Source: Microbacterium croceum
Lineage (GTDB): Bacteria; Actinomycetota; Actinomycetes; Actinomycetales; Microbacteriaceae
NCBI RefSeq assembly: GCF_023091245.1
Contig: NZ_JAHWXN010000002.1
Span: 1-64,000, forward strand
DNA: 64,000 bases
Reading direction: 5' to 3'
The position numbers were made by a program, and so were the translations under genes. The notes under the pieces were generated by a model that saw only the letters and a list, made by a program, of their open reading frames with translations, was not told the DNA's origin and searched no databases. Shown here piece by piece: positions 1 through 64,000 of the stretch. The first letter of the stretch is position 1. Each line of letters begins with the position of its first letter.

Positions 1-117
1 CAGCCGAAGCTAGACGAGGATAATTTGGCATTTGACAAGTGCACGCTGTTGAGTTCTCAAGGATCGGATGCTCCCACGACCCAGTCATCACAACCAGGCC
101 CGAAGGGCAACTTCTCT
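1..117 (-). promoter_or_regulatory. rRNA operon leader with boxA
   Basis: Read on the minus strand, this is the transcribed leader after a strong promoter. It carries the actinobacterial antitermination element TTGAGAACTCAACAGCGTG (minus strand, from position 60 downward), which recurs in rRNA leaders and 16S-23S spacers of this group. No rRNA gene lies inside the window, so a 16S gene is expected just beyond the left edge. The boxA match is direct; the adjacent rRNA gene is inferred. Confidence 0.75.
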
Positions 118-145
118 ATCTTACCCACCCGGCCCCGCATGTCAA
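118..145 (-). promoter_or_regulatory. rrn promoter, proximal
   Basis: On the minus strand, TTGACA (140-145) and TAAGAT (118-123) are separated by 16 bases. This near-consensus vegetative promoter points leftward into the boxA leader and is typical of rRNA operons. Confidence 0.75.
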
Positions 146-214
146 ATCGACGCGCTGTCCGGATCTGAAGATCCGAAGCGCAGTCAGAACGACCGCAGAA
201 GGGGTGGACCTCCC

Positions 215-244
215 ATTCTAGACGCAAGCGTCCGCACCTCTCAA
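215..244 (-). promoter_or_regulatory. rrn promoter, distal candidate
   Basis: On the minus strand, TTGAGA (239-244) and TAGAAT (215-220) are 18 bases apart, about 95 bp upstream of the stronger promoter. Tandem promoters are common before rRNA operons. The -35 match is weaker. Confidence 0.45.
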
Positions 245-245
245 G

Positions 246-570
246 AGAGGATTTGAATAGGGAGTGTTTCTGCCGCTTGAGGGGGGTGAGGCTCTCGGCC
301 TCTCCGCTTCCCTGTGGGGCGAACAAGTAATAAGTTACGCGGATCCCGGGGTTCTGGCAAATCGGGGCGCACCCCCCGGGCGTGTCGTGAGTGGTGCCCG
401 CGCCGGTTTCCCCGGATCAGCGCCGTTTTTCCTCCAGAACGCCGCCAGGAGTACGATCACGCCATGCTCCCGCTCCCCGGCCAGCGCCTCCACTCGACCA
501 CCGTTCCCGTCCATCGGGTGCGGCACCTGAGCGGGCACGCGTTCGCGCGTCTCCGTGAGAGGAGCCTTCG
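246..570. other. Intergenic region between rrn promoters and CoA-transferase
   Basis: No convincing gene is visible. It holds GC-rich short inverted repeats around 345-385 and a TACGAT hexamer (452-457) six bases before an ATG at 464. That ATG opens a 36-codon plus-strand frame ending at 574, whose TGA overlaps the GTG of the next gene. The frame may be a leaderless leader peptide or chance. Confidence 0.5.
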
Positions 571-1881
571 GTGAACGGCGGTCACCGGCTTCTCACGCGC
601 GTGTGGAACGAGCTCGGCGCAGACCGGCGCCTGATCGAGGACGTACGCCCCTCCCCGGTTTCGGTCCCACTGCCTTCCCGGCTCTCCGCCGGCGACCTCG
701 CCTGGGCGAGCGTGGCGGCAGCGACCTGTGCCGCACACCTCGATGTCGCGGCTCTCGACCCGCATCGCATCGCCGCCGCCTACCGGAGCGACCGCGTACT
801 CACGATCGACGGCACCGCTCCCCCGGTGTGGTCGCCCTTCTCCGGGTTCTGGCGCACTCTCGACGGTTGGGTGCGCACGCATGGCAACTACCCGCACCAC
901 GCGGCCGGGCTACGCTCCGGTCTGGGAATGCCAGAGACCGCCGACGCTGATCAGGTCCGTGACGCGCTCGCGGTTCGCACGTCTTCGGATGCCGTCGCCG
1001 CGATCACGGCTGCAGGTGGCCTCGCCGTCCCCGTCGGGACGGAGGACCCCGCCCTCGATGCGGTCCTCCGATCCCGGCCGCTCCTCGACGTGCGAAGAGT
1101 CGAGACTCCTGCGGCTCCTCCGCGGCGACGCACATCCCTGTCGCAGGATCCCCCTCTCGACGGCATCCGCGTACTCGATCTCACCCGCGTCATCGCCGGA
1201 CCGGTGTGCACGCGTACCCTGGCTCTGCTGGGGGCCGACGTGCTGCGCATCGACCCTCCACATCTTTCCGAGCCGGGCTGGCAGCATCTCGACACCGGGC
1301 ATGGCAAGCGCACGGCACTCCTGGACGCGCGCTCGACGCAGATGCACGAACTTCTCGCGACTGCGGATGTCGTGGTGCTCGGGTACCGACCGGATGCGCT
1401 CGACCGGCTCGGCCTCGCGCCGAGCGATCTCATCGAGAGGCATCCCGGCCTGGTGGTCGCGCGGCTGAGCGCCTGGGGTACCGAGCATCCCCGACGCGCA
1501 GGATTCGACAGCCTGGTGCAGGCGGAGTCCGGCATCGCGTGGATCGAATCACCCGACGGTCACAACCCCGGCGCACTTCCCGCGCAGGCACTGGATCACA
1601 GCGCCGGCTATCTGCTGGCGGCGGCCGTGATCACGCTGCTCCGACGCCGCGCTGCAGAGGGCGGATCGTGGCGCGTGCAGACTTCGCTGCGACGGGTGGC
1701 CGCCGAGCTGCTCGGGATGCCGCGTCGATCGGAACCCGCCGAGGCGATCATGGACGATCCGGCACTCCACACCTCCCACTTCGAGGTGGCCGACCGCGCG
1801 GTGGTCACGTCCGCCCCCGCGATCCCCGGGTTCGACTTCGCCGCACCGCGCCCGTGGGGTCAGGATCAGCCCCGCTGGTGA
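571..1881 (+). CDS. CaiB/BaiF family III CoA-transferase
   Basis: A 436-residue family III CoA-transferase, predicted to move CoA between acyl groups in the cytosol; the substrates cannot be read from sequence. The conserved half begins near residue 195 with a Rossmann-type stretch (LDGIRVLDLTRVIAGP, then LALLGADVLRID). A second block near residue 300 contains RHPGLVVARLSAWG and GFDSLVQAESG, whose Asp near 312 aligns with the catalytic Asp of the family. The first ~190 residues are a weaker, divergent half. The GTG start is chosen for GAGAGGAG at 556-563. The 3' end overlaps the convergent DUF4184 gene by 16 bp. Confidence 0.85.
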   Translation: MNGGHRLLTRVWNELGADRRLIEDVRPSPVSVPLPSRLSAGDLAWASVAAATCAAHLDVAALDPHRIAAAYRSDRVLTIDGTAPPVWSPFSGFWRTLDGWVRTHGNYPHHAAGLRSGLGMPETADADQVRDALAVRTSSDAVAAITAAGGLAVPVGTEDPALDAVLRSRPLLDVRRVETPAAPPRRRTSLSQDPPLDGIRVLDLTRVIAGPVCTRTLALLGADVLRIDPPHLSEPGWQHLDTGHGKRTALLDARSTQMHELLATADVVVLGYRPDALDRLGLAPSDLIERHPGLVVARLSAWGTEHPRRAGFDSLVQAESGIAWIESPDGHNPGALPAQALDHSAGYLLAAAVITLLRRRAAEGGSWRVQTSLRRVAAELLGMPRRSEPAEAIMDDPALHTSHFEVADRAVVTSAPAIPGFDFAAPRPWGQDQPRW

Positions 1882-2660
1882 GGCCTCGATGACAGCGACA
1901 GGATCACGCACAGCACCAGCGTGATCGCTCCCCACAGCGCACAGGCCGGCGGGAGCACTCGGTACGCGAGGTGCTGCAGGGTGAACGCATCGGTGAGCGG
2001 GCCGTAGACGGCGAGACCGATGAACCAGGCGGCGACGAGGATGGCCGGAAGCGACACCCACCATGCGACGCGGACCGCGCCCGGCACGCGCTGCGCGGCG
2101 TCGACGCGCGCGGCACTGTGCCGCAACCGGAGCACCGCCCAGAGGCCGATGCCTGCGAGGCCCAGCACGCTGGAGCCGTACTGCAGCCACTTGTACCCGA
2201 GCAGGGGACCCCACATCTGGTCCAGGGCGGGGAAGATCTCCACACCCCAGCGTCCCTCATGCGTGAAGAGATCCCACAGGATGTGCGAGAGCACCCCGAG
2301 GACCAGCGATACCGCGAGCAGCAGCGGATACACGCGTGTCTGCCCGATGCCGACCGCACGCCCCGCCGCCACCAGGCCGGAGTCGCTCCAGTCCGCGGGA
2401 AGACGACGGGCCATCCAGAGCGGCGTGAGCTCCGGAACCGCCGGGCGCAGCACCACGCGCCAGACCAGGAAGAGCACGAACGCCAGCAGCGCCGTCCACA
2501 CGACGTTCCCCGGAGTGTGGGTGAACGTGTAGTTCAGGCCCACACCCCGAAGGAACAGCGGCAGGTCCGGCGTCATCGCGCCGATGGCGATCGCGGCTGG
2601 TACCAGAGGTGTGCGGATGAACGGCAACGCGACGATCGCATGACTCGGGGTGAACGGCAT
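1866..2660 (-). CDS. DUF4184 family integral membrane protein
   Basis: A 264-residue polytopic membrane protein. The N-terminal MPFTPSHAIVALPF and GAMTPDLPLF segments are hallmark blocks of DUF4184, a family of unknown function with conserved His and Asp residues near the membrane (HILWDLFTHEGRWG is another). About six hydrophobic segments follow. The start has GGAG five bases upstream of ATG. It sits alone between a convergent CoA-transferase and tyrS on the same strand. No biochemical role should be assigned. Confidence 0.8.
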   Translation of the reverse strand: MPFTPSHAIVALPFIRTPLVPAAIAIGAMTPDLPLFLRGVGLNYTFTHTPGNVVWTALLAFVLFLVWRVVLRPAVPELTPLWMARRLPADWSDSGLVAAGRAVGIGQTRVYPLLLAVSLVLGVLSHILWDLFTHEGRWGVEIFPALDQMWGPLLGYKWLQYGSSVLGLAGIGLWAVLRLRHSAARVDAAQRVPGAVRVAWWVSLPAILVAAWFIGLAVYGPLTDAFTLQHLAYRVLPPACALWGAITLVLCVILSLSSRPHQRG

Positions 2661-2721
2661 CCGCTCTCCTCAGGGGTCGTCGCGCCGCAGCGCTCGGGAA
2701 CAGCTACACGGAAATCGAGCG

Positions 2722-4023
2722 TCAGGCGAGGAAGACGCCGGCCAGGGTCTTCTTGCCACGCCGCAGCACCGAGACTCCGCCGGGCAGGCTCCCCTGCACG
2801 GTGGCGGCTTCGTCCTCGACGCGCACGCCGTCGAGCGAGACGCCGCCCTGCGAGATCGCGCGTCGCGCCTCCGAGAGGCTCGACACGAGGGTGGTCGCCA
2901 CCAGCGCTTCGACGACGGGGGTCCCCGCGGCGACGGTGGCGTTCGGCAGCTCCTCCAGCGCCGTGCGCAGCGTCGCGGCGTCGAGCGCGGTCAGGTCACC
3001 CTGGCCGAACAGCGCCTCGGAAGCGGCGATCACGGCAGCCGTGGCTTCGGCACCGTGAACGGTGACGCACACCTCGAGCGCGAGACGCTTCTGCGCTGCG
3101 CGCCGGAACGGCTCGGACTCGACCAGCGCCGCGTACTGCTCGATCTCGGCACGGCTGAGGAAGGTGAAGACCTTGAGCCGGTCGATCACGTCGGCATCCG
3201 TCGTGCTGAGCCAGAACTGGTACATGCGGTACGGGCTGCACATCTCGGCGTCGAGCCAGATCGCGTTGCCCTCGCTCTTGCCGAACTTCGTGCCGTCGCT
3301 GTTCGTGATCAGCGGTGTGCCGATCGCGTGCGCCGAGACGCCCTCGGCCCGACGGATGAGGTCAGTGCCGCTGGTCAGGTTGCCCCACTGATCGGATCCA
3401 CCGGTCTGGAGCACGCAGTCGTACTGGCGGTACAGCTCGAGGAAGTCCATGCCCTGCAGGATCTGGTAGCTGAACTCGGTGTAGCTGATGCCCTCGTCGG
3501 AGTTCAGACGCGCAGCGACCGCATCCTTCTTCAGCATCGTGCCGACGCGGTAGTGCTTGCCGATCTCCCGCAGGAAGTCGATCGCCGACATCGGCGCGGT
3601 CCAGTCGAGGTTGTTCACGATGCGCGCCGCGTTGTCGCCCTCGAAGCTCAGGTAGCGCTCGACCTGCGCGCGCAGGCGGCCGACCCACTCCTCGACGGTC
3701 TCGCGCGTGTTGAGCGTGCGCTCTGCGGTCGGACGCGGATCTCCGATGAGACCGGTCGAGCCGCCGACCAGGCCGAGCGGCTTGTGCCCGGCGAGCTGGA
3801 TGCGACGCAGCGTCAGCAACTGGACGAGGTTTCCCAGGTGCAGGCTCGGCGCCGTCGGATCGAACCCGCAGTAATACGTGATGGGGTCTCCCGCGAGCAG
3901 GGCGCGCAGCGCCTCCTGGTCGGTGGACACGTGGACGAGTCCGCGCCACAGCAGTTCGTCCCACACGTTCTCGAACGTCGGGTCGATCGCCGGTACAGCG
4001 GTCGTCAAAGGGGTTTCAGACAC
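2722..4023 (-). CDS. tyrS: Tyrosyl-tRNA synthetase
   Basis: Class I aminoacyl-tRNA synthetase that charges tRNA-Tyr. The 433-residue length fits the bacterial enzyme. Visible features are the HIGH-type motif HLGN at residues 62-65, the GGSTGLIGDPRP block, a tyrosine-pocket segment (SYQILQGMDFLELY), the KMSKS-type motif KFGKS, and a C-terminal S4-like RNA-binding domain (EARRAISQGGVSLDGVRV). The start is GTG. TAGCCT lies seven bases upstream, suggesting a leaderless message, although GGAG could also act as a weak ribosome site. Confidence 0.97.
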   Translation of the reverse strand: MSETPLTTAVPAIDPTFENVWDELLWRGLVHVSTDQEALRALLAGDPITYYCGFDPTAPSLHLGNLVQLLTLRRIQLAGHKPLGLVGGSTGLIGDPRPTAERTLNTRETVEEWVGRLRAQVERYLSFEGDNAARIVNNLDWTAPMSAIDFLREIGKHYRVGTMLKKDAVAARLNSDEGISYTEFSYQILQGMDFLELYRQYDCVLQTGGSDQWGNLTSGTDLIRRAEGVSAHAIGTPLITNSDGTKFGKSEGNAIWLDAEMCSPYRMYQFWLSTTDADVIDRLKVFTFLSRAEIEQYAALVESEPFRRAAQKRLALEVCVTVHGAEATAAVIAASEALFGQGDLTALDAATLRTALEELPNATVAAGTPVVEALVATTLVSSLSEARRAISQGGVSLDGVRVEDEAATVQGSLPGGVSVLRRGKKTLAGVFLA

Positions 4024-4051
4024 GCGCTCCAGGCTATCAGCGCGCGACGCC

Positions 4052-4855
4052 TCAGCTGTGCGCCGACCACCAGACGAGGAAGGCCGCGCCGAGCGCGATC
4101 ACCCAGCTGACGAGGCTGCCGACGAGGAAGTACTCGGCGCGCGCACCCGTCTCGCCGTCGCGCGAGATCTCCGGGAACCGGACGATGCCCTTCGCCGCCA
4201 GCATCGCCGCGAGGATCGGGTAGGCGGCGGCGAGCGTGAGGATGAGAACGAGCATCCGCTCGAGCGGCCCGATCAGGCGTCCGCCCTTGAAGCCCGCACG
4301 CGGATCGACAGCGGTCGTCGGTTCCGCGGTGGGCGCGACCGGCGCCGGTGTTTCGGCATCTGTTGCGGCCGGGTCGACGGCGGCGGCTGGTGCGGCGGTA
4401 TGGCGTGCTGGGTCGACCGGACGCCAGGTGTGCTCGCCGTCGAGCGCGGCACGCACCACGAGGTTGGCCGACTCGAGCAGGAAGACGGCGAGACCGAGGA
4501 CCAGCATCGCCAGGTCGAATGAGACCTCGCCGAACGGAGAGCGCAGGCGCCAGATCTGTCCGATCAGTCCGGCACCCGCCCGCTCGCCCGTCCAGATCAC
4601 CGCGCCGACGATCACGAGGGCCAGCAGCACGGCCGGCCAGAATCCCGCCGGCGATGGGCGGCCATCCGGCATGCACCACACCCAGGCCGCACCGGCGACC
4701 AGCGCCGCGATCATCGGGAGCAGCGCGTCGCTCACGCTGCCGAGCAGCAGAAGCACCACGGTGCTCGCGAGGTAGCCGATCCACCGGCGCGGCGCGAACT
4801 GACGCACCAGGTCGGCAGCGCCGATCGCGAGCAGCATGAACCCTGCGATGATCAT
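4052..4855 (-). CDS. Polytopic membrane protein, unknown function
   Basis: A 267-residue protein with about six hydrophobic segments, split by an Ala/Pro/Thr-rich linker around residues 155-195 (DPAATDAETPAPVAP). The final segments (FLVGSLVSWVIALGAAFLVWW) end close to the C terminus. Its ATG overlaps the TGA of the upstream satD-like gene by 4 bp, so the two are translationally coupled. SatD-family genes often sit beside a membrane-protein gene; I infer a joint role but see no catalytic motif. Confidence 0.7.
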   Translation of the reverse strand: MIIAGFMLLAIGAADLVRQFAPRRWIGYLASTVVLLLLGSVSDALLPMIAALVAGAAWVWCMPDGRPSPAGFWPAVLLALVIVGAVIWTGERAGAGLIGQIWRLRSPFGEVSFDLAMLVLGLAVFLLESANLVVRAALDGEHTWRPVDPARHTAAPAAAVDPAATDAETPAPVAPTAEPTTAVDPRAGFKGGRLIGPLERMLVLILTLAAAYPILAAMLAAKGIVRFPEISRDGETGARAEYFLVGSLVSWVIALGAAFLVWWSAHS

Positions 4856-5496
4856 GGCCTCTCCCCCCGCAATACGGCCAGCCCCTCGATCAGCGCCGCT
4901 GCACCCGCGCTGCGCAGGGACTTCGAGACACTCGGCTGCGTGATGCCCTCCTGCTCGGCGAGCTCGCGCTGAGAGGCTCCGATCAGGCGACCGTAGGTGA
5001 GGCGCCGCTCGCGCTCGTTCATCGAGCCGACCAGCTCGTCGCGCACGAGGAGATAGGCGTTGGATGCTCCGATCGTGCTGCTCATGACCTCATCCTGACC
5101 GGGGGCTCCGACAATCCACGAGCGCGTGCGTGGAACAGCGCGGGGCTCGCGCGCGTGCACGGTCTCGATCGCCTCGCGTGCCGCCCACCAGCCCGGCCCG
5201 TCGGTCAGCACTCCATGGGCGGAATCGACCGCGCGGATGGCGCCGACGCCGATCCCGAACCGGAAGGCGATGCCGTCCGGCAGCGCGAGCTGGATCATGA
5301 GGAGCCCGGCCATGGCATCCTCGAGGTTCGCATACACGCCCTGCTGCTCATCCCCCACCGTCGGGGTCAGCGGTTGCGAAGCCAGAGGAGTGTCGCGCTC
5401 GACGCGGGTGATCGTGTCATCCAGCACCCGCTGTGCGGCGGCGCGGTCGTCGAGCTTGCGAGAGCCCACGATATCGGCGATCACGGCGATGACCAT
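4852..5496 (-). CDS. SatD family putative DNA-binding protein
   Basis: A 214-residue protein opening with MVIAVIADIVGSRKLDDR, the signature of the SatD family (first described beside the sat genes of Streptococcus; molecular role poorly defined). Residues ~170-205 form a clear helix-turn-helix (SQRELAEQEGITQPSVSKSLR), as in sigma-70 region 4 or MarR/Cro-type readers, so DNA binding is likely. It is coupled to the membrane protein downstream. The divergent control region carries inverted ATAACC/GGTTAT half-sites that could be its own operator. Confidence 0.8.
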   Translation of the reverse strand: MVIAVIADIVGSRKLDDRAAAQRVLDDTITRVERDTPLASQPLTPTVGDEQQGVYANLEDAMAGLLMIQLALPDGIAFRFGIGVGAIRAVDSAHGVLTDGPGWWAAREAIETVHAREPRAVPRTRSWIVGAPGQDEVMSSTIGASNAYLLVRDELVGSMNERERRLTYGRLIGASQRELAEQEGITQPSVSKSLRSAGAAALIEGLAVLRGERP

Positions 5497-5499
5497 GAC

Positions 5500-5548
5500 A
5501 TAACCGTATCACGACTACTTCTGGATTAATGCGTTATTTGGTTATAGT
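5500..5548. promoter_or_regulatory. Divergent control region, satD-like and DUF1349 genes
   Basis: ATAACC (5500-5505) and GGTTAT (5540-5545) form inverted half-sites between the two divergent genes. A plus-strand -10, TATAGT (5543-5548), lies eight bases before the ATG at 5557. The region is distinctly A/T-rich for this genome. Autoregulation by the SatD helix-turn-helix is an inference. Confidence 0.4.
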
Positions 5549-5556
5549 CTGTGATC

Positions 5557-6147
5557 ATGCCTGAATCGCACATCATCCCTTGGTCCGAGGGGGCGTGGAC
5601 CCACGCCCCGCAGCACACCGCCGAAACCGCGGACGCGCATCTCGACGTCACCGCCGTCGAAGGCAGCGACGCCTGGCGGCACACCGCCTACGGCTTCGTG
5701 CACAACACCGAACACGCCCTGCTCACCCCGCTCGCGGTGGGCGAGGCGATCGAGGTCTCGTTCCGAGCGTCCTGGGACGGTCAGTTCGACCAGGCCGGCA
5801 TCTTCATCCGCATCGACGACGAGCACTGGGTCAAGACCGGAGTCGAGTTCGCCGACGGTCACCTCGGGCTCGGCGCCGTGGTCACCGACATCCGCTCGGA
5901 CTGGTCGGTCGGCTACGTCGACGACTGGCTCGAGAGCGAGATCACGGTGCGCGTCAGCCGCTGGGCCGATGCCCTGATCATCCGCGCCAAGGCAGACGAC
6001 GGCCCCTGGCGCCTGGTGCGCGTGGCACCGTTCTCCGGAGAGTCGGATGCCGCAGCCGGACCGTTCCTCGCGGCACCGATGCGCGGGGATCTCACCGTGC
6101 GCTTCATCCGGTGGGAGCGGTCGGCCGCCGACGTCGACCTGCACTGA
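5557..6147 (+). CDS. DUF1349 domain protein (concanavalin-like fold)
   Basis: A 196-residue soluble protein matching the DUF1349 family, a beta-sandwich fold related to concanavalin-A lectins and glucanases with no established reaction. Typical blocks are FRASWDGQFDQAGIFIRID, WVKTGVEF and ITVRVSRWADALIIRAK. There is no signal peptide. The ATG at 5557 is preferred over an in-frame GTG at 5551 because TATAGT at 5543-5548 would place transcription start on the ATG (leaderless). Confidence 0.8.
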   Translation: MPESHIIPWSEGAWTHAPQHTAETADAHLDVTAVEGSDAWRHTAYGFVHNTEHALLTPLAVGEAIEVSFRASWDGQFDQAGIFIRIDDEHWVKTGVEFADGHLGLGAVVTDIRSDWSVGYVDDWLESEITVRVSRWADALIIRAKADDGPWRLVRVAPFSGESDAAAGPFLAAPMRGDLTVRFIRWERSAADVDLH

Positions 6148-6200
6148 GCGCGGCCGGTTCGCCCGACGGATCTCCGTCACGGGAACCCCGCACAGGCCCG

Positions 6201-6320
6201 ACGGATCACGGAGACGATGACGGATCACGGACGATGTGCCGACATTTGCTCCGTGATCCGTCAGGACCTCCGTGATCCGTCAGGACCTCCGTGATCCGTC
6301 AGAACCTCCGGCATCAGTCA
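6201..6320. repeat. Upstream GATC-core repeat cluster of DUF559 locus
   Basis: One forward copy, TGACGGATCACGGA (6218-6231), faces three inverted copies of the 19-bp unit TCCGTGATCCGTCAGGACC starting at 6250, 6269 and 6288, plus a degenerate fourth at 6307. An extra partial copy lies at 6200-6212. The forward and first inverted copy form a perfect 14-bp stem with an 18-base loop. The spacing is exactly 19 bp and there are no unique spacers, so it is not CRISPR. Confidence 0.9.
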
Positions 6321-6419
6321 GAGCCGCCCGTCCTCCACACCGCGGCGCACGAAGGACCTATCCCCCGAACGCGGATCTGGGCGTCGACGGTCCCCCGCGA
6401 TCGCAGCAGGGTGGAGCTC

Positions 6420-7265
6420 ATGCTCTCCGCCCACGACACCATCCGCGACCTCGGGGGCATCGCCCGAGGGACGCACCTCCAGACGCTCGGCTTCACCCGG
6501 CAGCACCTCGCTGACCAGGTGAAGCGAGGCACGATCCAGCGTGTGCGACCGGGCGTCTTCGCGATACCCTCGCTTGCCGATGACATCCGCAGCGCGATCG
6601 CCCACGGCGGTGCGCTCAGTTGCGTGAGCGTGCTGCGGTCGCACGGGATCTGGGTGCTTCCCGACGAGACCGGGCCGCACGTCTGGCTCGGCCCGAGTCA
6701 GCACGCTCTCGCGCACCCGCACTGTCGCTGCATATCGCACTACTACGGCGGGACGCCGGTCCCAGGCGCGGCGAGCATCGAGCGTGCGCTGCTGCATCTG
6801 CGACGGTGCGCCGGCGACGAGGCGTTCTTCGCCGCGTATGAATCGGCTTGGCGCATCGGAAAGCTCTCTCGTGCCGCGCGAGATCGGATACGCGCAGCAC
6901 TGCCGCGAGTCGCGCGATGGCTGGTCGATCTTGCTCGCCCCGACGCTGACAGCGGTCTCGAATCGCTCCTCCGGCTGCGACTCCACCTGCTCGGCATCCG
7001 AATCGGTTGTCAGGTGACGATCGTCGGGGTGGGGAGAGTCGATTTCGTCATCGCTGGCAGGATCATCCTCGAAGCGGACGGCGAGGAGAACCATGGCTCA
7101 TCCGACAAACGCCACCGCGACCGGGTTCGGGACACGGCCGCATCCCGACTCGGCTACGAGACCCTGCGATTCGACTACGCGCAGATCGTCCACGACTGGC
7201 CCACCGTGCAGGCAGCCATCCTCGGCGCGATGCGACGCGTTCGCCCGGCCGCCGCCCGGGCATGA
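6420..7265 (+). CDS. AbiEi-like N-domain plus DUF559 (VSR-like) nuclease-fold protein
   Basis: A 281-residue protein in two parts. Residues ~1-50 (IRDLGGIARGTHLQTLGFTRQHLADQVKRG, then RVRPGVFAIP) resemble the winged-helix domain of AbiEi-type antitoxins. The C terminus (VDFVIAGRIILEADGEENHG, then RDRVRDTAASRLGYETLRFDY) matches DUF559, relatives of Vsr mismatch nicking endonucleases, with the D...E-x-D core retained. No partner toxin is adjacent. The ATG at 6420 follows GGTGGAG; an upstream in-frame start at 6291 would run through the repeats. The TGA stop (7263-7265) is the first triplet of the downstream repeat array. Solitary genes of this type are frequent in Microbacteriaceae; the function is unproven. 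Confidence 0.75.
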   Translation: MLSAHDTIRDLGGIARGTHLQTLGFTRQHLADQVKRGTIQRVRPGVFAIPSLADDIRSAIAHGGALSCVSVLRSHGIWVLPDETGPHVWLGPSQHALAHPHCRCISHYYGGTPVPGAASIERALLHLRRCAGDEAFFAAYESAWRIGKLSRAARDRIRAALPRVARWLVDLARPDADSGLESLLRLRLHLLGIRIGCQVTIVGVGRVDFVIAGRIILEADGEENHGSSDKRHRDRVRDTAASRLGYETLRFDYAQIVHDWPTVQAAILGAMRRVRPAAARA

Positions 7266-7422
7266 CAGATCCCGGAACGGATGACAGATCACGGAACGGA
7301 TGACAGATCACGGAACGGATGACGGATCGCGGAGCGGATGACAGATCCCGGAACGGATGACAGATCACGGAGAGTTTCGCGGAGATCCTTCGTCGAATCG
7401 TCCATTTCTCCGTGATCCGTCA
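7263..7422. repeat. Downstream GATC-core tandem repeat array
   Basis: Five head-to-tail 19-bp units of the form TGACAGATCACGGAACGGA start at 7263, 7282, 7301, 7320 and 7339. A sixth partial copy is at 7358-7371, and one inverted copy, TCCGTGATCCGTCA, at 7409-7422. The inverted copy is identical to the upstream cluster. Units differ by only one to three substitutions, implying recent amplification or homogenisation. Confidence 0.92.
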
Positions 7423-7459
7423 GCCGTGAACCACCGACCGGGTCGTGGACCGACGCGAT

Positions 7460-11017
<3,558 letters not shown>

Positions 11018-11021
<4 letters not shown>

Positions 11022-11917
11022 CCTGCCACCACTTCCGTTCCGATTCCCTTGTTGGTGAAGAGTTCGACGAGCACAGAGTGCGGCACCCGCCCGTCGATGA
11101 TCGCAGCGGCGTCCACGCCGTTCTCGACGGCTTCGAGGCACGCGCGCATCTTCGGGATCATGCCCGACTCGAGGCTCGGCAGCATCTCGGTGAGAGCCGT
11201 GGAGGTGAGGTGCGACACGAGCGAGTCCCGATGGGGCCAGTCCGCGTAGAGCCCCGGCACATCCGTGAGGATCACGAGCTTGCGGGCGTTCAGCGCCACC
11301 GCGAGCGCTGACGCTGCGGCATCCGCGTTGACGTTCAGCGAGTGTCCTGGATGGTCGAGGTCCGGCGCGATGCTGGAGACCACGGGAATTCGGCCGGCCG
11401 CCAGGTGGTCGAGCACCGGAGTGGGGTCCACCTCCACCACGTCGCCGACGCGGCCGAGGTCGATCTCTTCTCCGTCGATCATGACGCCGCGGCGACGGCC
11501 GCCGAACAGACCTGCGTCCTCACCGCTGAGTCCCGTGGCGATGGGCCCGTGGGAGTTGATCTTGGTGACCAGCTGCGGGTTGACCTGACCGGTGAGCACC
11601 ATGCGCACCACGCTGATCGCCTCGGTGTTGGTGACCCGGTAGCCGCCCTTGAACTCGCTGGGGATGTCGAGCCGCTGCAGCATGTCGGAGATCTGCGGGC
11701 CTCCGCCGTGCACGACCACCGGCTGCACTCCGACGTAGCGGAGGTAGGCGATGTCCTGCGCGAACGCGTCCTGCAGCTCTTCCGAGACCATGGCGTTGCC
11801 GCCGTACTTGACGACCACGATCTGATCGCGGAACTTCTTCAGCCACGGCAGCGACTCGATGAGGGTCGTGGCCTTCTGGGCCGCGACCTCGGCAGGCGTG
11901 TCCTGGATGTCCGTCAT
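11018..11917 (-). CDS. argB: Acetylglutamate kinase
   Basis: Phosphorylates N-acetylglutamate. The 299 residues show the amino-acid-kinase fold: VVKYGGNAM (phosphate loop), [23 protein letters not shown], and LTDVPGLY near the nucleotide site. The C-terminal [29 protein letters not shown] is typical. The N terminus carries a short helical extension, as in arginine-inhibited hexameric forms, so feedback control by arginine is plausible but inferred. ATGA overlap with argJ. Confidence 0.97.
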
Positions 11918-13071
11918 GAGGCGTACGCGCTGTTCTCGTGCACGTAGTCGTGCGTGAGGTCGTTCGTGAGGATCGTCGCGGTGGCCTCGCCGACGCGCAG
12001 GTCGATCAGCAGGTGCGTGGCGCGCGGCGTGAGGTCGACCTCCTCGCGTGGACGGTCCGGACCTCCGGCGGTGCACACGCGCACGCCGTTCATCGACACG
12101 TCGACGTCGTAGGGATCGAACTGCGCTCCCGTGGTGCCGATGGCCGCAAGCACGCGGCCCCAGTTCGGATCGTTGCCGAAGATCGCGGCCTTGAAGAGGT
12201 TGTTGCGGGCGACCGAGCGACCGACCTCCACGGCATCCTGCTCCGACACAGCGCCGATGACCTCGATCGTGATGTCGTGACTCGCCCCCTCTGCATCTCC
12301 CTGCAGCTTGACCGCGAGCTCCTGCGAGAGCTCGATCAGCGCAGCGGTGAACTCCTCGAGATCGGGCTTCACGCCGCTCGCGCCGTTCGCCAGCAGGGTG
12401 ACCTGGTCGTTGGTCGACATGCAGCCATCGGAGTCGAGACGATCGAACGTGCGTCCGGTCGCGGCGCGCAGGGCGGCATCCGCCTCGAGCGCCTCGAGGT
12501 CGGCGTCGGTCGTGATCACGACGAGCATGGTCGCGAGCCCCGGCGCGAGCATCCCCGCGCCCTTCGCCATGCCGCCGATGCTCCAGCCGTCGCGGCTGAC
12601 GACTGCGGTCTTGGCGACGCTGTCGGTGGTCATGATCGCCTGCGCCGCGAGGTCTCCCCCGTCGGTGCTGAGTGCGGCGATCGCCTGCGCCGTGCCATCG
12701 AGCACCTTGGCACGGAACTCGCCGTCACCGACGCCGATGAGGCCGGTCGAGCACACCAGCACGTCTCCGGCACTGATACCCAGAAGCTCTGCCGCCTTCT
12801 CGGCCGTCTGGTGCGTGGTCTGGAAGCCGAAGCTCCCGGTGAAGCAGTTCGCCCCACCGGAGTTGAGCACCACGGCCTCGACGATCCGGTCGGCCACGGC
12901 CTGCTGCGACCAGATGATCGGGTTGGCCTTGGCGCGGTTGCTCGTGAACACCGCGGCGCCGACCTTGCGCGGTCCGCGGTTGACGACGACGGCGACGTCG
13001 GGCTTGCCCGTCGACTTGAGTCCTGCGACGACTCCGGCTGCTTCGAACCCGGCCGGGGCGGTGACGCTCAC
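11914..13071 (-). CDS. argJ: Ornithine acetyltransferase (ArgJ)
   Basis: Transfers the acetyl group from acetylornithine to glutamate, recycling acetyl groups; some members also use acetyl-CoA, which cannot be decided here. The 385-residue precursor is normally self-cleaved before a Thr that becomes the N-terminal nucleophile; here the site is GLATMLV. The GTG start at 13071 has GAGG seven bases upstream, embedded in a 12-codon frame that links it to argC. Confidence 0.95.
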
Positions 13072-13106
13072 AGCGACACCTCGGTGATGAGTGCCTCGAT
13101 GGTCAT
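13068..13106 (-). CDS. 12-codon coupling ORF between argC and argJ (candidate)
   Basis: An ATG at 13106 overlaps the argC stop (ATGA) and opens the 12-codon frame [12 protein letters not shown]. Its TGA overlaps the GTG start of argJ (GTGA). It also contains the argJ ribosome site. The arrangement would let ribosomes pass from argC to argJ without dissociating. It may simply be chance wording of a 31-bp spacer. Confidence 0.25.
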
Positions 13107-14173
13107 GGTGCGACTCCGTTGATTGAGAGGGCGCGGTCCTCGGGAAGCCCGAGCGCGATGTTCATGGACTGGATGGCGGCGCCGGCGGTGCCCTTGACGA
13201 GGTTGTCGACCGCCGTGACGACGGTGACGCGGTTGGCGGCGCGGTCGATCGCGAGACCGATCAGCGCCGTGTTCGCCCCGAGCACGTCGGCGGTGCGCGG
13301 GAAGCTGCCTTCGGGGAGCAGGTGCACGAAGGTCTCGCCGTCGTATGCGCTCTCCCACGCCTCACGGATCTGGGCGTCGGTGACGCCGTCGACGATCGGG
13401 GCGGTGGAGGTGGCGAGGATGCCGCGCGACATCGGCACGAGCACGGGGGTGAAGGAGATGCGGATGCCGTCCTCCGACTCGGCCCCAGAGCCCGTCGAAG
13501 GGAAAGCGGCGGCGAGCGCCTGCCGGATCTCCGGGATGTGCCGATGCGTACCGCCGACCGCATACGGGTTGGCGGTGCCGAGGATCTCGCTGGCGAGCAG
13601 GTTCGACTTCAGGCTCTTGCCCGCCCCCGAGGGGCCGACAGCGAGCACCGACACGATGTCACCCGGATCGATCACACCGGACGCGACGCCGGGCGCCAGG
13701 CTCAGGCTGACCGTGGACGCGTTACAGCCGGGAGCCGCGATCCTGGTCGCACCGCGAAGGGCGTCGCGCTGCTTCGCTCCGCCCACGGGAAGCTCGGGCA
13801 CCCCGTAGGTCCACGGTTCGTGGAAGGCTCCGCCGTAGAACGCGTCCCAGGCACTCTGGGAGGTCAGCCGGTGGTCGGCCCCCGCATCGATCACGAGCGG
13901 GGTGTCGCCGAGCGCGTCGGTGTACTGCCCCGACTGCCCGTGCGGCAGCGCGAGGAACACGATGTCGTGCCCGGCGAGGATCTCGGGAGTGGTGTCCTGC
14001 AGGGTCAGATCCGCGAGCGAGCGCAGGTGCGGCTGATGCTGGATCAGCGGCTGCCCCGCGTTCGAATGCGCGGTGACGGTGCGGATCTGGATGTCGGGAT
14101 GACTGGCGAGGAGGCGCAGAATCTCGCCGCCTGCGTAGCCGGATGCGCCGGAGACGGCGACGGAATACGTCAT
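13103..14173 (-). CDS. argC: N-acetyl-gamma-glutamyl-phosphate reductase
   Basis: NADPH-dependent reduction of N-acetylglutamyl phosphate to the semialdehyde. The 356 residues have the GxxGxxG dinucleotide motif at the extreme N terminus ([10 protein letters not shown]), the catalytic cysteine in [10 protein letters not shown], and GPSGAGKSL with the following HRHIPEI. It is the first gene of the operon. AAGGTAG lies five bases before ATG. No convincing ARG box was recognised upstream. Confidence 0.96.
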
Positions 14174-14320
14174 GCTTCTACCTTAACGGTCGGGGTGAGG
14201 TGGCCGAGGCGGCGACACCGACACTCGACCGCCGGCAGGCGGGAGCGCAGGGTCGCCTAAAGTCGGCGGTCGCCCCGGCGTCGGCGCACCACGATAACGC
14301 TCGGAACGAGCGTCAGAGAA

Positions 14321-14374
14321 GCGGATGCGGCCGAAGGCATGCCGCGACGATAGCGCGCCTTCCGCCGCATCCGC
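14321..14374 (-). terminator. Hairpin terminator after thi operon
   Basis: Arms 14357-14374 and 14321-14338 pair over 18 bp with one mismatch, just downstream of the TenA fusion stop on the minus strand. A short T-rich run (TTCTCT) follows. It separates the thi and arg operons, which lie on the same strand. Confidence 0.7.
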
Positions 14375-14386
14375 AAATCTGGCCCG

Positions 14387-16537
14387 TCATGTGGCGTCGC
14401 GCGCGCTCCCCGGCGCTGCGAAGAAGTCCCGCTCGTGTGCGCTGGACAGGTCGAACGCGCGCTGCATGCGGGCGCGGGTCGCGTCGTCGGCCCTCGCGGC
14501 GGCGTCCGTGACGTAGGCGACCGCCTGCGCTGTCGCCTCCGCGAACGCAGGGTCGGCGTAGGTCGCGAGCCACGAGGCGTAGGGATGGTGCGGGTCCTGC
14601 GGGCGGCTGCCGAACGCCCCGGCGTGCAGCCGCTCGCCGAGGTCGGTGTAGAGCCAGAAGCAGGGCAGGATGGCGGCGATCAGCTCGGGGTACCGGCCGT
14701 CGAACGCGGTGGCGCGCAGATGGTTGAGGTACGCCACCGTGGCCGGCGCCGGCTCCGCGGCGAAGGTCGCCGCGGAGACTCCCTGCGCGGCAGTGAGCCA
14801 GGAGGCGTGCAGCTCCAGCTCCCCGACGATCGAGCCCTGAGCGGACTGCGCCCAGAACGCCTGCTCCGCCGAGCTCGGGGCCAGTCGAGCGGCCTCCGCC
14901 AGCACGCGGGCGTACTCGCGCAGGTAGAGCGCATCCTGGGAGAGGTAGAAGACGAACGGCTCCCGTTGCAGTGTGCCGTCGGCGAGCGCGCGGATGAACG
15001 GCAGCGCGTCGATCTCGGCCCTGATCCCCGCGATGCCGTCCCACCACTCGGCGGCCACGTCCGCAGCCGCCGGGCGGGTCGTGAGTCCTCCGCGGTTCCA
15101 CAGTCCTGCGAAGTGGTGGACGGGTCCGTGTCCCCCACCCACCGCGAGCGCGCTGCTCTCACGGAGCGACTCCCGCAACCAGGAGCGTGCGTGCGCGACG
15201 GCCGCAACGGAATCCAGTCCCCGCGCGAGCAGGGTGGCGATCGCGGAGGACAGCGAGCATCCGGTGCCGTGCGTGTTCATGGTGTCGATGCGCGCACCGG
15301 CGAAATGCTGCCGGACGCCTGCTGCCGCGTCGATGAGGGCATCCGGCGCCTCCTCGGCGTCGAGGTGTCCGCCCTTGACGAGCACCGCCGCCCCGATCTG
15401 CGCGGAGAACGCATCGGCGGCGGCGAGCGCATCCGCCCAGTCGACGATCTCCCGCCCCACGAGCACCGCGAGTTCGGCGAGGTTCGGCGTGATCACGTGG
15501 GCACGTACGAGAAGCTCCCGCAGCGCCGATTCCGCCGCGGTGTCCAGGAGCCGATCCCCGCTGGTGGCGACCATGACCGGATCGACAACGACGATCGGGG
15601 GACGGACCACGTCCAGCCACGCGGTCACGGTGCGCACGACGTCGGCATCGGCGAGCATGCCGATCTTGACCGCGTCGATCGCGATGTCATCCGACAAGGC
15701 GTCGAGCTGCTGCTGCAGGAAGTCGGACGGTGGCACGTGGATCGCGCGCACTCCCCTGGTGTTCTGCGCAGTCAGAGCCGCGATCGCCGCCATGCCGTAT
15801 CCGCCGTTCGCGGCGATGGACTTGAGATCGGCCTGGATGCCGGCGCCGCCGGAGGGATCGCTGCCGGCGATCGTGAGCACGCGGGGCACCGAGGCCGCCT
15901 GCCAGCGCCGACGGAACTCCCTCGCCGCGGCAGCCGGAGCCTCGGCCGCGCACAGCGCCGACACGACCGCGATCCCGACCGCCCCCGCCGCACGCAGCGG
16001 TTCGATGTCATCGATCCCGACGCCGCCGATCGCGACGCAGGGCAGGGGGCTGGCCTCCGCGAACTCCCGGAACCCCTGGATGCCGAGGGCCGGCGGGTGG
16101 TCCGGTTTGGTGAGCGTCGGACGGATGACTCCGACGCCGAGATAGTCGATCGTGCCGACCGGGAGCGCGCGGACCGCGTCGAGGTGCTCCGGGGCGTTCG
16201 CCGTGAGCCCGATCAGGGCATCGGGGCCCAGCTCCTGGCGCGCCCGCAGCACCGAGGCATCACCCTGCCCGAGGTGCACGCCGTCGACTCTGCCTCCCTG
16301 AGCCCGCGCCGCCACCGCCGCGTCGAGGCGGTCGTTCACCACGAGCAGCGCGCGACCGTCGATCGCGGCTGAGAGCGCGAGCAGCTGCTCCACGACCTCA
16401 CGGTCCGACGCATGCTTCTCGCGGAGCTGCACGATGCGCACGCCCCCGTCGACCGCCTGGCGGACGGTCTCGATCACACCGCGTTCGCCGCACAAGGCGG
16501 CGTCGGTGACAAGGTAGAGCGACAGGTCCGCGTTCAT
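14387..16537 (-). CDS. ThiE-ThiD-TenA trifunctional thiamine protein
   Basis: A 716-residue fusion. Residues 1-212 are thiamine-phosphate synthase ([38 protein letters not shown]). Residues 218-478 are HMP/HMP-phosphate kinase ThiD ([30 protein letters not shown] with the conserved Cys 427). Residues ~495-716 are TenA, with [17 protein letters not shown] (Asp 535), catalytic-type Cys 626 in LPCFWLY, and Glu 702 near the end. It could salvage the pyrimidine moiety, phosphorylate it twice and join it to the thiazole. Its ATG overlaps the thiM stop (ATGA). Each domain looks intact. Confidence 0.93.
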
Positions 16538-17382
16538 CGGCTGCTCTCCTCGATGCGGGCCGCGGCCACCAGGTGCTCCGGCTGCAGGCCGGCAAGGGCA
16601 TCGAGCAGAGCGACGGCGAAGCTGCCCGGGCCGCCGGACGCCGCTGCAGCGCGCTCCGCCGCGATCGTGTACACGAGCGTGGCGGCCGCGACAGCGCCGA
16701 GCGCGGAGATCCCGGTCGCGCGGGCGGCCCCGAGGAAGGCCGCCATCACGGCGCCGAGCGCACAGCCCCCACCGGTGACGAGCGTGAGCTGCGGATCGCC
16801 GTTCGCGATGCGGATCACGCGCTCCCCGTCGGTGAGCAGATCGACCGGACCGGAGACGGCGACCACGCTGCCGTACCGGTCGGCCAGTGCGGCGGCCGCC
16901 TCAGCGGCGTCATCCGTGCTGTCGGTGGCATCCACGCCACGACCGCCGCCGCTGAGTCCGGCGAGCGCGAGGATCTCCGAGGCATTGCCGCGGACGGCGG
17001 TGGGACGCAGCGCCACGAGTTCCTGCGCCAGAGCGGTGCGCACCGGCAGCGCGCCGATCGCGACCGGATCGAGCACCCAGGGAGTACCCGCGGTCGAGGC
17101 CCCCTCGGCGGCCTCCCGACTCGCGGCCCGCTGCTCCGGCGTGGGCGTGCCGAGATTGACGAGCATGCCGGAGGCGATACCGGCGAACATGCCGCTCTCC
17201 CCCACGATGTCGACCATCGCGGGAGCGGCCCCCGTGGCGAGGAGCACGTTCGCGGTGAAGCCGGTGACGACCGCATTCGTGATGCAGTGCGTCAGGGGCG
17301 GAGTCGCTCGCACGCGCTCGAGCAGGGTCACCGCCTCGGACACGACGGTGGAATCGGACGATGGACGCAGACGATCGCTCAA
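16534..17382 (-). CDS. thiM: Hydroxyethylthiazole kinase
   Basis: Phosphorylates 4-methyl-5-hydroxyethylthiazole for thiamine salvage; 282 residues with HCITNAVV near the N terminus and [30 protein letters not shown] (catalytic Cys region) toward the C terminus. The likely start is TTG at 17382, seven bases after AAGGGA. An ATG at 17390 in another frame gives only MSH before a TGA that overlaps this TTG. The upstream TPP riboswitch overlaps the ribosome site, so translation is probably shut off by thiamine pyrophosphate. Confidence 0.94.
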
Positions 17383-17389
17383 TGCGACA

Positions 17390-17481
17390 TCCCTTCGCTA
17401 GTACGAACTAGATCAGGTTCGACGGGTCTGTTCTCAGCCGCGGTCGCGGCACCCCGTGTCACTGATCGCAGTCTAGCGAAG
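17390..17481 (-). ncRNA. TPP (THI-box) riboswitch
   Basis: On the minus strand the conserved core reads ACGGGGTGCC, then CGGCTGAGA, ACCCGT and GAACCTGATCTAGTT, in the canonical order of the thiamine pyrophosphate aptamer. A perfect 9-bp P1 helix closes it: 17473-17481 with 17393-17401. The GAAG at the 3' side of P1 belongs to the thiM ribosome site (GAAGGGA), so ligand-stabilised P1 should mask it. Control therefore looks translational. Confidence 0.95.
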
Positions 17482-17493
17482 CGAGGATGTCGC

Positions 17494-18465
17494 TCAGAGG
17501 AGCTCGGCCAGCAGTGCGCGCTCGTCTTCTCGCGTGAGACCCGCGCGCCGCTCGCGGTCGACGCCGCGCGCGATCTCATCGGCGACCACGCGGGCGATCG
17601 TGTCGTCGATCGGCCGCAGCACTCCCCCTGTCCGATGGAACGCCGCGTTCGATCGCGTCATGAACCCGGTCATGTCGGCGGGCAGCCACAGCGGCAGCGA
17701 CCTCTCCCCCGCCCAGTACGCGACGCCGTGATCTGCGAGCCAGCCGGCCTCGCCGACGACAGTCTCACCACAGTGGCCGGCCGCGTTCCGGATGCAGAGG
17801 AGCACATCCCGCAGCGGATGCCGATCGCCGATCGCGTTCACCGCACCGCTGACCCCGGCCGACGATGCTGTGACCACGTACGCGGCGAGATCGTCGACGT
17901 CGATCACCTGCGTCGCACGGCCCTCGAGCGGTGGCAGGAGCACCCGATCGCTCCCGGCCCGCGCGAACGCCGCCGCCCAGTAGCCGAAGCGATCGCTGGG
18001 GTCGCCGTCACCGACGATCAACCCGGGGCGCACGATCAGCGCCCGGTCGCCCAGCGCGCGCACCTGCTGCTCGGCAGCGACCTTCTCTGCCGCATAGTCG
18101 TACTCATCACCGGGGGCGGCCGCCTCATGCACCGGGGCGGATTCATCGGCGCCCGGGGTCGCGTCATCCGCGTAGACAGACACCGACGAGATGTACGTCC
18201 ATCGGCGCGCACGTGCTCCGAGCGCGGCCACGACGGCAGCGACGTGATCGGCCCGCGAGGAGACGTCGACCACGTGATCCCAGTCGCGCGCGAGGCGGTC
18301 GTACGCATCGGAGCGGTCACGGTCACCGCGCACGAGCGTCACACCCGGCGGCTCCGGCCGTTCGCCACGGGCCAGGCAGGTCACCGCGGCCCCGTCATCC
18401 GCCCAGAGGCGGGCGATCCGCCCGGAGAGCCAGCCGGTTCCCCCCAGGATCAGCACGTCTGTCAT
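17494..18465 (-). CDS. NAD-dependent epimerase/dehydratase-like protein
   Basis: An extended short-chain dehydrogenase fold of 323 residues with the glycine-rich LGGTGWLSGRIA at residues 7-18, a conserved Asp after strand 4 (YISSVSVYADD) and the catalytic pair YDYAAEK (Tyr-x-x-x-Lys) near residue 140. The substrate is unknown; actinobacterial relatives are annotated only as reductases. It ends 12 bp before the TPP aptamer, so the riboswitch transcript either starts inside this gene or reads through it. Confidence 0.8.
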   Translation of the reverse strand: MTDVLILGGTGWLSGRIARLWADDGAAVTCLARGERPEPPGVTLVRGDRDRSDAYDRLARDWDHVVDVSSRADHVAAVVAALGARARRWTYISSVSVYADDATPGADESAPVHEAAAPGDEYDYAAEKVAAEQQVRALGDRALIVRPGLIVGDGDPSDRFGYWAAAFARAGSDRVLLPPLEGRATQVIDVDDLAAYVVTASSAGVSGAVNAIGDRHPLRDVLLCIRNAAGHCGETVVGEAGWLADHGVAYWAGERSLPLWLPADMTGFMTRSNAAFHRTGGVLRPIDDTIARVVADEIARGVDRERRAGLTREDERALLAELL

Positions 18466-18527
18466 GCACCCATGACACCAGCATCCATGGCCGCGGGGAA
18501 GTTCTTCCGCTCAGAGCAGAGGCATCG

Positions 18528-19247
18528 TCACTCAGCGGTGGGAAGCTCGTCGATGCCGGCGAGCCGGGGAACGGTCCAGGTCGGATCCGGCCGCCAGTCG
18601 CGCCATTCGGCGTCGAACGGCCAGTCGCCCGCACGGAACGACGCGATGGCCGCATCCGCGTGGCGCTCGATCTGCGCGGCCTGTTCCGCGCTGAGACGCC
18701 CCTGTTCGATCGCGGCGACGACCTCGTCCTCATCTTTCAGGTGGATTCCCCCGTCTGCATCGATCTCCACATCGAGGATGTGATCGGACGTGTACGTGTC
18801 GTGATCGGTGCGCAGGTGCGCGTTCTCGAGGTTCACGTACCACCCGGCGAACTCCCATTCCGGACCGGTCACGTCGCTCCAGAACAGCCACACCGACCAC
18901 GCGGCGCCTGCAGGGGCGATCCGCAGGATGCCGTTGCCCCACCACTCCTCTACGATGCGCGTGCGCGGTTCGAGCCAGCGGCGATCGAGCGGCACGCTGC
19001 GCACCCGCTGACCGTCCGGCGCGCCCTGGCCCTCCTGGAGGGTGCCCGCAGCCAGCCACGCGACGAGGCCGCGTTCGTCGTCGCGCACCACCCGCATCGG
19101 AGTGATCGTCGACGGCTCCCCCTGCTGCCAGCCCGGCTTGCGGTAGTGCCAGTCGATCTGTGCACCAGGCGCGAGGAACGGTCCCTCGCCCAACGGGCGC
19201 ACGCCCTCGGGCACGGCCGCCGGGGTGCTCTGCGGGAGGATGCTCAT
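18528..19247 (-). CDS. DUF402 domain protein
   Basis: A 239-residue soluble protein with the DUF402 pattern: WYVNLENAHLRTDHDTYTSDHILDVEIDADG, followed by a helical DEDEVVAAIEQGRLSAEQA tail. DUF402/FomD-type proteins are phosphoesterases acting on nucleoside di- or triphosphates in the characterised cases; the activity here is inferred from the family. The ATG at 19247 follows TAGCGT by six bases, consistent with a leaderless transcript. Confidence 0.78.
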   Translation of the reverse strand: MSILPQSTPAAVPEGVRPLGEGPFLAPGAQIDWHYRKPGWQQGEPSTITPMRVVRDDERGLVAWLAAGTLQEGQGAPDGQRVRSVPLDRRWLEPRTRIVEEWWGNGILRIAPAGAAWSVWLFWSDVTGPEWEFAGWYVNLENAHLRTDHDTYTSDHILDVEIDADGGIHLKDEDEVVAAIEQGRLSAEQAAQIERHADAAIASFRAGDWPFDAEWRDWRPDPTWTVPRLAGIDELPTAE

Positions 19248-19313
19248 CCCGTCACGCTACCCCGGCCGCCCTGCGCCGTCGGTGTGACTCCCTGGTCTGC
19301 GTGCGACTGCTGC

Positions 19314-21818
19314 TCAGTCCCGGATCGCCGCGCCGAAGCGCTCGGCTGCGACCGCGACGCCGGCGAGCTTCGCCTCGGTCGCCTCCGCTGCCGTCAACGT
19401 GCGATCGTCGGCGCGGAAGCGCAGGGCGAACGTCAGGCTCTTCGAGCCGGCGGGAACACCCTCGCCGCGGTAGTCGTCGACCAGACGCACGGACTCGAGC
19501 AGGGCGCCGGCGCCTTCCGCGAGCGCGGTGCGCACGTCACCGGCAGCCACATCGACCGGAAGCGTGAGCGATACGTCCTGCGTGGCTGCGGTGAAGGTCG
19601 ACAACGACTCAGCCACCACACGACGTCCTGCCAGCGACAGGATCAGGTCGAGGTCGAGCTCGAGCACGATCGCGCGTCCCGGCAGATCCGCGTCGTCCGA
19701 GACCACGGGGTGCAGCTCGCCGACGTAGCCGACCTCGGCGCCGTCGACCTGCAGGGTTCCCGTGCGTCCGGGGTGCAGAGCGGCCCGCTGAGACTGCACG
19801 ACGTCGATCTCGACACCGGCGGCGCTCGCGATGACCCGTGCGGCGTCGAGCGCCTCGGACAGACCCGCAGGCTCGGCCGGACGGCCGGGCTGTCGTGCCA
19901 CGATGTTGCCTGCGAGCAGCAGAGCGAGGTGGCGGTGCTGCGGCGGGATCGAGGCGTTCAGCGCGGCGAGGGTCTCGTCAGAGGGCCGCACGCCCAGCGG
20001 CGGGACGTCGTCGGTACCGTAGGTCACGCCCGGCTCCGGCAGGAACACCGCGCCGCTCTCGAAGATCGCGAGATCCGTGAGCCCGCGAGCGATGTTGCGA
20101 TGCGCCGTCTGCAGCAGGCCGGGCACCAGCGAACGACGAAGGAACGGCGCCTGACCGTCGAGCGGGTTCGCCAGACGGATGCTGGGCAGATGCTCGCCGG
20201 ACGCGGAGCCGTGCAGGTCGTTCTGCGCCTCGGTCGTGAACGGGAACGCCGGGGTCTCGACGAAGCCGGCGGCCGCGAGCGCGTCGGCGACCCGGCGGCG
20301 GCCCTGCTGCAGCGGCGTGAGGCCACGGCCGGACGGAGGCGTCGGCAGCACGGAGGGGATGCGGTCGAGTCCGTGGATGCGGGCGACCTCTTCGGCCAAT
20401 GTCCACTTGTCGGTCAGGTCGGGGCGCCAGGTGGGCGGGATGACCGTCCACCCCTCATCAGCCTTCTCGACCTCGGCACCGATCGTGGTCAGCGCGCCGG
20501 TGATCTCGTCGTCGGTGTAGTCGACGCCGATGAGGCCCTGCACGAAACCGGCGGGCAGCTCGATCTCGGCGACGAAGACCTCGGCGAACAGGGCGCCCCC
20601 CTCGTCGGTGAGCGTGCCGCCCGCCAGCTCGACCATGAGGTCGGCGGCGCGGCGCGCGGCGACGAACGGGATGAGCGGGTCGACACCGCGTTCGAAGCGC
20701 TTGGACGCCTCACTGGGCAGCTTGTGCCGACGGGCGGTGCGAGCGATCGTGACCGGGTCGAAGGTCGCGGCCTCGATCAGCACGTTCGTGGTGGTCTCGC
20801 TCATCTCGGTCGTGCCGCCGCCCATGACGCCGGCCAGACCGATCGGGCCGGAGCCGTCGGTGATGAGCAGGTCCTCGACGTGGAGCGCGCGCTCCTGGCC
20901 GTCGAGCGTGGTCATCTTCTCGCCCGGCGTCGCACGACGCACCGTGATGCCGCCGTCGAGCTTGTCGAGGTCGTAGCCGTGCAGGGGCTGCCCCAGTTCG
21001 AGCATGACGTAGTTCGTGATGTCGATCAGCACGCCGAGCGAACGCATGCCGGCGAGCGTCAGCCGGGCGATCATCCACGGCGGGGTGGGACGCGAGGGGT
21101 CGACACCGCGCACCACGCGGGTGACGAACTCGCTCGCACCGACGCGGCCGCGCACAGGCGCGACGTCGTCGACGACGGTCGTGTGTCCACTTCCCGGCTG
21201 CAGCTCCGCGAAGTCGCGCTCGGCGGGGTCGCGGAAGGTCGCTCCGGTGGCGTGCGAGTACTCGCGGGCGACGCCGCGCAGCGAGAACGCGTAACCGCGG
21301 TCGGGCGTGACGTTGATCTCGACCGCGACGTCATCGAGCCCCAGGAGCGCGATCGCGTCGGTGCCGACGGGTGCGTCGATGCCGAGGTCGGAGAGAACGA
21401 CGATGCCGTTGTGCTCATCGCCCAGGCCGAGCTCACGGGCCGAGGCGATCATGCCGTCGGACACGTGACCGTAGGTCTTGCGCGCCGCGATCGGGAAAGG
21501 TCCGGGAAGCACGGCTCCCGGCAGGGTCACGACGACCTTGTCTCCGGCGACGAAGTTGTGCGCGCCGCAGACGATGCCTCGGATACCACCGTGCTCCTCG
21601 CCCACGTCGACCTGGCACCAGTTGATGGTCTTGCCGTTGGACTGCGGCTCGCCCTCCAGCGAGACGACCTGTCCGACGACGACGGGACCGGAGATCTCGA
21701 AGCGGTGCACGTCCTCCTCTTCGAAGCCGACCGTCACCAGCGCCGAGAGGACATCCTCCGGCGCGGCATCCGGTGCCACATCGACGTACTCACGCAACCA
21801 CGAAAGCGGGACGCGCAT
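19314..21818 (-). CDS. pheT: Phenylalanyl-tRNA synthetase beta subunit
   Basis: Large subunit of the alpha2-beta2 enzyme that charges tRNA-Phe; 834 residues. In order: N-terminal MRVPLSWLREYV, a tRNA-binding OB domain (~40-155; VVVGQVVSLEGEPQSNGK), the B3/B4 editing module, B5 (~410-480), a catalytic-like core, and a C-terminal FDX-ACB anticodon domain over the last ~95 residues. The ATG at 21818 shares one base with the pheS stop (TGATG); the frame is open further upstream inside pheS but lacks homology there. Confidence 0.96.
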   Translation of the reverse strand: MRVPLSWLREYVDVAPDAAPEDVLSALVTVGFEEEDVHRFEISGPVVVGQVVSLEGEPQSNGKTINWCQVDVGEEHGGIRGIVCGAHNFVAGDKVVVTLPGAVLPGPFPIAARKTYGHVSDGMIASARELGLGDEHNGIVVLSDLGIDAPVGTDAIALLGLDDVAVEINVTPDRGYAFSLRGVAREYSHATGATFRDPAERDFAELQPGSGHTTVVDDVAPVRGRVGASEFVTRVVRGVDPSRPTPPWMIARLTLAGMRSLGVLIDITNYVMLELGQPLHGYDLDKLDGGITVRRATPGEKMTTLDGQERALHVEDLLITDGSGPIGLAGVMGGGTTEMSETTTNVLIEAATFDPVTIARTARRHKLPSEASKRFERGVDPLIPFVAARRAADLMVELAGGTLTDEGGALFAEVFVAEIELPAGFVQGLIGVDYTDDEITGALTTIGAEVEKADEGWTVIPPTWRPDLTDKWTLAEEVARIHGLDRIPSVLPTPPSGRGLTPLQQGRRRVADALAAAGFVETPAFPFTTEAQNDLHGSASGEHLPSIRLANPLDGQAPFLRRSLVPGLLQTAHRNIARGLTDLAIFESGAVFLPEPGVTYGTDDVPPLGVRPSDETLAALNASIPPQHRHLALLLAGNIVARQPGRPAEPAGLSEALDAARVIASAAGVEIDVVQSQRAALHPGRTGTLQVDGAEVGYVGELHPVVSDDADLPGRAIVLELDLDLILSLAGRRVVAESLSTFTAATQDVSLTLPVDVAAGDVRTALAEGAGALLESVRLVDDYRGEGVPAGSKSLTFALRFRADDRTLTAAEATEAKLAGVAVAAERFGAAIRD

Positions 21819-22858
21819 CACACCACCATCCCGTACTGCTCGCTGAAACGGACATCGCCCTCGGCCATGTCGCGCATGTCCTGCACATCGCTGCGGAACA
21901 TGAGTCCCCGCTCGATGCCCATGCCGAACGCGAAGCCGCTGTACACCTCGGGGTCGATCCCGGCTGCACGGAGCACGTTCGGGTTGACCATGCCGCAGCC
22001 GCCCCACTCGATCCAGCGCGCGCCGCCCTTGAAGGTCGGGTGCCACAGGTCGAGCTCGGCCGAGGGCTCGGTGAAGGGGAAGTAGTTGGTGCGGAAGCGC
22101 GTCTTGGCCTCGGCGCCGAAGAGCTGCTTCGCGAAGTGATCCAGGGTGCCCTTGAGGTGCGCCATCGTGATGCCCTTGTCGATCACGAGACCCTCGAACT
22201 GCGTGAAGACGGGCAGGTGCGTGGCGTCGAACTCGTCGGTGCGGTACACGCGACCGGGGCACAGCACGTAGATCGGCACCTCGCGGTCCAGCATCGACCG
22301 CACCTGCACGGGGCTCGTGTGCGTGCGCATCACGAGGTGACGAGAGGTCGGGTCGACGTAGAACGTGTCCTGCTCCTGGCGGGCGGGGTGATCCACGTCG
22401 AAGTTGAGCGCGTCGAAGTTGAACCACTCGTGCTCGAGCTCCGGCCCCTCCGCGATCTCCCACCCCATGCCCACGAAGATGTCGCAGACCTGGTCCTGCA
22501 GGAGCGTGAGCGGATGCCGGGCGCCGACACGGGTGCGCGAGGGCACGGCCGTGATGTCGATGCGCTCGGCCTCGAGCCGCGCGATGACCTCGGCGGCCGC
22601 GAGTTCGGCCTCCTTCGCCGCCAGCGCCTGCGTGACCTGACCGCGGCCCTGGCCGACGAGCTTGCCGAACGCCGCCTTGTTCTCGGGGGCGACCTGACGC
22701 ATCGACGCGTTCAGGACCGCGAGCGGCGACCCTTCGGCGACGTGCGCGGCACGGACGGCTTTGATCTCGGCGGTGTCGGCGGCAGCACCGATCGCGGCGA
22801 GCGCTGCGGCGACGGCCGCTTCGACGGCTTCTGGGGTGATCTCGGGAGACTCAGACAC
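21818..22858 (-). CDS. pheS: Phenylalanyl-tRNA synthetase alpha subunit
   Basis: Catalytic class II subunit; 346 residues. A helical N-terminal tRNA-contacting arm precedes the core, with motif 2 around FRTNYFPFTEPSAELDL and motif 3 GCGMVNPNVL followed by GFAFGMGIERGLM. It starts with GTG eight bases after TAGACT, so the mRNA is probably leaderless or nearly so. No attenuator or T-box is visible upstream. Confidence 0.96.
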   Translation of the reverse strand: MSESPEITPEAVEAAVAAALAAIGAAADTAEIKAVRAAHVAEGSPLAVLNASMRQVAPENKAAFGKLVGQGRGQVTQALAAKEAELAAAEVIARLEAERIDITAVPSRTRVGARHPLTLLQDQVCDIFVGMGWEIAEGPELEHEWFNFDALNFDVDHPARQEQDTFYVDPTSRHLVMRTHTSPVQVRSMLDREVPIYVLCPGRVYRTDEFDATHLPVFTQFEGLVIDKGITMAHLKGTLDHFAKQLFGAEAKTRFRTNYFPFTEPSAELDLWHPTFKGGARWIEWGGCGMVNPNVLRAAGIDPEVYSGFAFGMGIERGLMFRSDVQDMRDMAEGDVRFSEQYGMVV

Positions 22859-22866
22859 GAGATAGG

Positions 22867-22895
22867 AGTCTACCGGCGCGGGGCGACGGGGTCAG
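22867..22895 (-). promoter_or_regulatory. pheST promoter
   Basis: On the minus strand, CTGACC (22890-22895) and TAGACT (22867-22872) are 17 bases apart, with the GTG of pheS eight bases further on. Good vegetative spacing with a leaderless geometry. Confidence 0.55.
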
Positions 22896-22908
22896 ACGAG
22901 TACACCCG

Positions 22909-23829
22909 TCAGATGCCCGGAGTCGGAGTACCTCCGAACCCACTACCACCGCGCTGCAGGGTGATGAGCTCGGTGTCGGTCCCGTCCTCATGCGTGCGCG
23001 GATCGCCACCGGCCGCGATGGCGCGGACCTTCGGCGAGCGCCGCGTGCGGATCTCGACCCAGCGCGCGATCCCCGAGAGGATCAGGCACATGATGATGTA
23101 GATGCCGCCGATGACGAACGCGGACTGCAGGATCGGACGTCCCTGCTGCGAGGTCAGCTGCTTGGCGTAGTACAGCAGCTCGGGGTACGTGATGATGAAG
23201 CCGAGCGCGGTGTCCTTCATCGTGACGACCAGCTGGGCGACGATGACGGGGAGCATGGCCCTGATCGCCTGTGGGAGCAGGATCAGGCGCATGACACCGC
23301 TCTTGCGGAGACCGATCGCGTAGCCGGCCTCCTTCTGTCCGCGCGGGAGGGATTCGATGCCGGCACGCAGCACCTCGGCCAGCACCGATCCGTTGTAGGC
23401 CATGAGCGCGATGACGACGGCCCAGTACGGGTCCATCTTCACCCCCACGACGGGGAGCCCGTAGTACAGCAGCATCATGAAGACCAGCACGGGGACAGCG
23501 CGGAAGAGCTCGGTGATCGCTGTCACGGGGAGGCGCACCCAGGCGTGCTCGGAGAGCCGGCCGATCGCGAGCACGAATCCGAGGACGATGCTCAGCACGG
23601 CGGCGAGTGCGAACGCGGCCAGAGTGTTGCCGAGCGCCTTGAGGATGCCCATCCACACGTTGGAGAACGTGAAGACGTACCACTTCTCGGCGGAGAACTG
23701 CCCGGTCTCGAACATCCGCAGGATCACGAAGCCGACGATGGCGAGCACCACGGCGACCGTGACGATGGCGAGGATGCGGTTGCGGGCGATCGCCCGGGGT
23801 CCGGGGACGTCGTACAGTACGGAGCTCAT
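22909..23829 (-). CDS. gluD: Amino-acid ABC transporter permease (GluD-like)
   Basis: Inner-membrane permease of a polar-amino-acid importer; 306 residues with about five or six membrane segments and the HisM-type permease signature EVLRAGIESLPRGQKEAGYAIGL (the EAA loop that docks the ATPase). The C-terminal ~45 residues form a charged cytoplasmic tail (THEDGTDTELITL). The ATG at 23829 is chosen because it overlaps the gluC stop (ATGA) and follows GGAGG by eight bases; another ATG lies five codons upstream. Glutamate is the expected substrate by analogy with Corynebacterium gluABCD. Confidence 0.88.
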   Translation of the reverse strand: MSSVLYDVPGPRAIARNRILAIVTVAVVLAIVGFVILRMFETGQFSAEKWYVFTFSNVWMGILKALGNTLAAFALAAVLSIVLGFVLAIGRLSEHAWVRLPVTAITELFRAVPVLVFMMLLYYGLPVVGVKMDPYWAVVIALMAYNGSVLAEVLRAGIESLPRGQKEAGYAIGLRKSGVMRLILLPQAIRAMLPVIVAQLVVTMKDTALGFIITYPELLYYAKQLTSQQGRPILQSAFVIGGIYIIMCLILSGIARWVEIRTRRSPKVRAIAAGGDPRTHEDGTDTELITLQRGGSGFGGTPTPGI

Positions 23830-24482
23830 CGCGCGATCCTCCATCGGTTCTCGAGATGGCGTTGCAGCCAGCTCATCAGCAGGACCAGCACCACGAACAC
23901 CACGGCGACCCAGAGCAGGACCTCCATGGGGTTCCCAGGGCGGTCGGCGGAGTCGTTGATCGTGGACCGGAGGGCCGCGAGCTCGGCGATCGAGAAGCCC
24001 GCCGCGACGGTGGTGTTCTTGAGGAGCGCGATGAACACGCTCATCATCGGGGGCACCACCGAGCGGAAGGCCTGGGGAAGGATGACCAGCGTCATCACCT
24101 GCCCGAACGGCAGTCCGATCGCGCGAGCGGCTTCGGCCTGGCCCACCGGGACGGTGTTGATGCCGGCCCGCAGCACCTCGGCGACGTAGGTCGCAGTGTA
24201 GATGCCGATGGCGAGGATGCCGAGCACGGTGTTCGACAGATCAGGCAGCCCGAGCTGCGGGTAGCCGAACACGAAGAAGAAGAAGACGAGGGTCAACGGG
24301 GTGTTGCGCACGATGTTGACGTACAGCGTGCCCACGCTCCGGGCGATCGGGATCGGTGAGACGCGCATGGCGCCGACGATGATGCCGAGCACCAACGCGA
24401 TGATGCCGCCGATGAAGAAGACGAGCAGCGTGTTGCTGATCGCCTTGCTCCACAGGTCGAGGTTGCCGAAGATGACGTCCAC
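23826..24482 (-). CDS. gluC: Amino-acid ABC transporter permease (GluC-like)
   Basis: A 218-residue permease partner of GluD with five or so membrane helices and the EAA loop EVLRAGINTVPVGQAEAARAIGL. It starts with GTG behind GGGAGGG. It follows the binding-protein gene after a strong intercistronic hairpin, which may lower its expression relative to the binding protein. Confidence 0.9.
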   Translation of the reverse strand: MDVIFGNLDLWSKAISNTLLVFFIGGIIALVLGIIVGAMRVSPIPIARSVGTLYVNIVRNTPLTLVFFFFVFGYPQLGLPDLSNTVLGILAIGIYTATYVAEVLRAGINTVPVGQAEAARAIGLPFGQVMTLVILPQAFRSVVPPMMSVFIALLKNTTVAAGFSIAELAALRSTINDSADRPGNPMEVLLWVAVVFVVLVLLMSWLQRHLENRWRIAR

Positions 24483-24508
24483 GCCACCCTCCCTTCTTCA
24501 GGCTGGGT

Positions 24509-24538
24509 GGGGCGGCCTCCACGGAGGAAGGCCGCCCC
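24509..24538 (-). terminator. Intercistronic hairpin between gluB and gluC
   Basis: Arms GGGGCGGCCT (24509-24518) and AGGCCGCCCC (24529-24538) pair perfectly over 10 bp around a 10-base loop. It lies 8 bp past the gluB stop. No T-run follows on the minus strand, so it looks like a stabilising or attenuating stem rather than a full terminator. Confidence 0.6.
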
Positions 24539-24546
24539 GTGTCAGA

Positions 24547-25455
24547 TCAGTACGCGTCGACCGCCGGCTGCTCGACCTTGATGCCGGAGGAACCGAGGTT
24601 CTTGTCGAAGATGGCCTGCCAGATGTCGCCGCCGTCGGTGAACAGCTCGTTGATGTGTGCGCGCAGCACGTCATCGCCCTTGGCGAGTCCGACGCCGTAG
24701 TTCTCCTCGGTGAACAGGCCGCCGGTGACCTTGACGTCGTCCGGGTACTGGGCGGCGTAGCCGATCAGTATCGCCTGGTCCGTGGTGACCGCGTCGACCT
24801 TGCCGTCGATCAGGTCCTGGACGCAGGCGGAGTACAGGTCGTACTCCTGCGTCTTGATGTCGGGGAAGTTCGCCTTGATGTTCTGGATCGGCGTGGAGCC
24901 GGTCGCCGAGCAGACGGTCTTGCCGTTGAAGTCCTCGAGCGCATCCGCGTCGTCCGCATCCGCCGCGACCAGGAGTCCCTGACCGGTGACGAAGTAGGGA
25001 CCGGCGAAGTCGATGAGCTCCTTGCGCTTGTCGTTGATCGAGTAGGTGCCGACGTAGTAGTCGATGTCACCGTTCACGATGGCCTGCTCGCGGTTCGCGG
25101 AGGCGATCGGCTTGAACTCGATCTTGTCCTCGCCGTAGCCGAGCGAGGCGGCGATCCAGCGGGCGATGTCGACGTCGAAGCCGGTGCGCTCCCCCGAGGT
25201 GACGTCGAGGTAGCCGAGACCGGGCTGGTCCTCCTTGACGCCGATGACGACCTTGTCGCGCTCCTTGATGGCGTCGAACGTGGGGCTGCCCTCGAGGTTC
25301 ACGTCGCTCGCGACCTCGAACCAGGTGCTGTCCTCGCCGCCTTCGTCGCCGGTGCCTGCTCCGGGGCTCGACGGCGTGCCGCTGTTGCAGGCCGTGAGTG
25401 CCAGCAGCGCCGTGGCTGCGATTCCGATGCCTGCCAGTGTCCGTGTGCGTCGCAT
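24547..25455 (-). CDS. gluB: Glutamate-type ABC substrate-binding lipoprotein
   Basis: Extracytoplasmic binding protein of SBP family 3; 302 residues. The lipoprotein signal MRRTRTLAGIGIAATALLALTAC ends in a lipobox cysteine at residue 23, then a Gly/Ser/Asp linker. The mature part begins near FDAIKERDKVVIGVKEDQPGLGY and carries GFDVDIARWIA, NREQAIVNGDIDYYVGTYSI and FAGPYFVTGQGLLV, the ligand-cleft blocks of the glutamate/glutamine group. The start has GGAG upstream. Exact ligand inferred. Confidence 0.92.
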   Translation of the reverse strand: MRRTRTLAGIGIAATALLALTACNSGTPSSPGAGTGDEGGEDSTWFEVASDVNLEGSPTFDAIKERDKVVIGVKEDQPGLGYLDVTSGERTGFDVDIARWIAASLGYGEDKIEFKPIASANREQAIVNGDIDYYVGTYSINDKRKELIDFAGPYFVTGQGLLVAADADDADALEDFNGKTVCSATGSTPIQNIKANFPDIKTQEYDLYSACVQDLIDGKVDAVTTDQAILIGYAAQYPDDVKVTGGLFTEENYGVGLAKGDDVLRAHINELFTDGGDIWQAIFDKNLGSSGIKVEQPAVDAY

Positions 25456-25499
25456 GTGCGTCTCCTTCGTGTGCTGTGTGTGCAGGGTCTGGGGTGGGA

Positions 25500-26246
25500 T
25501 CAGTGCGTGAGGAGCTTCGAGAGGAAGTCCTTGGCGCGGTCGCTCTTCGGGTTCGTGAAGAACTCCTCCGGCGTGGCCTCTTCCACGATCCGGCCGTCGG
25601 CCATGAAGACCACCCGGTCGGCCGCCTTGCGGGCGAAGCCCATCTCGTGGGTGACGACGATCATCGTCATGCCGTCGTGCGCGAGGTCGACCATCACGTC
25701 GAGGACCTCGTTGATCATCTCCGGGTCGAGCGCGCTGGTCGGCTCGTCGAACAGCATCACCTTGGGCTGCATCGCCAGCGCGCGGGCGATCGCCACGCGC
25801 TGCTGCTGACCACCGGAGAGCTGAGCGGGGAGCTTGGACGCCTGCTTCGCGATACCCACGCGCTCGAGGAGCACCATGGCCTCCTTCTCGGCATCCGCCT
25901 TCTTGAGACCGCGGACCTTGATCGGGCCGAGCGTCACGTTCTCGAGGATCGTGAGGTGCGCGAAGAGGTTGAACGACTGGAACACCATGCCGACGTCGGC
26001 ACGGAGGTTCGCGAGCCCCTTGCCTTCGGCGGGGAGCTCTTTGCCGTCGATGCGGATCGAGCCGCTGGTGATCGTCTCGAGTCGATTGATGGTGCGGCAG
26101 AGCGTCGACTTGCCGGAACCGGACGGACCGATCACGACGACGACCTCACCGGAATTCACCGTGAGATCGATGTCGGTCAGTGCCTGGAAATCGCCATAGT
26201 GCTTCTGGACGTTCTCTACCACGACGAGGGCCGTACCTGAGGTCAT
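25500..26246 (-). CDS. gluA: Amino-acid ABC transporter ATPase (GluA-like)
   Basis: Energises the importer; 248 residues. Walker [10 protein letters not shown] near residue 38, Q-loop VFQSFNLF, signature [15 protein letters not shown], Walker [14 protein letters not shown], and H-loop VTHE are all present. The second of two adjacent ATGs (26246) is preferred because it sits five bases after GGAG. First gene of the four-gene operon gluA-B-C-D. Confidence 0.93.
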
Positions 26247-26249
26247 CAT

Positions 26250-26612
26250 TTCTCCAAACTAGCCACGTGGTGTTGTTCGCTCCATGCAAACGAGGCGAGA
26301 TTTACACGTTCGTAATGCCGAGGGCGTCGGTGATCCGCCTGCGGGCACAGGTGTCCCGCGGACCGTCCCTCACGGGCCGCGGGACCCCTGCCGCTGGTGC
26401 GATCGTCCCCCTGGCGACGCCCCCCAGCGTGCGCCCGGACGGGCGCGCACACACAGGATCCGAGGGAGGGAGAACGCCTCTGCCGTGATGTGCGGCACGA
26501 ACTCAGTGGCATCGGGATTCTCCGTCGAATCGAGGTGATCGACATCAGAGTGGCAGAGCCCGAGTGCTCTGTGAGAGTTCTTGAGTATTTCTTGAGGAGT
26601 CGCCGCTCGCGC
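26250..26612. other. Intergenic region upstream of glu operon
   Basis: A 363-bp gap between the glu operon and the TAXI gene, both on the minus strand. It contains a GC-rich stem with arms 26353-26361 and 26377-26385 (GTCCCGCGG/CCGCGGGAC) and a weaker one near 26429-26450. Neither has a T-run. The region next to gluA is more A/T-rich and should hold the promoter, but I cannot fix a -10/-35 pair. No gene is visible. Confidence 0.5.
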
Positions 26613-27572
26613 TCAGCGCCGGGTCTCGCGGTAGTACTCCACCGCACCAGGGTGCAGATCGACCGGCGCTGTGAAGATCGCCTGCCGTCGATTCAGCAGC
26701 GCGGCGGCAGGCACCTCCGTCGCGATGCGCGAACGCGCGTCGAACAGCGTCCTCAGCACATCGCGCACCACCTCGTCGGGTGTGGCGGCTGCGGTGATGA
26801 GGTAGTTCGGCACGGCCATCGTGGGCGCCGGTGCCGTGAGCCCATAGGTGCCGGCCGGGAAGTCTGCGGTGCGATAGACATCCGAGTAACGATCGTTGAC
26901 GGCGTTGACCCACTCCTGCTCGACCGGCAGCAGCCGTACCGGCAGATCGGACGCAAGGGCCTGGATGCCGGGGGTCGGCAGCCCGCCCACCCAGAAGAAG
27001 CCATCGATCTCCGATGCCTCCATGGCACGGATGGACTCCTGCAGGTCCCACTGCGGGTTCTGCACCGACTTCACGTCCACGCCGGCCGCATCGAGCACGC
27101 GGCGTGCGATCACGTTGACGCCCGAGTTCTCCGCGCCCAACGACACGGTCCTCCCCGCGAGATCGGGGATGTCCTCGATGTCCGAGTCGGCGCGCACCAC
27201 GATATGCACATACTCGTCGTACAGCCGCGCCAGCGCGCGCACAGGGAGCGGTTCGTGGAAGGCCCCGACGCCGGCTACGGCATCCGCCGCCGCATCCCCC
27301 TGCGCGAACCCGAGCAGCGCCTCACCGCTGCCCACCTGCCGCAGGTTCTCGACGGAACCGTCGGTCTCCTCCACCACCGCGTGCACCCCGAGCGTGTCCG
27401 AGAGCTCTGCGGCGATGTGGCTGCCGTAGTCGAAATAGACGCCGGTCGAGCCGCCGCCGGCGATCACCGCGGCGCCATCGTCCCATTCGCTTGCCCGCTG
27501 CGTGCACCCTGTCAGCGTCAGCACCAGCATCGTCGCCGTGAGCAGCGCGAGGAGCCTTCCTGTGCTTCTCAT
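26613..27572 (-). CDS. TAXI-family TRAP solute-binding lipoprotein
   Basis: A 319-residue extracytoplasmic binding protein. A signal peptide ends in the lipobox LTGC (Cys 23). The TAXI family start VIAGGGSTGVYFDYGSHIAAEL, the QVGSGEALLGFAQGDAA block and WVGGLPTPGIQAL are characteristic; such proteins bind small carboxylates such as glutamate or oxoglutarate. No TRAP permease (DctM/DctQ-like) is present in the window. The ATG overlaps the histidine-kinase stop by 4 bp, so it is produced with the two-component system and may act as its ligand-sensing partner. Confidence 0.88.
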   Translation of the reverse strand: MRSTGRLLALLTATMLVLTLTGCTQRASEWDDGAAVIAGGGSTGVYFDYGSHIAAELSDTLGVHAVVEETDGSVENLRQVGSGEALLGFAQGDAAADAVAGVGAFHEPLPVRALARLYDEYVHIVVRADSDIEDIPDLAGRTVSLGAENSGVNVIARRVLDAAGVDVKSVQNPQWDLQESIRAMEASEIDGFFWVGGLPTPGIQALASDLPVRLLPVEQEWVNAVNDRYSDVYRTADFPAGTYGLTAPAPTMAVPNYLITAAATPDEVVRDVLRTLFDARSRIATEVPAAALLNRRQAIFTAPVDLHPGAVEYYRETRR

Positions 27573-28945
27573 GCGATCACCCCTTCGGGCACCCGCAGCG
27601 CGACCATCAGACCGCCGCCCTCTGGCGAGGAGACCGTCAGTTCCGCACCGATCGACGAGAGGAGGTCGGTGGCGATCGCGAGCCCGAGTCCGGAGCCCGG
27701 CGTATCTCCGCTGTCGGCGCTGCGCCAGAAGCGGTCGGTGGCGGATCCGACCTGGTCTTCGGGAAGCCCCGGTCCGTGGTCGCGAACGATGATCACGGCC
27801 GTGTCGGCATCGCGATGCGCTCCGACCTCGATCTCTCCTCCGTCCGGCGAGAACTTGACGGCGTTGTCGATCACCGCATCCAAGGCGCTCTCCACTATCG
27901 TGCGATCGGTCACACTCACGACGGCGTTCTCTCCCACGGTGCGGAACACGATGCCGCGCTGTGCGGCGACCTCGTGCCACGCGTCGGTGCGCCTGGCGGC
28001 CACGACCGCCAGATCGACGGCGGTGAACATCGAGTCCGCCTGCCCCCGGCGCGCGAGCCCGAGCAGCGTCTCGAGGATGCGCGCCATCCGACGCCCCTCC
28101 TCGCGGGTCTCTTCCACATCGCCCTGCCACTCCGGACCGAGCCCCGTCGACAGATGCTCGACGCGCAACAGCAGGGCGTTGAGAGGGTTGCGCAGCTCAT
28201 GCGAGGCGTTGAGCGCGAACTCCTGCTGCCGGGCGAGCACCCGCTCGATCTCCCCGGCCATCCCGTTGAAGACGCGCGTCATCCGTCGCAGCTCCGGCGG
28301 GCCGGTGTCCTCGGAGACCCGCGCATGCATCTCACCGCGCTCGATCGCGATCATCGCCTCATCCAGGCGCCGCACCGGCGAGAGCACCCATCGGGCCAGC
28401 TGGAACACGAGCAGTACGCCCAAGATGATCGACACGATGGCGATCGCCCCGAGCACCAGCATCTGCTGCAGGATGGCGGCCCGCGGCGCCTCGACATCGG
28501 CAGTGATCATGACCGCACCGATCACGTCGCCGCCATCGAACACCGGCTCCACCATGCCCGTGTCGGGGATGACCCAGGGGAACGCGGGCTCCGGCGCCTC
28601 CGCCCGCCGCCCCGACAGCGCGAGGCGCACGCGCTCCGCCTCGTCGTCCGCCAGCACCTCGAGCGCGGGATCGCTCGTCGCCCATGCGGTACCGGTGAGG
28701 TCGAACACGACCACCTCGATCCCGTACACCTCCTGGAAGCGTCTGGCCTCCCCCTCGATCACGGTCGCACTGCCCGAGCTCAGCGCCTGCCTGGCGCTGG
28801 TGACGAAGTAGCCGAGGTCGCCGAGCTGCTCGGTGTACAGCGCCTGCTGGATGCTGCGCGCCGCGCTGAGACCGGTGGCTCCGCCCAGGGAGAGCAGGAT
28901 GGCGATCAACGGCACGAGGAAGACGATCACGAGGCGGGTGCGCAT
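27569..28945 (-). CDS. Sensor histidine kinase
   Basis: A 458-residue membrane kinase. First membrane helix ~5-28, an extracytoplasmic sensor region ~29-160, second helix ~162-183, HAMP ~184-237, then the dimerisation domain with phospho-acceptor His 249 (ASHELRNPLN) and an ATPase domain with N-box DAVIDNAVKFSP, G1 DHGPGLPE and G2 GSGLGLAIA. It is encoded 3 bp after the response regulator and overlaps the TAXI gene. The arrangement resembles TctD/TctE-type systems that sense carboxylates with a binding protein; the ligand is unknown. Confidence 0.93.
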   Translation of the reverse strand: MRTRLVIVFLVPLIAILLSLGGATGLSAARSIQQALYTEQLGDLGYFVTSARQALSSGSATVIEGEARRFQEVYGIEVVVFDLTGTAWATSDPALEVLADDEAERVRLALSGRRAEAPEPAFPWVIPDTGMVEPVFDGGDVIGAVMITADVEAPRAAILQQMLVLGAIAIVSIILGVLLVFQLARWVLSPVRRLDEAMIAIERGEMHARVSEDTGPPELRRMTRVFNGMAGEIERVLARQQEFALNASHELRNPLNALLLRVEHLSTGLGPEWQGDVEETREEGRRMARILETLLGLARRGQADSMFTAVDLAVVAARRTDAWHEVAAQRGIVFRTVGENAVVSVTDRTIVESALDAVIDNAVKFSPDGGEIEVGAHRDADTAVIIVRDHGPGLPEDQVGSATDRFWRSADSGDTPGSGLGLAIATDLLSSIGAELTVSSPEGGGLMVALRVPEGVIA

Positions 28946-28948
28946 CGC

Positions 28949-29620
28949 TCAGGCGCCCGCCAGCCGGTATCCGACTCCCCGTACGGTCTCGATCAGCGTG
29001 CGTTCGCCGGCTTTGCGGCGGATCGCCCCGACATGCACTTCGAGCGAATGCCCGAATCCGCGCCAGTCGGTGTTCCACACCTCTCGGATCAGCCGCTCCT
29101 TCGGCACTGCGACGCCGGGATAGCGCGCGAGCACCGCGACGATGTCGAATTCCTTGCGGGTGAGCTCGACCGGCGCATCATCCACGATCAGCTGCCGGGC
29201 GACGAGGTCGATCTGCACATCGCCGTCGTGCACCACGACGCGCGCATCCGCGTCCGGCCGCACCGCACGGGAGCGACGAGTGACCGCCTCGATGCGGGCC
29301 AGCAGCTCGTGCACGTCATAGGGCTTCACGACGAAGTCATCGGCGCCGGCGCGCAGTCCCTTGATGCGCTCGGTGACCTGGCTCCGCGCCGTGACCACCA
29401 CGATCGGCACGTCGGAGCGTCCCCGGATCCGCCGGCACAGATCGATGCCGTCGACATCGGGCAGCCCCAGGTCCAGCAGCACCACCTCGGTGTCGGCGTC
29501 CAGGAGTTCCAGTGCCTGAGCGCCGTCCGCTGCGCGAACGGTCGCATAGCCGGACCGTGCGAGGAAGGCGTCGAGAGCGGCGGCGACGCGTTCGTCGTCC
29601 TCCACGATCAGAATCCTCAT
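28949..29620 (-). CDS. OmpR-family response regulator
   Basis: A 223-residue DNA-binding regulator. The receiver domain has acidic residues Asp 8/Asp 9, phospho-acceptor Asp 50 (VVLLDLGLPD) and the switch lysine in VVKPYD. A winged-helix effector domain follows (~125-223; ELTRKEFDIVAVLARYPGVAVPKERLI, GVGYRLAGA). It pairs with the downstream histidine kinase. Its promoter may be shared with the RNA methyltransferase 24 bp upstream. Confidence 0.94.
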   Translation of the reverse strand: MRILIVEDDERVAAALDAFLARSGYATVRAADGAQALELLDADTEVVLLDLGLPDVDGIDLCRRIRGRSDVPIVVVTARSQVTERIKGLRAGADDFVVKPYDVHELLARIEAVTRRSRAVRPDADARVVVHDGDVQIDLVARQLIVDDAPVELTRKEFDIVAVLARYPGVAVPKERLIREVWNTDWRGFGHSLEVHVGAIRRKAGERTLIETVRGVGYRLAGA

Positions 29621-29644
29621 CGATCCTGGCTCTCGTCTCGCCGC

Positions 29645-30451
29645 TCAGCCCGCAGCGCGCTGAGCGAAAGCACTCTCATACAGGCACACGCTGGCGGCGG
29701 TCGCCAGGTTCAGGGACTCGGCGCGACCGAAGATCGGCAGCTTCAGCACGCGGTCCGCGAGCTCCAGGGCGGCGTCCTCCAGCCCGCGAGCTTCATTGCC
29801 GAAAAGCCAGGCCGTCGGCTCGGCCAGGACGCCCTCGGCGCGCGCCGCAAGGAGGTCATCGCCCTTGACATCGGCGGCGAGGATCTTGAGCCCTGCCGCG
29901 TGGGCGCGGTCGACGACATCTGCGAGGTCACCGGCGACCGAGACAGGCAGGTGGAACAGCGATCCTGTCGTGGCCCGCACGACTTTCGGGTTGTAGGGGT
30001 CGACGGTGCGGCCGGTCAGCACGACGGCGTCGGCACCGGCGGCATCGGCTGCGCGGATGATGGTGCCGAGGTTGCCCGGATCGCGCACCTCTTCGCAGAT
30101 CGCGACGAGCCGGGGACCAGCGGCGAACACGTCGCGCACCGATGTCGGCATCTGCCGGACCACCGCGACGAGTCCCTGCGGGGTCACTGTGTCGGCCATC
30201 GCGTTCAGCACGTATTCGGTGACGTACTCGACGTCGATGTCGGCGTCCGCGGCGTTCGCGCGGATGTCCGGGTGCTTCTCCCATCCGGTCGGCGTCGCGA
30301 ACAGCTCGACGATCGACTCGGGCCGGTAGGTGAGCGCTTCACGCACGGCCTGCGGACCTTCGAGAAGGAACAGACCTGTCTCGGTGCGCGCGCTGCGCTT
30401 GGTCAGCTTCGCGACAGCACGGACTCGGGGGGACCGGGGGTTCTCCAGCAC
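29645..30451 (-). CDS. SpoU/TrmH-family RNA 2'-O-methyltransferase
   Basis: A 268-residue SPOUT methyltransferase that should use S-adenosylmethionine on rRNA or tRNA ribose. An N-terminal substrate-binding domain (FLLEGPQAVREAL) precedes the knotted catalytic domain with motif 1 VRDPGNLGTIIRAADAAGADAV, motif 2 LFGNEARGLEDAALELAD and motif 3 LPIFGRAESLNLATAASVCLYE. The target nucleotide is unknown. The GTG start lies seven bases after TAGACT, so the transcript is probably leaderless. Confidence 0.92.
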   Translation of the reverse strand: MLENPRSPRVRAVAKLTKRSARTETGLFLLEGPQAVREALTYRPESIVELFATPTGWEKHPDIRANAADADIDVEYVTEYVLNAMADTVTPQGLVAVVRQMPTSVRDVFAAGPRLVAICEEVRDPGNLGTIIRAADAAGADAVVLTGRTVDPYNPKVVRATTGSLFHLPVSVAGDLADVVDRAHAAGLKILAADVKGDDLLAARAEGVLAEPTAWLFGNEARGLEDAALELADRVLKLPIFGRAESLNLATAASVCLYESAFAQRAAG

Positions 30452-30509
30452 GTGTCACAGTCTAGGGAACGCAGAGGTCCTTCTCGTGCCATCGGGATGA
30501 GGTGCGTGC

Positions 30510-30761
30510 ATGACGACGGATGCCGCCGCGCCGCGGACCCGCCGACGGCTCGTGCTCGCGGGGCTCGCCACCACGACCGCGGGGGTGGGACTGCTCGCGC
30601 ATCGGTCGATCGATGGCATCGTGGGCGATGTCGTCGGCGATGCGCTGTACGCCGTGCTCGTCGACGGGTGTCGAGAACTTCCGGAAACGCCGCAGGGCGC
30701 CCTCCCGAAGGAGAGCGCCCTGCGTGAAGAGGTGCTTACGCAGCCGACTTCGGAGCGTTGA
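30510..30761 (+). pseudogene. Truncated DUF2809-like membrane protein remnant
   Basis: An 83-codon frame. The first ~55 residues ([22 protein letters not shown], then [16 protein letters not shown]) resemble the start of DUF2809 proteins, which normally continue for another ~70 residues with two or three more membrane helices. Here the similarity stops at VLV, and the rest runs through the rplT terminator and overlaps rplT by 26 bp in antisense. I read it as a gene cut short by rearrangement. It could still make a one-helix peptide. Confidence 0.5.
30692..30723 (-). terminator. Terminator of infC-rpmI-rplT operon
   Basis: GCAGGGCGC (30692-30700) pairs with GCGCCCTGC (30715-30723), extended inside by CTCC/GGAG around a CGAA tetraloop. 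It lies 13 bp past the rplT stop on the minus strand and is followed by GGCGTTTCC. A strong stem with a weak T-tail. Confidence 0.75.
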
Positions 30762-31122
30762 CGTCGGAGGGCAGAGCCTTCTTGGCCGTCTCCACCAGCG
30801 TGGCGAAGGTCGCTGCGTCGTTGACCGCGAGGTCGGCGAGCATACGACGGTCGACCGTGACACCTGCGAGGCCGAGGCCCTGGATGAAGCGGTTGTACGT
30901 CATGCCGTTCTGGCGCGCCGCGGCGTTGATGCGCTGGATCCACAGACGACGGAAGTCGCCCTTGCGCTTGCGACGGTCACGGTACGAGTAGACCAGCGAG
31001 TGGATGACCTGCTCTTTGGCCTTGCGGTAGAGGCGCGAACGCTGACCGCGGTAACCCTTGGCGCGCTCGAGGATGACCCGGCGCTTCTTGTGGGCGTTTA
31101 CTGCCCGCTTGACTCTTGCCAT
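30736..31122 (-). CDS. rplT: Ribosomal protein L20
   Basis: A 128-residue 23S rRNA-binding protein needed early in 50S assembly. It shows the very basic N-terminal half ([28 protein letters not shown]) and [20 protein letters not shown]. Last gene of the infC-rpmI-rplT operon. Confidence 0.98.
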
Positions 31123-31154
31123 TTTCCTATGTTCCTATTCGTGCGTCGGGCGCG

Positions 31155-31349
31155 TCAGCGGCCGAGAAGCTTCTTGGCGACCTTGGTGTCAGCCTTCGAC
31201 AGCACCTGGTCCTGGTTCAGACGACGGGTGCGACGGCTCGACTTGTGCTCGAGGTTGTGGCGCATCCCGGCCTGCTGCTTCTTCAGCTTTCCGCTGCCGG
31301 TGATCTTGAAGCGCTTCTTAGCACCCGAATGGGTCTTCTGCTTCGGCAT
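31155..31349 (-). CDS. rpmI: Ribosomal protein L35
   Basis: A 64-residue basic ribosomal protein ([20 protein letters not shown]). The start at 31349 is chosen over an in-frame ATG six codons upstream because MPK is the universal beginning of L35 and GAAGGAAGAG is correctly placed ahead of it. Confidence 0.97.
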
Positions 31350-31422
31350 CTTCTCTTCCTTCGTCATGCGCCTTCTCAGGCGACGTTGTCAACCCGCGGT
31401 GCGGGAGTCTGGGGGGCGGGCG

Positions 31423-32049
<627 letters not shown>

Positions 32050-32305
32050 GCGGAACTCCTTAGACGATGTGTTTCGGCCACCGTGACGCTGTCTGCATCA
32101 CGGGCGAAATCGGAATCGTCCCCCACCCACCGGCATTCAGACGCCGGCTCTGCACCCTGCCTGCCGGTTCCCTCGTACGAGCGGAGCCGGTGGAGTGCAA
32201 GACCCGGTAGCCTTGAACGGCAAGCGCGGGTGGGAAGTGAATCCTCTTTCGGTCCAGAGCATGACGCTCGGGAGCCCGGCAAAGTCTAACAGAAAGCAAG
32301 GCGAA

Positions 32306-32701
32306 GTGACGACTCAGGGCCACGAGGCAGACCGCGAGCGGGAAGAGCGCTGGGCACGACAGGAGGAGGCGGCGGCATCCGCCACCCGTGACATCGCCGA
32401 CGTTCCGGCTGTCGAGGTGATCACCACCGCCGCCGTGCACCTCATGAGCGCGGCCGCCGTGAAGCTCGGCCTGGCCGACGAACCCGACGCCGCAGCGCAG
32501 CTCGATCTCGACGAGGCGCGCAAGCTCATCAACGCTCTCGCCGGTCTCATCACCGCCGGCGCCCCCGAGATCAGCGACATGCACGCGCGTTCGCTGCGCG
32601 ACGGTCTGCGCTCCCTGCAGCTCGCGTTCCGCGAGGCATCCGTCATCCCTGACCCGATCGGCAAGGGTCCTGGCGAGAAATGGACGGGGCCGGTCAACTA
32701 G
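32306..32701 (+). CDS. DUF1844 protein
   Basis: A 131-residue small soluble protein with the DUF1844 core IADVPAVEVITTAAVHLMSAAAVKLG, then LDEARKLINALAGLI. Function unknown; it is regularly encoded divergently from infC in actinobacteria. The GTG at 32306 is chosen for AAGG upstream and because homologs begin with a short charged segment. It is divergent from infC, and the 256-bp gap must hold both promoters. Confidence 0.85.
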   Translation: MTTQGHEADREREERWARQEEAAASATRDIADVPAVEVITTAAVHLMSAAAVKLGLADEPDAAAQLDLDEARKLINALAGLITAGAPEISDMHARSLRDGLRSLQLAFREASVIPDPIGKGPGEKWTGPVN

Positions 32702-32742
32702 GTGCGCGGGGCGCGCGGGCCGGCAGAAGACGCAGTCGGCGG

Positions 32743-33567
32743 CTAGGCGCTGCGTCGGAGCTTGACGGTGAGCGAATCGGCGAGCACGGCGATGCGGTCA
32801 TCGGAAGCCCAGCGCTGAGCCAGGCGTGACAGCACGGCGTCGAGCACCTCGCGCTCCAAGCCATCGACGAGCTCCAAGATCACGACGAGCTCCGGGCCGC
32901 GAAGACGGGCGTCGGGGTCACCCGCGGCGACGGCGACATCGATCACCGCGAGCTCATGCGCCACACTCTCCTGCAGCGCGGTGTACACCTCGGTGGAGAC
33001 GAAGCTCGGCTCCCAGGCGTGCCCCTGGGCGATCGCCCAGACAGCCGGACGCCGGAAGACGAACTCGGTGTCCGAGGTCGGGTCGAGCACGATGAGGTCG
33101 GTGTCCTCCGCAGACGCAGCCAGGGCGGCTCGAAGCGCCTCGACCGGGATCGGTCGCGCCGCGGGATCCCACCTCTGCATCGCCTCGACGGACGAGAACA
33201 CCGGCTGCACGCGACGCCCATCCGGCGCCGCGACCGTCACGATCGACAGCTCCTGCGTCTTGTCGACGGCGAGGCCGCTGGGCGCGATGCCCTCCTCACC
33301 CTTCTCCGCGATCAGCGGGATCAACACGCGTGCAGAGCGGAACGCGTCGACGACCTCCGCTTGACTGCCCTGCCCCGCGCGGAAGCGCACAAGCGCGTCG
33401 AGCAGTACGGGGTCGGCGGAACCGTCGTCCGCCGCATGCGGGTTCGACTCGAAGCTGCGGCCCTCCCATGGGACGCCCGCGGAGTCGCCACGGTTCGAGG
33501 CACCGCGACCGTGATCGGTGTGACCGCGCTCGCCGTGCCCGCAGGCGTCGTCAGTCCCCTGCGACAT
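32743..33567 (-). CDS. SseB family protein
   Basis: A 274-residue soluble protein with the SseB pattern: [32 protein letters not shown], then [20 protein letters not shown] and [22 protein letters not shown]. SseB-like domains are of unknown biochemical function. The ATG at 33567 overlaps the end of hisA by 17 bp and is preceded by GAGG inside hisA, so the two are coupled. A linked histidine-related role is possible but unsupported by motifs. Confidence 0.8.
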
Positions 33568-34297
33568 CCAGCGCCTCGGCCAGCGTGAACGCACCGGCGT
33601 AGAGAGCCTTGCCGACGATGGCGCCCTCGATGCCGAGCGGCACCAGCTGGCGGAGCGCCGCGATGTCGTCGAGGTTCGAGATTCCCCCCGAGGCCACGAC
33701 CGGCTTCGGAGTGCGCGAGGCGACCTCGCGCAGCAGGTCGATGTTCGGTCCGCGCAAAGTGCCGTCCTTGGTGACGTCGGTGACGACGTAGCGGCTGCAG
33801 CCGGCGTCCTCCAGGCGGTCGAGGACCTCCCAGAGGTCGCCGCCTTCCTTGGTCCAGCCGCGCGCGGCGAGCGTCGTCCCTCGCACGTCGAGGCCCACGG
33901 CGATGGCCTCGCCGTAGCGTCCGATGACGTCAGCGGCCCACTCGGGGTTCTCGAGAGCCGCGGTGCCGAGGTTGATGCGGGTCGCGCCGCTCTCGAGAGC
34001 CGCTTCGAGCGTCGCATCGTCACGGATGCCGCCGGACAGTTCGATGTTGACGCCGCGATACTGCTTGATGACCTTGCGCAGGATGGGCGCGTTGCTGCCG
34101 CGACCGAACGCGGCGTCGAGGTCGACGAGGTGGATCCACTTGGCGCCCTGCGCAACCCACTCGCCTGCGGCATCCAACGGGTCGCCGTAGTTGGTCTCGG
34201 TGCCGGCCTCGCCCTGCGTGAGCCGAACGGCCTTTCCGCCCGCGACATCGACGGCCGGGAGAAGTGTGAGAGAGGGAGACTGCGCGAAGTCGTTCAT
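33551..34297 (-). CDS. priA: HisA/PriA phosphoribosyl isomerase
   Basis: A (beta-alpha)8-barrel isomerase, 248 residues, acting on ProFAR in histidine synthesis. Catalytic residues are visible: Asp in [10 protein letters not shown], Arg in KAVRLTQG, and the second Asp in [18 protein letters not shown]. The TKEGGDLW segment with its Trp is typical of actinobacterial PriA, which also does the TrpF reaction; bifunctionality is inferred from lineage. It is separated from hisH by the opposite-strand ParA-like gene. Confidence 0.94.
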
Positions 34298-34434
34298 GGG
34301 TTCCTAAGGTGAGGATTCAGATCAGCGGTCCGAGCACACCCGTCACGGACGCACGAGAACCGAGGGTACCGTGACCCCGGTCACCCTCCAAATGCGCGAG
34401 AGATGCGAAGGAAACGCACGGGATAGGCTGAGGC

Positions 34435-35826
34435 ATGATGTCCGGACCGCACGAAGAAGCCACGCCGGGTTCCAGCGCGCGTCGACGCGGCGAACAGCCC
34501 CCGCTCGTCGAGTCGGTTCCGCTCTTCTCGACCGACGCCCCCGCTGCGCCTCCCCGGCCTGCCAGGACGCCGAGCTCGCCTGCGCAACCGCCCTACCGCC
34601 GAACCCGTGCAGAGGCCCGTGAAGACCGCGATCAGCAGATCACCGCGCCCCCGCGCCCGGTGCCGCCGACACCCGCAGCGCCGCCGGCCCCGCCCGCACC
34701 GACGCCTCCGGTCGCGACCCCCGAGACCGCGCCCACCGACACCGTCCCCCGCCTCCCGGTGACGCCGCGAACCACGGCCGCACCGACCCAGGCCCCACCT
34801 GCACCCCGGATGCCCGCCCCCGCGGCGCCGGGCGTTCAGACGCCCGCGTCACCACCGCCCTCCGCGTCAGCGATCATCACTCCGGATTCGCGTCGGGAGC
34901 AGCGAGTGCGCGAGCGGGACTCCTTCCTGCAGACCGAACGCCCCGAGGAACCGGCCCGTGAGGGCGCCCGCGGCGCGCTCAACCGGTTCGGCCTGCGCAT
35001 GCGCCCCTCGGCCGACGAGCAGTCGGCCAGAGACGACGAACTCGCAGTGAGCCAGCACTGGCCAGGTCCACGCACGATCGCCGTCGTGAACGGCAAGGGC
35101 GGCGCGGGCAAGACTCCGACGACCATCCTGCTCTCCGCCGTGTTCGCCCGCTACGGCGGTGCAGGAGTGCTCGCGTGGGACAACAACCAGACGCGCGGCA
35201 CCCTGGGCTGGCGCACCGACACCGGAGCCCACGATCGCACCCTGCTCGAGCTGTTGCCGGAGTCGCAGCGACTGCTGGGCACCGGCGCCCAGTCCGCTGA
35301 CCTCGCACATTTCATGCATCACCAGCCCCGCGAGAAGTACGATGTGCTGCGCTCGAAGCCGATCAGGCTCGCGCATGAGAACCGCGTGAGCCCGACCGAT
35401 GTCGATGCGATCCACGCCGTCGCGGCGAAGTTCTACCGACTGATCGTGATCGACTCCGGTAACGACGAGTCGGACCCGATGTGGTTGCGCATGATCGACC
35501 ACGCAGATCAGCTCGTGATCGCGACCACGACGCGTGCGGACCACGCTGAAGCGGGCGCCCTGCTCATCGAGGCACTCGAGGAGCGAGACGAGAGGTCCGC
35601 CCGCCTGGCGCGTCAGTCCGTGGCCGTCGTCTCGCAGGCGGATCCGAAGGCCACGGCCGCCGAGGTCGAACACGTCACGAACGGGTATCGCTCGCTGTCA
35701 CGAGAGGTCGTCAGCATCCCGTTCGATCATGAGATGGTCGACGGCCCGCTCCGTTACGGTGCTCTCCACAAGCGCACCCAGCGGGCGTGGCTGTCTGCCG
35801 CAGCCGCCGTCGCCCGCGGTTTCTGA
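34435..35826 (+). CDS. ParA/MinD-like ATPase with Pro-rich N-terminus
   Basis: A 463-residue protein. Residues ~25-165 are a low-complexity Pro/Ala/Thr region; residues ~212-463 form a deviant-Walker ATPase domain. The P-loop is VNGKGGAGKTPTT (usual form KGGxGKTT), so the signature lysine and Mg-binding Thr remain but a Pro follows. LAWDNNQTRGTLGWRT corresponds to the Walker A' region and LIVIDSGNDESDPMW to Walker B. No parB neighbour is present, so this is unlikely to be the chromosomal ParA. TAGGCT lies five bases before ATG. It interrupts the his cluster on the opposite strand. A GTGACC/GGTCAC dyad lies at 34371-34384. Confidence 0.8.
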   Translation: MMSGPHEEATPGSSARRRGEQPPLVESVPLFSTDAPAAPPRPARTPSSPAQPPYRRTRAEAREDRDQQITAPPRPVPPTPAAPPAPPAPTPPVATPETAPTDTVPRLPVTPRTTAAPTQAPPAPRMPAPAAPGVQTPASPPPSASAIITPDSRREQRVRERDSFLQTERPEEPAREGARGALNRFGLRMRPSADEQSARDDELAVSQHWPGPRTIAVVNGKGGAGKTPTTILLSAVFARYGGAGVLAWDNNQTRGTLGWRTDTGAHDRTLLELLPESQRLLGTGAQSADLAHFMHHQPREKYDVLRSKPIRLAHENRVSPTDVDAIHAVAAKFYRLIVIDSGNDESDPMWLRMIDHADQLVIATTTRADHAEAGALLIEALEERDERSARLARQSVAVVSQADPKATAAEVEHVTNGYRSLSREVVSIPFDHEMVDGPLRYGALHKRTQRAWLSAAAAVARGF

Positions 35827-35837
35827 GCGGACGGACT

Positions 35838-35888
35838 TTCTTCGGGATCAGCCGTTCTCCGGGATCAGCCGTTCTCCGGGATCAGCGG
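35838..35888. repeat. Three 17-bp tandem units at the hisH stop codon
   Basis: Units start at 35838, 35855 and 35872 with the form TTCTCCGGGATCAGCCG; on the minus strand this reads TGATCCCGGAGAACGGC. The TGA of the first minus-strand unit is the hisH stop. Divergence is one base per copy. The unit resembles the DUF559 downstream repeat (TGACAGATCCCGGAACGGA). Confidence 0.9.
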
Positions 35889-36520
35889 AGGCTTCCGATC
35901 CAATTGCGCAGGAGCTGGATGCCGGCCTCTCCCGACTTCTCCGGGTGGAACTGCGTGGCCGACAGCGGCCCGTTCTCCACGGCGGCGAGGAAAGGATCGC
36001 CATACGTGGTCCACGTCAGCACCGGCTGCGGGAACGGCGGGATGACGTCGAGCTCCCAGGACTGTGCGCCGTAGGAGTGCACGAAGTAGAAGCGCTCCTC
36101 CTCGATGCCCTGGAAGAGCACGCTGTTCTCACCGGGGCTGACCGTGTTCCAGCCCATGTGCGGGAGGACGGGGGCATTGAGCTCCGTGACAGCGCCCGGC
36201 CATTCACCGAGCCCTTCGGAGTCGACACCGCGCTCGACGCCACGCTCGAAGAGCACCTGCATGCCGACGCAGATCCCGAGCACGGGGCGACCGCCGGCGA
36301 GTCGACGGTCGATGATCTCGTCTCCTCCATGCGCGTGCAGGGCATCACGCACCGCGGCGAACGCGCCCACTCCGGGTACGACCAGGCCGTCGGCTTCCAG
36401 CGCCTCCGCGCGGTTGCGCGTGAGTACCGCGTCAGCGCCCGCCGCGGCCAGCGCCTTGACGGCGGAATGCACGTTCCCCGACTCGTAGTCGAAGACCGCG
36501 ACCTTCGGGGTGCGAGTCAC
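35882..36520 (-). CDS. hisH: Imidazole glycerol phosphate synthase glutaminase subunit
   Basis: Supplies ammonia to HisF; 212 residues of class I glutamine amidotransferase. The nucleophile is the Cys in [12 protein letters not shown], with the His and Glu of the triad in TQFHPEKSG. It starts with GTG overlapping the hisB stop (GTGA). HisF is not in the window. Confidence 0.96.
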
Positions 36521-37134
36521 AGTGCGCCCTTGGTCGAGGGGATGCCGTCGACGAGCGGGTCGAGCGCCTTGGCCTGACGGAAGGCCCGTGCGAACGCCTT
36601 GTACTCCGCCTCGGCGATGTGGTGCGGGTCACGTCCGCCGAGCACGCGGACGTGCACGGTGAGGCCGGCGTTGAACGCGATGGCCTCGAAGGAGTGGCGC
36701 ACCAGAGAGCCGGTGAAGTGACCGCCGATGAGGTGGTGCTCGAAACCGACGGGCTCTCCCTCATGCACGAGGTAGGGCCGCCCGGAGATGTCGACGACCG
36801 CCTGGGCGAGCGCCTCATCCAGCGGAACGAGGGCATCGCCGTAGCGGGAGATGCCGGACTTGTCGCCCAGCGCCTCGAGGATCGCCTGGCCGAGCACGAT
36901 CGAGACATCCTCGACGGTGTGGTGCGCGTCGATGTGGGTGTCGCCGGACGCGCGCACCGTGAGATCGGTCAGCGAGTGCTTCGCGAAGGCGGTGAGCATG
37001 TGGTCGAAGAACGGAACCGAGGTGTCGATGCGGCTCGCACCGGTGCCATCCAGGTTCAGTTCGAGTTCGACGGTGGACTCCGACGTGCCGCGCACGCGGT
37101 TCGCGGTGCGCGGGGTCAGGGCAAGGCTGCTCAT
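36517..37134 (-). CDS. hisB: Imidazoleglycerol-phosphate dehydratase
   Basis: Dehydrates IGP in histidine synthesis; 205 residues, monofunctional. Metal-binding His/Glu blocks are present: [47 protein letters not shown] and [24 protein letters not shown] overlap with hisC. Confidence 0.97.
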
Positions 37135-38216
37135 GATGCCGAGTCTATCGAGGCCAGCGCGTCGAGGAACGCCGTGGTCTCAGCCTCGGTACCCGCGGTG
37201 ACACGCAGGTGCCCGGGGATGCCGACGTCGCGGATCAGCACGCCCTGGTCATAGAGCTTCTGCCACGTGGCCTTCGGATCGGCCACCCCGCCGAACAGCA
37301 CGAAGTTGCTCCATGATTCGTGCGGCGTGTAGCCGAGCGCCTCGAGGGTGGCGGTGATCCGGTCGCGCTGCTCGACGATCTCGTCGACCATGCCGAGCAT
37401 GACGTCGGCGTTGCGCAGCGCGGCGACGGCCGCAGCCTGCGTCAGTGCACTCAGGTGATACGGCAGCCGGACCAGGCGCAGAGCATCGATGAAGGCGGGA
37501 TCAGCCGCGAGGTACCCGACCCGCGCGCCCGCGAAGGCGAACGCCTTGCTCATGGTGCGCGAGACGGCCAGACGCGGCCTGCCGTCCAGCAGTGAGAGCG
37601 CGGACGGGGCCTCACGCGGGGCGAACTCCTGGTAGGCCTCGTCGACCACGACGATGCCGCGGGCGGCCTCGTACACGGCCTCGACCACGTCGAGGCCCAG
37701 CGGTGTGCCGGTCGGGTTGTTCGGCGAGCAGAGCAGCACCACATCGGGATCCACGTCCCGCACCTGGGCGGCCGCTTCCTCTGGGGTGATCGTGTAATCG
37801 GGCTGTCGCGTGCCGGCAACCCAGCGGGCGCCGGTCCCCTGCGCGATCAGCGGATACATCGAGTAGGTCGGAGCGAACCCGAAGGCGGTGCGCCCCGGTC
37901 CGCCGAAGGCCTGCAGAATGTGTTGCAGCACCTCGTTGGAGCCGTTGCCCGCCCAGATCCCCTCCGCCTCGAGACCGTGGCCCAGATAGGTCGCGAACGC
38001 CTCGCGCAGCGTCGTGAACTCGCGGTCGGGGTAGCGATTCACATCACGGATTGCGACGGCGATCTCATCGAGGATGTCGCTGGCCACCTCATCCGGAATC
38101 GGATGCGTGTTCTCGTTCACGTTGAGGGCGATCGGCAGCGGCGCCTGCGGGGCACCGTAAGGAGTCAGCCCGCGCAGGTCGTCGCGGAGCGGCAGGTCAT
38201 CGAGTGAAGCGGTCAC
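37131..38216 (-). CDS. hisC: Histidinol-phosphate aminotransferase
   Basis: A PLP fold type I aminotransferase of 361 residues. It shows [45 protein letters not shown] and the Schiff-base Lys in [18 protein letters not shown]. The GTG at 38216 is preferred to an ATG three codons upstream because TAGCAT, a plausible -10, overlaps that ATG and lies seven bases before the GTG. First gene of hisC-hisB-hisH. Confidence 0.92.
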
Positions 38217-38287
38217 CCTTCCCATGCTAGAACGCTCAGCGGGACGCGGTGAGCGTTATGGCAGAGGAACGGTGACGCGGATCACGT

Positions 38288-38650
38288 TCAGTTCGTGTAC
38301 TGCGTCGGGATCGACAGGGTCTGACCGATCTGCAGCTCGCCGGTCTGGAGGACGTTCAGGCGGGTGATCTCTCCGATGACCTCGCGGGGGTCGGCGGTCG
38401 GCGCGATCTTGCTCGCGATGGACCACAGCGTGTCTCCGGGGAGGACGGTGACCGTCTCGAAGCTGACCGTTCCGGTGCTCTCATTCGAGGCGAGCGCGCT
38501 GCCGCCGCTGATCGCGGCGAACGCGATCCCTGCGGCGAGCGGCAGCGCCGCGAGAACGAGCATCACGCGGCGACCGCGCACCGTCAGCCGAAGACGCGTC
38601 GCCGGACGGGCCGGGATGACTGCTGCGGTGCCGAAGGTGATGGTGCTCAT
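38288..38650 (-). CDS. LysM-domain membrane protein, LexA-linked
   Basis: A 120-residue protein with a basic N-terminus, one membrane segment (~28-52; MLVLAALPLAAGIAFAAISG) and a C-terminal LysM peptidoglycan-binding domain (VTVLPGDTLWSIASKIAPTADPREVIGEITRLN). It is divergent from lexA. This layout matches SOS-induced division inhibitors such as Bacillus YneA, Corynebacterium DivS and Mycobacterium Rv2719c, so an SOS checkpoint role is likely but inferred. GAGGAG precedes ATG. Confidence 0.8.
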   Translation of the reverse strand: MSTITFGTAAVIPARPATRLRLTVRGRRVMLVLAALPLAAGIAFAAISGGSALASNESTGTVSFETVTVLPGDTLWSIASKIAPTADPREVIGEITRLNVLQTGELQIGQTLSIPTQYTN

Positions 38651-38960
38651 GGTGTGCTCCTCTGCGTCGCCCCGTTGCCGGGGGAATCAGCCGCCTGCCG
38701 CTCGGGCCGGTGGAAGTTGGCGTAGCGTTCGCATCCTGCACTCGGCCGGGAGAGCTGAATGCGAAGCTACGTTCCGAAGATATCTTCGATTTCGAACATC
38801 TGTCAAGCTTTCTTCGAAACCGCACCCGCCAATCCGCCGACACGCTCGAACAGATCTTCCAGCTCCGCATGATTCTCGGATACGGTTTCGATAGGAACAC
38901 CCCACCACGGGCCTCCGACATTCGAAGAGCGGCGTCGGAGACGCGCACCGAAGGAGCATC
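38651..38960. promoter_or_regulatory. lexA / LysM divergent regulatory region with SOS-box candidates
   Basis: CCGAAGATATCTTCGA (38774-38789) is a 16-bp dyad of the TCGAA-N6-TTCGA type. TCGAACATCTGTCAAG (38792-38807) matches the first twelve positions of the actinobacterial SOS consensus TCGAACANNTGTTCGA. A weaker TCGAACAGATCTTCCA lies at 38846-38861. The sites sit mid-way between the divergent genes. Binding is inferred. Confidence 0.6.
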
Positions 38961-39647
38961 ATGAGCGAGAACTCAGCCCTCGAGCCAGAGGCACCGCGCA
39001 CGCGCCGTCGGAAGAGCCTGAGTCCCAAGCAGATGGCGATCCTCGAGGTCATCCAGGCCTCGATCGCTCAGCAGGGGTACCCGCCGAGCATGCGCGAGAT
39101 CGGCGACGCGGTGGGACTCAAGTCGCTCTCGAGCGTTACTCATCAGCTCGGGCAGCTCGAGCTGAGCGGCTACCTGCGACGCGACCCCGGCAAGACCAGG
39201 GCGATGGAGGTGCTGATCGACCTTCCCGGCTCCAGCACCGAGAACCCGGCCGATGTGGCGACGCCCGTCGGGGACGCCGCACTCGTGCCACTCGTGGGTC
39301 GCATCGCGGCCGGGGTGCCGATCACCGCGGAGCAGCAGGTCGAGGAGATCTTCCCTCTCCCCCGGCAGCTCGTTGGCAAAGGCGACCTGTTCATGCTCAA
39401 GGTCTCCGGTGAGTCGATGATCGACGCAGCGATCTGCGACGGCGATTGGGTGGTCGTCCGCTCGCAGAACAGTGCGGAGAACGGCGAGATCGTCGCGGCG
39501 ATGCTCGACGACGAGGCGACCGTCAAGACCTTCCGTCGACGAGACGGCCACACCTGGCTGCTGCCGCGCAATTCCGCGTTCGAGCCGATCCCGGGCGACG
39601 AGGCCACGGTGCTCGGCAAGGTCGTCGCCGTGCTCCGCGCCGTCTGA
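38961..39647 (+). CDS. lexA: SOS repressor LexA
   Basis: Self-cleaving repressor, 228 residues. An N-terminal winged helix ([33 protein letters not shown]) binds DNA. The cleavage site is Ala 117-Gly 118 (RIAAGVP), and the catalytic pair is Ser 152 (SGESM) and Lys 189 (ATVKTF). GAAGGAG precedes ATG. Probably autoregulated and controlling the divergent LysM gene. Confidence 0.98.
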
Positions 39648-39717
39648 CCCTCGACGGCGCACTCCCTCGACCGAGGTTCGCCGGTGACGCTCCGTCACCC
39701 TCGTACAGTGGGAGGCC

Positions 39718-40680
39718 ATGGCTGAGACGACGCGCACCCCCTGGCTGGAGCGGCATCAGGTCGCGCTGTACCTCGCGGCCATCCTGATCGGTGTCGGTCT
39801 CGGCCTCGCCGTTCCCGGCAGCGACTCCCTGGAGTTCGCGATCGAGCCGGTGCTCGGCCTGCTGCTGTTCACCACCTTCCTCTCGGTTCCCTTCCGGCGG
39901 CTCGGCGAGTCCCTGCGCGACGTCAGGTTCCTCGGCGCGCTCGGCGTGCTCAACTTCGCGCTGGTCCCGCTCGTCGCGTTCGCCCTGTCGCGCCTCGTGG
40001 CCGACGATGATGCCCTCCTGGTCGGCGCGCTCCTCGTGCTGCTCACGCCGTGCGTCGACTATGTCATCGTCTTCACGGGTCAGGCCGGCGGGTCCGCGTC
40101 GAAGCTGCTCGCGGCCGCTCCGCTGCTCATGCTGGCTCAGATGGTCCTGCTGCCGCTGTATCTGCTGCTCTTCCTCGGCTCGGATGCCCCGCTGATCGAC
40201 GCGGGTCCGTTCATCCGAGCGTTCGTGCTCCTGATCCTCCTCCCCCTGGGCGCGGCCGCCGTGGTGCAGGCGCTGGCCCGCCGGTTCCCGCTCATTCGGG
40301 CGCTCGAGAGCGGGCTGCTCGCCGCGATGGTGCCGCTGATGATCGCGACGTTGACGGTCGTGGTCGCGTCACAGGTACGCGGAGTGGGTGCGCAGTTCGG
40401 CGCGCTCGCCCGAGTGGTGCCCCTCTACATCGCCTTCGCGGTGATCCTGGTCGGGCTCGGCATCCTCGTGGCGCGCGCGGCCCGTCTGGATCCGGCGACA
40501 TCACGCGCGCTGACCTTCAGCGGAGTGACGCGCAACTCGCTCGTGGTGCTCCCCCTCGCCCTCGCACTTCCGGTTTCCCTCGCGCTCGCACCGCTCGTGG
40601 TGGTCACCCAGACTCTGGTGGAGCTCGTCGTGATGGTCGCGTTGGTCCGCATCCTGCCCCGGCTGCTCCCCCCGCACTGA
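39718..40680 (+). CDS. ACR3/bile-acid-symporter-like transporter
   Basis: A 320-residue membrane protein with about ten helices. The block LLTPCVDYVIVFTGQAGGSA carries the conserved Cys seen in ACR3-type arsenite exporters, and the fold is that of the bile acid:sodium symporter superfamily. No arsR, arsC or other arsenic gene is nearby, so arsenite export is uncertain. TACAGT at 39704-39709 and GGGAGG lie immediately ahead of ATG. Confidence 0.75.
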   Translation: MAETTRTPWLERHQVALYLAAILIGVGLGLAVPGSDSLEFAIEPVLGLLLFTTFLSVPFRRLGESLRDVRFLGALGVLNFALVPLVAFALSRLVADDDALLVGALLVLLTPCVDYVIVFTGQAGGSASKLLAAAPLLMLAQMVLLPLYLLLFLGSDAPLIDAGPFIRAFVLLILLPLGAAAVVQALARRFPLIRALESGLLAAMVPLMIATLTVVVASQVRGVGAQFGALARVVPLYIAFAVILVGLGILVARAARLDPATSRALTFSGVTRNSLVVLPLALALPVSLALAPLVVVTQTLVELVVMVALVRILPRLLPPH

Positions 40681-40718
40681 CCACCGTCGCCGTCTCCCCA
40701 GACGAATAGGCTCGACGT

Positions 40719-42584
40719 ATGACTTCGCCTTACGGGTCCTGGCCCTCCCCCTTCTCGGCGGCATCGGTCGCCGATTCCTCGCCCCGCATCGACGGAGCGC
40801 GGTTCGTGAGAGACGAGATCTGGTGGGGCGAGTCCGTACCGGCCGAGGGCGGTCGCGTCACCGTACGGTCCTCGACGGGACGGGAAGTGCTGCCCGGTCC
40901 CTGGAACGCGCGTTCGCGGGTGCACGAGTACGGCGGAGGCGCCTGGACCGCCGACCGCGATGGCACCCTGTACTTCGTCGAAGCCGCCGATCAGCGCGTC
41001 TACCGCCTCACCGCGGATGGCGACCCGGTGCCGCTGACACCGGAGGGCCCGGCGCACGGCGGTCTGCGGTGGCAGCACGGCCGTCTGCTCGCCGTGCGTG
41101 AGGATCTGGCATCCGAGCCGCACCGACGCGCGATCGTGATCATCCCGCTGGACGGCTCCGCCTCCGACGACGCGTCGGCGATCCCGACGATCGCCGAAGG
41201 CTCCTCCTTCTTCGCGCATCCGGCCCTCTCGCCCGACGGCTCGCGGATCGCGTGGATCGAGTGGAGCGAAGGGCGGATGCCCTGGGATGCCGCGTCGCTG
41301 AGGATCGTTACGGTGGACGGCGGCGAGACGGCCACGCTCCCCACTCTGGCCGCACTGCAACCCGAGTGGATCGCCGACGACGTGCTGCTGTATGCCGATG
41401 ACCCCTCAGGACGCTGGCTCCTCCACCGCCTCAGCCTGGACGGGCTGACCCCGCGCGGCCCTACCGAGGTCGTCGCTCCCGCCGATGCCGACACCGGCTA
41501 CGGACTGTGGGTGCTGGGCAACCGGTGGTTCCAGCCGCTCGATGACGGCCGCGTCGTCGCGGTCCGCACGAACGGGCGCGACCGCGTGGTCGTGGTCGGC
41601 GCCGACGGCGGGAGCCGCGAACTCGACGTGCCGTGCGACGGACATGTGAGCGTGGATGACGTCAGCGGCAGCCGCGTGCTGCTCTCCGGCAATGGCTCGC
41701 GTGTGAGCCCCGGCCTGTGGTGCGTGGACGTGGACTCCGGCGAGGTGACGGCCGTGCGGGGTGGCGCTACGACAGACCCCGCGTGGATGCCCGCCGCGCA
41801 ACAGCTCGAGATCGACGGCGCGCACGGCCCGGTGCACGCCTTCGCCTATGCGCCGGCGAACCCGGACGTCTCGGCCCCCGACGACGAGCTCCCGCCCTAT
41901 GTCGTGCTCGTGCATGGCGGACCGACCGCGCATGTGACAGGTGCGGCGTCCGCGGCGATCGCGTTCTACACCAGCCGCGGCATCGGCGTGCTCGACGTGA
42001 ACTACGGCGGCTCGACCGGCTACGGCCGGGCCTACCGGGAGCGGCTGCACGGCCAGTGGGGCGTGGTCGATGTCGACGACGTGATCGCCGCGGCGCGTGG
42101 TCTCGCAGGTGCCGGTCTCGCCGATCCCGACCGGATCGCGATCCGCGGTGGCTCGGCCGGCGGTTGGACCGTGCTGTCCGCCCTCGTGCGCGGCGGCGCA
42201 TTCGGCGCAGGCATCAGCCGCTACGGCGTCTCCGACCTGCGGATGCTCGTCGCGGACACGCATGATTTCGAGGCACACTACGTCGAGAGCCTGGTGGGTC
42301 CCCTGCCCGAGGCGGAACAGCTGTACATCGACCGCTCCCCGCTCACGTCCGCCTCAGGCATCTCGGTGCCGGTCCTGCTGCTGCAGGGCGAGGACGACCG
42401 CGTGGTGCCGCCGTCGCAGTCGGCAGCCATCCGCGACGCACTGGCGGAGCGTGGGATCGATCACGAATACGTGCTCTACCCCGGTGAGGGGCACGGCTTC
42501 CGTCGCGCGGAGACCGTGGTCGACGCGCTCGAGCGGGAACTGACGTTCCTCGGTCGCGCATTCGGGTTCAGCCCGCAGCTCTGA
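40719..42584 (+). CDS. S9 family prolyl-oligopeptidase-like serine peptidase
   Basis: A 621-residue cytosolic peptidase. Residues ~1-370 look like a beta-propeller (repeats such as HPALSPDGSRIAWIEWS). The alpha/beta-hydrolase domain has the nucleophile Ser 479 in RGGSAGGW, the acid in EDDRVVP (~559-560) and His 592 in GEGHGF. The family cleaves short peptides or acyl-peptides; no signal peptide is present. TAGGCT (40707-40712) lies six bases before ATG: a leaderless layout. Confidence 0.9.
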   Translation: MTSPYGSWPSPFSAASVADSSPRIDGARFVRDEIWWGESVPAEGGRVTVRSSTGREVLPGPWNARSRVHEYGGGAWTADRDGTLYFVEAADQRVYRLTADGDPVPLTPEGPAHGGLRWQHGRLLAVREDLASEPHRRAIVIIPLDGSASDDASAIPTIAEGSSFFAHPALSPDGSRIAWIEWSEGRMPWDAASLRIVTVDGGETATLPTLAALQPEWIADDVLLYADDPSGRWLLHRLSLDGLTPRGPTEVVAPADADTGYGLWVLGNRWFQPLDDGRVVAVRTNGRDRVVVVGADGGSRELDVPCDGHVSVDDVSGSRVLLSGNGSRVSPGLWCVDVDSGEVTAVRGGATTDPAWMPAAQQLEIDGAHGPVHAFAYAPANPDVSAPDDELPPYVVLVHGGPTAHVTGAASAAIAFYTSRGIGVLDVNYGGSTGYGRAYRERLHGQWGVVDVDDVIAAARGLAGAGLADPDRIAIRGGSAGGWTVLSALVRGGAFGAGISRYGVSDLRMLVADTHDFEAHYVESLVGPLPEAEQLYIDRSPLTSASGISVPVLLLQGEDDRVVPPSQSAAIRDALAERGIDHEYVLYPGEGHGFRRAETVVDALERELTFLGRAFGFSPQL

Positions 42585-42601
42585 TCCCGGACGCGGTCGG
42601 G

Positions 42602-43078
42602 CTACTCCCCGACGCGATTGCGCAGTCGCATGGCCCGATCGGCCTCGCGGGTGTCCTGACGCTCGCGCAGAGTCTGACGCTTGTCGTACTCGCGCTTGCC
42701 CTTCGCCAGAGCGATCTCGACCTTGGCCCGGCCATCGGAGAAATAGAGCTTCAGCGGGATCAGCGTGTACCCGCCGGCTGAGACGGCGTGCGCCAGCTTC
42801 GCGATCTCCTCCCGGTGCAGCAACAGCTTGCGCACACGCTTGGCGGTGTGGTTGGTCCAATGCCCCTGCGAGTACTCCGGAATGTGCACCGAGTCGAGGA
42901 AGACCTCGTTGCCCTTGATGAACGCGTACCCGTCACTCAGGTTCGCGCGCCCCTGGCGCAGCGACTTCACCTCGGTGCCCGTGAGCACCATCCCCGCCTC
43001 GTACGACTTCTCGATGGTGTAGTCGTGACGTGCGCGACGATTGGTCGCGATGACCTTCTCCCCGCGTTCCCTGGGCAT
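42602..43078 (-). CDS. smpB: SsrA-binding protein SmpB
   Basis: tmRNA partner in ribosome rescue; 158 residues with NRRARHDYTIEKSYEAGMVLTGTEVKSLR, YSQGHWTNHTAKRVRKLLLHREEI and a basic C-terminal tail rich in Arg. AGGAGAG precedes ATG. No tmRNA gene was recognised in the window, though it often lies near smpB. Confidence 0.97.
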   Translation of the reverse strand: MPRERGEKVIATNRRARHDYTIEKSYEAGMVLTGTEVKSLRQGRANLSDGYAFIKGNEVFLDSVHIPEYSQGHWTNHTAKRVRKLLLHREEIAKLAHAVSAGGYTLIPLKLYFSDGRAKVEIALAKGKREYDKRQTLRERQDTREADRAMRLRNRVGE

Positions 43079-43175
43079 GATGCTCTCCTGTGTGTCGATG
43101 AGCTCAGCGACATGGAACGGCTGAGCAGCCTTTCAGTCTATACCGGGCTCGGAGCGCACACCCGACCCGGTCGGG

Positions 43176-44090
43176 TCACGTGCGCAGCCAGCGTCTGATC
43201 GCGAAGCCGGCCGACAGCGCAGCCAGGACGATCCCGATGCCGATCAGCACAGGCACGACCAGCATGGCATCCTGCATCGTGATCCACGTCGTGATGAACG
43301 GCACCCGACCACGAAGGTAGCCGTTGACGCCGAGGTGCACGCCGGCGACGACGGCAGCGCTCGCGAGCGCAGAGCCGAGGAAGGCGGCGAACACGCCTTC
43401 GAGCACGAAGGGGGTCTGGATGAATCTGTTCGACGCGCCGACCAGCCGCATGATGCCGATCTCCTTGCGCCTCGCATAGGCGGACAGCCGGATCGTGGTC
43501 GCGATCAGCAGTGTCGCCGCGATGAGCATGAGCACGGCGATGCCCACCGCGATGTACGTCGCCACCGTGAGGGCGGAGAAGAGCGGTTCCAGATACTGGA
43601 GCTGGTCCTTGACCTGCTCCACACCCGCCTGGCCGCTGAAGGCCTCGGCGAGCACCGGGGATTGGCCCGGGTCCTTCATCGTGACGAAGAACACCTCGAA
43701 CGCCTGATCCGGCGTGAGCACGCTGGCCTGGTCGGCGCCGAGCTGCTCGACGAGCTTGGCGTAGGTGTCTTCCTTGGTGTCGAACGTCATCGAGCTGATG
43801 AGCGGTGAGAGCGCGTCGCCCTCGAGCTGCGCCCTGACGGCGTCGACCTGCTCCTCGCTGGCGGCGCCGTCGACACAGGTGTCGGACTCCGAGACCGCGG
43901 AGCACATGTACACCGCCACCTGCGCGCGCTCGGCCCAGTAGCCGCGCATGACGCCGATCTGGCCCTGCATCAGGATCGCCGCTCCCACGAAGGTGAGCGA
44001 GACGAAGGTCACCAGCACGACGGAGATGACCATCGAGATGTTGCGGCGGAGGCCCCCGAGGGCTTCGGCGAGGATCAGACCGATTCTCAT
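43176..44090 (-). CDS. ftsX: Cell division protein FtsX
   Basis: Membrane half of the FtsEX complex that activates peptidoglycan hydrolases at the septum; 304 residues. One N-terminal helix (~20-42) is followed by an extracytoplasmic domain (~43-170) containing a Cys pair ([11 protein letters not shown]), then three helices in the C-terminal FtsX domain ([24 protein letters not shown]). ATGA overlap with ftsE. Confidence 0.95.
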
Positions 44091-45163
44091 GAGGTCGGCC
44101 CCACTTCTTCGTCGTCACCGTCGGAGAGCCCCAGTCGGTCGGCGACGCCGAGCTCGGCGACATCGACCTGCGGAAGGACGATCGGATGCGTACGCGGACC
44201 GACCGTGGCCGGGGGCTCGGCCGATGCCTCGCTCGGAGCCACGACGGGCTCCGGTGGCACGACGGCATCCGCGGGCGGGGTCTGAGCGGCCGGGGAGGGA
44301 GCGGCGGCCGGCGTCGGCGCTGCGGCAGCAGCCTTGCGCTGCTCGCTCAGTTCCTCGGCCAGCGCGGCTCGGACCATGGAGAGGTCGGCCGTCTGGCGCT
44401 GCACCTCCTGCACCGCGGTGAGCGCGGCGACAGCGGCGGCGCCGCGGACCTCGGCGGGGACGAGTCGCGGGATGTTCGAGGTGTCGCCGTATCCGCCATG
44501 CACCTCGTCGCGCACCATCTCACCGTCGCTGAGCTCGATCACCCGACGCTGCATCTGGTCGACGAACGCCGCTTCGTGGGTCGCCATCAGCACGGTCGTG
44601 CCACCCGCGTTGATACGGGCGAGCAGCTGCATGATGTCGACCGAGGTCGCGGGGTCCAGGTTGCCCGTCGGCTCGTCGGCGAGGAGCACCTGCGGGCGGT
44701 TGACGAGGGCACGCGCGATGGCGACGCGCTGCTGCTCGCCGCCGGAGAGCTCGTGCGGCATCCGCTTCTGCTTGCCGTCGAGCCCGACCAGCGCGAGCGC
44801 TTCGGGGACCGCCTGCTGGATGAAGCCGCGTGATGATCCGGTGACCTGCAGTGTGAAGGCGACGTTCTGGTAGACGGTCTTCGACGGGAGCAGCCGGAAG
44901 TCCTGGAAGACCGAGCCGATGTGACGCCGGAAGTAGGGCACCTTGCGGTTGGCGAGGGAGCGCAGGTCTCTACCGAGCACCGCCACCCTCCCTGAGGTGG
45001 GGACGTCCTCGCGCAGGATGAGCCGCAGGCAGGACGACTTGCCGGAACCGGAGGCTCCGACCAGGAAGACGAACTCCCCGCGCTGCACCTCGAAGTCGAC
45101 TCCGGACAGAGCGGGCTTCGACGTCCCGCGGTAGCGTTTCGTGACGTTCTCGAACCGAATCAT
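44087..45163 (-). CDS. ftsE: FtsE ATPase with long C-terminal extension
   Basis: ATPase partner of FtsX. The first ~230 residues are a normal FtsE with Walker [10 protein letters not shown], signature [15 protein letters not shown], Walker [10 protein letters not shown] and H-loop ATHE. The protein is 358 residues long, whereas FtsE is usually ~220-230; the extra ~130 residues include a helical stretch ([20 protein letters not shown]) and an Ala/Pro-rich linker ending in [17 protein letters not shown]. The extension has no motif I know. No opposite gene overlaps it. Confidence 0.94.
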
Positions 45164-45346
45164 GGCGCTACGAGCCTAAGCGCGCCTGTTCGACTGGCCG
45201 CCAGCGACACCCCGCTCAGTGCGTCCGTCTCCGGATCCGATGGGGATTGCTCCCCATAGGAAACCCCCTGCCACGTCACAGGCCCCTGTTAACATGAGAG
45301 TGCCGGTGACGCACTCGCGGCCGGCCCATTGCTTCTAGGGGGAACC

Positions 45347-46441
45347 ATGACGACACCTGCAGGTTGGTACGACGACGGATCCGGACGACAGCGCTGGTGG
45401 GACGGCCAGCAGTGGACCGAGCACTTCGCGCCGGAGGCGACGGCACCGGAGGCCGCAGCTCCGGCCGAGGCCGCAGCGCCGGTCGAGACCGAGTCCGCAG
45501 AGACCGACGCCCCGGCCGAGGTGTCAGCGCCCGACGCCACGCACGCCGAGGAGCCGTCAATCGACGACACCGTGATCCGCGCGACCGACCAGAGCGCGAC
45601 CGCGGCGACGACTCCGCTCGACGACGGGATCTCCGCCGCTGCGCCTCCGGCGTACCCGGCCGCCGCACCGGGCCAGCCGGCCCCTGTCTACCAGGACGCC
45701 GCCCCCGTGTACGCAAGCTCCACTCCCGCATACCCGGGTACTACCCCGGCGTCCCCGGATGCCTACTCGGCTGCCCCGTCCGGCTACCCCGCGGCTGCAC
45801 CCTACGGGCAGGCCGCACCCTACGGACAGGTCGCTCCCGAAGGGCCGAAGAAGGTCTCGGTCCTGGGACTGGTCGGACTGGGGCTGGGGGCGCTGGGCAC
45901 GATCCTGGTCTTCTTCCCTGTCATCGGTTTCATCGGTTTCATCCTGCTCGCCGCCGGATTCATCGTCTCGCTCGTCTCGCTCTTCCTGAAGGGCAAGAAG
46001 TGGCCGGGCATCACGGGTCTGGTCCTCGCCGTGGTCGGCACGATCATCGGCATCGTGATGTCGTTCGTGTACCTGTTCGCCTTCGCGCAGGGCGTCAGCA
46101 ACGAGATCGACAACCTCCCCAGCTCCTCGCCGTCCATCGAGGCCACCGAGCCCGGCGAGACCGCTGTTCCCGACGATGGCGCGGACACGGGGACTCGCCC
46201 GACCGCGGACGAGGTCGCTGTGGGCCTCGCCGCCATCATCGGCGCGACGCCCGGCGCCGACGGCTATACCGACGCGCAGATCTCCTGCATCGCTGAAGTC
46301 TTCGTCGCGTCCGACCTCGACAACGACACTCTGCGTGTGATCGCGGAGAGCGATGGCACGCTGACCGACATCGAGGCCGCCACCGGAGTGGCCGAGGTGT
46401 TCGGCGACACCGAGGCGATCACGGCCTGCTTCGTCGGCTGA
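45347..46441 (+). CDS. DUF2510 membrane protein
   Basis: A 364-residue protein. Residues 4-25 are the DUF2510 motif (PAGWYDDGSGRQRWWDGQQW). An Ala/Pro/Tyr-rich spacer (~30-165) precedes two or three membrane helices (~170-255). An extracytoplasmic C-terminal domain contains two cysteines (ISCIAEVF and ITACFVG) that could bond. The role is unknown. It lies between prfB and ftsE on the opposite strand, in a gene order usually uninterrupted in actinobacteria. Confidence 0.8.
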   Translation: MTTPAGWYDDGSGRQRWWDGQQWTEHFAPEATAPEAAAPAEAAAPVETESAETDAPAEVSAPDATHAEEPSIDDTVIRATDQSATAATTPLDDGISAAAPPAYPAAAPGQPAPVYQDAAPVYASSTPAYPGTTPASPDAYSAAPSGYPAAAPYGQAAPYGQVAPEGPKKVSVLGLVGLGLGALGTILVFFPVIGFIGFILLAAGFIVSLVSLFLKGKKWPGITGLVLAVVGTIIGIVMSFVYLFAFAQGVSNEIDNLPSSSPSIEATEPGETAVPDDGADTGTRPTADEVAVGLAAIIGATPGADGYTDAQISCIAEVFVASDLDNDTLRVIAESDGTLTDIEAATGVAEVFGDTEAITACFVG

Positions 46442-46455
46442 GCTGTCGCTGCACG

Positions 46456-46491
46456 CGCAGAAGGCCCCGGAGGAATCCGGGGCCTTCTGCG
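46456..46491. terminator. Bidirectional terminator, DUF2510 gene / prfB
   Basis: CGCAGAAGGCCCCGG (46456-46470) pairs perfectly with 46477-46491 around a six-base loop, giving a 15-bp stem between convergent stops. The arm ends are TTCT-like on both strands. Confidence 0.85.
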
Positions 46492-46500
46492 TCTCGAAGT

Positions 46501-47610
46501 TCAGTCCTCGCTGGGACGCTTGCGCCAACGGATGCCGGCCGAGATGAAGTCGTCGAGGTCGCCGTCGAAAACGGCTGCGGGGTTGCCCGACTCCTGGCCG
46601 GTGCGGAGGTCCTTCACCAGCTGCTGGCCGTAGAGGAAGTACGAGCGCATCTGGTCGCCCCAGCTCGCGGTGATGTTTCCCGCGAGCTCCTTCTTCTTCG
46701 CCGCTTCCTGTTCCTTCTGCAGCAGCAGGAGGCGGGTCTGCAGCACGCGCATCGCGGCCGCTCGGTTCTGGATCTGCGACTTCTCGTTCTGCATCGAGAC
46801 CACGATGCCGGTGGGAAGGTGGGTGAGGCGCACGGCGGAGTCGGTCGTGTTGACCGACTGCCCGCCGGGACCGGAGGAGCGGAAGACATCCACTCGGATG
46901 TCGCTCTCCGGGATGTCGACCTCGGTGGCCTCTTCCATGAGCGGGATGACCTCGACGGCGGCGAACGAGGTCTGACGCTTGTCCGCAGAGCCGAACGGGC
47001 TGATACGCGCGAGGCGATGCGTGCCGGCCTCGACGGAGATCGTGCCGAAGGCGTACGGCGCGTCGATCTCGAACGTGGCGGACTTGATGCCGGCCCCTTC
47101 GGCGTAGGAGGTGTCCATGACCTTGACGGGATACTTGTGGCGCTCGGCCCAGCGCAGGTACATGCGCATGAGCATCTCGGCGAAGTCGGTGGCGTCGTCG
47201 CCGCCGGCGCCGGAGCGGATCGTGATGATCGCCGAGCGGTCGTCGTACTCGCCGTCGAGCAGCGTCTGCACCTCGAGCTGGTTGATCAGGTCGGTGAGGG
47301 CGGCGAGCTCGGCCCGCGCCTCCTGCGCGGAGTCCTCATCGCCCATCTCGTTGGCCAGATCGACGAGCACCTCGAGGTCGTCGAGGCGCTGGGCGATGCC
47401 GGTGATGCGGGCGAGCTCGGACTGCCGGTGACTGAGCGCGCTGGTCACCTTCTGGGCGTTCTCGGTGTCGTCCCAGAGGTCGGGCGCGCCAGCCTCCTCA
47501 CTGAGCCGCGCGATGTCGTCGCGGAGCCGGGAGACATCGACGACCTCGCTGATGTCGCCGAAGGTGTGCCTGAGCGCCTGGATGTCGGCGGAGAGATCGA
47601 GTTCGAGCAT
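46501..47610 (-). CDS. prfB: Peptide chain release factor 2
   Basis: Terminates translation at UGA and UAA; 369 residues. The SPF-type anticodon motif is in [15 protein letters not shown] and the catalytic GGQ in [21 protein letters not shown]. The ATG at 47610 gives the standard N terminus ([13 protein letters not shown]). There is no in-frame UGA early in the gene, so the programmed frameshift of many bacteria is absent. Confidence 0.97.
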
Positions 47611-47686
47611 GATATCCGAGCCTATCCTGCCGCGGACTTCTGCGCCGCCGGTTTCCCGACCGGCAGCACGGTGCCCTCCCCACGCA

Positions 47687-48670
47687 TCACCGGACCGACA
47701 TCTCGATCCGTCGATGCGCCTCTCCGTCATCGATCACGATGCTCAGCGCATCGATCGAGCGCGCGCCGGAGGAGATCACCACCGATCCGTCTGCGATGCC
47801 GTCGAGGACAGCGGCGACCTGGGCCGCCGTGCGATCGCTGATCCGCGGCGCATCGGGTACGTGGCTGCCGAGCACGGCGACGCGCACGCCGCGCAACCGC
47901 GCGTCGGCAGCCGCATCGGCGAGCGCGGGGTGGTGCAGGCGTGGGGATCGGATACGGTCGCGGATCGTCCCCTCCCGCATCGTCAGCTCGGTCAGGAAGT
48001 CCTCGTCGAGCTCATCCGCGTCGCGCACGCGCTCGAGCACCTGCTGCACCTCAGCGGCGATGGCACCGAGTTCGCGACGGTACTGCGCCGCGGCGGCCCG
48101 CGCGGCCGCGGCCTTTCGCGCGCTCTCCGCAGCTTCGGAACGATGGGCACGCTCGCGCGCCACGATGCTACGCAGCGTCAGACGCCAGATCACGCCGAGG
48201 ACTCCCGACATGATCGGGATGCTGAGCATGTCGACCATTCCCGCGGCGGTCTGCCCGGTGAGCGACCCCCATCCGAGGATGAGGGCGATCTGTGCGCCGA
48301 GCCCGATACCGCCGATCATCGGGTTGCCGCGCCCGATCTGGAGCGCGACCAGGTACGAGGCGAAGTAGATCACCCAGGTCTCCCCCGCTTCGTGCAGGAC
48401 CGACAGCATCAACACCGTGGCGGCCAGCGTCGCAGCCGGCACCGCCCAGGCGCGCACACCACGCAAGGGCTCATCACTGCGGTGCGTCAGCACGATTGCG
48501 CCGGCGAGTACCACGAGCAGTGCAAGGAGATAGGCCGGCACCGGCGGCGAGAACAGCCCTTCGAGAGCTCCCTGCGCGATACCGCAGCACCACACGGCGA
48601 TCATGGCCAACCGCGCTGCCCGGGTGGCAAGACCTGCGGCTCCGGTGCCGCTCGGCATCACCGTGGCCAT
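47687..48670 (-). CDS. Membrane protein with coiled coil, sensor-like
   Basis: A 327-residue protein. Residues ~15-170 have five or so membrane helices, ~170-240 an Arg/Ala-rich coiled coil (RERAHRSEAAESARKAAAARAAA), and the C-terminal ~85 residues a small soluble domain without a recognisable phosphorylation or ATP motif. It overlaps the upstream kinase-like gene by 13 bp. The layout mimics a histidine kinase stripped of its catalytic core. The start could also be the ATG at 48658, which would give a TGATG coupling. Confidence 0.65.
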   Translation of the reverse strand: MATVMPSGTGAAGLATRAARLAMIAVWCCGIAQGALEGLFSPPVPAYLLALLVVLAGAIVLTHRSDEPLRGVRAWAVPAATLAATVLMLSVLHEAGETWVIYFASYLVALQIGRGNPMIGGIGLGAQIALILGWGSLTGQTAAGMVDMLSIPIMSGVLGVIWRLTLRSIVARERAHRSEAAESARKAAAARAAAAQYRRELGAIAAEVQQVLERVRDADELDEDFLTELTMREGTIRDRIRSPRLHHPALADAAADARLRGVRVAVLGSHVPDAPRISDRTAAQVAAVLDGIADGSVVISSGARSIDALSIVIDDGEAHRRIEMSVR

Positions 48671-49818
48671 GACAGAGTCACCTCCACGCCGGCATCCGGT
48701 GCGGAACGGATCTCCGCTCGTCCCCCGCTCTGCTCGATGCGACGGATGATGCTGTCGCGCACCCCCAGCCGCTCCGGCGGGACCGCCTCGACACGGAATC
48801 CGACACCGTGATCGCGCACCACTACCCGGATCCGGCCCGGCGAGATCACGGCATCGACGACCACTCTCTCTGCGCCGGAGTGGCGCCGGGCGTTGCGGAT
48901 CGCCTCGGCGGCAGCAGCCGACACGTCTTGCACCACCCGTCTCGGAAGCGACCCGCCGTGATCGGTGATGCTCAGCTCCACGGACGAGAAGCGAGCGGCG
49001 CGCAGGCGGATCTCCTCCGCCGCCTCCCCGGCGGAGATCGTCGCCCCGGACTCCGACTCATCGGGGTCACCGGAGTCGCGGAGCACCAGGAGCGCATGCG
49101 CCGCTTCATCCTGCAGTTCACGCGGAACGTCTCCTTTGAACAGCGCAGCGGCCGCGAGCACAGAGAGCACCTCGTCGTGCACGAGGCGCTGCAGCTCCGC
49201 GTTGCGTTCAGCTTCCGCCTCCTGCCTGGCCTGGCGTTCCGCGGCGACACGCGCCTCCTCCTCCAGTCGCCGCAACTGCGTCAGCCGTGCACGGATCCCG
49301 ATGAAGATCACCACGAACCCGATGTTGCTCACGTGGATCGGCGTCGCGGCGGCGATCACCTCCGGCACGGCGCCGGTGAAGACCCACGCCGAGAGCGCCA
49401 CGGACAGACCGGAGAATACGGTGAGCACCACCGCCACGAGAGGCCGGAACAGCAGCACCAGGAGTGTCACCGAGCCCGGTTCCATCATCCAGAGCCAGGG
49501 CACGACGCCCTCGGCAGGCCCGTTGTAGGCGAAGAAAGACGCCAGCTGCAGCGTGATGACCGCGGCCGGGATCACCGCCCACAGCGTGCGCAGCACCGTC
49601 ATCGGCAGCACCCGTCCCCCGACCGCGAGCACCACGAAGAGTGCGATGCAGGTCCATGACGCCACCTGCCACCAGGTGTCGAACAGCTCTGCCTGCGCGA
49701 AGAACAGCGGCGCCGCCTGCGCCCAGGCGCCGACCATCGACCCGAGTGCGATCAGCCAGCCGACCTGTCGATCCGTGCGGGGCTCAGATGCGCGCTGCTG
49801 TGAAAGCCGATTCCCCAC
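48658..49818 (-). CDS. NarX/DesK-like sensor histidine kinase
   Basis: A 386-residue protein with about six membrane helices (~20-190), a coiled-coil linker, a HisKA_3-like helix with the His-Asp-Glu box (LQRLVHDEVLSVLAAA) and an ATPase domain (AAAEAIRNARRHSGA, VRDHGVGF, RLGVRDSIIRRI). The GTG at 49818 is supported by AGGAGG six bases upstream. No response regulator follows in this direction; its partner gene is the kinase-like membrane protein downstream. Confidence 0.8.
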   Translation of the reverse strand: MGNRLSQQRASEPRTDRQVGWLIALGSMVGAWAQAAPLFFAQAELFDTWWQVASWTCIALFVVLAVGGRVLPMTVLRTLWAVIPAAVITLQLASFFAYNGPAEGVVPWLWMMEPGSVTLLVLLFRPLVAVVLTVFSGLSVALSAWVFTGAVPEVIAAATPIHVSNIGFVVIFIGIRARLTQLRRLEEEARVAAERQARQEAEAERNAELQRLVHDEVLSVLAAAALFKGDVPRELQDEAAHALLVLRDSGDPDESESGATISAGEAAEEIRLRAARFSSVELSITDHGGSLPRRVVQDVSAAAAEAIRNARRHSGAERVVVDAVISPGRIRVVVRDHGVGFRVEAVPPERLGVRDSIIRRIEQSGGRAEIRSAPDAGVEVTLSWPR

Positions 49819-49965
49819 CGGCTGCCTCCTGTACTTCTCCCGCCGATCAGTTTCGCGCATCCGGCGTCGACAACCAATATGCAATCCGTGCGCGGGTCAC
49901 CGCTCCGAGCGCACGACCGCCGTCGGCGGCGCGGCTGAGGCGACGTCGCGGAGTAGCCTCGGACT

Positions 49966-51234
49966 GTGAGCGGTGCATCGACGATCCTGAGACAGTTCGG
50001 GCCGATGGTGTATCTGCCGACCGTGCTCTTCTCCCTCGGCGAGGGCGCCGTGATCCCGCTGATCCCCGTGATCGCCGCGCGGATGGGGGCCGATGTCGCC
50101 TTCGCCGCCCTCGTGGCATCCGCACTGGTGGTAGGGCAGCTGTGCGGCAACCTGCCCGCCGGCTGGGCGGTCGCCCGGATCGGCGAGCGCTTCACGATGG
50201 TGATCGCCGGGCTGGTATCGATGGCCGCCGCGGCGGGGATGATCTTCGCGCCGTCGATCGGTGTGCTCGCGGCCTCTGTCTTCCTGCTCGGATTCTGCGC
50301 TGCGGCGTTCGGACTCGCGCGTCACGCGTTCATGACCACCCGGGTGCCGGTGGCGTTCCGGGCGCGTGCGCTGTCGCTGCTCGGCGGCAGCTTCCGACTC
50401 GGCATCTTCATCGGGCCGTTCGTGGCGGCAGGACTCCTGCAGCTCTTCGACGCGGAAGCGGCCGCGATCTGGTTCTTCGTGGGCTGCCTGGTGCTGATGG
50501 TGCTCCTGGTCCTCGTCGGTCCGGATCCGGAGAAGGACATCCCGCCGATCACCCGCCCGTCTGCGCGGTCGTTCATCGAGGACTCCGGCGAGCCGGTGAG
50601 CGGTGCGATCCCGACCGTCGAACGCGCGGGCATCTTCCGCACCATGTGGCGGCAGCGTGCCGTGCTCGGCCGGCTCGGACTCGCGGCGGCGTCGCTCTCG
50701 GCCGTACGGTCGGCGCGCCAGGTCGTGCTCCCGCTGTGGGGGCTGTCGCTCGGGCTGGATGCCTCCACGATCGCCCTGGTGGTCGGCGTCTCCGGTGCGA
50801 TCGACTTCGCCCTGTTCTACGCGAGCGGGCAGGTGATGGACCGGTTCGGACGCCTCTGGGCGGCGATGCCGGCAATGGTGCTGATGGCCGCCGCCTTCCT
50901 CGCCCTCTCCTTCACGCACGACGGTGATGCGGCCGTGCTCTGGTACGGCATGTTCGCCGCAATGCTCGGCGTCGGCAACGGACTCTCCAGCGGCATCCTG
51001 CTCACTCTCGGCGCCGACGTCGCTCCCAAGCGCGACCCCGCACCGTTCCTGGGGTCGTGGCGCACGCTGACGGATGCCGGCGGTGCGATCGCCCCACTGC
51101 TGATATCCGGGATCATCGCGATCGCCTCGCTGCCGATCGCCGCCGCCGCGATGGGCGTCGTAGGTCTGCTCGGAGCCGCCGGATTCCTGCGGTGGATCCC
51201 GCGGTTCGTCCCGCGGTCGAAAACCCGAGACTGA
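49966..51234 (+). CDS. MFS transporter
   Basis: A 422-residue major facilitator with twelve predicted helices. The inter-helix 2/3 loop (GNLPAGWAVARIGERFTM) matches the GxLaDrxGrr motif, and a second copy is DRFGRLWA. The central loop (~190-215) is charged. The substrate is unknown; drug or sugar efflux relatives share these motifs. The GTG start is six bases after TAGCCT (49954-49959), a leaderless layout. Confidence 0.85.
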   Translation: MSGASTILRQFGPMVYLPTVLFSLGEGAVIPLIPVIAARMGADVAFAALVASALVVGQLCGNLPAGWAVARIGERFTMVIAGLVSMAAAAGMIFAPSIGVLAASVFLLGFCAAAFGLARHAFMTTRVPVAFRARALSLLGGSFRLGIFIGPFVAAGLLQLFDAEAAAIWFFVGCLVLMVLLVLVGPDPEKDIPPITRPSARSFIEDSGEPVSGAIPTVERAGIFRTMWRQRAVLGRLGLAAASLSAVRSARQVVLPLWGLSLGLDASTIALVVGVSGAIDFALFYASGQVMDRFGRLWAAMPAMVLMAAAFLALSFTHDGDAAVLWYGMFAAMLGVGNGLSSGILLTLGADVAPKRDPAPFLGSWRTLTDAGGAIAPLLISGIIAIASLPIAAAAMGVVGLLGAAGFLRWIPRFVPRSKTRD

Positions 51235-51316
51235 CGCGGGCTGAGCGCGTCGACATCACGACGGCGTTGCGATGACACCGCGCTGCTGAGAGAGTGGCAG
51301 TTCGAGGAGGTCGATT

Positions 51317-51505
51317 ATGGAGCCACACCAGCAGGAATTCAGTCAGATGCCGGGCATCAACGATAATCCCCTCGGCGCCTCCTTCCGCCAGCTCTCGGAA
51401 GAGGACACGAAGCCGCGCGCGATGCTCTGGTCGTCGATCAGTGTCGGACTGCTCGTCGTGGCGGTCGGCGTGTACTTCCTCGGCGACTGGCTCGGCTGGT
51501 TCTGA
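51317..51505 (+). CDS. Small single-helix membrane protein
   Basis: A 62-residue protein: a soluble N-terminus (NDNPLGASFRQLSEEDTKPRA) and one C-terminal membrane helix (MLWSSISVGLLVVAVGVYFLGDWLGWF region). GAGGAGG is placed ideally before ATG. Function unknown. It follows the MFS gene by 82 bp on the same strand. Confidence 0.75.
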   Translation: MEPHQQEFSQMPGINDNPLGASFRQLSEEDTKPRAMLWSSISVGLLVVAVGVYFLGDWLGWF

Positions 51506-51841
51506 GCCGAACTCGCCTCGATAAACACGCCTCCCGCGCGCGTTACTCGAAGTAGGCCTCCCACTCCGCACCGGCGATGAGGAGTTCCCGAATGCCGCGC
51601 TTCGTTTCGCCGTGGCCGTGATGCGGCCCTCTACTCTGCCGAGCGATCCGACACCTCCAGGCGCCGTTGCTGTGGCCATTGGACTCCGCCACGCTGAACG
51701 CCCTCTCGCGAATGAACAGACCCCCACCTAGCGCCTCTAGCCAGGTGGGGGTCTGTAGTCCCGTATTCAGTTCGCTTAAAGCGCCGGAGTCTTCCCCTGG
51801 CTCTGGCCCCTGCGCAACCAGCGCTCAACCTGGACTGTCGA
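51506..51841. other. Intergenic region with orphan hairpin and possible gene tail
   Basis: A 13-bp perfect stem, CAGACCCCCACCT / AGGTGGGGGTCTG (51717-51755), with a 13-base loop is the main feature; it is terminator-like for either strand. On the minus strand, an open frame of about 58 codons ends at 51543 with a coding-like tail (IRELLIAGAEWEAYFE), possibly the 3' remnant of a lost gene. Composition becomes more A/T-rich toward 51841. Nothing else is supported. Confidence 0.4.
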
Positions 51842-52093
51842 CTAGAACCTTGCGGTGAAAAGCGTAAGGGCGACGCCCAGACACAAAAGCAACCCACCGA
51901 TGGCGACACTCGCAAACAGTCTTCTGAACGTGCCGTGCGTTACAACAGCAAGAACGATATTTGCAGCGAGGAGCGCCAGGCCGAGGGGAAGGACGAACAT
52001 CAACGATCCGAATGTGACAATGCCCCCGAGTACGATAGCTACATAGATCAATCGTGTACGCGCGTGGTTCGACGTATTCGTGACTTCGGACAT
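51842..52093 (-). CDS. Small membrane protein, accessory
   Basis: An 83-residue protein with two to three hydrophobic segments (RLIYVAIVLGGIVTFGSLMFVLPLGLALLAANIVLAVVTHG, then SVAIGGLLLCLGVALTL). No family recognised. The A/T content is higher than in flanking genes. It starts 9 bp after the secreted four-cysteine protein gene, so the two are probably co-expressed and may act together. Confidence 0.6.
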   Translation of the reverse strand: MSEVTNTSNHARTRLIYVAIVLGGIVTFGSLMFVLPLGLALLAANIVLAVVTHGTFRRLFASVAIGGLLLCLGVALTLFTARF

Positions 52094-52102
52094 GGTACGA
52101 CC

Positions 52103-52798
52103 TTAGTAGATTGAGCAAACCACGGTCAGAGACTTGCCTCCGTTTCCATGGCCGTTGAGACGCAGGCAAGGACGATACTCCTGAAGGTCTATTCCTCCCG
52201 CACCGAAGATCATCTTGCGCTGAGCCCAAATACGAGCTTGACCGCCGTAGACGCCTGCGCCTTTATCGATCTGGCCCGCGTCGCGCCACCCAATCACTCC
52301 GATAGTTGACCACGAGCGGGAGAACGTTGCAGAAGTGGCACGAGTCCCGTTGCCGCACCATTTCCCCTCGGTATGGATGTCGTACAACCCGATATTCGCG
52401 GCGGAGTACGCCGTTCGCCTGACATAGCCTCCCCAGCAACCGCTCGCCGCGGCGACCGCAGACTGCGCTTCGGCCATCGACGCGTAGTCCGAACCAACAG
52501 TGCCAGACTTGACGGCCGCGGCACTGCGAGCATCGAGGGGTGTCAGCGTGACCGTCACAACCTCGTCAACCGGCAGAAAATAGTCCGTGAAGGCGATTTG
52601 GTCTTCCAATGGCAAGGCGTCAAAGGTTGCCAGGGGATCCGACGACGAATCGAGCAGCTCGTAGGTTTCCTGCGCTGCACCAGCATCGGAGCCGGTCTCG
52701 CTGTCGCTCGCGAAGGCGGGGCCAGATCCCATCGTCGCCGTGCCGACGATGCCCGCTACGGCCACCCAGCCGAGCGCAGCTTTCAAACGTCGCTTCAT
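52103..52798 (-). CDS. Secreted four-cysteine protein, unknown function
   Basis: A 231-residue exported protein. A Sec signal peptide (MKRRLKAALGWVAVAGIVGT) with likely cleavage after AFA is followed by an acidic segment (~32-70), a linker, and a C-terminal domain (~115-231) rich in Gly, Trp and Tyr with four cysteines (SGCWGGY, KWCGNG, RPCLRL, VVCSIY), which could form two disulfides. No catalytic motif is recognised. GAAGGAG precedes ATG. Codon use is less G/C-biased than in neighbours, suggesting transfer. Candidates include a secreted toxin, lectin or inhibitor, with the small membrane protein as immunity or anchor; this is speculation from layout. Confidence 0.7.
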   Translation of the reverse strand: MKRRLKAALGWVAVAGIVGTATMGSGPAFASDSETGSDAGAAQETYELLDSSSDPLATFDALPLEDQIAFTDYFLPVDEVVTVTLTPLDARSAAAVKSGTVGSDYASMAEAQSAVAAASGCWGGYVRRTAYSAANIGLYDIHTEGKWCGNGTRATSATFSRSWSTIGVIGWRDAGQIDKGAGVYGGQARIWAQRKMIFGAGGIDLQEYRPCLRLNGHGNGGKSLTVVCSIY

Positions 52799-53558
52799 GG
52801 TATCTCCTTCGAATCTCCATCGAGTTGATTGATTTGAACTACCTTAGGCGACCGGACTAGAGCAAGTCTGTAGACCATTTAGGGAACAAATTGCTATATA
52901 TTGGCTCTGTTCGTGCTGGATCAGGACGCAAAGAATCTGGGAGGCGCCTGCGCTCGACTTTGCGCGGTCCGCGTCTACGAACTCTGACAAGGCACGTTTC
53001 TCGGCCATCCTCCGATGCTCGGATGGTGAGACGCCGACACACTCCTTGTACGTCAACGCTGTCGTCTCGGCGAACAACAGGCTGACGATCACGCGTATCC
53101 CTGCGATGAAGCGCCGCAATCCAACTTCGTAGATGAGGAGCTGAGCTGCTAGTTGTGATGCCCAGGGACGTTGTTGCGTGAATCGCGCGTGAGCTGTTGC
53201 GAGGTGACGGCCTCCGGTTGCGAGAGTGGAGCCGTCTAGTCGATCATTCGCGTCGACGTGACCAAGTTCGGCAACGACCACATGCTCAACCAGGCAGGCA
53301 GCAACCGGCCTCAAGAGCCCCTGTGGCCGCCGACAGTTGCATCCTGGCGCTTCGCGCAGCCGAGGCCCGGAAGTCTCAAAGGCCTCCTGGACGCGACCCG
53401 ACATCTCGTACGCACCAAGCAACCTGCTGCGTCGCCCCGTGATGCGCCGCTCGTCGAGCTGATCAGAGAACCGTTCATCGATCCAGATGTCGCCGACCTC
53501 TTCCGCCCACTGGTGAAGACGGCGTCGTTAGTTCCATTCCTATCCCTCTCTGACGCCG
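52799..53558. other. Accessory region without confident genes
   Basis: A 760-bp stretch of lower G/C between the secreted-protein gene and the tad cluster. It contains a ~229-codon minus-strand open frame (listed separately) and a competing plus-strand frame from 53258 that runs into the tad genes. No RNA gene, IS terminal repeat or integrase motif was recognised. Confidence 0.45.
52844..53531 (-). pseudogene. Open frame of unknown status, possible gene remnant
   Basis: A minus-strand frame stays open for about 229 codons in a region where A/T content should give frequent stops, and the part near 52920-53160 has G/C-biased third positions. It reads HQWAEEVGDIWIDERFSDQLDE near its beginning and FAETTALTYKECVGVSPSEH further on. 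There is no plausible start or ribosome site at its 5' end, so it looks like the 5'-truncated remains of a gene. No family recognised. Confidence 0.25.
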
Positions 53559-53993
53559 TCAGCGCAGCGCCGTACGGCTCGTCGCGGTGGACTCCAGTGG
53601 CACCCCGTCCGGGACGAAGGGCGCGAACAAAGGTGGATGCCACGGCGCGGCCATCGTCACCCGGGCGGAGACGCCGTCCGGAGTGTCTGCGGCGACGAGA
53701 CTCGCATCGCCGGGCATCACGGCGATCAGCGCCAGTGCTTGGTCGCGCACCCCGGTGTCGGTCAGTTCCGCCCGCACGCTCTCGCCCTCGGCCACCAGGG
53801 TGAAGCCGTCGGCTCCGGCGAGCGCGGCGGCGTCGGCGAGGGCATCCAGTCTCTTTTGCGAAATGTAGAGATCGGTGGCGCAGACGCAGACGAAGAGCAG
53901 CGACAGAGCGAGGAGCACGTAGCCGAGCGTGAGCAGCAGCACGCTGCCCTCCTCTCCCCCGCGCTCGCCCCTTCCTCCGTGAGAACGCCTCAC
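53559..53993 (-). CDS. TadE-like / Rv3654c-type pilus assembly protein
   Basis: A 144-residue protein of the helicase/secretion-neighbourhood TadE-like group: a single N-terminal membrane helix (GSVLLLTLGYVLLALSLLFVCVCATDL) followed by the KRLDALADAAALAGADG segment typical of pseudopilin-like proteins. The GTG at 53993 overlaps the preceding stop (GTGA). Last gene of the tad cluster. Confidence 0.8.
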   Translation of the reverse strand: MRRSHGGRGERGGEEGSVLLLTLGYVLLALSLLFVCVCATDLYISQKRLDALADAAALAGADGFTLVAEGESVRAELTDTGVRDQALALIAVMPGDASLVAADTPDGVSARVTMAAPWHPPLFAPFVPDGVPLESTATSRTALR

Positions 53994-54445
53994 TGCGCGC
54001 CCCACAGCCGCGACACCTTCTGCACCGCCGATGCCTCGACCGGGATCGACAGCGCACGGTCGAGTCCGAACACGGCAGGGACGAACGGGAGGCTGACCCG
54101 GGCACCGATCGTCACGGTGACCGTGGCCCCCGACGACGGGCAGTCCGCGCCCGCCGGCACGCACGCCACCGAGACCTGCACGTCGTCCGGATCGAGTCCG
54201 TACTCCTCGGTGATCCCCTCCAGCACCGCCTCCCCTCGGATGGCGGCGGTGTCGGCATCCGAGGCCAGTGCGATGACCCGCGCGGTGTGGCGCGCGGCAG
54301 CCTCCGCCCCGAGCGTTTGCTCCTGGATCACACCGAGCACGATCACCAGATAGACGAGCGGCACCAGCAGGATCACTCCGACCGTGATGAACTCCAACGC
54401 CGCTGACCCGTCGTCATTCGTCGCCCAGGCTCTCCTCCGGCGCAT
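53990..54445 (-). CDS. TadE family pilus-assembly protein
   Basis: A 151-residue minor pseudopilin-like protein with the TadE opening DDGSAALEFITVGVILLVPLVYLVIVLG and a soluble extracytoplasmic domain containing one Cys pair (VACVPAGADCP). It overlaps the previous tadE gene by 32 bp. Confidence 0.85.
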   Translation of the reverse strand: MRRRRAWATNDDGSAALEFITVGVILLVPLVYLVIVLGVIQEQTLGAEAAARHTARVIALASDADTAAIRGEAVLEGITEEYGLDPDDVQVSVACVPAGADCPSSGATVTVTIGARVSLPFVPAVFGLDRALSIPVEASAVQKVSRLWGAQ

Positions 54446-54815
54446 GCGCCTCGACCTCCAATCCGTAGGGGATACCGAGCAGCCCGATCACCGGCAGGAT
54501 CGTGCGCACCCGCACGTCGACCGTGGCTTGCCCCTGCACATCAGAGCGCTGGACGCTGATCTCCTCGGCATACTCCGCTCCGACGGCCCGCGTGATCGCG
54601 ATCCGGGTGCGCTCCGCTCCCTCCGCGAGAGTCGTATCGGCGAGCGCCGCGTAGTACGCGCCCTCGACAGCCGAGTCGTGCACCACATTGCGCACGTACA
54701 CAGCAACCGCGAGCTGCAGCACCGCGAGCGTGAGCACCGTGAGCAGCGTTCCCACGAGGAGGAACTCCACCGGACTCGACCCGCGGTCGTCGGAGAACGC
54801 ACGAGCAACGCTCAC
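54414..54815 (-). CDS. TadE family pilus-assembly protein
   Basis: A 133-residue protein with DDRGSSPVEFLLVGTLLTVLTLAVLQLAVAVYVRN, the conserved Glu-containing membrane entry of TadE/TadG proteins. It is encoded directly after the 65-residue pilin-like gene and overlaps the next tadE gene. Confidence 0.85.
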   Translation of the reverse strand: MSVARAFSDDRGSSPVEFLLVGTLLTVLTLAVLQLAVAVYVRNVVHDSAVEGAYYAALADTTLAEGAERTRIAITRAVGAEYAEEISVQRSDVQGQATVDVRVRTILPVIGLLGIPYGLEVEAHAPEESLGDE

Positions 54816-54816
54816 G

Positions 54817-55014
54817 TCAGAGCCCGGAGACTCGTTGGATCGCCTGCTCGAAGAGCGCGGAGAGCGCGGGCCCGGCGACCGCCCAGATCAGCACCACGAG
54901 GCCCGCCGTCATGAGCGTTACCAGCACCCATCCGGGCACGTCGCCGCGCTCATCTTCGGCAAGATCGCGCAGCCGGGCAATCGCATCCGTCCGCCAGCGT
55001 CGAAGGGTCGTCAT
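54817..55014 (-). CDS. Small Flp pilin-like protein (candidate)
   Basis: A 65-residue protein with a charged N-terminus ending in LAEDERGDVPG and a single hydrophobic helix (WVLVTLMTAGLVVLIWAVAGPAL). Size and position in the tad cluster suggest the Flp-type structural pilin, although the classic cleavage motif G-x(3)-E-Y is not obvious. Homologs occupy the same place in other actinobacterial tad loci. Role inferred. Confidence 0.65.
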   Translation of the reverse strand: MTTLRRWRTDAIARLRDLAEDERGDVPGWVLVTLMTAGLVVLIWAVAGPALSALFEQAIQRVSGL

Positions 55015-55035
55015 GGTCTTCCTTTCTCGGAGCGG

Positions 55036-55974
55036 TCAGCTGATGCCGAGCCGCAAGATGAACAAGCCGGGGTAGATCGCGAACAGGACGGACAGCGGCA
55101 GGATGAGGAACACCAACGGCAGGAGCATGAAGATCTCCTTGCGTCCTGCCTGTTCGATGAGGGTCCGCTTCGCGTCCTCCCGCGCATCTGCCGCTTGGGC
55201 GTGCAGCACCCCGGCCAGCGGCGCACCCCGCTCGAGCGCCGCGATCACCTGGTCGACTGCGCGCGTCAGCCCTGGCAGCTGCAGTCGCGCTGCCATCGCG
55301 GCGAGCGCCTCGGCGAGCGGCGAACCGGTGTTCACCGCGAGCACCACCTGGCGCAGCTCACCGGTCAACTCCCCCGAGCCGACGGTCGTGACCCGCCGCA
55401 GCGAGTCGAGGAAGCCCTCACCCGCAGAAAGGCAGAGCGCGAGGAACTCCAGCATCGTCGGCAGCTCCTCCGTCAGCCGAGCACGACGGGAGGCGACGCG
55501 TGCCGAGAGCTGCATGTCGTACGCGACACCGGCGAGCGCTCCGGCCAGCAGAGGCAGCACCGCGATCGGGGCGGTCATCCGGTCGGCGAGCACGAGGACG
55601 ATCAGCACGATCGCTCCCAGTGCGATCCCCGCCAGCATCCAGCCGAGCTGTCTGCCACGGAAGGCGGACGGGTCGATCGGCGAGCCCGCCTGCGCGAGCC
55701 GCTGTCGGAGCGCGTCGCCGCCGCCGACCAGACGCTCGAACGCCCCCTGTGCCCGTTGCCAGAGCGTGCGACCACCGACCGGCAGCACGCCCGCGGTCGG
55801 GAGGATGCCACGCGGCAGGTCCTCGTCAGCGACCACATCGCGGATGTAGGGGGCGATACGCACCGCGAGCGACGGCGCCCGCCACCGCGGCAACGCCGAC
55901 ATCAGAGCCAGCGCTCCGGCACCGAACGCTCCGCCGAGCAGCACCGCGTTCGCGATCGCCGTGACGCCGTTCAT
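55036..55974 (-). CDS. TadC-like type II/IV secretion F-domain membrane protein
   Basis: Inner-membrane platform protein of Flp pilus assembly; 312 residues. The T2SSF domain is in the C-terminal half (LPTMLEFLALCLSAGEGFLDSLRRV, then KEIFMLLPLVFLILPLSVLFAIYPG). The ATG at 55974 overlaps the tadB stop (ATGA). Confidence 0.88.
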   Translation of the reverse strand: MNGVTAIANAVLLGGAFGAGALALMSALPRWRAPSLAVRIAPYIRDVVADEDLPRGILPTAGVLPVGGRTLWQRAQGAFERLVGGGDALRQRLAQAGSPIDPSAFRGRQLGWMLAGIALGAIVLIVLVLADRMTAPIAVLPLLAGALAGVAYDMQLSARVASRRARLTEELPTMLEFLALCLSAGEGFLDSLRRVTTVGSGELTGELRQVVLAVNTGSPLAEALAAMAARLQLPGLTRAVDQVIAALERGAPLAGVLHAQAADAREDAKRTLIEQAGRKEIFMLLPLVFLILPLSVLFAIYPGLFILRLGIS

Positions 55975-56828
55975 CCGAACCACCGCCGCGGCTCCGCCAG
56001 TCGGCCGATGCGGATCATGATGCGGAACGCCACCACCGACACGACGGCTCCGATGCAGATGACGAGCATCCCTTCCGGCGTGCCGTACGCGGAGGCACCT
56101 TCCGGGCGCATCACGAGCAGCCCCAGGATGACCCACGGCGCCACCGCCCCGAGCACGGCGGCACCCCGGATCCACGACTGACGCGCCTCCACTTCACCGC
56201 GCAGTGCCGCATCGGCGCGCACCGACGCGGACAGCGCCCGCAGCACGTTCGTGAGCTCCGTCCCGCCGACCTGGCGTGCCATCCGGAGGGTCTCGACGAT
56301 GCGGTCGCCGATCGGGTCCGCGAGAGCGACCTTGAGCCGATCGAGACTCGCCTCGAAGCGGCCCGTCGCCTGCAGGTCGCGGGCGAAAACGGCGAAAGCG
56401 GGGCGAAGCATCGCCGGCGCGGAGGTGCCGAGCCCGGCCACGGCGTCCGGCAGCGAGAGCCCCACCCGGATCGAGGCGACGAGCAGATCGCAGACGTCGG
56501 GCCAGAGCTGTCGCCGGAGCCGTCGCAGACGGACCCGTCGCGCCCGCAGGAACAGCACCGGCGCCACGGCGCCCGCGACGCCGGCGAGGAGAGAGAGAAC
56601 AGGGATCGTCGTGAGCAACCACGCCACAGCTGCGGCGACCATCGCCGCAGCAGCGATCGCGCTCACGATCGTGCGCCGCCCGAGTGCAGCGAGTCCGGCT
56701 TCCTCCTGCAGCCGTGCGAGGCGCCCCCTTCGCGGAGACGATTCCGCTCTGGCGCGCGGCGGCCACATCCACGGCGAGACGCTCAGGAGCACGCCGGCGG
56801 CAAGGAGAGCGCCGAGCAGCAGGGTCAC
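55971..56828 (-). CDS. TadB-like type II/IV secretion F-domain membrane protein
   Basis: A 285-residue partner platform protein with three or four membrane helices and the T2SSF core LWPDVCDLLVASIRVGLSLPDAVAGLG, then MARQVGGTELTNVLRALSASV. It overlaps the ATPase gene by 4 bp, consistent with a co-assembled complex. Confidence 0.88.
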   Translation of the reverse strand: MTLLLGALLAAGVLLSVSPWMWPPRARAESSPRRGRLARLQEEAGLAALGRRTIVSAIAAAAMVAAAVAWLLTTIPVLSLLAGVAGAVAPVLFLRARRVRLRRLRRQLWPDVCDLLVASIRVGLSLPDAVAGLGTSAPAMLRPAFAVFARDLQATGRFEASLDRLKVALADPIGDRIVETLRMARQVGGTELTNVLRALSASVRADAALRGEVEARQSWIRGAAVLGAVAPWVILGLLVMRPEGASAYGTPEGMLVICIGAVVSVVAFRIMIRIGRLAEPRRWFG

Positions 56829-58018
56829 GACAGGACCTCGGAACGCCGCAGCGCCGCGGAGCGCCCTCCGGCGGCGAGCGCGTCAGGCGCAGCCGAGTAG
56901 ATCGACCGGGCGATGATGCGCCCGTCTCTGACGTCACCGGTCGGCGCGATCACCTCCTGCACACGGCGGCGTCCGACCGCATCCCGTTCGCAGTGCACCA
57001 CGAGCCCGACTGCCGCGGCGAGCGCGGGCGCGACGAATGCGCGATCGATATTGCGTCCGGCCAACAGCGGCAGGATCGTCAGCTTCTCGAGCGCCTCGAC
57101 CGCCGAGTTCGCGTGCACTGTTCCCGCCCCGGGAACCCCGGTGTTCAGTGCCAGGATCAGGTCGAGGGCTTCCGCATCTCGCACCTCGCCCACCACCAGC
57201 CGGTCCGGCCGCATGCGCAGAGCCTCCTTCACCAGTCGGCGCAGCGTGATCTCGCCCGTGCCCTCCAGGCTCGCCTGCCGGCCCTGCAGCGCGACCACAT
57301 CGGGCCCGGTGACCGCGAGCTCGAACGTCTCCTCGACCGTGATGATGCGCTGGCGGTCGGCGCAGGAGTCCAGAAGCGCACCGAGCAGCGTGGTCTTTCC
57401 GGCATGCGTGGCGCCGGACACGATCACGCTCACCCCATCGCGCATGGCCGTTTGCAGCAGCGTCGCCAGCGACCGCGGCATCGCTCCTTGCGCGGTGAGC
57501 GCCTCCATCGAGCGGAACTTCGGCAGGAACTTCCTGATGTTGACCGCCCAAGAGCCTCGCACGACATCGGCGATCGCCACGTGCAGGCGAGATCCGTCCG
57601 GGAGCGAGGCGTCGACGAACGGCTGGCTGATGTCGACGCGGCGGCCGGTCGACTGCAGCATCCGCTCCACGAGATCGCGCATCGTCGCATCCGTCAGATG
57701 CAGATCGATCCGCTCCGCGACCCCACCCCGAGCGACGTGCACGTGGGCGGGACCGTTCAGCCAGATCTCCTCGATCTCGGGATCGTCGAGCAGCGGCTGC
57801 AGCACGCCGAAGCCGCTCACCGACGCGAGCACATCGCGCACGCAGGCCGCCTCGTCCTCGATCAGCTGTTCGCCGCGCGAGAGCGCCAGATCGTTGTGTC
57901 GACGCACCTCCGAGACCGCGACACGACGCAGAGCCTCCGGGTCGATCGAGGGGTCGCTGCTCTCCGCACGCAACCGCAGTCGCACGCGCTCGGCGACGAC
58001 GGCAGAGGGGTGATTCAC
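56825..58018 (-). CDS. TadA/CpaF-type secretion ATPase
   Basis: Hexameric ATPase that powers pilus assembly; 397 residues. Walker A is SGATHAGKTTLLGALL, the Asp box and Walker B lie in RMRPDRLVVGEVRDAEALD, and the His box is TVHANSAVEAL. It is the first gene of the cluster tadA-tadB-tadC-pilin-tadE-tadE-tadE-like. No TadZ/CpaE, RcpC or prepilin peptidase gene is in the window. Confidence 0.92.
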   Translation of the reverse strand: MNHPSAVVAERVRLRLRAESSDPSIDPEALRRVAVSEVRRHNDLALSRGEQLIEDEAACVRDVLASVSGFGVLQPLLDDPEIEEIWLNGPAHVHVARGGVAERIDLHLTDATMRDLVERMLQSTGRRVDISQPFVDASLPDGSRLHVAIADVVRGSWAVNIRKFLPKFRSMEALTAQGAMPRSLATLLQTAMRDGVSVIVSGATHAGKTTLLGALLDSCADRQRIITVEETFELAVTGPDVVALQGRQASLEGTGEITLRRLVKEALRMRPDRLVVGEVRDAEALDLILALNTGVPGAGTVHANSAVEALEKLTILPLLAGRNIDRAFVAPALAAAVGLVVHCERDAVGRRRVQEVIAPTGDVRDGRIIARSIYSAAPDALAAGGRSAALRRSEVLS

Positions 58019-58057
58019 CCGTGCATCCTCGCAAGAATCCCGTTCCCGGCTCCGAAG

Positions 58058-58066
58058 TTATCCACA
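58058..58066 (+). promoter_or_regulatory. Perfect DnaA-box 9-mer
   Basis: TTATCCACA, the canonical DnaA box, lies between tadA and tRNA-Leu. Only one copy is seen, so it is not an origin. It may titrate DnaA or be chance. Confidence 0.3.
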
Positions 58067-58153
58067 TGCGGTCTGCGGCGAGCGCGCCGGCGAGCAACTG
58101 CGGGCTGATCCCCAGATTCTCGTTTCGTCTGATCAGTAGACTGATTCCACCGC

Positions 58154-58235
58154 GCGGGAGTGGTGAAATTGGCAGACACGCAGGATTTAGGTTCCTGTGC
58201 CCTAGGGCGTGTGGGTTCAAGTCCCACCTTCCGCA
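58154..58235 (+). tRNA. tRNA-Leu (anticodon TAG)
   Basis: The acceptor arms GCGGGAG and CTTCCGC pair (one G-T), with discriminator A at 58235. The anticodon stem CAGGA/TCCTG encloses the loop TTTAGGT, with anticodon TAG at 58188-58190. The D arm (TGGTGAAATTGG) is typical of class II tRNA-Leu; the variable arm precedes the T arm GTGGGTTCAAGTCCCAC. CCA is not encoded. Confidence 0.97.
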
Positions 58236-58301
58236 CTGATCGATCGCACCGTACGCGCTCGACCTCTTGACCGCCGCACACATCTCCACGACGGGACACC
58301 G

Positions 58302-59075
58302 ATGCATCACGCCGCTCTCATCCCCTGGCTCGACCCCGCGATGATCATCGGCACCGCCGGGCCCTGGGCACTGCTCGTGGTGTGCTTCATCGTCTTCGCC
58401 GAGACGGGACTGCTGGTCGGATTCCTGCTCCCGGGTGACACGCTGCTCGTGATCGCCGGTCTGCTGTCGCACCCGGTCGCCGGCTCGGAGCACGGCGTCT
58501 TCGGCATCAACGTGTGGTTCGTCGCGCTGCTGATCGGTCTGTCCGCGTTCATCGGCGGCGAGGTCGGTTATGTCATCGGGCACAAGGGCGGGCCCGCCGT
58601 CTTCGAACGCAAGGAATCCGGGCTGTTCAGCAAGAAGAACGTCGAGCGCACGAACGCGTTCTTCGAGCGCTTCGGCGGCATCACGGTCATCCTGGCCCGC
58701 TTCGTCCCGATCGTGCGCACCTTCGCTCCCGTGGCCGCGGGTGTCGGACACATGCCGTGGCGCCGCTACACGCTCTACAACCTCATCGGCGCGATCCTCT
58801 GGGGCTTCGGTCTGACGATGTTCGGATACGCCATCGGGTTCATCCCCCCGGTCGCCCACTTCGTCGAGAGCTACATCGACCTGATCCTGCTCGCCGCGGT
58901 CGGCGGCACCGCCCTGATCACCCTGTGGCACTACCTGTCCGAGCGTCACAAGGCTAAGAAGGCCGCTGCCGCCGGTGAAGATGTCGTCACCGACGCCACC
59001 GAGGCAGAGGAGCTCGTACTCGACGCCGAGGTGTTCGACCGCGCCCCCGACCTCGACGGCGACGGCACGCACTGA
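58302..59075 (+). CDS. DedA family membrane protein
   Basis: A 257-residue inner-membrane protein with the DedA/SNARE-associated core: ETGLLVGFLLPGDTLLVIAG, FIGGEVGYVIGHKGG, RFVPIVRTFAPVAAGVGHMPWRRY and GAILWGFGLTMFGYAIG. DedA proteins are linked to lipid-carrier (undecaprenyl phosphate) or phospholipid translocation. The C-terminal 40 residues form an acidic cytoplasmic tail. ATG 58302 is the most plausible start; the ribosome site is weak. Confidence 0.9.
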   Translation: MHHAALIPWLDPAMIIGTAGPWALLVVCFIVFAETGLLVGFLLPGDTLLVIAGLLSHPVAGSEHGVFGINVWFVALLIGLSAFIGGEVGYVIGHKGGPAVFERKESGLFSKKNVERTNAFFERFGGITVILARFVPIVRTFAPVAAGVGHMPWRRYTLYNLIGAILWGFGLTMFGYAIGFIPPVAHFVESYIDLILLAAVGGTALITLWHYLSERHKAKKAAAAGEDVVTDATEAEELVLDAEVFDRAPDLDGDGTH

Positions 59076-59082
59076 TCACCAT

Positions 59083-59108
59083 CCGGTCCTCGTCGCTGCG
59101 AGGACCGG
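59083..59108. terminator. Bidirectional terminator, dedA / ku
   Basis: CCGGTCCTCG (59083-59092) and CGAGGACCGG (59099-59108) form a perfect 10-bp stem with a six-base loop between convergent stops. Confidence 0.75.
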
Positions 59109-59111
59109 GGA

Positions 59112-59921
59112 TCAGCCGGCGTTCTGCGCCCGCTGCTCCTTCGACTTCGCCACGCTCGCCCGCAGTGCTTCCATGAGGTCGATGACCTCCCCGCTCTGGG
59201 CGTCCGACTCCTTCTCGCCGAAGGTGTCGGAGACGTCGAACGTGTCGCCCGCCTCGATCTTGGCGTCGATGAGAGTGCGCAGCTCCTTCTGGTACTCGTC
59301 GACGAATTCCTCCGCGTCGAAGTCCGATGAGTAGCTCTCCACGAGGGATGCCGACAGCTCCAGTTCCTTCTTCGAGATGCGGACGTCCTCATCCAGGGCA
59401 GGGAACTCCGCCTCGCGCACCTCATCGGCCCACAGCAGCGTCTGCAGCACCAGCACCTTGCCACGCACCCGCAGCGCGGCCAGCCGGGTCTTCTGCCGCA
59501 GCGTGAACCGCACGATGGCGGTGCGGTCGGTCTGCTCGAGCGTCTTGCGCAGCAGCACATACGCCTTGGGCGAAGTCGAGTCGGGCTCGAGGTAGTACGG
59601 CTTGTCGAGCGTGAGCAGATCGACCTGATCCGATGGCACGAACTCGACCACGTCGATCTCACGGCTCTTCTCGGCCGGCAGGGCCGCGAGATCGTCCTTG
59701 GTGAGCACGACGGTCTGCCCTTCATCGACATAGGCCTTGTCGATGTCGGCGAACGCGACGGTCTCCCCGCACACTTCGCACGTGCGCTGGTAGCGGATGC
59801 GTCCGCCATCCTTCTCGTGCACCTGATGCAGCGACACGTCGTGGTCCTCGGTGGCGGAGTACACCTTCACCGGCACGTTGACGAGCCCGAATGTCAGCGC
59901 GCCCTTCCAGATCGTCCTCAT
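59112..59921 (-). CDS. ku: Ku DNA end-binding protein
   Basis: A homodimeric ring that binds double-strand ends for non-homologous end joining; 269 residues beginning MRTIWKGALTFGLVNVPVKVY. The Ku core includes HQVHEKDGGRIRYQRTCEVCG (a CxxC pair) and YYLEPDSTSPKAYVLLRKTL. The C-terminal tail is short and mildly basic. It is divergent from ligD. The ATG at 59921 is preferred to a GTG five codons upstream because homologs begin MR-x-IWKG. Confidence 0.95.
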   Translation of the reverse strand: MRTIWKGALTFGLVNVPVKVYSATEDHDVSLHQVHEKDGGRIRYQRTCEVCGETVAFADIDKAYVDEGQTVVLTKDDLAALPAEKSREIDVVEFVPSDQVDLLTLDKPYYLEPDSTSPKAYVLLRKTLEQTDRTAIVRFTLRQKTRLAALRVRGKVLVLQTLLWADEVREAEFPALDEDVRISKKELELSASLVESYSSDFDAEEFVDEYQKELRTLIDAKIEAGDTFDVSDTFGEKESDAQSGEVIDLMEALRASVAKSKEQRAQNAG

Positions 59922-59992
59922 GTGACCAGTAGACACCAGCCGCGCCCACGGCGGCTAGCCCCGCGGGGCCTGCGCGCCGCTAGCCTGGCGTC

Positions 59993-61936
59993 ATGGCGAG
60001 CGACGGGCAGATCGTGCAGATCGACGGCCGCCGCCTGCGCGTCACCAATCTCGACAAGGTCGTCTACCCCGAGACAGGTACGACCAAGGGCGAGATCATC
60101 GCCTACTACTCGACGATCGCCCCGCAGCTCCTGCCCCTGCTCGCCGGACGCCCTGTCACGCGCAAGCGCTGGGTGGAGGGCGTGGGCACGGCGGATGCCC
60201 CGGCCGATGCCTTCTTCACGAAGCAGCTCGAGCGCGGCGCTCCGGAGTGGATTCCGCGCCAGGAGATCCAGCATTCCGACGGTGCCAAGGAGTATCCGCT
60301 CGTGCAGGACGTGCCGACGCTGGTGTGGCTGGCCCAGGTCGCCGCGATCGAGCTGCATGTGCCGCAGTGGCGGTTCACCGCCGAAGGGCTGCCAGGGAGG
60401 CCGGACCGGCTCGTGCTCGACCTCGACCCGGGACCCGGCGTCGATCTGGTGCAGTGCGCGGCGGTCGCCCGCATCGCCCGCGGCATCCTCACTGGCATGG
60501 GACTCGACCCGCTGCCGGTGACGAGCGGATCCAAGGGCATCCACCTCTACGCGGCACTGCCCGGTGAGCAGACCAGCGACGAGATCTCCGCGGTCGTGAA
60601 GCAACTCGCCCGGCTCATCGAGGACGAGCACCCCGACCTCGCGACCGCGACGATGTCGAAAGCGGTGCGCGGCGGTCGCGTGTTCCTGGACTGGAGCCAG
60701 AACAACGGCAAGAAGACCACGATCTCGCCGTACTCGCTCCGGGGCCGCGCGCGGCCCTGGGTCGCCGCTCCCCGCACGTGGGAGGAACTCGACGACCCCG
60801 ATCTCGCACAGCTGGAGATCGATGCGGTGCTCGCGCGCGCCGCGGCCGGTATCGATCCGCTGGCCGGTCTCCGCGGCGAGGCTCCCGCCACCGCGCCGCC
60901 CATCGCGCCCCGCCATCCGCACCGCTACCCGCGGGCATCAGCGGCCGTGGCATCCGCTGCGCAGAAGCCCACGCTGTCGCCGATGCTCGCCGAGAACGGC
61001 ACTCCCGCACTGGCCCGGAGCCTGAGCACCCCGTCGTGGGTGGAGGTGAAGTGGGATGGCATCCGCGCCGTCGGCACCTGGTCCCACGGACGGATGCTGC
61101 TGCACGCCCGCAGCGGCACCGACATCACGGCGCGGTATCCCGAGCTCACCGCCGACGGCGCACCGTTCCTCCCCGCCTCGGATGCCGTCGTCGACGGCGA
61201 GATCGTGGCGTTCGACGATCACGGCCGACCGAGCTTCTCGTTGCTGCAGAACCGGATGCACCTGACGCGTCCGCGGGAGATCGAGCGCGAGGTCGTGCGC
61301 ACACCGATCGTCTACCTGCTCTTCGATCTGATCCGCCTCGACGGCCACGACCTCACCGACATGCCGCTCCGACAGCGACGCACGCTGCTGCAGGACCTGG
61401 CCGAAGAACTCGATGCCCCGGTGAAGGTCCCTCCGGTCTTCGACGACGTCGATGCCGCCCTCGCCGCAAGCCGGGAGTTCGGACTCGAAGGCGTCGTCGC
61501 CAAGGATCCGTCGTCGCGGTATCGGCCGGGGCAGCGTTCCCCGTCGTGGCTCAAGGTCAAGCACACGCTCATGCAGGAGGCGGTGATCGTCGGCATCCGC
61601 CCCGGCAAGGGCGACCGCGAGAGCACGCTCGGTTCGCTCCTGCTCGCCGTCCGCGACTCGGCGGGCGGGGCGCTGCGCTACGTCGGACGGGTAGGCACCG
61701 GATTCACCGAACGCTCGCTGCGTGACCTGTTGGCGCGTCTCGAGCCGCTGCGGATCGACTCTGCTCCGCTGAACGGCGTCCCGGCGCTCGACGCCGCGGA
61801 TGCACTCTGGGTGCGGCCGGAACTGGTCGGCGAGGTCGAGTTCGCGAACTGGACGCCCGACGGCGTGCTGCGGCACGCACGCTGGCGAGGACTTCGCCCT
61901 GACAAGGCGGCGGAAGACGTGGTGCGCGAGGCCTGA
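59993..61936 (+). CDS. ligD: LigD, polymerase-ligase form
   Basis: End-joining enzyme, 647 residues. Residues ~1-290 are the archaeo-eukaryotic-primase-type polymerase domain with metal-binding Asp 143 and Asp 145 (VLDLDPG). Residues ~330-647 are the ATP-dependent ligase with adenylated Lys 353 (EVKWDGIRA), VVDGEIVAFD and WLKVKHT. The 3'-phosphoesterase domain found in many LigD proteins is absent. ATG follows TAGCCT (59981-59986) by six bases, a leaderless layout. Confidence 0.94.
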   Translation: MASDGQIVQIDGRRLRVTNLDKVVYPETGTTKGEIIAYYSTIAPQLLPLLAGRPVTRKRWVEGVGTADAPADAFFTKQLERGAPEWIPRQEIQHSDGAKEYPLVQDVPTLVWLAQVAAIELHVPQWRFTAEGLPGRPDRLVLDLDPGPGVDLVQCAAVARIARGILTGMGLDPLPVTSGSKGIHLYAALPGEQTSDEISAVVKQLARLIEDEHPDLATATMSKAVRGGRVFLDWSQNNGKKTTISPYSLRGRARPWVAAPRTWEELDDPDLAQLEIDAVLARAAAGIDPLAGLRGEAPATAPPIAPRHPHRYPRASAAVASAAQKPTLSPMLAENGTPALARSLSTPSWVEVKWDGIRAVGTWSHGRMLLHARSGTDITARYPELTADGAPFLPASDAVVDGEIVAFDDHGRPSFSLLQNRMHLTRPREIEREVVRTPIVYLLFDLIRLDGHDLTDMPLRQRRTLLQDLAEELDAPVKVPPVFDDVDAALAASREFGLEGVVAKDPSSRYRPGQRSPSWLKVKHTLMQEAVIVGIRPGKGDRESTLGSLLLAVRDSAGGALRYVGRVGTGFTERSLRDLLARLEPLRIDSAPLNGVPALDAADALWVRPELVGEVEFANWTPDGVLRHARWRGLRPDKAAEDVVREA

Positions 61937-61942
61937 ACGCGG

Positions 61943-62863
61943 TCAGGCGTGATGCGGTTCGCAGTCGGACTGCTCGGCGGGTTCGATCTGGAAGGTGGAA
62001 TGCTCCACATCGAAATGGTCGGCGAGGCACGACTGCAGGTCGGAGAGCAGTCTCGCCGATCGCCCGTCCGCCGGATACGCCGGATCGACGCTGACGTGCG
62101 CACTGAAGACGGGGGCTCCACGCGTGAGCTGCCACACGTGCACGTCGTGCACGCCCGTCACGCCCTCGTAGTCCAGCAGGTGCTGTCGGATGTCGCTCAC
62201 CGCGGTGCCCTTCGGCGCGGACTCCGAGAGCACCGAGAACACCTCACGGAGCAGCGAGATCGCCCGCGGGATGATCATCACCGCGATGAACATCGAGGCG
62301 ATGGCATCCGCCGGCATCCAGCCGGTCGCGACGATCACGATGGCCGCCACGATGACCGCGGCAGAGCCGATGAGGTCGCCCATGACCTCCAGATACGCGC
62401 CGCGCACGTTGATGCTGGTGCGCTGTGCGCGGCTCAGCAGCCACATCGAGACACCGTTCGCGAGGAGTCCGATGATCGCGACCACGAGCATCAGCGGACC
62501 GGCGACCTCGACATCACTCGGGTTCAGCAGCCGACCGACCGCTTCGATCCCGACCCACCCGGCGAGGAGGATCAGGATCACGGCGTTGATCAGTGCTCCG
62601 AACACCTCGGCACGCTGGTATCCGAACGTGCGACGATCGTCGGCCGGACGCGCCGCGACCGCCGCCGCGATGAGCGCGATCACGAGAGCGGACGCGTCGG
62701 TGAACATATGCGCGGCATCGGCGAGCAGCGCGAGCGAGCCGGTCAGGATCGCCCCGACGACCTGTACGAGCATGATGCTCGCGGTCAGGCAGAGCGAGAT
62801 CGTCAGCAGGCGGCGATGGCCTGCCGAACGGATGCCGCCGGCAGCGGGAGCGTGATCGTGCAT
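61943..62863 (-). CDS. Cation diffusion facilitator (Zn/Cd/Co-type)
   Basis: A 306-residue efflux transporter with six helices. Metal-site residues Asp 49, His 52 and Asp 56 lie in LLADAAHMFTD; the second site is in DLIGSAAVIVAAIVI. FGYQRAEVFGALIN is the CDF signature region. A cytoplasmic domain (~210-306) contains HDVHVWQLTRGAPVFSAHVSV and His residues at its end. TAGCCT is six bases before ATG. Confidence 0.92.
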   Translation of the reverse strand: MHDHAPAAGGIRSAGHRRLLTISLCLTASIMLVQVVGAILTGSLALLADAAHMFTDASALVIALIAAAVAARPADDRRTFGYQRAEVFGALINAVILILLAGWVGIEAVGRLLNPSDVEVAGPLMLVVAIIGLLANGVSMWLLSRAQRTSINVRGAYLEVMGDLIGSAAVIVAAIVIVATGWMPADAIASMFIAVMIIPRAISLLREVFSVLSESAPKGTAVSDIRQHLLDYEGVTGVHDVHVWQLTRGAPVFSAHVSVDPAYPADGRSARLLSDLQSCLADHFDVEHSTFQIEPAEQSDCEPHHA

Positions 62864-63004
62864 GTCTTCAGGCTAGACCGGGAATCCCTGTCGAGAGGCT
62901 GATTTCCGCTAGTCGGGAAGGGTAACGAGAACCATGATCAGCCGCGGGGCGAGCGAGCAGACGACGAAGGCTGACGAACCGACGTCAGTTCGACCTGCGT
63001 CCCA

Positions 63005-63577
63005 TCACGGACGCACGTAGCTGAGCACCACGCAGCCGTTGTCGAAGGCGCGCACCTCCTCCAACGCGAACAGCGTCGGCGCGAAGCCGTGGCGGGTCAT
63101 CGGTATGCCGGAGCCGGCGATCACCGGATACTTCTTCACGATCAGACGATCGATCTCATCGAGCAGCTCACCGGCGAGACCCGCGCCTCCGGCGAGATAG
63201 ATCCCAAGACCGTCCTCGGCTTTGAGCTCCTGCACGCGGCGGAGAGGATCGGTGCGGACGATCTCCACGTTCGGCTCGCCCGGGTCGGCCAGCGTCGTGC
63301 TGCACACGAGGGTGCGCAGCTGCGCATACGGATCCGTGATGCCGAACCGGAGCGCCGGCTCGTAGGTGCGGCGCCCCATGACCACGGTGTCGAACCGCGT
63401 CACGGGGGCGTCCGCTTCTCCGCGCCGCGCCCGCACGTGCGCGGGCTGGACGTCGGCGAGCTCGGTGCCGAGCATCTCCTCGAACGCCGGTGTGAGGGGA
63501 TAGAAGTCGACCTCGTCGTCGGGCCCGGCGATGAAGCCGTCGAGAGTGACGCCGATGCAGTACGTGAGTTGTCGCAT
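63005..63577 (-). CDS. Dihydrofolate reductase-fold (RibD C-domain-like) protein
   Basis: A 190-residue protein of the DHFR/RibD-like family: LTYCIGVTLDGFIAGPDDEVDFY at the N-terminus, FDTVVMGRRTYE, GIYLAGGAGLAGELLDEIDRLIVKKYPVIAGSG. The NADPH-binding core is present but not the folate-specific residues, so the reaction is unknown. The ATG at 63577 follows TATGGT by seven bases (leaderless); an in-frame GTG lies six codons upstream. It sits next to a long inverted repeat. Confidence 0.85.
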   Translation of the reverse strand: MRQLTYCIGVTLDGFIAGPDDEVDFYPLTPAFEEMLGTELADVQPAHVRARRGEADAPVTRFDTVVMGRRTYEPALRFGITDPYAQLRTLVCSTTLADPGEPNVEIVRTDPLRRVQELKAEDGLGIYLAGGAGLAGELLDEIDRLIVKKYPVIAGSGIPMTRHGFAPTLFALEEVRAFDNGCVVLSYVRP

Positions 63578-63581
63578 GCGA

Positions 63582-63633
63582 CACACCATAACCACTACGT
63601 GCGAAGTACGTCAAGCGTAGTGGTTATGGTGTG
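63582..63633. repeat. 18-bp perfect inverted repeat between rdgB and DHFR-like gene
   Basis: CACACCATAACCACTACG (63582-63599) and its exact complement (63616-63633) flank a 16-base loop. Each arm contains TATGGT reading outward; the left copy is the -10 of the DHFR-like gene. It may be an operator dyad, a hairpin after rdgB, or both. Confidence 0.9.
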
Positions 63634-63637
63634 GGTG

Positions 63638-64000
63638 TCAGAGCTTCTCGAGGAGCGGCACGAGCTCGGCGAATGCGCGGGCGCGATGGGACTGCGCTTG
63701 CTTCTCCTCGGCGCTGAAGTCGCCGACCGTGCGCTCGGTTCCCTCCTTCTGCCCGTCCGGGATGAAGATAGGGTCATAACCGAATCCGCCGCCGCCCGAT
63801 GCCCCCTGCGCGAGGCGCCCCGGCCACTCGCCGACGACCACGTACTCCCGCCCCTCCGGCGTGACGAGAGCGATCGTCGAGTTGAAGTGCGCCCTGCGAT
63901 GGGGATCGGCGATGTCGCGCAGCTGGTCGAGCAGCAGCTCCAGGTTCGCGGCCGCATCCTTACGCTGTCCCGCCCAGTACGCCGAGAAGACCCCGGGCGA
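63638..64000 (-). CDS. rdgB: RdgB/HAM1 non-canonical purine NTP pyrophosphatase (3' part)
   Basis: The C-terminal 120 residues of a house-cleaning enzyme that hydrolyses dITP/XTP; the start lies beyond the right edge. Conserved blocks are SPGVFSAYWAG at the cut end, then GGGGFGYDPIFIPDG and SHRARAF. Nothing suggests the gene is broken; it is only cut by the window. Confidence 0.93.
   Translation of the reverse strand, partial: SPGVFSAYWAGQRKDAAANLELLLDQLRDIADPHRRAHFNSTIALVTPEGREYVVVGEWPGRLAQGASGGGGFGYDPIFIPDGQKEGTERTVGDFSAEEKQAQSHRARAFAELVPLLEKL

Follow-up and report, generated by a model that had tools for sequence, protein, structure and literature searches.

A DUF559 gene of Microbacterium croceum and the two palindromic repeats that bracket it appear, on balance, to form one unit of a nuclease system that resembles RAYT/REP systems and is built on an unrelated enzyme. 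The gene lies in a stretch of 64,000 nucleotides (the window), for which the original prediction had described a single repeat core clustered on both sides of one gene with a 19-bp tandem period, and had suggested that it may be an undescribed repeat-associated element of Microbacteriaceae recalling REP/RAYT. We found the clustering as described, and the comparisons below support the wider claim, with the emphasis shifting from the 14-mer core to the architecture in which it is arranged.

The DUF559 gene and its flanking repeats

Of the 21 window matches to the 14-mer (up to three mismatches), 15 fall at positions 6199–7429, and all five exact copies lie within 6218–7422. Shuffled sequences gave 11.6 matches on average, and 21 was reached by 1 of 100 shuffles. 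The repeat period is 19 bp, and the element that underlies it is a palindrome of ~84 bp with four half-sites (forward, 5 nt, forward, ~18 nt, reverse, 5 nt, reverse), hereafter called a quad. The features of the locus are as follows.

5551–6147, forward strand: DUF1349 gene (DUF1349, 179 bits), the neighbor that marks the orthologous site
6199–6282, no strand assigned: upstream quad, with forward units at 6199–6212 and 6218–6231 and reverse units at 6250–6263 and 6269–6282
6288–6320, reverse strand: two additional reverse units of the upstream block, 6288–6301 (exact) and 6307–6320 (three mismatches)
6321–6419, forward strand: leader of 99 nt, from the upstream block to the start codon
6331–6339, forward strand: TCCTCCACA, the first conserved leader box, intact and DnaA-box-like
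6358–6366, forward strand: CTATCCCCC, a degenerate sequence where the second leader box would stand
6420–7265, forward strand: DUF559 gene (281 aa), with an AbiEi_4-like winged helix, a Cys-rich middle, and a Vsr/DUF559-type nuclease domain (Pfam, conserved catalytic positions)
7263–7371, forward strand: six forward units repeating every 19 bp in tandem, of which the first overlaps the DUF559 stop codon
7409–7422, reverse strand: lone reverse unit ending the downstream element (repeat matches)
7460–8350, reverse strand: 3' part of a neighboring gene that we take to be argH, present in all 30 genomes examined

The upstream block consists of a perfect quad (52/52) and the two additional reverse units, so that forward units begin at 6199 and 6218 and reverse units at 6250, 6269, 6288, and 6307. 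The downstream block is a quad distorted by tandem expansion, and the element model matches it at 7337–7424 on both strands in a covariance-model search of the M. croceum genome. Upstream copies are mostly inverted (four of six) and downstream copies mostly forward (six of seven), but the two blocks are built on the quad and are more than plain inverted and forward arrays.

As DNA, four of the elements fold strongly into hairpins with two stems (z from −3.7 to −8.4), but recognition of the duplex element is just as possible as recognition of the hairpin. The elements were also considered as RNA, and this reading was rejected: their base pairs showed no covariation above shuffles in the M. croceum alignment, and the window at 5500–8000 gave no Rfam match at E ≤ 1. 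On these grounds, we treat the elements as DNA sites.

The gene, which runs from an ATG at 6420 to a TGA at 7263–7265, encodes an apparent AbiEi_4-like winged helix joined to a Vsr-like nuclease. The DUF559 match scores 32 bits (cut-off 20.6), and the AbiEi_4 match scores 22–23 bits, under its cut-off of 25; in a 31-member family set, DUF559 is matched in all 31 and AbiEi_4 in 28 (E ≤ 0.01). Among solved relatives, 3hrl scored best (E 0.0018). The putative active-site positions are strongly conserved in 113 aligned homologues (E in 112, D in 113, D in 113, H in 110, and D in 113); four Cys positions score 112, 93, 95, and 113. DUF559 proteins are Vsr-like nucleases by description in the available text of PMC12907096, and it is by the residues listed there that we tentatively equate these positions with the Vsr active site. 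Family members are probably DNA-cutting proteins. With dN/dS values of 0.03–0.24 in the 14 closest homologue pairs, the DUF559 gene is under purifying selection. Among the mechanical ORFs of the window, neither a toxin gene, AbiEii included, nor a methyltransferase gene lies beside it, its neighbors being the DUF1349 gene and argH.

Dispersed copies, gene-specific half-sites, and coevolution

In the M. croceum genome, TGACRGATCACGGA has 46 matches with up to one mismatch, and the reversed control has none. Fourteen genome copies were aligned, with GACG and CGGA as their best-kept parts, and a covariance model built from the alignment gave 17 confident sites at E < 2e-8, namely the 14 copies used for training, which it recovers by construction, plus three others, including the downstream block of the DUF559 gene. 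Two of the 17 sites bracket the DUF559 gene, and 15 are away from any such gene. Compared with mechanical gene calls, 9 of 13 dispersed copies are wholly intergenic and 4 overlap a called end by 11–22 nt; they lie mostly behind gene ends, between genes of the same direction. There were four site pairs at most 2.3 kb apart, one being the flanks of the DUF559 gene itself, against 0.16 expected.

The other three pairs, spaced closer than random placement predicts, flank one or two ordinary genes each (L010:2447-4766, L013:2481-3884, and L020:2515-4065). One set of enclosed genes has no Pfam match, another comprises a glyoxalase and an AraC-type gene, and the third a metallo-beta-lactamase-fold and a TetR-type gene. 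Contig C2 makes up 20% of the genome yet holds 9 of the 17 quad sites.

Do such dispersed copies mean that the repeat has no link to DUF559 genes? The other DUF559 homologues of M. croceum carry no quads of this sequence and at most partial palindromes, and these bare homologues together with the off-gene sites would, taken alone, speak against a link. They are offset because family genes tend to carry a half-site of their own, and the idea of a repeat without a gene link was dropped once architecture rather than sequence was searched. The original prediction had named genome-wide repeats lacking such a link as the outcome that would count against it; the repeats are indeed genome-wide, whereas the link is present, in that the architecture brackets homologues.

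A search with the element model under strict filters covered 58 genomes including M. croceum, 35 of the same genus and 23 outside it. It matched 15, all among the 35, and none of the 23. In the loci first compared, DUF559 homologues lay beside elements in four other genomes (G002, G008, G014, and G029). Far from consistently lacking the repeats, orthologues have them: the quad architecture stands on both sides of the syntenic gene in G014 and in G029, and brackets many remote homologues as well.

We then scanned for the quad layout regardless of half-site sequence at loci picked by protein similarity. Among the protein-similarity matches listed (at least 74 loci), a quad was found upstream in 34, downstream in 26, and on both sides in 26, and this first scan gave 6 further matches in 348 kb of more distant flank. 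Once further loci had been added and duplicates removed (n = 120), quads stood upstream at 60 of 120 loci, downstream at 51 of 118, on both sides at 47 of 118, and on at least one side at 63 of 118, whereas mostly coding control windows (n = 1074) had them in 1.5%; the loci may be biased toward bracketing, as four of the five search-profile rows were genes first noticed near elements.

The association varies with protein identity. At 55% identity or more to the window protein, 41 of 47 loci have a quad upstream and 34 of 47 on both sides, and in this group the association between gene and repeat is close to certain. Below 38% identity, 15 of 16 loci have a quad on at least one side. At 38–55%, homo-quads occur on at least one side at 7 of 55 loci; here, the match between the two flanks exceeds that of 99% of mismatched pairs in 22 of 53 cases (L117 being inflated by N runs), and of 12 such loci inspected, several have palindromes with unlike outer and inner half-sites, the inner resembling GACACGCCGG. 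A sequence-free palindrome test (score 16) was positive on at least one side at 40 of 45, 35 of 53, and 15 of 16 loci in the high, middle, and low groups, compared with 3.0% of 132 control windows and, for the flanks of a different gene, 1.7% of 58. In G002, one DUF559 homologue (L076:2387-3324) is frameshifted near its 3' end and flanked by quads of its own type.

Outside Microbacteriaceae, family members occur in 15 of 23 genomes from other families of the order. Flanks were usable at 20 of the 21 loci there, and tentative matches of upstream to downstream at ≥40 were obtained in four (G036, G045, G053, and G041), with orientation set by stop count, which may misplace some minus-strand loci; the match in G053 is not clearly palindromic. 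Two remote homologues, L266 (G036) and L285 (G041), have long matching palindromes on either side, the latter with the same quad architecture.

The half-sites themselves are specific to each gene. Across 35 genes with good quads on both sides, they range from GACGGATCACGGA and CCCGATCTGCTGA to ACACATGTCAGCC and ACGGATGTCGGG, and the mean similarity of upstream half-sites to those downstream of the same gene was 0.78, compared with 0.50 between genes. The gene's own downstream quad was the best match of the upstream one in 24 of 35 (permutation p ≤ 1e-4), and two genes ranked their own only 13th and 18th. Element distance correlated with whole-protein distance (Mantel r = 0.69, p = 2e-4) and with residues 1–165 (r = 0.71; partial 0.66 with the nuclease part held constant, p = 2e-4). 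The nuclease part showed no correlation when the N-terminus was held constant (r = 0.01, p = 0.40), which is the weaker evidence because this part varies less (0.28 compared with 0.45) and gives less power. Half-site sequence thus evolves along with the protein's N-terminal part; the exact 14-mer varies, and the architecture and the gene-specific matching are the conserved features.

The leader is also patterned. In 24 of the 35 genes, the upstream quad ends 95–102 nt before the start codon. The motif TYNTSCACA is found in the leader of 30 of 48 genes in the high-identity group, 12 of 56 in the middle group, and 4 of 16 in the low group, and in 0.6% of 1574 control windows; its TSCACA parts peak at −84 and −57, with a spacing of 27–28 nt. 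These boxes resemble the actinobacterial DnaA box, TTGTCCACA.

Orthologous sites, dispersal by type, and possible explanations

Empty sites had been proposed as a check, and they exist in relatives. The DUF1349 gene stands downstream of argH in 9 of 30 genomes: the site between them is filled with quad, gene, and quad in three (G014, G029, and G000, which is the M. croceum genome), is empty in five (G001, G002, G005, G021, and G022), with the genes 5–33 nt apart, and holds a solo, partly decayed quad in G034. In G029, the quads reach within 7 and 5 nt of the neighboring stop codons. A second site, before a gene that is presumably cysS-like, has a quad at one place in G000, G014, and G005. Among the other 27 genomes, G002, G022, G033, G034, and G026 have the same upstream neighbor and no recognized quad (G002 may keep a remnant, and G026 was viewed less closely), and the rest have another neighbor. 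In the three species with this quad (L018:2455-2537, L044, and L058), it overlaps the end of the gene before the cysS-like gene and supplies its stop codon.

The DUF559 gene is inherited in place. Surroundings are common to 55 of the 60 closest homologue pairs (sides measured), and one pair, L086 and L158, is 74% identical in unrelated surroundings. The 120 loci included no near-identical gene copies from a single genome, plasmid and phage collections gave no homologue at 1e-15 or 1e-8, and no target duplication was recognized by eye at the argH–DUF1349 and cysS-like sites, where the relatives are divergent.

Quads of several types are dispersed in other genomes. G029 has two bracketed genes, of types GACGATCCSCCGA and GGACGGATGTCGGG (the second being L187), and both types also occur elsewhere in that genome. 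Matches to the GGACGGATGTCGGG type number 25 in G029; G002, G022, and G034 have two apiece, G033 has one, and 30 of the 35 genomes have none. The CCCGATC pattern has 29 matches in G001 and 11 in G014, both with genes flanked by that kind. It has 15 in G006, largely tandem units of related sequence with no gene linked to them here, and 0–5, mostly with three mismatches, in each of the remaining 31 genomes; the reversed control gave 2 in G006 and 1 in G027. In G004, a gene is bracketed and the CCCGATC type is confined to the two flanking copies, with no dispersal. One array of tandem 19-bp units in G006 (contig C11, L302:1450-1900; CCCGAACGGCGGA type) has no family member found beside it. In G020, the ...CTCGGA part of the dispersed elements is similar to the flank of one homologue of that genome.

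G005 and G034 contain dispersed GACG-type elements and no homologue bracketed by that type: the 24 flanks of the 12 homologues listed for them hold one exact GACG-N5-CGGA core, with never more than one per flank. At the genes themselves, such cores number 5 + 2 in G000, 4 + 4 in G014, and 0 + 0 in G029, because the G029 core ends in CCGA. Gene presence and cognate dispersal thus go together in G000, G001, G014, G029, and G020, whereas G004 (gene only) and G005 and G034 (elements only) are contrary cases. Half-site uniformity was 0.900 in G000, 0.892 in G014, and 0.868 and 0.949 for the two G029 types with a gene, and 0.835 in G005 and 0.859 in G034 without one; these values are few and overlap.

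Could the nuclease spread the quads that flank it? From the sequence comparisons, a mechanism that spreads quads is probable, and we infer that the quads may be mobilized. It is quite possible, if by no means assured, that actinobacteria harbor a second, independently evolved kind of repeat-spreading nuclease: a winged-helix/Vsr-type nickase that recognizes the half-sites of its own quads, copies the quad through the chromosome, shifts its specificity together with the copies, and is expressed under DnaA control. In such a system, the N-terminal winged helix and Cys-rich module would bind the half-sites, and the C-terminal Vsr-like domain would nick DNA at or beside the element, perhaps after extrusion of a hairpin whose two stems are separated by an internal loop of 5 nt. 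As the nicked palindrome is repaired or replicated, quads would be copied to near or distant intergenic sites, rarely with the gene carried along, and the two DnaA-box-like leader sites might tie expression to replication.

An autoregulator, which we consider unlikely, would explain part of the picture. The winged helix would bind the upstream quad as its operator, the downstream quad would be a terminator, the dispersed quads would be a regulon or further terminators, and the nuclease would act elsewhere. The AbiEi-type N-terminus, to which specificity maps, the nearly fixed distance between upstream quad and start codon, and the strong hairpins are all consistent with this. However, a matching copy also stands downstream, most high-identity genes having quads on both sides, the quads bound the unit where relatives show an empty site, and the dispersed copies, mostly behind gene ends, come and go.

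The filled, solo, and empty states of the argH–DUF1349 site, the quads ending so close to stop codons in G029, and the unrelated surroundings of L086 and L158 are what an ordinary insertion sequence would produce, with the DUF559 protein as transposase, the quads as terminal repeats, and the solo quads as MITE-like remnants. We regard this as distinctly improbable, given that, among the loci compared, orthologues are found in place and recent copies at new places were not seen, near-identical copies within a genome among them; target duplications and plasmid or phage copies were likewise not found at the sites and in the collections searched.

Still less support exists for a defense or toxin–antitoxin locus, in which the nuclease would be a toxin or restriction enzyme and the repeats would protect, regulate, or encode an antitoxin RNA. 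PADLOC does detect AbiEi similarity (best E 6.7e-5), and Vsr-like nucleases are documented both in DNA repair and next to methyltransferases, according to the available text of PMC12907096; but the window has no toxin or methyltransferase beside the gene, the repeats have neither RNA covariation nor an Rfam match, and matching copies lie far from the gene, which makes this reading very improbable. It is barely credible that the DUF559 gene is a bystander of a true RAYT/REP system with its transposase elsewhere, for although the arrangement resembles the one in the available text of PMC2817692, Y1_Tnp (PF01797) had no match at E ≤ 10 in the M. croceum genome (10 of 14 control genomes match), and the bracketing quads go with DUF559 genes and have coevolved with the N-terminus that these encode.

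Comparison with known systems

RAYT/REP is the standard case of a nuclease with its own palindromes, and it rests on HUH chemistry. The DUF559 system shares with it (REPtrons and REPINs included) a gene between two palindromic repeats, intergenic dispersal, cognate matching with coevolution, in-place gene inheritance, local clusters, and tandem expansions. As described in the available text of PMC2817692, RAYT genes are always flanked by two inverted REPs, coevolve with them, and correlate in presence with repeat number; of these traits, the DUF559 system has the flanking in a large part of the family, the coevolution, and, in part, the correlation of presence with abundance. On the other hand, its enzyme is of the winged-helix plus Vsr/PD-(D/E)xK type instead of HUH Y1, its repeat is the four-half-site quad of ~84 bp instead of a 20–40 bp hairpin, it has about 10–20 copies per genome instead of more than 100, and the GTAG tag of REPs does not occur in the consensus of the 14 aligned M. 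croceum copies. The DUF559 system works like RAYT/REP and is not a member of it.

Other systems are similar in single respects. CGTC-tagged REPs are also palindromes between genes, partly with a CGTC/GACG motif and no known transposase, but according to the available text of PMC3733652 they are smaller, with 8–9 bp stems and 4–5 nt loops, and occur mainly in alpha-Proteobacteria; the terms Microbacteri-, Actinobacteria, Leifsonia, and Clavibacter are absent from that text. Vsr/DUF559 nucleases (E. coli Vsr, Caulobacter VsrA, and the solved relative 3hrl) share the nuclease domain and the likely active-site residues, whereas here the domain is joined to a winged-helix module and occurs together with palindromes. 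The AbiEi antitoxin of the AbiE type IV toxin–antitoxin systems shares the winged-helix N-terminus, but the DUF559 protein is fused to a nuclease and has no toxin gene next door in the window. Filled and empty sites and solo copies are common to insertion sequences and MITEs, from which the DUF559 system differs in the in-place orthologues, the lack of near-identical copies among the loci seen, and the absence of a recognized target duplication. A search of titles and abstract openings, with subscription journals and preprints outside its scope, found no literature linking DUF559 proteins to palindromic repeats.

A natural history similar to that of RAYT/REP (bracketing, matching, coevolution, dispersal, and in-place inheritance) is thus seen in a system that uses a Vsr-type fold and whose recognition sequences are far more varied. 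As the specificity of each gene goes with its N-terminal module, the family offers a natural library of protein–DNA recognition, and it can serve as a testable model for the joint shift in specificity of an enzyme and its many genomic sites. Furthermore, it suggests a function for many genes annotated only as AbiEi/DUF559 proteins. Taken as a whole, the system seems to be a counterpart of the mobile REP/RAYT repeats that arose independently.
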